Shown here: positions 1-26,489 of the stretch, piece by piece
Position numbering within the stretch: position 1 is the first letter of the stretch
Layout: each line of letters begins with the position of its first letter
Assembly: GCA_002490315.1 (NCBI GenBank)
Contig: DLKG01000005.1
Coordinates: forward strand, 1 to 26,489
From: Prevotella sp. UBA7594
GTDB lineage: Bacteria > Bacteroidota > Bacteroidia > Bacteroidales > Bacteroidaceae
Direction: 5' to 3'
DNA length: 26,489 nt
The notes under the pieces: generated by a model
The model's input: only the letters and a program-made list of their open reading frames with translations
What the model was told of the DNA's origin: nothing
Databases searched by the model: none
Translations under genes and position numbers: made by a program

Positions 1-63
1 TCGTTTTCCTCCTACTCGATTTAGAATTAATATTTTAATGTGCAAATAATGCTACTTGCCACA

Positions 64-1515
64 TTACTTAACGTTTTTGAGGATGTCAAGCAAGTGATCC
101 CACACCATCTGTACGGTCGGAATGAGCAGGCGCTCGTCGGGTGTGTGTACGTCGCGCAGCGTTGGACCGAACGAAACCATGTCGAGGTTGGGATAGCGCT
201 CGGAGAAGAGTCCACATTCCAGTCCGGCGTGGATGCCCTTTACGATAGGTTCCTTGCCGAAGAGCTTCTTGTAGGACTCCACGGCAACCTTTGTGAGCTT
301 GCTGTCGGGGTTCATCTTCCATGCAGGATAACCGTCGCTGAGAGTCACGTCAGCACCAGCCAGTTCGAAGGCAGCCTTAACGGTGTTGGTTTCGTTCTCA
401 AGGTTGCTCATGACGTTGGAGCGCTGAGATGCCACGACGTTAATCTCGCCGTCGGTGGTCACGACGCTTGCAACATTGTTGGACGTCTCCACCATCCAAG
501 CCAAAGCCTCGTCCTGACACATGGCGAACACGCCGTTGTCAACAGCCTGCAGGGCAAGGATGAAGCGGCGACTGCAGTCCTTCGGCAGTACGTTCTCAGC
601 GTCGGTGCTGCCGAGATTAAACTCCATCGTGGTGTCCGTGACGTGGAACTCCTCCTCCACGGCAGCCGTGAAGACATTCCAGTCGGCGCGCACCGTCTCC
701 TTGTCGTCCGTAGGAACGGCGAACACGATGACGCCGTCGCGCGGGATAGCATTGTGGAGCTTGCCGGAGTTGAAGGAAGCAAGACGAAGGTGCATCTTGT
801 CCTGCTCCTTGTAGAGGAAGCGGGCGAGAATCTTTATGGCGTTGGCGCGCTTCTTGTTGATGTCGTCACCGGAGTGACCGCCCTTCAGACCCTTTACAGA
901 AGCCTTGAAGAAGAAATAGTCGGCAGGAGCCTGCTCACGCTCGAAGGAGAACTTTGCTGACGTCGTCTTGCCACCTGCGCAAGAGATGAAGATCTGACCC
1001 TCGTCCTCTGAGTCGAGGTTGATGAGCATGTCGCCCTTCATGAAGCCTGCCTTCATGCCCATGGCTCCAGTGAGGCTCGTCTCCTCGTCTCGTGTGAAGA
1101 CACACTCCAACGGACCATGCTCAATGTCATCGCTGTCGAGGATGGCAAGCTCAATTGCACAGCCGATGCCGTCGTCGGCGCCGAGCGTCGTGCCTTTGGC
1201 TGTCAGCCATTCGCCGTCAACATAGGTCTGGATAGGGTCTTTGTGGAAGTCGAAGTCAACGTCGACAAGCTTGTCGCAAACCATATCCATGTGGCTTTGC
1301 AGTATGACGGTGGGGGCGTTCTCGTGTCCCTTGGTGGCAGGCTTGCGGATGATAACGTTGCCCGTCTCGTCGGTTTCTGTCTCAAGACCATGGCTTTTGC
1401 CAAACTCTTTTAGATACTCTATCATGCGCTCCTCATGCTTGGAAGGACGCGGAATCTCGTTAATCTTAGCAAACTGCTCGAATACTCGAGCTGGTTTCAA
1501 TTCGCATTTGCTCAT
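64..1515 (-). CDS. pepD: Aminoacyl-histidine dipeptidase (cytosolic non-specific dipeptidase), M20 family
   Basis: A 483-residue M20/PepD metallopeptidase that hydrolyses dipeptides, including Xaa-His, in the cytoplasm. No signal peptide is seen. Metal-site motifs are in the family order: SHMDMV (H75, D77), LGADDG (D114), TRDEET (E144/E145), and near the C-terminus HAGLECGLF and a late LRDVHTPDE histidine. The length matches the usual 480-490 residues, so the protein looks complete. The ATG at 1515 follows an A/T-rich leader with no Shine-Dalgarno sequence, as is normal in Bacteroidota. It is divergent from the small membrane protein/OmpH pair. With pepT at the other end of the window it completes intracellular peptide breakdown, though the two are not linked in an operon. 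The family assignment is firm; the exact substrate range is not visible from sequence. Confidence 0.95.
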   Translation of the reverse strand: MSKCELKPARVFEQFAKINEIPRPSKHEERMIEYLKEFGKSHGLETETDETGNVIIRKPATKGHENAPTVILQSHMDMVCDKLVDVDFDFHKDPIQTYVDGEWLTAKGTTLGADDGIGCAIELAILDSDDIEHGPLECVFTRDEETSLTGAMGMKAGFMKGDMLINLDSEDEGQIFISCAGGKTTSAKFSFEREQAPADYFFFKASVKGLKGGHSGDDINKKRANAIKILARFLYKEQDKMHLRLASFNSGKLHNAIPRDGVIVFAVPTDDKETVRADWNVFTAAVEEEFHVTDTTMEFNLGSTDAENVLPKDCSRRFILALQAVDNGVFAMCQDEALAWMVETSNNVASVVTTDGEINVVASQRSNVMSNLENETNTVKAAFELAGADVTLSDGYPAWKMNPDSKLTKVAVESYKKLFGKEPIVKGIHAGLECGLFSERYPNLDMVSFGPTLRDVHTPDERLLIPTVQMVWDHLLDILKNVK

Positions 1516-1571
1516 TTTTTCTTAATTTTGTTATGATGATGTTATATTAATCTGAATTTTCCACAAATTAT

Positions 1572-1602
1572 TTTGTCATGCGACCGATTTGCATTACCTT
1601 TG
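1572..1602 (+). promoter_or_regulatory. Bacteroidetes-type promoter for the small membrane protein/ompH pair
   Basis: TTTG (1572-1575), a 19 bp spacer and TACCTTTG (1595-1602) match the TTTG-N19/20-TAnnTTTG promoter of this phylum. The predicted transcript starts near 1608 and gives a leader of about 150 nt before the ATG at 1761. This start also rules out the upstream in-frame ATG at 1578. Confidence 0.55.
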
Positions 1603-1669
1603 TAGCGCCTTTTATTAAAAAGGTTGCAACTGTGGCTTGTAAGTGTCTGCCATGTGCGGAACACTGTTG

Positions 1670-1700
1670 CAAAGATAGTGTAAATCGAAGACACCACAAA
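1670..1700 (-). promoter_or_regulatory. Candidate pepD promoter, facing the ompH promoter
   Basis: Read on the minus strand, TTTG (1700-1697), a 19 bp spacer and TATCTTTG (1677-1670) form a consensus-like promoter. The transcript would start near 1664 and run through the opposing promoter at 1572-1602 into pepD, with a leader of about 150 nt. No better match lies closer to pepD. Confidence 0.4.
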
Positions 1701-1760
1701 ATAAGTTCACTAATTTTAAACCTCGGCGTACTGCCATTTAGTAAAATATATACAACATTC

Positions 1761-1955
1761 ATGATAAAACTGATGCTTCTTAGCCTGGCTTTTGTGGCAA
1801 TGGCGTTTGTACTGCTCTCCGTTAAGGTACTGCTCAAGAAGGGCGGCAAGTTCTCGTCGCAACACGTACACGACAATCCCGGACTGCGAAAGCAGGGCAT
1901 ACATTGCGTGCTCGATCAGGACCGCGAGGCGCGCGAACGCAATGGGGCTTATTGA
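1761..1955 (+). CDS. Small conserved-type inner-membrane protein, function unknown
   Basis: A 64-residue protein with one hydrophobic helix at about residues 3-25 (LMLLSLAFVAMAFVLLSVKV). A basic stretch (LLKKGGK) follows, then a soluble tail containing NPGLRKQGIHC and QDREARER. The layout suggests a single-pass membrane protein with its charged tail in the cytoplasm. The ATG at 1761 was chosen over the in-frame one at 1578 because the only good promoter starts transcription near 1608, and because the extra residues do not look protein-like. It lies 41 bp before the OmpH-like gene on the same strand and is probably co-transcribed with it. From memory, short proteins with this helix, LRKxGI and DREAR layout occur in other Bacteroidota, but I cannot assign a function. 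Confidence 0.7.
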   Translation: MIKLMLLSLAFVAMAFVLLSVKVLLKKGGKFSSQHVHDNPGLRKQGIHCVLDQDREARERNGAY

Positions 1956-1996
1956 GGCTGTGATTATAGCAAACAATCAAAAAAGGAAATATAAAA

Positions 1997-2620
1997 ATGA
2001 AAAGAAAGAATTGTTTCTCTACTCTTGCCGTAGCCGCCTTGGCTGCCATGGCAATGACCTCTTGCGACAAGTCAAAGTCGCAGGTCGACGACAAGCAGCC
2101 GGCAACAACGCAGACTGCCGCTGGCGCCACTAAGATTGCCTTCGTGGAAGTGGACAGCATAATGTCGCAGTACAAGTTCTGCAAAGACTACTCTCTCGTA
2201 CTTCAGAAGAAGGGACAGAACATACAGAAAACGCTCGCTCAGAAGCAGCAAGCTCTGCAGGCTGCTGCTGCCAACTTCCAGCAGAAACTCCAGCAGAATG
2301 CCTACACGCATGAGCAGGCACAGGCAATAGAGGCGTCGCTACAAAAGCAGAACCAGGATCTCCAGGTTCTCAATCAGCGCTTGAGCGGAGAGTTCCAGGC
2401 AGAGACGGAGAAGTACAACAACGCGCTGCGCGACAGCATACAGCACTTCCTCGCTGTCTACAACAAGGACAAGAAATACGGCCTGATTCTCAGCAAGGCT
2501 GGCGACAATATCCTCTACGCCGACAAGTCGCACGACATCACCAACGATGTGATTGCCGGACTCAACAAAGCTTACAAGCCGGCTCCTCCTACGGACAAGG
2601 CTGACGGCAAGAAGAAGTAA
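1997..2620 (+). CDS. OmpH/Skp-family periplasmic chaperone-like lipoprotein
   Basis: A 207-residue protein with an n-region MKRKN, a hydrophobic stretch and a lipobox ending TSC, so Cys23 is the likely lipidated residue. After a Thr/Ala/Gln linker, residues about 46-195 match the OmpH/Skp fold. It opens with KIAFVEVDSIMSQY, continues with a long Gln/Ala/Lys-rich coiled coil (about 70-150, the two Skp tentacle helices) and returns to a strand-like YGLILSKAGDNILYAD. Skp-type proteins hold unfolded outer-membrane proteins in the periplasm. Classical Skp is soluble, so lipid anchoring is a difference, though lipidated OmpH forms are known in Bacteroidota. The neighbouring downstream gene encodes an outer-membrane barrel, a plausible client. 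A hairpin terminator follows directly. The family is firm; the client set is inference. Confidence 0.88.
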   Translation: MKRKNCFSTLAVAALAAMAMTSCDKSKSQVDDKQPATTQTAAGATKIAFVEVDSIMSQYKFCKDYSLVLQKKGQNIQKTLAQKQQALQAAAANFQQKLQQNAYTHEQAQAIEASLQKQNQDLQVLNQRLSGEFQAETEKYNNALRDSIQHFLAVYNKDKKYGLILSKAGDNILYADKSHDITNDVIAGLNKAYKPAPPTDKADGKKK

Positions 2621-2644
2621 GTTAGATAATCTTAAGCAATAAGG

Positions 2645-2676
2645 ATGCGTCCGTAACAATACGGGCGCATTTTTTG
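2645..2676 (+). terminator. Rho-independent terminator after the OmpH-like gene
   Basis: An 11 bp stem (ATGCGTCCGTA / TACGGGCGCAT, one G-T wobble) closes a 4-base loop (2656-2659) and is followed by a T run at 2670-2675. It sits 25 bp after the stop codon at 2620. An upstream in-frame ATG at 2674 for the next gene falls in the T run, which argues for that gene starting at 2698. Confidence 0.8.
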
Positions 2677-2697
2677 TTGTTCTCACCTAATTTATGT

Positions 2698-5655
2698 ATG
2701 AACATCAAAAGACTACTTACGGCATTGTTGCTCGCAACCGCATTGCACGCCAATGCTGCAAGTGACGAGACATCAAAGGATAACAGCAAGGCAAGCACGG
2801 AGAAGGCGGAGAGCCGAAAGACGTGCAGGTCAATTCTTCAGGTTCTCTCGCAGCCGTTCCGTTGGATAGGGAAGAACTGGTCGGCGTACGATGAAAACTA
2901 CTCCACACCTTCCTTCTATAATTGGGCCTTTCAAATGCAGAACGCCACGTCGGGCGAGTGGATCAACATGGGGTATGACGACATCAGTCTGCACATGCGC
3001 TCAAAGATAAGCAACAAGATAGGCCCTTATCTTTACTATACCTTTCTCGGCTATGGCTTCGCAATCGACCTTAATGCACTGACGGGTACGAAGCGACGCA
3101 GCGAGTTCACGCTTTCCATCAACTCCAATCTCATGAACATTGACCTGATACGTAGGCGTACAGGCGGCGACTTCATGGTGAACCATCTCGACATTGCAGG
3201 AGTAAGCAACAGCGATTTCGATCTTGACGAGCTTGCTGCCAACTATCACGTTGGCGACGACGTGCGTTACAACGTCACGGGTATCAACATCAACGTCTTC
3301 ACCAACCACAAGAAATATTCCAATCCTGCAGCTTTCTCCAATGGGGCGATACAACTCCGCTCTGTCGGTTCGCCCATTGTCGGCCTCGGTTACACCCATC
3401 AGGAAATCAAGAACTCCATTTCCAACACCTTTCTCGACTACAGGGCTAAGCGTATGGGCTACGAGAAGTTTGACGGCTCAAGCGATCTTCTGCTCAAGAT
3501 GCTTATCGACGAGGACGACTACGTTGATATGCCGACGGCTGCTATCCTTCAAGCTACCATCCCGTCTTACCTTTCCGTGAAGGATCTCCACCTCCAGCTT
3601 GGCTACGCACAGAACATTGTCTTCTCGCGCCGACTGCTTCTCGGACTTTCGCTCGTGGCGTCTCCGGGTATAAAATGGGTGAAGGCAGACAACCACAGTA
3701 GCTATCAATACATCTTCAGGGACGGGACGGCTATGGTGACAGACTACTGTCTGCCTTTTCTGAAAAAATACATACAGGATGGTACGCTCGTGATTAGCAA
3801 TAAAAAATACCGCGACTATATTCTTAATCTCAAGCAAGTGACCCCCGATCTCTATGATATAGAAAGCAAGACGACGAGCTTCGGCACCAACCTTCATGCG
3901 CGTGCCAGCATCACGTACAACTACAATCGTTGGCGCTTTGGTGTCAATGCCAACGCGAGCGGCTATCTCTACAAGAAGAATCTCTTGCGCTTCAACAACT
4001 TCTATGGAAGTGTCGTGGCGTATGCCGGCTATTGTTTCGGACGCAAGAAAGCCTATCGATATGGCGGAGATAAGCGCGAGGCTTATATTAGGGCAGCACT
4101 GACGAAGAGCGAGATTGCTGAGACGCGCGACCTTAATCCGGCAAGTAATGTTGCTCCAGCAAGTGGCGACAAAAGTGGCGTCGACTCTTTGGGCAGCGTA
4201 AAGAGTGGTGCTGTGGTTAAGCACCGCACAAAATACTTCACGGATAAGTTCGACTTCAACATTGAGGGTTGCGACCTCGTAATGGGACCCGACGGCACTT
4301 ACGGATCCTATGAGATCACCGACGGCTTCGTAACTAACGCTGACGACTCCGAGGGACTGCTACGTCAAGGCACCAAGCTTGCCGTTGACGAGGATGGTAC
4401 TATCATTATCCGCGCTCCGCACAACTCAGGCTACCGTGCCGCCAATTGGTGGAAGGCACGTCTGACGACGCGTCAGAATTCACGCAATCGTGATCCGGAA
4501 CTTCTTCATTATGCACTCTGTGGAAAGCTTACGCTCTACGTGCGAAGCCACAATTTCGGGACGATGCGCCCCGTGCCGCTCGTCGTTGACAGTTTCTACA
4601 TTAGCCACGGAAAGGTTAACAAAAGCTATTACGAGATTGGAGCAAAGCATTTCATGTCGTACTCCACAGCGAGCATTATGGGACATGTCAACGTCAACGG
4701 ACGTCTGACACGTGTCTACATAGAGAGCCGTCGTGGCGGCAAGCACTTCAATCTCTATGCTGTGCCGATGCGCGCGTCTACACTGAACTGGATGGCGCAC
4801 GTCAGTGACACGTGCCGCATAAGCCGTATATCAATCCCTGGCACTCATGATGCCGGATCGGCGTCGCTTAAGGAGACGACGATGGCCAGTGCGGGCCATA
4901 CGCAGAACTTCCCCGTAAGCGAACAGATGGCTGATGGAATACGTGCTTTCGACTTCCGGCTGAAAAAGAACATGAAGTTCGGACACACTATTATTTGTCG
5001 CGACGGCATACATGAGACGATTCAGGACATGGCCGACTTCCTGAAGAGAAATCCCTCGGAGTTTCTTGTCGCCATCATTGGTAGTGACGAGGGAGGAAGC
5101 AATTGGCCTGCCGGAATGGCCGACTCGCTCAGCATGGAGCTTGCGCCTTACCGCGACTTGATAGTGGAGGACTTCTCTGCGGCGACCCGACTGAAGGACG
5201 TGCGAGGCAAAATATTGTTCATCAAGCGTCAGGAAGCCTGCCCCGTGGGAAAGTATTTGCCTTTCCAAGACAATACAACGTTTGTTGCCAACGGATTTCA
5301 TGTGGAGGACGTCTACAAGGAGCACAAGACCTATCGCAAGATAAAAATCGTGGAGCGTCATATACGCGAGGCTTACGAGAACGACAATTCCAACCTCTGG
5401 TACATCACGTTCAACAGCATCGCATGGGATCCGCGCCATCACAAGCCTTACTATTCTGCATGGGGAGCACGCAACGTGCGAAAGCCTATGAACCGCTCTT
5501 TGCGAGAGATAATAGAACTCAAGGCTTACAGCCGTTTTGGCATGGTGTTCCTCGACTTCTACAATGACCATGGCGACCAGCCACAGCTTGTGAACTCTAT
5601 CATCATGTCAAACTTCAACATCAATCAGGTGGAAGACTACATTCCTGCTCCATAA
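2698..5655 (+). CDS. Secreted DUF4421-like outer-membrane barrel fused to a PI-PLC-like phosphodiesterase domain
   Basis: A 985-residue protein in one uninterrupted frame. Residues 1-20 are a signal peptide (MNIKRLLTALLLATALHANA). A short charged linker follows. Residues about 60-455 look like the Bacteroidota DUF4421 barrel family, with GYDDISL, KIGPYLYYTFLGYGF and alternating aromatic/polar strands. A Ser/Ala/Gly linker spans about 460-515, then an unassigned beta-rich segment about 518-700. Residues about 705-985 resemble the PI-PLC X domain: SIPGTHDAGS (H717, D718), GIRAFDFRL (R754), KFGH (H763), a helix with DFLKRNPSEFLVAIIG, and a terminal GMVFLDFYNDHG. The two histidines, the Asp and the Arg correspond to catalytic positions of bacterial PI-PLC, so the domain is probably active as a lyase-like phosphodiesterase. 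The substrate is unknown. Start 2698 is preferred to 2674 because it gives a clean signal peptide. It lies after a terminator with no same-strand partner. Confidence 0.8.
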   Translation: MNIKRLLTALLLATALHANAASDETSKDNSKASTEKAESRKTCRSILQVLSQPFRWIGKNWSAYDENYSTPSFYNWAFQMQNATSGEWINMGYDDISLHMRSKISNKIGPYLYYTFLGYGFAIDLNALTGTKRRSEFTLSINSNLMNIDLIRRRTGGDFMVNHLDIAGVSNSDFDLDELAANYHVGDDVRYNVTGININVFTNHKKYSNPAAFSNGAIQLRSVGSPIVGLGYTHQEIKNSISNTFLDYRAKRMGYEKFDGSSDLLLKMLIDEDDYVDMPTAAILQATIPSYLSVKDLHLQLGYAQNIVFSRRLLLGLSLVASPGIKWVKADNHSSYQYIFRDGTAMVTDYCLPFLKKYIQDGTLVISNKKYRDYILNLKQVTPDLYDIESKTTSFGTNLHARASITYNYNRWRFGVNANASGYLYKKNLLRFNNFYGSVVAYAGYCFGRKKAYRYGGDKREAYIRAALTKSEIAETRDLNPASNVAPASGDKSGVDSLGSVKSGAVVKHRTKYFTDKFDFNIEGCDLVMGPDGTYGSYEITDGFVTNADDSEGLLRQGTKLAVDEDGTIIIRAPHNSGYRAANWWKARLTTRQNSRNRDPELLHYALCGKLTLYVRSHNFGTMRPVPLVVDSFYISHGKVNKSYYEIGAKHFMSYSTASIMGHVNVNGRLTRVYIESRRGGKHFNLYAVPMRASTLNWMAHVSDTCRISRISIPGTHDAGSASLKETTMASAGHTQNFPVSEQMADGIRAFDFRLKKNMKFGHTIICRDGIHETIQDMADFLKRNPSEFLVAIIGSDEGGSNWPAGMADSLSMELAPYRDLIVEDFSAATRLKDVRGKILFIKRQEACPVGKYLPFQDNTTFVANGFHVEDVYKEHKTYRKIKIVERHIREAYENDNSNLWYITFNSIAWDPRHHKPYYSAWGARNVRKPMNRSLREIIELKAYSRFGMVFLDFYNDHGDQPQLVNSIIMSNFNINQVEDYIPAP

Positions 5656-5690
5656 AGAAAAGAATGAGTTTTTTGCATTGATAAAAATAA

Positions 5691-5714
5691 TTGTTCTTAA
5701 GTTGATTAGAACAA
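5691..5714. repeat. Short inverted repeat after the barrel-PLC gene
   Basis: TTGTTCTTAA and TTAGAACAA are near-perfect inverted arms around a 5-base loop, 35 bp after the stop codon. No T run follows, so it may protect the 3' end of the mRNA rather than terminate it. Confidence 0.4.
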
Positions 5715-5735
5715 TGACTCCTGCGTTCATTGAGT

Positions 5736-5790
5736 AAAAAGGAAAATATTGCGGGCGGTATTTTGCTTTGCCAGCAATGTTTTCCTTTTT
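5736..5790 (+). terminator. Probable terminator after the barrel-PLC gene
   Basis: Inverted arms AAAAAGGAAAATATTGC (5736-5752) and GCAATGTTTTCCTTTTT (5774-5790) pair with one G-T wobble. The right arm ends in a T run. The A-rich left arm and T-rich right arm would let it work in either direction. Confidence 0.6.
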
Positions 5791-5816
5791 CCTTATGTGA
5801 ATTTCAATCGCCTTTA

Positions 5817-5848
5817 TTTGTAAATTCCAAATCTTTAGTTTAACTTTG
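5817..5848 (+). promoter_or_regulatory. Promoter for nth
   Basis: TTTG (5817-5820), a 20 bp spacer and TAACTTTG (5841-5848) are an exact match to the Bacteroidetes consensus. Transcription would start near 5853 and give a leader of roughly 170 nt before the ATG at 6022. Confidence 0.65.
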
Positions 5849-6021
5849 TCACAATATAACCATTATATAAAAATGGCATTGGTTGACATTCATTGGGCAT
5901 ACCAACGAAGCCATGCGCCTTTTTATACTTACAGGAAAAACAACAAACCAAACTTAATGAACCCTAAACAAGATGGAACAGGTTTTACATTTGTTTTCAT
6001 TTTCATTAATAAATAAGGAAT

Positions 6022-6654
6022 ATGACAAAAAAGGAACTCTATAAAAATGTGCTCGACTATTTCCGCCGACTTCATCCAGAGGTGACGACGGAGCTTGAGT
6101 TTGGCAGCGTCTTCCAGCTCCTTGTGGCTGTTGTGCTCAGTGCTCAATGCACCGACAAGCGCGTCAATCAGATTACGCCAGAACTTTTCCGCAACTATCC
6201 CGATGCGCGGTCGATGGCTGAGGCTGACGAGGTGGAAGTGTATGAGTATGTGAAGAGTGTGAGCTACCCTAATGCAAAGGCGCATCACCTCGTTGAACTC
6301 GCCCGTATGCTAATGGCGGACTATGGAGGAGAGGTTCCGCACGATTTCGACAGTTTGCTTCGTCTGCCGGGAGTGGGGAGGAAAACAGCCAATGTCATGG
6401 AGGCTGTAGCCTTCGGAAAGGCTGCGATGCCGGTTGATACGCATGTGTTCCGTGTCAGTCATAGACTCGGACTCGTGCCGTGCTCTGCCAACACGCCGTT
6501 GAAAGTGGAGAAGGTTCTTACAAAGAACATCCCGCCTGACGACCTCGCTAACGCCCACCATTGGCTACTTCTCCATGGAAGATATGTCTGCACGGCGCGC
6601 AAACCCCATTGTGAAAAGTGCGAGCTTAACACTATTTGTCCTAAGCGTATCTGA
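6022..6654 (+). CDS. nth: Endonuclease III, bifunctional DNA glycosylase/AP lyase
   Basis: A 210-residue base-excision repair enzyme that removes oxidised pyrimidines and cleaves at abasic sites. The helix-hairpin-helix LPGVGRKTA carries the catalytic lysine K121. The VDTHVFRV motif supplies the catalytic aspartate D139. The C-terminal 4Fe-4S loop is intact with spacing C-x6-C-x2-C-x5-C (C190, C197, C200, C206). The length is the family norm of about 210, and no key residue is missing. Start codon ATG 6022 follows an A-rich leader (aataaataaggaat). A strong upstream promoter supports its own transcript, and comEC follows 88 bp downstream on the same strand. uvrA lies nearby on the other strand, but there is no sign of a shared operon. 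Confidence 0.97.
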   Translation: MTKKELYKNVLDYFRRLHPEVTTELEFGSVFQLLVAVVLSAQCTDKRVNQITPELFRNYPDARSMAEADEVEVYEYVKSVSYPNAKAHHLVELARMLMADYGGEVPHDFDSLLRLPGVGRKTANVMEAVAFGKAAMPVDTHVFRVSHRLGLVPCSANTPLKVEKVLTKNIPPDDLANAHHWLLLHGRYVCTARKPHCEKCELNTICPKRI

Positions 6655-6742
6655 TGCGTTTTCGTTTTCTTAGCCACATTTGGCGAATTTTATCTTTAGC
6701 CTACACTTGATGGATTTTCATCCCTAACCTCATTGATGACGA

Positions 6743-8395
6743 ATGATTGTCAACGGTCGCATACAGTCTTACCCATTCTTCCGCATCGGCATGATGCTTG
6801 TCGGTGGCATTCTTGTCGCCGATGCCTTGCGTAGTGTGGTGGCATCAGTTGAGTGGCAGTGGCTGTTTGTGGGTATTCTCTTTCTATCCCTTGTCGCTTG
6901 GTTTGGGCTGAAGGCTCATCCCATAGTGCAGACAACTCTGCTCTTAGCGCTACTTTTCACTGGCGGTGCCTGGAGAATGTCGTGCTATGAGGAAGGACTT
7001 GAGTGTGATTTTACGGGTGAACAGGAGGATTATGAGGCGGTGGTGGTGGCGCCGCCATTGGAGAAAGAACGTTCTTTCAAGTGCGTATTGTTTATTACGG
7101 ATGGAAGAATGAGAGGGAAAAAGGTCAACGCCTACTTCCAAAAAAGCGTTGATAGGGCCGTTGGCAGCTCTGAAACGCCGTCGTTGGGACTTGCCGTAGG
7201 AGACGGAATAAAAGTTTCGTCGGTGTTTGACAATGCGGAAGATGGAGGAGCGTACAACGCAGGGCGTTTCAATTATGGACGTCAACTGCTCGTGCGGGGC
7301 ATAGCAGCACGCACGTTCGTGGCTGACGGCAGTTGGAGTAGGGCAGTGGTGAACCTTGGCGGAATGTCATCATTCGGCAGACTCGCCTTGCATTTGCAAG
7401 CCTTACGCGACAGAATGTTGGTACGGCTTCGCGCCAGCGGCATTGCTCCTGATGCCTACGCCACAATTGCTGCCGTGACGCTTGGCGACAAGTCGGCACT
7501 GACGGCAGAACTTCGCGAATCGTATTCCAAGGCAGGAGCCTCACATGTGCTTGCCTTGTCGGGCTTGCACATTGGCATCATCTACGGATTCCTTTCAATG
7601 ATTTTCCTGCGCCGGCGCATTTCCATTGTCGGCACTGCCCTCATACTTGTCGCCATTTGGCTGTTTGCGATGATGGTAGGCATGGGGGCGAGTGTGGTGA
7701 GGTCGGTAGTTATGGTAACTGTATATACGCTCATAATGATGCTCAACAGCGAAAAGGCGTCCTTCAACGGACTCTTGGTGGCTGCTGTGCTGATACTCCT
7801 TTGGTCGCCGGCAGCACTGTGGGATGTTGGCTTCCAAATGTCGTTTGTGGCAGTTGCTGGCATTTTGGCGTGTAACAGTCGCGTGCTTCGTAGCCATTCC
7901 TATCGTGTGATGTTGGCTAAAGGTGGGCTTTGGCGTGCCGTTTCGTTGGTCGTTGTTTCCGTGGCGGCGCAGATTGCCGTATTGCCGCTTGTTATGTATT
8001 ATTTCGGGCGCGTGCCACTGCTCTTCATCATTGCCAATTTTGTGGCAATACCACTCACCACAATTATTATATATATGACATTTCTACTGTTGCTAACCTC
8101 ACCTGTTGTTATTTTAGCCAATAGTCTCTCCGTCTGTTGGCAGCATGTTGCCAGCGGCTTGGGTTGGCTGACACAGGCGCAGAATAGTGCCTTGTCATGG
8201 GTGGCTTCTCTGCCTTGCGCAAGCGTCGACGGCGTTCATGTCAATATGCTTCAGCTCTTGCTCTATTATCTTTTCCTTGTCATGCTTTACTGGCTGTCGT
8301 TCTATGTGGAGAACATGTACATGTCGGCACATGGCTTCCGGCTTGTAGAGCGGCGTTATCGTGACGTGCGTTTTGAACGTCTCAAAGGAGGCTAA
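6743..8395 (+). CDS. comEC: ComEC/Rec2-family DNA-uptake channel protein, form without a metallo-beta-lactamase domain
   Basis: A 550-residue polytopic membrane protein. The N-terminus (about 12-75) has membrane helices, followed by a soluble DUF4131-like segment (about 80-200) with GAYNAGRFNYGRQLLVRGI. The Competence domain core occupies about 265-510, with the signature SHVLALSGLHIGIIYG near residues 265-280 and several further helices. ComEC carries one DNA strand across the inner membrane during transformation. Gram-positive ComEC is about 770 residues with a C-terminal metallo-beta-lactamase domain; this one stops soon after the last helix at a basic tail (RRYRDVRFERLKGG), so that domain is absent. 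The ATG at 6743 gives a sensible N-terminus, and no alternative start was needed. The gene converges on the ABC ATPase with only 26 bp between stops. The family is firm; active competence is inferred. Confidence 0.88.
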   Translation: MIVNGRIQSYPFFRIGMMLVGGILVADALRSVVASVEWQWLFVGILFLSLVAWFGLKAHPIVQTTLLLALLFTGGAWRMSCYEEGLECDFTGEQEDYEAVVVAPPLEKERSFKCVLFITDGRMRGKKVNAYFQKSVDRAVGSSETPSLGLAVGDGIKVSSVFDNAEDGGAYNAGRFNYGRQLLVRGIAARTFVADGSWSRAVVNLGGMSSFGRLALHLQALRDRMLVRLRASGIAPDAYATIAAVTLGDKSALTAELRESYSKAGASHVLALSGLHIGIIYGFLSMIFLRRRISIVGTALILVAIWLFAMMVGMGASVVRSVVMVTVYTLIMMLNSEKASFNGLLVAAVLILLWSPAALWDVGFQMSFVAVAGILACNSRVLRSHSYRVMLAKGGLWRAVSLVVVSVAAQIAVLPLVMYYFGRVPLLFIIANFVAIPLTTIIIYMTFLLLLTSPVVILANSLSVCWQHVASGLGWLTQAQNSALSWVASLPCASVDGVHVNMLQLLLYYLFLVMLYWLSFYVENMYMSAHGFRLVERRYRDVRFERLKGG

Positions 8396-8421
8396 GCGGC
8401 AATGTAGCCAATCGGCATAAG

Positions 8422-9147
8422 CTAAATCTTGAAATAGTCTTGCAGTTCATTCGCCGCGCGACCTCCATGATTGTCGAGATCCTTGATGATTACGCCGTGT
8501 TCGAGGAGGGCGATGCGCGTGGAAATCTCGATGGTGTGCTGGAGATTGTGGCTCGAAACGAGGATTGTGGCCCCCGTTTCGGCGTTGTAGTCGGCAAGAA
8601 TCTTCTTGAGCATGTTCTGGCTACTGGGGTCGAGGAAGTTGAATGGCTCGTCAAGGATGACGAGTTCAGGGCGGTTGAAGAGGGCGGCAATGATGCCAAT
8701 TTTGTGGCGGTTGCCTGCCGAGAAGTCGCGTATGTACTTCTTCTGTCCGAGAATTTCGCCGTTCATGAGCGGTTCAAAATAAGCTGTACGTTCGGCAATA
8801 TGCTCTTTCGTCATTCCCGAGACGCGTCCTATGAAGTCGAAATACTCCTCTGCCGTCAGAAAGTCGATAAGGAATCCGTCGTCGATGTAAGCCCCCGTGA
8901 AAGGTTTCCAGTCCTCGCTTGTAGCCGGGTTGATACTATTGTCGGCAGTAAAGCAGTCGGGCAGAAGCTCCACTTCGCCGCTGTCCGCCTTGAGAAGGTC
9001 GAGCATAAGTCGGAAGAGAGTAGTCTTTCCGGCTCCGTTGTTGCCGACGAGTCCCAGAACATCGCCCTTGTTAATGGTGAAGTCTGGAATGTTGACGGCG
9101 GTATTGTCGCCGAATGTCTTCTTTAGATTTTTTATAGTTACAATCAT
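8422..9147 (-). CDS. ABC transporter ATP-binding protein, orphan
   Basis: A 241-residue ATPase subunit. Walker A is GNNGAGKT (35-42). The signature is the degenerate FSAGNRHKI instead of LSGGQ. Walker B is LVILDEP, followed by the D-loop LDPSS and the switch histidine in SSHNLQHT. The FSAGN-type signature and overall pattern resemble ATPases of ABC-2 type exporters common in Bacteroidota. No membrane permease lies beside it: upstream is uvrA (38 bp away) and downstream is convergent comEC. The partner is therefore elsewhere, or the protein acts alone. It is probably the last gene of the cluster that begins with the CHU_C gene. ATP binding is certain from motifs; the transported substrate is unknown. 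Confidence 0.88.
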   Translation of the reverse strand: MIVTIKNLKKTFGDNTAVNIPDFTINKGDVLGLVGNNGAGKTTLFRLMLDLLKADSGEVELLPDCFTADNSINPATSEDWKPFTGAYIDDGFLIDFLTAEEYFDFIGRVSGMTKEHIAERTAYFEPLMNGEILGQKKYIRDFSAGNRHKIGIIAALFNRPELVILDEPFNFLDPSSQNMLKKILADYNAETGATILVSSHNLQHTIEISTRIALLEHGVIIKDLDNHGGRAANELQDYFKI

Positions 9148-9185
9148 ATATTTTATTCCATTAGCGTTGTTTTAACTATTCTTCC

Positions 9186-12008
9186 CTATTTACTTTCAAG
9201 CTCCTCCTTGAGATATTTGGCTGTGTAGCTCTCTTTACACTCCGCTACTTCCTCCGGCGTGCCGGTAGCGAGCACTTCTCCTCCGCCGCGTCCGCCTTCC
9301 GGTCCCATATCTATGATGTGGTCGGCAAGTTTTATGACGTCGAGATTGTGCTCGATGACGATGACCGTGTTGCCGCGGTCGACGAGTTTCTGCAGCACTT
9401 CCATGAGGATTTTGATGTCCTCAAAGTGAAGTCCGGTTGTGGGTTCGTCGAGGATGTAGAGCGTTTTGCCCGTGTCGCGTTTGCTGAGTTCGGTTGCGAG
9501 TTTTACGCGCTGGCTCTCGCCACCCGACAGTGTAGTTGAGGGTTGTCCGAGTTTTATGTAGCCCAGTCCGACGTCCTTCATCGTCCTTATCTTCTGTAGA
9601 ATGTTTGGTACGTTCTCAAAGAAGTCGACAGCCTGATTGAAGGTCATGTCGAGAACGTCGGCAATGCTCTTGCCCTTGTAGCGCACTTCAAGCGTTTCTC
9701 TGTTGTAGCGTTTGCCATGACACACCTCGCAAGGCACCATCACGTCGGGCAGGAAGTTCATCTCTATAGTCTTGTAGCCATTGCCTTTGCACGTCTCGCA
9801 GCGTCCTCCTTTCACGTTGAATGAGAAGCGTCCGGGCTTGTAGCCGCGAATTTTAGCCTCGGGGAGTCCTACGAAGAGCGACCTTATGTCGCTGAATACT
9901 CCAGTGTAGGTGGCAGGATTGGAGCGTGGTGTGCGTCCGAGTGGCGACTGGTCGACGTTTACCACTTTGTCGATGTTGTCTATCCCGTCAATGCTGTCGT
10001 AAGGCATGGGCTTTTTCAGCGAGCGGTAGAAGTGTTGTGAGAGGATAGGCTGGAGGGTTTCATTGATGAGAGTGGATTTTCCCGAACCGCTAACGCCCGT
10101 GACGACAATGAGTTTTCCCAACGGGAATGTAACGTCCACGCCCTTTAGATTATTGCCTCTTGCCCCGTGGAGTACAATGGACTTACCGTTGCCCTCACGC
10201 CTGTTGGCAGGCACTTCGATGCGTCTGACGCCGTTGAGGTAGTCAGCCGTTATTGTGTGCTCTTTAAGCATCTGCTTTGGTGTGCCCTGAAATACGACCT
10301 CGCCTCCGTGCATGCCCGCTTTTGGTCCGATGTCTACGATGTAGTCGGCGTTGAGCATCATGTCGCGGTCGTGCTCTACGACGACGACGGTGTTGCCGAT
10401 GTCGCGCAGTTCCTTCAGCGAGCGGATGAGCCGGTCGTTGTCGCGTTGATGAAGTCCGATGCTCGGCTCGTCGAGGATGTAGAGCACATTGACGAGTTGT
10501 GAGCCTATTTGTGTCGCAAGACGTATGCGCTGACTCTCTCCGCCAGAGAGCGAAGCCGACTGGCGGTTGAGTGAGAGATAGTCGAGTCCCACATCAAGCA
10601 GGAAGTTGACACGTGTGCGTATCTCCTTGAGAATTTCGGAAGCGATGGCTTTCTGTCGTTTGTCGAGGTGTTCGCTGACGTTTTCAAGCCATTCCTGCAG
10701 TTGCCGTAGATCCATGTCGGCAAGCTCAGAGATGTTCTTGTCCCAAAGACGATAGGAGAGAGCCTCGCGGTTGAGGCGTCTTCCGTGACACTCAGGACAC
10801 TCCGCCACGGCGAGAAACTGGTCGGCCCATTTCTGTCCTGCCTGCGAGTCGTCGTTGTCCATCACTGTCCGGAGATACTTTATCACTCCGTCGAAGTTAG
10901 TGAAATAGTCACTTGACGTATGTACAAGGTCTTTGCTGATGCGCACAGTTTCAAGCGAGCCGTAGAGCACCTCTCCCAAGGTTTCCTCAGGAATCTCGCG
11001 TATAGGAGTCTTCAATGTGCAGTCGGCTTTTTCAAGAATAGAGGCTATCTGCCAGAAAATCATCTGGTTCTTGTACTTGCCCAATGGGACAATGGCACCG
11101 TCGTGTATGGAGAGTGAGTCGTCAGGGATGACCTTCTTGAGGTCAATCTCGTTCACATAGCCCAGTCCCTTACACTTCGGGCAGGCACCTTCAGGCGAGT
11201 TGAACGAGAACATATTGGGAGCAGGATCGCGATAGGAAATGCCCGACGTAGGGCACATAAGGCGTTTGGAAAAACTCTTCGCCTCTCCGGAGTCCTTATC
11301 GAGAACCATGATGAGTCCGTCGCCCTCCTTCATGGCTGTGCTTACGGTTTTGCGGAGGCGGTCGTCGAAGCCTTCGCGCATCTGCATTTTGTCGATTACC
11401 ACCTCAATGTTGTGGTTTTTGTAGCGATCGGTCTTCATGCCACTCGTAATCTCCTTAATCTCTCCGTCGATGCGCACGTAGAGATAGCCCTTGCGCCTCA
11501 GAGTTTCAAAAAGTTCACGGTAGTGACCCTTACGTTGGCGTACGAGAACAGCGAGTATGTAGATGCGCTTTCCTGCGTAGTCGGAGTTTATCATGTCTAT
11601 GATTTTCTCCTCCGTGTACTTCACCATTTTCTCCCCAGTGACGTAGCTGTATGCTGTGGCAGCGCGGGCGAAGAGAAGGCGCAGGTAGTCGTAGATTTCC
11701 GTCGTTGTGCCAACTGTGGAGCGTGGATTCTTGTTTGTCGTTTTCTGTTCGATGGAGATAACGGGGCTTAGTCCGGTTATCTTGTCAACATCAGGTCGCT
11801 CCATCCCCCCGAGGAAGTTGCGCGCGTAGGCAGAGAACGTCTCAATGTAGCGGCGTTGGCCCTCTGCGTATATAGTGTCAAAGGCGAGAGAGGACTTGCC
11901 AGAGCCACTTAGTCCGGTGATGACCGTCAGCGATCCGCGCGGTATCTCTACGTCAATGTTTTTCAAGTTGTGGACGCGAGCGCCCCAGACATTTATCTTG
12001 CCTTCCAT
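9186..12008 (-). CDS. uvrA: Excinuclease ABC subunit A
   Basis: A 940-residue nucleotide-excision repair damage sensor that works with UvrB and UvrC. Both ATPase modules are complete: Walker [10 protein letters not shown] (32-40) and GVSGSGKST, signatures [12 protein letters not shown] and [12 protein letters not shown], and Walker [12 protein letters not shown] and [11 protein letters not shown]. The second zinc module is intact (CETC...CEVC around [15 protein letters not shown]). In the first module, CPTSGISY replaces the usual CPxC, so one ligand is serine: C252, S255, C276, C279. The DNA reads a serine codon clearly (complement of cga at about 11244-11246). The length is normal. It lies 20 bp after the CHU_C gene and 38 bp before the ABC ATPase on the same strand, so it is probably in one transcript with them. 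I see no LexA-like site at the cluster start. Confidence 0.98.
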
Positions 12009-12028
12009 TTTTTTGAATTGTTTTCGGT

Positions 12029-12745
12029 TTATTCAGTAGTGTTGCTGCCCGTGTTCTCTGTGTAGCCACGCAGCAGGTTCACGTCTTTTTTGATGTTGTA
12101 TTTTCTTCCGTCGGCACCCTTGGCCTTCACCAGTACGTAGTAGACGCCCTGCTTGACAGGCTTGCCGTGGAACTTGCCGTCCCATCCCTCGGCAGGATTG
12201 TCCCATTCGAAGATTTTCTGTCCCCATCGGTTGAAGATGGTGGCGTGGAACTCCACGATACTCTGATAGCCGCTTTTCGCCTTGTAGACATCGTTTATGC
12301 CGTCGTCGTTGGGTGAGAAAGCGTTGGGAAAGTCGAGCTTGCTCTCTGATATGGAGATTGTCAAGGGTGAATTTTCGTTCCAGTAGTCGCTCGTGTAGGC
12401 GATGGTGTCGGTGCCGTTGACGAATGTGGCATAGAGCACGACGCGGTGGGCGCCCGCCTCGGTGAAGGTAAAGTCGGTGTCTTCTTCGTAGCGGATGAGA
12501 TATGGCTGGTTAGCGCCTTCCTTCGTAAAGCGCCATTCGTAATGGGCTATGTAGGCGCCAACGTTGGCAGCGTTGGCATGAAAGTGGGCAGTAAGAGGTG
12601 CCGACCCGGAGTAGCTTGTGCCCGTTTCCTCTTCGCCTTCTGCCGTGACAAACGTGGCTTGCGGGTCAATGGTTGGCACGTCGTCGGCTAATGCCTTAAT
12701 TGTTCCGCAGAGAAAAAACAGAATTATGAGTCTTGCGTATTTCAT
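12029..12745 (-). CDS. Secreted PKD-like protein with a gliding-motility-type C-terminal (CHU_C) sorting domain
   Basis: A 238-residue secreted protein. The signal peptide is [24 protein letters not shown]-like beta domain lies at about 40-125 ([35 protein letters not shown]). The C-terminal domain at about 140-228 begins [19 protein letters not shown] and continues [22 protein letters not shown] and [13 protein letters not shown], the hallmark of the CHU_C (T9SS type B sorting) family. Such domains direct cargo through the type IX secretion system. The start was moved from an in-frame ATG at 12808 to 12745: this exposes the signal peptide at the N-terminus, and a promoter at 12779-12786 would start transcription inside the longer version. 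The cargo part is tiny, so the role may be structural or adhesive. It is first in a likely cluster with uvrA and an ABC ATPase. Confidence 0.85.
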
Positions 12746-12778
12746 TTTCTTGTAAGTGTATGATGATGGTTGTTGCTG

Positions 12779-12786
12779 CAAAGTTA
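12779..12786 (-). promoter_or_regulatory. Candidate -7 element for the CHU_C/uvrA/ABC cluster
   Basis: The minus strand reads TAACTTTG, the exact -7 consensus, about 34 bp upstream of the ATG at 12745. No clear TTTG lies at the -33 position. Its location supports the 12745 start. Confidence 0.45.
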
Positions 12787-12866
12787 CGCAAATTCTCGCA
12801 TAAAACATTAAGCTTGTCCAGTTGATTTGTCAAGATGAGCCACAACTTATTAAAAGTTACGGAAAA

Positions 12867-12898
12867 TTTCACTGAACGATATATTTTGTGTACTTTTG
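12867..12898 (+). promoter_or_regulatory. Promoter for the LysM/binding-protein and PorT-like genes
   Basis: TACTTTTG (12891-12898) fits TAnnTTTG. TTTC (12867-12870), 20 bp upstream, is one base from the -33 consensus. The start would lie near 12903, giving a leader of about 25 nt before the ATG at 12928. Confidence 0.5.
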
Positions 12899-12927
12899 CA
12901 AATGGATAATAAAAAAACTATACAGGT

Positions 12928-14295
12928 ATGACACGTTGTATCAGAATTGTTTTATGCTTTTTTGTAATGGCTGTTGCCTTAGTGGCATCGGCGCAGTCCG
13001 TGAAGTGGCAGGACCTCTACAAGGTGAAGAAAAAGGACACTATATATGGAATAGCACAGCGGTATGGTATCAGCATTGATGAGCTGATAGCAGCTAATCC
13101 TGATATGCAGAAATCCGACTATGTGCTCAAAAAGGGCGATCAGCTTCTCATTCCTTATCCTAAGAAAGCAGCCTCTCCCGTCTCTTCCGCTACGCAGGTT
13201 TCCACGGCTTCTGCTTCACAGACTCGCCGTCCGGCAGCATCGGGCACGGTGAACGTAGGCGTGATGTTGCCGTTGCACAATGTGGACGGCGACGGACAAC
13301 GCATGGTGGAGTACTATCGTGGTGTCCTCATGGCGTGCGACAGCCTCCGCAGCCAGGGTATCAGCACCAACGTATATGCTTGGAACGTGCCCATTGACGC
13401 CGACATCAAGCAGTTTACAACAGACGACAACGCACGCAAGTGCGACCTGATATTCGGTCCGCTCTATTCTAAGCAGGTGAAGCCGCTTGGCGACTTCTGC
13501 CGCAAGCACGACATACGGCTTGTCATTCCGTTCTCAATCAACGGGGGTGACGTGGAGACCAACGATTACATCTTCCAGGTCTACCAGTCGAATGCGCAGC
13601 TCAACGACGCTGCCGTCAAGGCATTTCTCAATCGCTTCAAGGGTTGCCATCCGATTTTCGTCGATTGCAACGACACGACGAGCCGCAAGGGCGCCTTTAC
13701 CTCCGCGTTGCGTCGCCAGCTTGAAGCGCAGGGCATAGCCTACAACATCACTAATTTGAAGTCGTCCGACCAAATGTTCGCCAAGTCGTTCAGTGCCACA
13801 CAGCGAAATGTCATCGTGCTCAACACAGCCAGGTCGCCGCAACTCAACTCCACGCTTGCCAAACTCGACATTCTGCGCACCTCAAATCCGGGTTTGAAAA
13901 TCTCGCTGTTTGGCTATACCGAGTGGCTTATGTACACGCACGTCTACCGCGACTATTTCCATAAATACGATGCCTACATCCCCACGGCGTTTTTCTACAA
14001 TCAGTTTTCCTCCAAGACGCAGGGCCTTGAGCGTAGCTATAAGCGCTGGTTTCATTCTGACATGAGGCAACATCTGCCTCGTTTGGCAATCACGGGCTAC
14101 GACCAGGCGCAGTTCTTCATCCGGGGTATAAGCAAGTATCGCGACGGCTTCACTGGTTCCGCGCAGCAGAACAGCTACACGCCGCTGCAGTCGCCATTGA
14201 AGTTCAAGCGCATAAATGGAGGTGGTTTGCAGAACACAAGTTTCATGCTTGTTCACTATCGTACGGACAAAGTGATAGAGTCTATATCGTATTAA
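12928..14295 (+). CDS. LysM domain fused to a type 1 periplasmic binding-protein domain
   Basis: A 455-residue exported protein. The signal peptide is residues 1-22 or so (hydrophobic core then VASAQ), with no lipobox. One LysM repeat lies at about 31-77: YKVKKKDTIYGIAQRYGISIDEL followed by NPDM and LKKGDQLLIP. LysM binds peptidoglycan glycan strands. A Ser/Thr/Ala linker (80-106) leads to a fold like amino-acid ABC substrate-binding proteins: VNVGVMLPLH at 108 on, DLIFGPLYSKQVKPL, and VIPFSINGG. Anchoring to the cell wall through LysM would keep a sensor or binding domain in the periplasm. No ABC permease lies beside it, so ligand sensing or envelope scaffolding is as likely as transport. 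The PorT-like barrel gene follows after 47 bp and is probably co-transcribed. The ligand is unknown. Confidence 0.82.
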   Translation: MTRCIRIVLCFFVMAVALVASAQSVKWQDLYKVKKKDTIYGIAQRYGISIDELIAANPDMQKSDYVLKKGDQLLIPYPKKAASPVSSATQVSTASASQTRRPAASGTVNVGVMLPLHNVDGDGQRMVEYYRGVLMACDSLRSQGISTNVYAWNVPIDADIKQFTTDDNARKCDLIFGPLYSKQVKPLGDFCRKHDIRLVIPFSINGGDVETNDYIFQVYQSNAQLNDAAVKAFLNRFKGCHPIFVDCNDTTSRKGAFTSALRRQLEAQGIAYNITNLKSSDQMFAKSFSATQRNVIVLNTARSPQLNSTLAKLDILRTSNPGLKISLFGYTEWLMYTHVYRDYFHKYDAYIPTAFFYNQFSSKTQGLERSYKRWFHSDMRQHLPRLAITGYDQAQFFIRGISKYRDGFTGSAQQNSYTPLQSPLKFKRINGGGLQNTSFMLVHYRTDKVIESISY

Positions 14296-14304
14296 AAGAT
14301 GAAA

Positions 14305-14319
14305 AGATAGTACCTATCT
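14305..14319 (+). repeat. Small hairpin between the LysM protein and PorT-like genes
   Basis: AGATAG and CTATCT are perfect 6-base inverted arms around a 3-base loop. The stop-codon context TCGTATTAA (ends 14295) is repeated just after the hairpin. A T-rich stretch follows at 14331-14338, so partial termination or mRNA processing is possible. Confidence 0.4.
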
Positions 14320-14342
14320 CGTATTAAGTTTAGTTTTTGACA

Positions 14343-15116
14343 ATGCAATTAAGAAAGTACATAAACAACACGTACCGGCTCTTTCTGTGCGTGTTCATTG
14401 CCTGCACGACACCATTGTCTGTGTCGGCGCAGATAGGCAGCCATCGCAACGACCTTGCAATAGGCGTGAACGGCGGCTATGTGATGAGTTCCGTTGGCTT
14501 TACACCGAAGGTTACGCAGAACCAGCATGGAGGAATCACGGGCGGATTGTCGCTGCGCTACACCTGCGAGAAGTATTTCAAGACCTACTGCTCCATAGCT
14601 GCTGAGGTAAACTACGCCCGAATAGGATGGAAGGAGCGCATACTCACGTCGACCGACCAGCCAGTCGTGAACAGCGCAACGGGACTTGCCGAGGCTTATC
14701 AGCGCCACCTCGATTACATACAGGTGCCTATCTTTGCCCATCTTGCATGGGGAAAGGAGAACCGTGGTGTGCAGTTCTTCTTCAAGGCAGGTCCACAGTT
14801 TGGCTTTCTTCTCGGTGAGTCGACGACGACAAACTTTGACGTTCGCCATGCCAACCTCGACGACCGCTCCAACAAGACGTGGGCGCAAGACACCATGAAG
14901 GTGGAGAACAAGTTTGACTACGGCATAGCCGCCGGACTCGGCATAGAATACTGCATTCCGAAAGTGGGCCATTTCCTTCTCGAAGGACGCTACTACTACG
15001 GACTCGGCAACATCTACGGCGACTCCAAACGCGACTATTTCGCCAAGTCAAACCATTCAAATATCGTTGTTAAACTGACGTATCTCTTCGACGTCGTGCG
15101 CACGAAGAAAGATTAA
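14343..15116 (+). CDS. PorT-like outer-membrane beta-barrel protein
   Basis: A 257-residue protein with a signal peptide (residues 1-29 or so, ending VSAQ). It is followed by alternating strand motifs typical of the small outer-membrane barrel family that includes PorT: LAIGVNGGYVMSSVGF, LSLRYTCEKYF, SIAAEVNYARIGWKE, YIQVPIFAHLAWG, FFFKAGPQFGFLLG, GIAAGLGIEYCI, FLLEGRYYYGLGNIYG, and a final strand NIVVKLTYLFDV. The TTG-initiated frame at 14337 is only two codons longer; the ATG at 14343 is preferred. This is a family-level match: true PorT belongs to type IX secretion, but this gene cannot be equated with it. It follows the LysM/binding-protein gene, suggesting a cell-wall/outer-membrane pair. 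Its stop codon overlaps the convergent COG0523 stop by 4 bp. Confidence 0.8.
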   Translation: MQLRKYINNTYRLFLCVFIACTTPLSVSAQIGSHRNDLAIGVNGGYVMSSVGFTPKVTQNQHGGITGGLSLRYTCEKYFKTYCSIAAEVNYARIGWKERILTSTDQPVVNSATGLAEAYQRHLDYIQVPIFAHLAWGKENRGVQFFFKAGPQFGFLLGESTTTNFDVRHANLDDRSNKTWAQDTMKVENKFDYGIAAGLGIEYCIPKVGHFLLEGRYYYGLGNIYGDSKRDYFAKSNHSNIVVKLTYLFDVVRTKKD

Positions 15117-16324
15117 TCCGTCAGGCACATGTCGAGTTGCTCGGTGATGAGCTTGCGGTCGAGTTTCTGTCCGATGAAGACGAGCTTCTGCATACGGTCG
15201 CCATACTTCTCGTCCCAGTCTCTGCGGAGTCCTTCCTCGCGGTCGAGCATCTGCTGCAATTCATCCTTGGGCATTGTGGCATACCATTGTCCGGCGTTCT
15301 TCAAGCCCATCTGCTTGCCGGCCTGCTCGAAGAGATAGCACATGTCGGGCTCTTCCTTAAACCAGCACAAACCCTTGCAGCGTATCACGTTCTTAGGCCA
15401 GAGACGTGCCACGAAGTTGTCGAAGAAGTTCATGTCGAACGGCTTGCGGCGATAGTAGACGAACGTTCCGATGCCGTACTCCTCAACCTCGCCGCCTTCA
15501 TGGTCGTGATCATGGTCGTGATGATGGTGATGATGTTCATGTTCATGTTCATGTTCATGCTCGTGCTCATGGTCGTCGTCCTCTTCTTCGTCTCCGTGGT
15601 GGTGTTCAATCTCGTCAATCCAGGCAGCCGACGTGGCAACCTCGTTGAAGTTGAAGCGTCCAGTGTTGATGATTTTATCAAGGTCAACGTCTCCGTAGTT
15701 GCAGGGAATAATGTCGGCCTTAGGCTGTATGGCGTGTATAATCTCCACAAGCTTGTTGTAGTCGTCCTTGCTCACCTCCGCTGCCTTGTTGAGCAGGATG
15801 GTGTTGCAGAACTCAATTTGCTGGATGACGAGGTTCTCAAGGTCGTCCTCCTCAAGGTTTTGCTTCGTGAGAGCCTCTCCGTTTGCGAACTCGTCCTTCA
15901 TGCGCAGGGCGTCGACTACGGTGACGATGCTGTCAAGACGTGGGATGCCGTTGACTACATACTGAGGGCCGAGTGTGGCGAAAGAGCAAATGGTCTGCGC
16001 AATAGGAGCAGGTTCGCAGATGCCGCTTGCCTCAATTACAATGTAGTCGAAGCGCTTCATGTTGACGATGTCGCGCAGTTGTTCTACGAGATCCATCTTC
16101 AGTGTGCAGCATATACAACCGTTCTGGAGAGCCACGAGGCTGTCATCCTTTTGATTGACAACGCCTCCTTGCTCTATGAGGTTGGCGTCTATATTAACCT
16201 CGCCTATGTCGTTGACGATAACGGCGAACTTAATGCCTTTCTCGTTGGAAAGGATTCGATTCAACAATGTTGTCTTTCCGCTGCCTAAGTAACCCGTCAG
16301 CAGCAATACAGGAATCTGTTTCAT
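15113..16324 (-). CDS. COG0523 (CobW/YjiA-type) G3E GTPase with a His/Asp/Glu-rich metal-binding tract
   Basis: A 403-residue GTPase of the G3E/CobW group, proposed metallochaperones often for zinc. Walker A is GYLGSGKT (11-18), the metal motif NGCICC spans 68-73, and the EASGICEP motif is present. The guanine-specificity position reads NKAA (179-182), where NKxD is usual. Residues about 240-276 are an acidic/histidine tract (about 18 His alternating with Glu/Asp), a likely zinc or nickel store. The CobW C-terminal domain follows (YGIGTFVYYRRKPFDMNFF, then VIRCKGLCWF). The length is normal for tract-bearing members. A palindrome at the likely transcript start suggests repression, plausibly by a metal regulator. 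Divergent from the AEC transporter. The metal and client are not deducible. Confidence 0.9.
   Translation of the reverse strand: MKQIPVLLLTGYLGSGKTTLLNRILSNEKGIKFAVIVNDIGEVNIDANLIEQGGVVNQKDDSLVALQNGCICCTLKMDLVEQLRDIVNMKRFDYIVIEASGICEPAPIAQTICSFATLGPQYVVNGIPRLDSIVTVVDALRMKDEFANGEALTKQNLEEDDLENLVIQQIEFCNTILLNKAAEVSKDDYNKLVEIIHAIQPKADIIPCNYGDVDLDKIINTGRFNFNEVATSAAWIDEIEHHHGDEEEDDDHEHEHEHEHEHEHHHHHHDHDHDHEGGEVEEYGIGTFVYYRRKPFDMNFFDNFVARLWPKNVIRCKGLCWFKEEPDMCYLFEQAGKQMGLKNAGQWYATMPKDELQQMLDREEGLRRDWDEKYGDRMQKLVFIGQKLDRKLITEQLDMCLTD
15535..15570. repeat. Hexanucleotide repeat encoding the Glu-His tract
   Basis: Four exact gttcat hexamers (15535-15558) followed by gctcgt and gctcat encode alternating His-Glu codons on the minus strand. 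Related catggtcgtgat-type units precede it at about 15499-15522. Six-base slippage would change the number of dipeptides without breaking the frame. Confidence 0.8.
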
Positions 16325-16354
16325 AGCTTTTGTTTCGTTTTTTATTCCTTGTTT

Positions 16355-16373
16355 ATATGTGAAATTCTCATAT
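16355..16373. promoter_or_regulatory. Near-perfect 19 bp palindrome, candidate operator of the COG0523 gene
   Basis: ATATGTGAAATTCTCATAT has 8 of 9 symmetric pairs around base 16364. It lies 30 bp upstream of the COG0523 ATG and just downstream of a TAnnTTTG element on that strand, which is where a repressor would block the start of transcription. The regulator is unknown; a Fur/Zur-type protein is a guess from the gene's metal role. Confidence 0.45.
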
Positions 16374-16382
16374 TACGGAGGG

Positions 16383-16390
16383 CAAAATTA
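16383..16390 (-). promoter_or_regulatory. Candidate -7 element of the COG0523 gene
   Basis: The minus strand reads TAATTTTG, fitting TAnnTTTG. The start would fall at about 16377, next to the palindrome. No clear -33 match is seen at 19-21 bp, consistent with a regulated promoter. Confidence 0.4.
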
Positions 16391-16412
16391 ATAAAAATAA
16401 TTTATCTGTATG

Positions 16413-16446
16413 CTGAAAGAAACTGAAAGAAGGTTAATTCTTTCAG
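16413..16446. repeat. Two direct copies and one inverted copy of CTGAAAGAA
   Basis: CTGAAAGAA occurs at 16413-16421 and 16423-16431, and its exact reverse complement TTCTTTCAG at 16438-16446. The last two form a 9 bp stem with a 6-base loop. It lies between the two divergent promoters, so it could be a shared operator or an activator site. Confidence 0.5.
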
Positions 16447-16467
16447 CCTTATTTTAAACTTTCATGC

Positions 16468-16498
16468 TTGTCCGTATACATTAATATGCGTAACTTTG
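16468..16498 (+). promoter_or_regulatory. Promoter of the AEC transporter gene
   Basis: TTG (16468-16470), a 20 bp spacer and TAACTTTG (16491-16498) match the phylum consensus. The start near 16504 gives a leader of about 54 nt. Confidence 0.6.
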
Positions 16499-16557
16499 CA
16501 CGTGCTACGGCGCAAGAAAGCACCTGCCGCACTCGAAAAAATAAAAAATAAAGGAAA

Positions 16558-17466
16558 ATGGAAAATCTTGAAGTTATGGTGACGCTGTTCATCATTGTCG
16601 TGCTTGGTTATGTGCTGTGCAAGCTTGGGTATATGGGCGACAAGTTCGACCAAAAACTCTCTTCTATTGTCATCGACATAACCTGCCCGTCGCTCATTCT
16701 CTCGTCGGTTATGGGTCCGGAGTTGCCCGAACGCACACTCATCCTGCCACTGCTGGGCATCGGTTTTCTCACCTATTTCATCCTGCTCGTGTTCGGCTTC
16801 TTGGTGCCGCGGCTCATCACCAAGAACCGCGACAGCCAGGGAATGATAGGCTTCGCGCTGATGTTCGCCAATGTCGGGTTCATAGGCTATCCCATCGTGT
16901 CGTCAATCTTCGGTCCGAAAGCCATATTCTATGCGGCACTATTGAATATGCCCAACACCTTTTTCATATTCACCGCCGGCGTGATGCTTGTCAAGGGCGA
17001 ATACAGTATCAAGAGTCTTAACCCCAAGGTGCTGTTCTCCCCGGCAATGATAGCCGCCTTTGTTGCCGCGCTCATCGTGGCACTCAATGTGCACACGCCC
17101 GATCTTATAGCCCGACCTGTGACGATGGTGGGCGCCATAACCGTTCCGGCGGCACTGATGATTATCGGTTCGTCGATGGCACGCCTGCCGCTGAAGGAAA
17201 TTATCGGCTCACCGGTGGTGTATGTGTCGTCGTTTCTGCGACTTGCTGTGGTGCCGCTGTCGGTGTATTTCCTGTTCAAGGTGTGCGGTGTGAGCGATGT
17301 CATCAACAACATCAACACTGTCGTGATAGCCATGCCAGTGGCGTCGTTCGGCACAATGTTCTGCATGAAGTACGGGCGCAACCCGTCGCTGATGACCGAG
17401 ATAACGTTCATCACGACCGTCGGGTCGATACTGACAATACCATTGATAACGATGTTGTTTGAATGA
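16558..17466 (+). CDS. AEC-family (auxin efflux carrier/malate permease-like) transporter
   Basis: A 302-residue inner-membrane protein with about ten hydrophobic helices arranged in two halves. Family features include the opening helix MVTLFIIVVLGYVLCKLGYM, the CPSLILSSV segment, and GFALMFANVGFIGYPIVSSIFG with its conserved Asn/Gly cluster. The second half contains TVPAALMIIGSSMARL. Bacterial members carry organic acids such as malate or malonate; the substrate here cannot be read from sequence. The length equals the family norm. The start ATG 16558 follows an A-rich leader (aaaaaataaaaaataaagga). It is transcribed divergently from the COG0523 GTPase with repeats and a palindrome between them, so shared regulation is possible but unproven. 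A bidirectional hairpin terminator separates it from the convergent receptor gene. Confidence 0.87.
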   Translation: MENLEVMVTLFIIVVLGYVLCKLGYMGDKFDQKLSSIVIDITCPSLILSSVMGPELPERTLILPLLGIGFLTYFILLVFGFLVPRLITKNRDSQGMIGFALMFANVGFIGYPIVSSIFGPKAIFYAALLNMPNTFFIFTAGVMLVKGEYSIKSLNPKVLFSPAMIAAFVAALIVALNVHTPDLIARPVTMVGAITVPAALMIIGSSMARLPLKEIIGSPVVYVSSFLRLAVVPLSVYFLFKVCGVSDVINNINTVVIAMPVASFGTMFCMKYGRNPSLMTEITFITTVGSILTIPLITMLFE

Positions 17467-17500
17467 GAAAGAGGGTGTCATTGTGTGACACCTTTTTCTC
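17465..17500. terminator. Bidirectional terminator between the AEC gene and the STN-barrel gene
   Basis: GGTGTCA pairs exactly with TGACACC around a 5-base loop. The stem extends through GAGAAA on the left and TTTTTCTC on the right with one bulge. The A-rich left arm and T-rich right arm serve both convergent genes. Confidence 0.75.
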
Positions 17501-17501
17501 G

Positions 17502-20084
17502 TTACATACGGCTGCGCTGCGACTGTCCAGCTCCAGTGCCGCGATACTTGTTGCGTCCTACGTTGAACGCGTAGCGGATGTGGAGGTTGAAGTTGGTCTG
17601 CGCCTCGAAGTCGAAGGCGGTGGTGCGCATGGCTCCGGAGTAGTAAGTGAAGTGCTGCGTGCCGGTGTGGAAGAGGTCGCTCACGTAGAACTGCACCGTC
17701 AACTGCCGCTTGAGGAACTGGCGCTGCACGGAGGTATCTGTCGTGAAACTGCCGCGACGCAGTCGCTGGCTGCCGCTGTCGCCTGTGGTCGAGGCACGCA
17801 TATAGAGCGAGAAGGTGGCAAGCTTGGTGTCGAGCGTGTTGTCGAACATGAACTTCACTATCGGACGGCGCAACAGTCCGCCGCCCACGATAGGCATATT
17901 GTACCACTGCTTGTTGAAGTCGACCTCGAATGTGGGCGACCAAATGCCTATTGTCGGCGACACAGCCACGGCAGCCATCATCGAGTTGTACGACGGCATG
18001 TTCTCCAGTCGCATGAGCGACATGCGCGGGTCGTCCTTGTAGGTCTGCATGAGCTGGTTTATCTCGTCCTTGGTGTGCGAGAACGAAGCCACGAAAGTGA
18101 GCCATTTCCACGACAGCGTATAGTTGATGTTGTGGCTCAGACACGGCAGGAGGAAGGGGTTGCCCGACTCGTAGGTGTAGCGGTTGTCATACTGTATGCC
18201 GCTTCGCAGGTTGTGGTATGACGGGCGCGAGATGTCGTTGGCGTAGCCGAGCTGCATCTGCACGTTGCCAACCGATGCCGACATTGCCAGCGACGGGATG
18301 AGGTTGCTGAACGTGTGGCACTGCTCGCCGACGCGCACACCATGGTCGAAGTAGTTGAAGTCGACATACTCATAGCGCAGACCAGCCCGCACATAGAGTT
18401 TGCCAATCGAGCGGCTGTAGTCGAGATAGCCCGACGCCATGTTCTCGCGTATGCGTGCCTTCTCGTCGTCGATGATGTCCTTGGGCAGCACGTTGTAGGT
18501 GCTGCGGCGCGACGAGGTGGAATACTCGCCTCCGAACGACAGTTCGCCTCCGGCAAGCGGAGTGGTGAGCACGAGTTTCGATGCCACGAGCGAGTTGTAG
18601 GTGAGCTTGTCGGTGCTGACATTGCGCAACTCCTCAGACGAGCCAATCTCGGTGAAGCTCTCGTCGGTGAAGTCCTTGTCGGTGCCGCGAAACCAGTACC
18701 AGTCGGTATTGAAGTCGATGTTCACCTTTCCTATCTTTCCCTCGTAGTAGGCGTTCGATGCCACGGCAGTCGACTGCGACGGCGAGAAGCTCGTAGCCAA
18801 TGATTTGTCCACAAACTCATTGTCGCGCATGGTCTCAGCCTCCATGGAGTAGTTGCAGTCTTGCTTGGCGTAGCGGTCGTAGGAGAGGCGTGCGCCGATG
18901 GAGTTGTTGTTGTCGATCTGGTAGCTTGCCGAGAGCATTGCCATCGGGTTGGTGTTGCGAAACTCGTTGGTCAGTCGGCTGCTCTGCCGCCACACGGCAT
19001 CCTGTGTGTATGTGGTTTGAAGCATAGTCTTGTCGGCCTGGTCGTAGTGGGAGTGGTCGCCATAGAGGAAAGCATTGAGTTCAAGGCGACTTGTGCGGTA
19101 GGTGAGGTTGAGTCGCTCTATCTCCGTCCAGTGTCCCTTGTCGTTGGATTTTATCTGTGTGCGCGAGTCGAAGCTGAATCCCTCGCCCACGGGTTTCTTG
19201 GTTGTTATGCGCAGCACGCTCGTGGCAGATGCCGGATAGCGTGCTCCCGGATTTCTTATCACCTCAACACTCTTCACGTCCGACGGCGACAGCTGCTGCA
19301 GGTCAGTCGTGCTGCGCTCGCGGTTGTTGATATATATAAGAGGTGTGCCGCGTCCGAACACCTCAATAGCCCCGTCTTTTGCCGAAACGGTAGGTATGCG
19401 GTCGAGCAGCTGGTTCATGTCCATCGTCTTCTCAAGCACACTGCCGGCAACGATTGTTGTCATGCCCTCGCCCTTGAGCATGGTCTTTGGTAGTCGCGAC
19501 TTGATGGTGACGCCCTTGAGGAAATACTTCTCAGGCGTGAGCTTCACTGTGCCAATGTTGCCCACGCGCACACGCTTGGTGAGCGTCTTGTAGCCCACGC
19601 TCGTGATCTTCATTATCACCTCACCCTGCTTGCACGGAATGACGAAGTTGCCGTTCTCGTTGGTCACGCCGCCGTTGATGAACGCTGAGTCATTCGGCGC
19701 GAGCAGCGTCACGTTGGCGTAAGCCACAGGCTGGCGGCTGGTGTCGACCACGCGGCCAATCATGCGCGTCGCCTCCTTCTGCGTACACTCCACGAAGATG
19801 AGGCTGTCGTTTACCGTTATGCGGATGGGATAAAAACCGATGGCGGTCTTTATGGCATCGGGCACGGAGGCGGCAGTTATCTGCTTGCTGACCGTAAAGT
19901 CCTCAAGCTCGTTGTAGATGAAGCTCAGCTTGTAGCGCGATGTCGACTTGCCGAGGTCGATGAGCACGTCGGAGAATGAGCGGTTGCGGTAGTTGCGCGT
20001 CACGCGCTGTGCCGGGGCTTGTATGGAGAGGATGAGCAGCAGTGTGAGGAGGATGCACATCCGTATTCTTTTATATATATTCAT
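17502..20084 (-). CDS. TonB-receptor-like outer-membrane barrel with an N-terminal STN domain
   Basis: An 860-residue outer-membrane protein. The signal peptide is residues 1-26 or so (ends APAQ). An STN-like signalling domain follows at about 30-102 (NRSFSDVLIDLGKSTSRYKLSFIYN). A carboxypeptidase-regulatory-like domain spans about 108-185 (IGRVVDTSRQPVAYANVTLL, GNFVIPCKQGEVIMKITSVGYKTL). A plug-like segment spans about 205-300 (MNQLLDRIPTVSAKDG, LIYINN, VEVIRNPGARYPASATSVLRITTKK). The rest is a long barrel of the OMP_b-brl_3 type. The STN domain normally contacts an anti-sigma factor, and the upstream genes are exactly an anti-sigma-like protein and an ECF sigma factor, forming a cell-surface signalling set. 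No SusD-like lipoprotein lies beside it, so classical SusC glycan import is unlikely. The 157 bp gap upstream is filled by hairpin repeats. The ligand is unknown. Confidence 0.85.
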   Translation of the reverse strand: MNIYKRIRMCILLTLLLILSIQAPAQRVTRNYRNRSFSDVLIDLGKSTSRYKLSFIYNELEDFTVSKQITAASVPDAIKTAIGFYPIRITVNDSLIFVECTQKEATRMIGRVVDTSRQPVAYANVTLLAPNDSAFINGGVTNENGNFVIPCKQGEVIMKITSVGYKTLTKRVRVGNIGTVKLTPEKYFLKGVTIKSRLPKTMLKGEGMTTIVAGSVLEKTMDMNQLLDRIPTVSAKDGAIEVFGRGTPLIYINNRERSTTDLQQLSPSDVKSVEVIRNPGARYPASATSVLRITTKKPVGEGFSFDSRTQIKSNDKGHWTEIERLNLTYRTSRLELNAFLYGDHSHYDQADKTMLQTTYTQDAVWRQSSRLTNEFRNTNPMAMLSASYQIDNNNSIGARLSYDRYAKQDCNYSMEAETMRDNEFVDKSLATSFSPSQSTAVASNAYYEGKIGKVNIDFNTDWYWFRGTDKDFTDESFTEIGSSEELRNVSTDKLTYNSLVASKLVLTTPLAGGELSFGGEYSTSSRRSTYNVLPKDIIDDEKARIRENMASGYLDYSRSIGKLYVRAGLRYEYVDFNYFDHGVRVGEQCHTFSNLIPSLAMSASVGNVQMQLGYANDISRPSYHNLRSGIQYDNRYTYESGNPFLLPCLSHNINYTLSWKWLTFVASFSHTKDEINQLMQTYKDDPRMSLMRLENMPSYNSMMAAVAVSPTIGIWSPTFEVDFNKQWYNMPIVGGGLLRRPIVKFMFDNTLDTKLATFSLYMRASTTGDSGSQRLRRGSFTTDTSVQRQFLKRQLTVQFYVSDLFHTGTQHFTYYSGAMRTTAFDFEAQTNFNLHIRYAFNVGRNKYRGTGAGQSQRSRM

Positions 20085-20102
20085 AGTTTCTATTCTTTAA
20101 AT

Positions 20103-20170
20103 ATAACTGGGAGAGGAGGCGCCCTCGCCCCCGATAAATAACTGGGAGAGGAGGCGCCCTCGCCCCCGAT
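20103..20170. repeat. GC-rich hairpin repeat, two tandem copies (35 bp period)
   Basis: Two identical 33 bp copies start at 20103 and 20138, each beginning ATAACTGGGAGAGGAGG and ending CGCCCCCGAT, so the period is 35 bp. Each contains an internal 7 bp stem of the type GGnGGCG / CGCCnCC with a 4-base loop. They lie in the gap between the anti-sigma-like gene and the STN-barrel gene. Confidence 0.9.
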
Positions 20171-20213
20171 GAATGACAGGGATATGAGGAAGGGTATTCT
20201 TATATAGGGTGTG

Positions 20214-20246
20214 TCGGGGGCGAGGGCGCCCCCTCTCCCAGTTATT
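20214..20246. repeat. Inverted copy of the GC-rich hairpin repeat
   Basis: The reverse complement of the copies at 20103-20170 with one substitution. It overlaps the stop codon of the anti-sigma-like gene, whose TAA lies inside the repeat's ATAACTGGG end. With the copies at 20103-20170 it can form an interrupted stem of about 30 bp. Its internal stem GGGGGCG / CGCCCCC is perfect. Confidence 0.88.
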
Positions 20247-20958
20247 CAACGACAATCTTGTTGCCTTCGATGGCGATGGCTACTTGTTCGGAGTGGTTCA
20301 GCTCGTCGATAACCGAGCTTGCGTCGTTGGCGCTGTCCCACTCGTAGTAGTAGCGCAGCGAGCGGGCGGCATCGTTGTGGAACTCCACGGTCATGCCGTA
20401 GTAGCTTGCCATTTCCTCGAGCATATTTCCGAGAGCCACATTCTCGAAGGTCTTTTTGAATACAGGCTTCTTCTCTGCGTGCGCCTCCTCCTTTCCTGCC
20501 ACGGTGCGTGCGGTATCGGCGGCATTGGCATCGGTATCGGCTTTCTGCACAGTCTCAACCTTTGATTTCTGTGTCATTCGGTCGACTGTAAATGTGTGGA
20601 TTGCGGCGAATGTCAGTCCAGACACTGCCACAGCTGCAACGAACATGGCGGCTATCTTGCGCCATTTCGTGAGGAAAAGTTGAAAGGATTGGGGGCGTGG
20701 TGTGGCATCGGACGAGAGTCTGCCGTTATCTGTGGCACGGTGCTGCTCAAGCAGGGCGGCGTTCTGTGTGACGAAGTTGTGCCATGCGGCGTCGATGTCC
20801 ACTTTCTCGGCACTGCCTTTGTCGATAGCCATGCGGGCTTCGAGCAGAGCGGTGTAGGCGGCGAGAGCCTCGTCGTCGCTTAGTATCTCCTGCATCTGTT
20901 GGTCGGAGTAGCGCTCGGGGTGAGCGATGAGGTCGATAATGAGTTCTTCGTTGTTCAT
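20242..20958 (-). CDS. Short anti-sigma-like membrane protein with a DUF4974 domain and no FecR domain
   Basis: A 238-residue protein. The N-terminal 100 residues are soluble and probably cytoplasmic, where a sigma factor could bind. One membrane helix lies at about 102-123 (IAAMFVAAVAVSGLTFAAIHTF). A charged linker follows, then a C-terminal DUF4974-like domain at about 170-238 (FENVALGNMLEEMASYYGMTVEF ... VIDELNHSEQVAIAIEGNKIVV). In the usual FecR-type anti-sigma factor a FecR domain of about 100 residues sits between the helix and DUF4974; it is absent here. The gene lies 40 bp after the ECF sigma gene and before the STN barrel, the expected order for a surface-signalling set. Its TAA stop falls inside a hairpin repeat. 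Role from context: holds the sigma factor until the receptor signals. Confidence 0.8.
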   Translation of the reverse strand: MNNEELIIDLIAHPERYSDQQMQEILSDDEALAAYTALLEARMAIDKGSAEKVDIDAAWHNFVTQNAALLEQHRATDNGRLSSDATPRPQSFQLFLTKWRKIAAMFVAAVAVSGLTFAAIHTFTVDRMTQKSKVETVQKADTDANAADTARTVAGKEEAHAEKKPVFKKTFENVALGNMLEEMASYYGMTVEFHNDAARSLRYYYEWDSANDASSVIDELNHSEQVAIAIEGNKIVVE

Positions 20959-20998
20959 ATTGTAGGTATTTTTTTTCGTGATGTCGCGGCAAAGCCGC

Positions 20999-21511
20999 TT
21001 ATTGTCTGAATTTGTTCTTTAATTGCTTTATCGCCTTGGCGAGATGCTTGTAGACCGCCGTCTCGGAAATGTCGAGTTCGGCGGCAATCTCGCGATACTT
21101 CTTGCGCTCGCGGTAGTGCATGAGCAGTATGCGGCGCGTCTGTGGGGTGAGACTGGATTCGATGAAGTCGTTCACCTGGTCGAGATGATCTTGCTCGCGG
21201 TCAATACGGCTCACTATCTGATGTTCGGTCTGCGATGTGTCAGTATCGGTGTCGAGCGACAGTTGCGATTCGACGCGCTGGCGCACTGTGCGTTGCTTCA
21301 GCAGTGTCAGACAGCGGTTGCGCACCGTCACCACCCACCATCCGTCGCTACAATCCTGCGGCATGATGGCTTTTCCGGCGAGAATGTCGGCAAACACGTC
21401 GTTGACGACATCTGCACTCTCCGCGTCGTCGCTGAGCAGCGTGCGCGCCACGATGTACATCCGCCGATAGTGCAAGCGGTAGAGCCGTTCAATTTCTTCT
21501 GATGTAATCAT
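20999..21511 (-). CDS. ECF-type RNA polymerase sigma-70 factor
   Basis: A 170-residue sigma factor with region 2 at about 8-75 (LYRLHYRRMYIVARTLLSDDAESADVVNDVFADI, WWVVTVRNRCLTLLKQR) and region 4 at about 115-168. The helix-turn-helix is KYREIAAELDISETAVYKHLAKAIKQLK. The DDAESADVVNDVF and LTPQTRRILLMHYRE motifs match the Bacteroidota sigma factors paired with FecR/DUF4974 anti-sigma factors. It heads a set with the anti-sigma-like gene (40 bp downstream) and the STN barrel. Its upstream region carries a 20 bp palindrome and a phased set of palindromes, but no consensus housekeeping promoter, so regulated or self-driven expression is plausible. The target promoters are unknown. Confidence 0.93.
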   Translation of the reverse strand: MITSEEIERLYRLHYRRMYIVARTLLSDDAESADVVNDVFADILAGKAIMPQDCSDGWWVVTVRNRCLTLLKQRTVRQRVESQLSLDTDTDTSQTEHQIVSRIDREQDHLDQVNDFIESSLTPQTRRILLMHYRERKKYREIAAELDISETAVYKHLAKAIKQLKNKFRQ

Positions 21512-21580
21512 TCGTTTTGTCGGTTGTTTATATAAAGAACAATTCAGAGGGGAAATACCTAACCCCTAAAATAAAAAAAA

Positions 21581-21600
21581 CAACAAAAAATATTTTGTTG
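21581..21600. promoter_or_regulatory. 20 bp perfect A/T palindrome upstream of the sigma gene
   Basis: CAACAAAA and TTTTGTTG are perfect 8-base inverted arms around 4 bases, 69 bp upstream of the sigma ATG. It could be an operator or a hairpin in the leader. No consensus -7/-33 pair is seen nearby. Confidence 0.4.
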
Positions 21601-21645
21601 CAGTCAAAAAAGCCGTTAGCCAATGCTAAACGACATCTTTTGTTG

Positions 21646-21739
21646 GCTTGTCACGGTCGTGACAAGCATCAGCCACGGTCGTGGAAGACACGATTCACAG
21701 CCGTGGCAGGCATGAGTCGCGGTCGTGGTATGCCGAGAA
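21646..21739. repeat. Four palindromic CACGGTCGTG-type units at exact 22 bp intervals
   Basis: The core decamers start at 21652, 21674, 21696 and 21718: CACGGTCGTG, CACGGTCGTG, CACAGCCGTG and CGCGGTCGTG. The first is the centre of a perfect inverted repeat with arms GCTTGTCACG and CGTGACAAGC (21646-21667), and symmetry falls off along the row. The 22 bp step is about two helical turns and not a multiple of three, so coding repetition is excluded. It lies between DUF4186 and the sigma gene. Confidence 0.85.
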
Positions 21740-21795
21740 ATGTTAACCCTTTGGTTGACTTTAGTTATCCTTTTGCATGACTATCATTATCACAC

Positions 21796-22200
21796 TTAGA
21801 TTTTTCTTTTTATCCATTCCATCACCACCGCTACGGCATAGTCCTGCTCATCGGCAGTCAATGCTCTGCCCTTGGGTATGCCGTGCCACTTCTCAAGGCA
21901 TCCGCGGCAGCAGCAGCCCGTAGCGTGCTGGGCGATGAACACGGGCGATGTACCATGGCGCATGGGAGTCTGGCGCCCGTCGTTGGGGATTATGGCCGGG
22001 GCTAGTCGGCGTGCTATTATCTCTCGTGCGTGCTGACGGATGGTGTCGATGCCCTTCGCGGCAATGATGGCGCGGTCTTTGGCGTTGAGATAAAAGCTGC
22101 TGCGGAAGGTTGATTTGGTGAGACGCTCGAAAAGAGGAGTGAGGTCATAATTATGTGTTGGGGTGTCGAGATCAGGAAAAAGAGACAATTCTGTTGGCAT
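21796..22200 (-). CDS. DUF4186 family protein
   Basis: A 134-residue soluble protein that fits the DUF4186 family: LFERLTKSTFRSSFYLNAKDRAII, KGIDTIRQHAREIIARRLAPA, NDGRQTPMRHGTSPVFIAQHAT, then a CCCRGCLEKWHGIPKGR block and a C-terminal helix ending MEWIKRKI. Cys96, Cys97, Cys98 and Cys101 with His92 and His106 form a cluster that could bind a metal, but this is inference. No function is established for the family that I can cite. No signal peptide or membrane segment is seen. A three-unit hairpin repeat lies in the leader just upstream (22220-22330), and the phased palindromes lie 57 bp past its stop codon. It stands alone between the C10 protease and the sigma gene, both on the same strand. 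Confidence 0.85.
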   Translation of the reverse strand: MPTELSLFPDLDTPTHNYDLTPLFERLTKSTFRSSFYLNAKDRAIIAAKGIDTIRQHAREIIARRLAPAIIPNDGRQTPMRHGTSPVFIAQHATGCCCRGCLEKWHGIPKGRALTADEQDYAVAVVMEWIKRKI

Positions 22201-22219
22201 AATGAAATAATATAAAAAT

Positions 22220-22330
22220 ATAACTGGAAGGCGAGGGCGGCTCCTCTCCCAGTTATTTGTTGGAGGCGAGGGCGTCTCCTCTCCCAGTTATTTGTCGGAG
22301 GCGAGGGCGCCTCCTCTCCCAATTATTATT
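22220..22330. repeat. GC-rich hairpin repeat, three tandem copies (35 bp period)
   Basis: Three units start at 22230, 22265 and 22300, each beginning GGCGAGGGCG and containing CTCCTCTCCCA(G/A)TTATT. They share the family and 35 bp period of the cluster at 20103-20246. The third has a perfect GGAGGCG / CGCCTCC stem; the others are decayed. An inverted ATAACTGG (22220-22227) marks the left end. It lies between the C10 protease stop and the DUF4186 start. Confidence 0.9.
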
Positions 22331-22370
22331 CAGTCAGTAGCGGAAAGCTACGTCTGGACCATATAGTCTT

Positions 22371-24881
22371 TTACCTCACAACAACCTTTTTCACCTTTCC
22401 GTCGCTCATGCGCACAATGTTAAGTCCCTTGACGGGGGCGGAGATGCGACATCCCTGAAGGTCGTAACGTTCGGTTACGGTTGCATTGTTGACGATTTCA
22501 TTTATGCCGACAGTGCTGTCCGTACAACGTGTGTAGATGTAAAGTGGACTGCCGTCCAACTTGTAGACTTCCGCCAACTTAGGACAGTATGGAGCATTGA
22601 AATATATTTTCCATGTCACCACTTTCCCATAGTCGCTCTCTTCAAATGGTTCACCAAAGGTCATTAAAGAGAAATTCTTTGAGAATTTGTTATAGCCCTT
22701 TGTCGTTTCGCTCTTTGCTAAGGAAGTTTTGTCGTCAAGTGTTTGTGTGAGACTTATTGTGTAGTTGAAATTCTCCGGAGTTATAGCAGACATATACCAG
22801 TCGAAGTCATAGTCGAATACCAGTTCATCAATGCTTTTTGACATGTCAATGTCTATCACCTTGCCGTCTGCAATGTCGTATTTGATGGTCTCGCCGTCTG
22901 ATGTATTGGCACTGAGCGCAGCGTTGACAATGTAGGGGCGTGTTGGGTCTGGATCGGCATTCACCGTGAGTGTCACGGGACCGCCTTCTACATCGACAGG
23001 CATCAGTTCTTTGGAGCTGCCAACGTAGGGAAGCACCGTATATGTGCCTTCTTCAAGATTGTTGGCTGTCACACAATCAATAATATTGCTCACCGTGTTG
23101 TCCAAGCCGCCGAATGCCGAGAACAAGGTATGGTCAAGCTCAATGTGAGATCCTTGCTTATCGCCATTTTTTGCGAGGAAGAGTATAAGGTTGTCCCATA
23201 AGTGGTCGCCTCCGTTCTTTGTGTCGATTTTTGCCGTCCATGTGAGATTTTCACCGAATGTCACAGACGACTTGTCAAATGTAAGGCTCTTTATGACCAC
23301 AGGCTCAAAATTCAGTCTATAAAGGTTTATGGACGTTTTGCCATCTGCAATGGTCATGTCGATACGGTATGCCAAGAAAGGACATGCCTTCCATGTGTCA
23401 AACGGTGTGCCGTCAGATTTCGTGTCCTTCACTTCCAGCTTCAGTCTGTAGGACCCGTTGGGCAAGTTGGCAGGTATTACTTCTGCAAGAGGATACACTA
23501 TCGTGCTTTTCTCGTTTGGCGACGTAGTCTTGAGATCGTCTTCGCGGAGTATGGCTATAGTGGTGTCGTCCTCAGAGGTGAGAACCAATCTTGCCTTGCC
23601 GTCAAATTTCTTGTACGATGCGTGCTGGAAGCCTGCTTTGAGAGAACCTGGCAGACTTGTGCCCGTACCCTCCAGTTTTTCCACCTCCTCATTTTCTGCG
23701 TTTAGCAATGTTGGCAGGACAAGAGTTCCTGTTTGTTCTTCAGCGTTGGTTGGCTCGCCATTTCGGCATGGAGTGAGGTGGACAAAATCCATTCTTATGT
23801 TGAAACTTGCGGTGCTGTATCCTAACTTGGAGAATGTGTAATAGCCGTCGCCAGATCCGCTCCATCCCCAATTTATGTGCAGATAGTCGTTACTGTCATA
23901 GCCGTCGATGACATACTGGTGGCCACCCAAGTTGTGGTCTTGTCCTGCATATGACAGTGGGTCGCCAGCGTCAATGAATTTCTTTATTAATGCAATCCAT
24001 TCTTTGGCATTGTATTCGTAGTTGTAATACATCACAGCCTTATATCCGAAATATTTGTTTATGGTATTGGCTATGTCGTATGTCCAGCTGCCGCTCGACT
24101 TCAAACCGTATTCCATATGTATGGCGGCGCCAAGGTCGCGCATCAGTGTTGCCACGGCCTTTCCTTGTGCATCGTTCCATTCAGGTGTGCCGTCAGTCTT
24201 TGTGTTGTAGTTGTCGAGCATGTTGTCCCAATCATATACCGACTGTGTGAAGTCGATGTTCATGGTCTTGGTGTCGTAGTTAGGCGTGGCATAATTGACA
24301 CTGCCTGTGCCTTTCTGCGGCCACTTGTAGTAGTTGAACACCTGTGCCAACGACGTCGCAACACAGCCCGTCAAGGTATGCTGGTTGTTTATGGTGGGGG
24401 TGAGGTCATTGTATGGTGCTTGTTGATTCCATTTTGTCTTGATAAGGGGATTCACGACAATGGTTGGCTCGTTGTCTTCACTACTGCCAGCAGCTGTTTT
24501 TGCCACGCCGCCGCCAACCTTTCGCATGGCTGTGATGTCGTCGGACACAGCACAGAGCCAATCCTTGAGTTGTGGCGGGAGATTGTTGATGTCGATGCTG
24601 CCTTCATGGCTGTAGCCGAGAACCGGACTGATGCAGTCGTCGCCGGCAATTAGTACGAATCCCTTGCCCTTATTGTCGTTGATGGCGTAAAAGTTGGGCC
24701 TGTCATTCATGGAATCGGGAGTGGCAGCCAACGGTGCCTTGAACTGGCGCATTTTCTTTGCTTCTCCCACACTTATGTATTTAGCCGCTATGTCTCTTGC
24801 CTGTGCCGGAGTGATGTCTTTGGCAACAGCTGTGAGCGGGCTGAAGGTTAGACCTGCGAGAAATAAAGTGTAAATTTTCAT
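22371..24881 (-). CDS. Secreted C10-family (streptopain/interpain-like) cysteine peptidase with a type-IX-like C-terminal tail
   Basis: An 836-residue secreted protease precursor. The signal peptide is residues 1-20 (ends AVA). An inhibitory prodomain of the C10/I69 type lies at about 22-135 (ITPAQARDIAAKYI, NFYAIND, GFVLIAGDD, PVLGYSHEG). The papain-fold catalytic domain is about 150-395: the nucleophile is C173 in LTGCVATSLAQVFNYYKWP, the histidine is H321 in GGHQYVIDGYDS, followed by YLHINWGWSG. Long beta-rich segments run from about 400 to 780. The last 45 residues (YDLQGCRI ... GLNIVRMSDGKVKKVVVR) resemble a T9SS type A sorting tail, so secretion to the surface is likely. The start was moved from the in-frame ATG at 24944 to 24881 to place the signal peptide first. 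A strong promoter at 25017-25047 gives a leader of about 130 nt. Related Prevotella enzymes degrade host proteins. Confidence 0.9.
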   Translation of the reverse strand: MKIYTLFLAGLTFSPLTAVAKDITPAQARDIAAKYISVGEAKKMRQFKAPLAATPDSMNDRPNFYAINDNKGKGFVLIAGDDCISPVLGYSHEGSIDINNLPPQLKDWLCAVSDDITAMRKVGGGVAKTAAGSSEDNEPTIVVNPLIKTKWNQQAPYNDLTPTINNQHTLTGCVATSLAQVFNYYKWPQKGTGSVNYATPNYDTKTMNIDFTQSVYDWDNMLDNYNTKTDGTPEWNDAQGKAVATLMRDLGAAIHMEYGLKSSGSWTYDIANTINKYFGYKAVMYYNYEYNAKEWIALIKKFIDAGDPLSYAGQDHNLGGHQYVIDGYDSNDYLHINWGWSGSGDGYYTFSKLGYSTASFNIRMDFVHLTPCRNGEPTNAEEQTGTLVLPTLLNAENEEVEKLEGTGTSLPGSLKAGFQHASYKKFDGKARLVLTSEDDTTIAILREDDLKTTSPNEKSTIVYPLAEVIPANLPNGSYRLKLEVKDTKSDGTPFDTWKACPFLAYRIDMTIADGKTSINLYRLNFEPVVIKSLTFDKSSVTFGENLTWTAKIDTKNGGDHLWDNLILFLAKNGDKQGSHIELDHTLFSAFGGLDNTVSNIIDCVTANNLEEGTYTVLPYVGSSKELMPVDVEGGPVTLTVNADPDPTRPYIVNAALSANTSDGETIKYDIADGKVIDIDMSKSIDELVFDYDFDWYMSAITPENFNYTISLTQTLDDKTSLAKSETTKGYNKFSKNFSLMTFGEPFEESDYGKVVTWKIYFNAPYCPKLAEVYKLDGSPLYIYTRCTDSTVGINEIVNNATVTERYDLQGCRISAPVKGLNIVRMSDGKVKKVVVR

Positions 24882-24915
24882 ACTTGTGTAGTGCTTATAT
24901 AAAAAATGATGTTCC

Positions 24916-24936
24916 CCTCCTTTAAACAAAGGGAGG
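24916..24936 (-). repeat. Hairpin in the C10 protease leader
   Basis: CCTCCTTT and AAAGGGAGG pair with one bulged G around a 4-base loop. On the transcript strand the right arm reads AAAGGAGG, which looks like a Shine-Dalgarno sequence but lies about 35 nt before the ATG at 24881, too far to serve it directly. Confidence 0.4.
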
Positions 24937-25016
24937 AAAATCAAAAATTCTCAAAAAAATATTTTAATGGTTTAAAACTAATTAGAAAAACTATTTAATA
25001 GAAACTATTATAGATA

Positions 25017-25047
25017 CAAAGTTAAGCAATTTATCTGAGTTGGCAAA
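25017..25047 (-). promoter_or_regulatory. Promoter of the C10 protease gene
   Basis: On the minus strand TTTG (25047-25044), a 19 bp spacer and TAACTTTG (25024-25017) are a full consensus match. The start would lie near 25012, with a leader of about 130 nt. Confidence 0.65.
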
Positions 25048-25172
25048 TACATTGAGTGTAAAAAGTTTGCCAAATGGAAATAAATGTCAGAAGCAGAAGC
25101 TGCTGTCTCCAGTAATTGTCGCTTGATAACATAATTTAGTGACAAAATGTGACAGGAATGAAAAAAAATGTG

Positions 25173-25180
25173 TAAGTTTG
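25173..25180 (+). promoter_or_regulatory. Candidate -7 element of pepT
   Basis: TAAGTTTG fits TAnnTTTG and lies 41 bp before the ATG at 25222. The -33 region is only a weak match (TGTGA at about 25148-25152). Confidence 0.5.
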
Positions 25181-25221
25181 CAGTATTATTAGTAACCATA
25201 TAAAAATACAATACATCTAAG

Positions 25222-26445
25222 ATGGACATTACAGAAAGATTTCTGAACTATACCAAGTTCGACACGCAGTCGAGCGAGGAGTCTACTACAGTGCCGAGCA
25301 CTTCCAAGCAACTCGTTTTCGCCAAGTACCTCAAAGAGGAACTTGAGCGCGAGGGACTCGATGATGTTGAGATGGACGAGCAGGGCTACATCTACGCTAC
25401 GCTCAAGGCCAACACCAAGAAGGACATCCCTACCATAGGATTCATCTCCCACTACGATACATCGCCCGACTGCAGCGGAGCCAACATCAAGCCGCGCATC
25501 GTGAAGAACTACGACGGAGGCGACATCGTGCTCTCCGAGGGTATCGTTTCGAGCCCGGCGAAGTTTCCCGAGTTGAAGGCTCACATCGGCGAGGACATCA
25601 TCGTCACCGACGGAACGACGTTGCTCGGCGCCGACGACAAGGCAGGCATCGCCGAGATTGTGCAGGCAATGTGCTGGCTGCGCGACCACGATGAGATAAA
25701 GCACGGCGACATACGTGTGGCGTTCAATCCCGATGAGGAGATAGGCATGGGCGCCCACCATTTCAATGTGGAGAAGTTTGGCTGCCAGTGGGCATACACC
25801 ATGGACGGCGGCGACCTCGGCGAACTGGAGTATGAGAACTTCAACGCTGCCGGAGCGAAAATCCATATCAAGGGCGTCAGCGTACACACGGGCTATGCCA
25901 AGGGCAAAATGGTTAATGCCTCGCGCCTTGCCGTGGAGTTTGCCGACATGATTCCTGCATCGGAGACCCCGGAGGAGACAGAGGGCTACGAGGGGTTCTA
26001 TCATCTCCTCGGCATCACCTCGTGCTGCGAGAAGGCGACACTCTCCTATATCATCCGCGACCACGACCGAGAGAAGTTTGAGGATCGTAAGGACTTCATC
26101 GAGAACTGCGTGAAGAAGATGAATGAGAAGTGGGGCGAGGGCACTGTCACCGTTGAGCTGCGCGACCAGTACTACAATATGAAGGAGAAAATCGACCCCA
26201 ATATGCACGTAATCGACATCGTGCTCAAGGCGATGCAGGAAAGCGGCGTCGCTCCAAAGGTGCAGCCAATCCGTGGCGGCACCGACGGTGCGCAACTCTC
26301 CTTCAAGGGTCTGCCTTGCCCCAACATCTTCGCTGGCGGTTGCAACTTCCACGGTTCTCACGAGTTCGTAAGCATTCAGGTGATGGAGAAGGCCATGCAG
26401 GTCGTGATAAAGATCTGCGAGATTACTGCCCACTTCAACGACTAA
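25222..26445 (+). CDS. pepT: Peptidase T (tripeptide aminopeptidase), M20B family
   Basis: A 407-residue cytoplasmic metallopeptidase that removes the N-terminal residue from tripeptides. The family motifs are in order: [15 protein letters not shown] at the N-terminus, [11 protein letters not shown] (H77, D79), [10 protein letters not shown] (D138), [10 protein letters not shown] (E172/E173), [18 protein letters not shown], the [14 protein letters not shown] dimerisation-domain segment, and [22 protein letters not shown] followed by the late metal histidine in FHGSHEFV. The length of about 407 equals the family norm. The start MDITERF follows an A-rich leader. It is divergent from the secreted C10 protease, a pairing that would link external protein digestion with internal peptide use, but no common regulatory site was found. 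A 414-codon open frame on the opposite strand is a shadow. Confidence 0.97.
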
Positions 26446-26489
26446 TATACGGTTCTTAATATTAACGGTACTTAAGTTTCGGATTTGTG

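Follow-up and report, generated by a model that had tools for sequence, protein, structure and literature searches.

The gene on the forward strand at positions 2698..5655 raised the question of what a phosphatidylinositol-specific phospholipase C (PI-PLC) domain does when it hangs on an outer-membrane barrel, and on which side of the membrane it would act. The window, which is the whole stretch of 26,489 nucleotides of contig DLKG01000005.1 from Prevotella sp. UBA7594, carries this gene as one frame of 985 amino acids. All of its parts lie on the forward strand: a Sec signal peptide (residues 1-21, 2698..2760; the end was set by eye, with a computed helix at 2-20), a DUF4421 outer-membrane barrel with about 12 strands and three long loops (residues 64-447, 2887..4038), a linker (residues 448-512, 4039..4233), a beta domain which is a probable distant relative of the thermostable direct hemolysin (TDH) / actinoporin fold (residues 513-690, 4234..4767) and the PI-PLC catalytic domain (residues 692-975, 4771..5622). 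The DUF4421 profile (PF14391) was matched over positions 2-302 of 302 with 164.9 bits (cut-off 32.1; E 4e-48). A Pfam search of the full protein at E 0.05 matched DUF4421 alone, and no peptidoglycan-binding domain, inverse-autotransporter barrel or LysM was found. The sequence-only reading had claimed that one frame joins a barrel with a PI-PLC X-like domain, and this was confirmed, with a true PI-PLC fold and the catalytic residues intact and conserved across the family. Of the profile search that it had proposed for the two halves, the DUF4421 half gave the expected match while Pfam PI-PLC-X scored 14.6 bits on the cut-out domain, under the cut-off of 23.1, and was absent from the full-protein listing. 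PF00388 was precomputed for 11 of 116 homologues.

The C-terminal third matched bacterial PI-PLC structures over residues 697-972 (best E 2.5e-20) and belongs to the PI-PLC TIM-barrel fold, with 24-28% identity to secreted PI-PLCs in the VIA rows. The two catalytic histidines, their aspartate partner and the arginine were all found. H717 and D718 (4846..4851, +) correspond to H32, the catalytic base position, and its neighbour D33 of the Bacillus enzyme, D953 (5554..5556, +) to D274, the partner of H32, and R754 (4957..4959, +) to R69, an arginine which we take to stand in place of calcium. H763 (4984..4986, +) corresponds to the catalytic acid H82 in a 37-sequence alignment; the pairwise alignment disagrees and puts D769 instead of H763 at the second catalytic histidine. 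Among the 104 aligned rows bearing the PLC domain, H717 was kept in 104, D718 in 102, R754 in 102, H763 in 101 and D953 in 104, and all five in 100, so that the four residues named as catalytic-type by the sequence-only reading held up. R844, D871 and Y873 (within 5227..5316, +), kept in 103, 102 and 103 rows, align with Bacillus R163, D198 and Y200, which presumably contact the inositol ring. Titles of the matched structures include mutants of several of these Bacillus residues. Judging from fold and residues, the domain would be a calcium-independent PI-PLC, predicted to cleave inositol phospholipids by an H717/H763/D953 mechanism. The PI-PLCs of Bacillus cereus/thuringiensis, Staphylococcus aureus and Listeria are small soluble secreted enzymes, whereas here the domain is attached to an outer-membrane barrel, with a hemolysin-like domain in between.

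The segment between linker and enzyme had been described as beta-rich and unassigned; it is beta-rich, and it is now probably to be placed as a distant relative of TDH, on several faint signals that converge. A profile of alignment A2 matched TDH over about 60 residues at E 6e-4, and the wider mixed alignment A3, which includes PLC columns and distant rows, lowered the signal to E 0.04-0.08. Foldseek returned TDH in all of its first five rows (E 0.036-0.068, prob 0.28-0.44). Pfam TDH (PF03347) matched 3 of 35 members with a best E of 0.0068; the unrelated families Daxx (0.004) and dUTPase_2 (0.0046) outscored TDH in one member each, and the window's own beta domain gave no TDH match at E 5. 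All three main forms of the family retain the beta domain, a pattern suggesting that it serves as the functional core. Against this stands a short form (P0132 and genome G340, C37) without the beta domain, in which the start of the barrel is joined to the end of the PLC and the middle is apparently deleted.

A first search, at E 1e-10 among the 7991 best candidates, yielded 116 clusters. An alignment search at E 1e-30 found 130, and the 120 matches listed added only P0162-P0167, a full fusion together with five proteins of 456-525 aa; within the reach of these searches, little of the family appears to be left to find. The 115 aligned rows (the query and 114 clusters) comprised 104 with and 11 without the PLC domain. 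In nine of the PLC-less rows the middle domain was nearly whole, while P0116 has 78% and P0117 26% of it. The PLC-less loci L028-L030 stop directly after the middle domain; no PLC motif was found in the three forward frames within the next 1.5 kb of L028 and L030, and L029 has just 166 bases left. A pattern-based scan of 84,980 species genomes, the counts of which are a lower bound, gave at least 36 loci, namely 33 of the fusion family and 3 ordinary DUF4421 proteins. The 33 family loci lay in 27 assemblies by accession prefix; 28 ran into the PLC in one frame, 2 were cut by a contig end and 3 were PLC-less. Although a Bacteroides setting had been suggested earlier, these 33 loci are titled Prevotella, Prevotellaceae, Bacteroidaceae, Bacteroidales or 'uncultured bacterium' MAGs, and several titles name rumen, horse, roe deer or yak. 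The fusion was present in 4 of 301 sampled genomes of the family of one carrier, G003, and in 5 of 100 of its genus, with the PLC-less form in 1 of 100. Overall, the fusion is a conserved but rare protein family of gut bacteria. The earlier reading had allowed for a widespread, already characterised architecture, and no characterisation or description of the fusion was found by title and abstract start in the open-licence literature; the parts are known, and the combination is a family not found described in the literature searched.

Ordinary DUF4421 proteins and a family member occurred together in 10 of 12 genomes searched, while G008 had the fusion alone and G012 ordinary ones alone. Barrel-less relatives (P0121-P0126 and P0128) consist of a signal peptide, the middle domain and the PLC, and one barrel-less gene directly adjoins a fusion gene (G011, L031). 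Within an 80-row tree, one group (100/100) nested in the fusions comprised P0121-P0126, with an enclosing branch of 98/99, and 9 of 10 PLC-less rows formed one clade within the fusions (100/97); P0116, the tenth PLC-less row, and P0128 sat on long, unsure branches. The simplest account would be an early three-domain form within the family, followed by separate losses of barrel and PLC. Other arrangements were also seen. P0130, P0131 and P0133 are more distant proteins of 460 aa with a TDH-like domain and PLC, which start without a signal peptide. P0091 and L050 exceed the usual length, one (1324 aa) by glycosyltransferase domains and the other by about 175 extra N-terminal residues, and may be run-on frames. 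At L034, L035 and L036, in Bacteroidales/Bacteroidia MAGs, paired ordinary DUF4421 genes are followed by the same 438-aa gene.

The fusion gene is preceded by an OmpH/Skp-like gene and followed by an endonuclease III gene. A terminator-like hairpin of 15 pairs with a T tail (2641..2674, +) lies between the OmpH/Skp-like gene and the fusion gene and suggests that the latter is its own transcription unit. The three terminator-like sites found in 2500-6050 are no more than chance as a count (mean of 3.4 in shuffles); the other two have 5 pairs each. Clustering of neighbours in 36 loci and the window gave clade-level synteny only, with no gene partner shared by more than five loci and no conserved neighbour that names a pathway; ATP-synthase-like genes, named by eye from sequence starts, lay upstream in five loci. 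Elsewhere in the window, a protein at 12029-12808 (-) has a type B sorting domain of the type IX secretion system (T9SS) and a weak PKD match, from which type IX secretion is probably present in the source organism; no sorting-type tail was matched in the fusion protein. The window also encodes a ComEC-like protein of 550 aa at 6743-8395 (+), in which the competence domain was matched and the C-terminal nuclease-like part was not, a LysM protein with a weak periplasmic-binding-protein match at 12928-15116 (+), which adjoins an OMP_b-brl_2 barrel, and a C10 (streptopain-type) peptidase of 857 aa with a Spi inhibitor propeptide at 22371-24944 (-).

For the side of the membrane, the end of the barrel was informative. 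The last strand ends at F447, with F in 114 of 115 aligned rows, and by strand parity the long loops (167-189, 239-290 and 332-388) are on the side opposite the C-terminus. Stand-alone DUF4421 proteins have the same full-length barrel as residues 64-447. The 16 stand-alone rows compared had 10 distinct C-termini, of which four, reading …VGYRF or …VGFRF, ended at the F447 column with F and one ended there with L; the other five, all from Prevotella-like relatives, extend 4-15 residues past it. Outer-membrane proteins usually carry their assembly signal as an aromatic C-terminal residue, at the periplasmic end of the barrel. Since several stand-alone DUF4421 proteins terminate at the F447 column and the long loops face the other way, the exit of the chain from the barrel is very likely periplasmic. 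The enzyme would therefore be either periplasmic, as in OmpA, or threaded back through the pore, as in intimin. The earlier placing of the enzyme at the membrane surface is thus not upheld unless the linker threads back. No paper with the word DUF4421 was found in the open-licence literature searched.

Our tentative best explanation, held at somewhat less than even confidence and put ahead of an intimin-like display, is an outer-membrane-anchored phosphodiesterase with both C-terminal domains in the periplasm, turning over inositol phospholipids. The signal peptide, as read from the sequence, would direct the protein to the periplasm, where BAM would insert the DUF4421 barrel, and the chain would exit the last strand at the periplasmic face, given the F447 column and the loop lengths. 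The conserved helical linker and disordered tether would then carry the beta domain and the PLC. The TDH/actinoporin-like domain may dock on a lipid or sugar, and the C-terminal domains would stay periplasmic and work on the outer membrane's inner leaflet, where they are predicted to turn over phosphatidylinositol or inositol-phosphoceramide, either the cell's own or acquired. OmpA-type proteins have an N-terminal 8-strand barrel and a C-terminal peptidoglycan-binding domain; the fusion is like them in having its C-terminal domain after the last strand and unlike them in having about 12 strands and a PI-PLC instead of a peptidoglycan-binding domain. The barrel-less relatives fit a periplasmic location, with a possible lipobox by eye in P0122 only, otherwise a plain Sec signal, and no match of the seven to T9SS sorting models (NCBIfam, E 1); without a known surface signal, they are therefore expected to stay periplasmic. 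However, the stand-alone C-termini that run past the F447 column sit among Prevotella-like relatives, the conserved linker also fits a pore-crossing linker, and a hemolysin-like domain facing the cell's own periplasm is odd. In addition, the extra PI-PLC genes that accompany the fusion (see below) may point to foreign lipids.

The nearest competitor, possible although judged less probable, is display of the intimin (type 5e) kind, in which the linker turns at the periplasmic face and threads the lumen, so that the beta domain and PLC stand on the surface and act on foreign membranes, such as those of rumen protozoa, plant or host cells, or on GPI- or inositol-lipids. In domain order alone, with an N-terminal barrel and a putative C-terminal passenger, the protein matches type 5e. 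It resembles inverse autotransporters (intimin, invasin) in the succession of N-terminal barrel, helical turn, conserved linker and C-terminal domains. The linker has two short helices with a break (460-467 and 470-477), then an extended stretch conserved to about residue 487, where there is a bridge, and a flexible part (disordered at 494-506) before the first C-terminal domain; its N484 is invariant in 115 of 115 rows. The available text of PMC13078405 gives a similar succession for intimin, with a helical turn, a lumen linker and a short strand at the outer mouth of the barrel. Outward use is also suggested by the hemolysin-like domain and by the additional PI-PLC genes, several of which start like surface lipoproteins. 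Nevertheless, the barrel does not belong to the intimin/invasin family and is unrelated to it by Pfam, an enzyme replaces the Ig-like adhesin domains, and the passage through the lumen is putative. Four relatives (P0163, P0165-P0167) end in or shortly past the first linker helix and have no passenger, so the helix is not specific to export, and barrel-less forms persist with a Sec signal seen by eye. The full-model VIA list consisted mostly of PLC rows, and the absence of an inverse autotransporter among its 50 rows excludes nothing. A first look at co-variation between linker and barrel appeared to couple the distal linker with the outer loops; the control gave the same for the variable N-terminus, and the coupling was dropped and put down to column variability. 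This control counted among the outer loops (E1) the stretch 115-134, which by strand parity is a periplasmic turn; with either assignment, co-variation favoured neither of the two routes. The fuller proposal is a new intimin-like means of self-display in Bacteroidota: the DUF4421 barrel would pass its own linker outward, so that a docking domain of hemolysin fold and a PI-PLC stand on the surface of gut Prevotella-like cells, directed at inositol lipids of protozoa or other foreign membranes. It is judged less likely than not.

Whether the substrate could be the cell's own lipid was also considered, as a self-directed role on inositol lipids had been proposed from the sequence. According to the portions of PMC9246714 consulted, inositol lipid synthesis is widespread in gut Bacteroidetes and a putative alternative cluster is common in Prevotella, and the accessible part of PMC8791184 reports abundant inositol phosphoceramide in the outer-membrane vesicles that Bacteroides thetaiotaomicron forms. 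Matches to a MIPS domain occurred in 8 of 13 fusion genomes; of 18 genus members lacking the fusion, 12 had such a match, in one case as fragments only (Fisher p 1.0). With this predicted Prevotella pathway and MIPS, it is plausible that carriers have their own inositol lipids, and the proposed role stays possible; MIPS is equally common without the fusion, and therefore no specific link of the fusion to own inositol lipids emerged. Extra PI-PLC genes were found with the same query in 9 of 13 fusion genomes and 1 of 18 others (Fisher p 3e-4; the sets were matched for neither kinship nor genome completeness), and G006 was a tenth fusion genome with such a gene, seen with the P0001 query. At most, this hints at carriers living on or among inositol lipids. 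Nine extra genes had a readable start, one of them from G010, a genome with the PLC-less form; in seven the start is of lipoprotein type, with acidic residues following the cysteine. An acidic lipoprotein export signal sends lipoproteins to the surface, as stated in the excerpt available of PMC5080379. These lipoprotein starts would seem to be the ordinary surface route for PI-PLC in carriers, and the barrel fusion would seem to be something else. Bacteroidota PI-PLC lipoproteins (P0134, L072, L076) share the PI-PLC motifs, and P0134 keeps all aligned catalytic residues; unlike the fusion, they have a lipoprotein-like start with acidic residues and no barrel, and a Pfam scan of P0134 gave no TDH-like domain.

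It is improbable, on either side of the membrane, that the PLC keeps the fold and residues and cuts another phosphodiester, for example an inositol- or glycan-phosphate of capsule or LPS-like molecules. G795 aligns with K115 of the Bacillus enzyme, a lysine whose presumed role underlies this argument, but R844, D871 and Y873 match the inositol-contacting residues and are nearly invariant. A minor amount of inositol in a Bacteroides capsule, mentioned in the part of PMC9246714 at hand, also favours such a substrate. Finally, an assembly artefact that ran two genes together is effectively refuted, the same fusion being present in 104 of 115 aligned rows and 28 of 33 scanned family loci running into the PLC in one frame.

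The making side of inositol lipids in gut Bacteroidota has been worked out only recently, as far as the sections seen of PMC9246714 and PMC8791184 indicate. The fusion is a candidate for the breaking side of these lipids or, alternatively, for an attack directed outward at eukaryotic membranes. Some members of DUF4421, for which barrel family no function was found in the literature searched, would thereby gain a putative activity, and a single chain would combine a hemolysin-like fold with a lipase.
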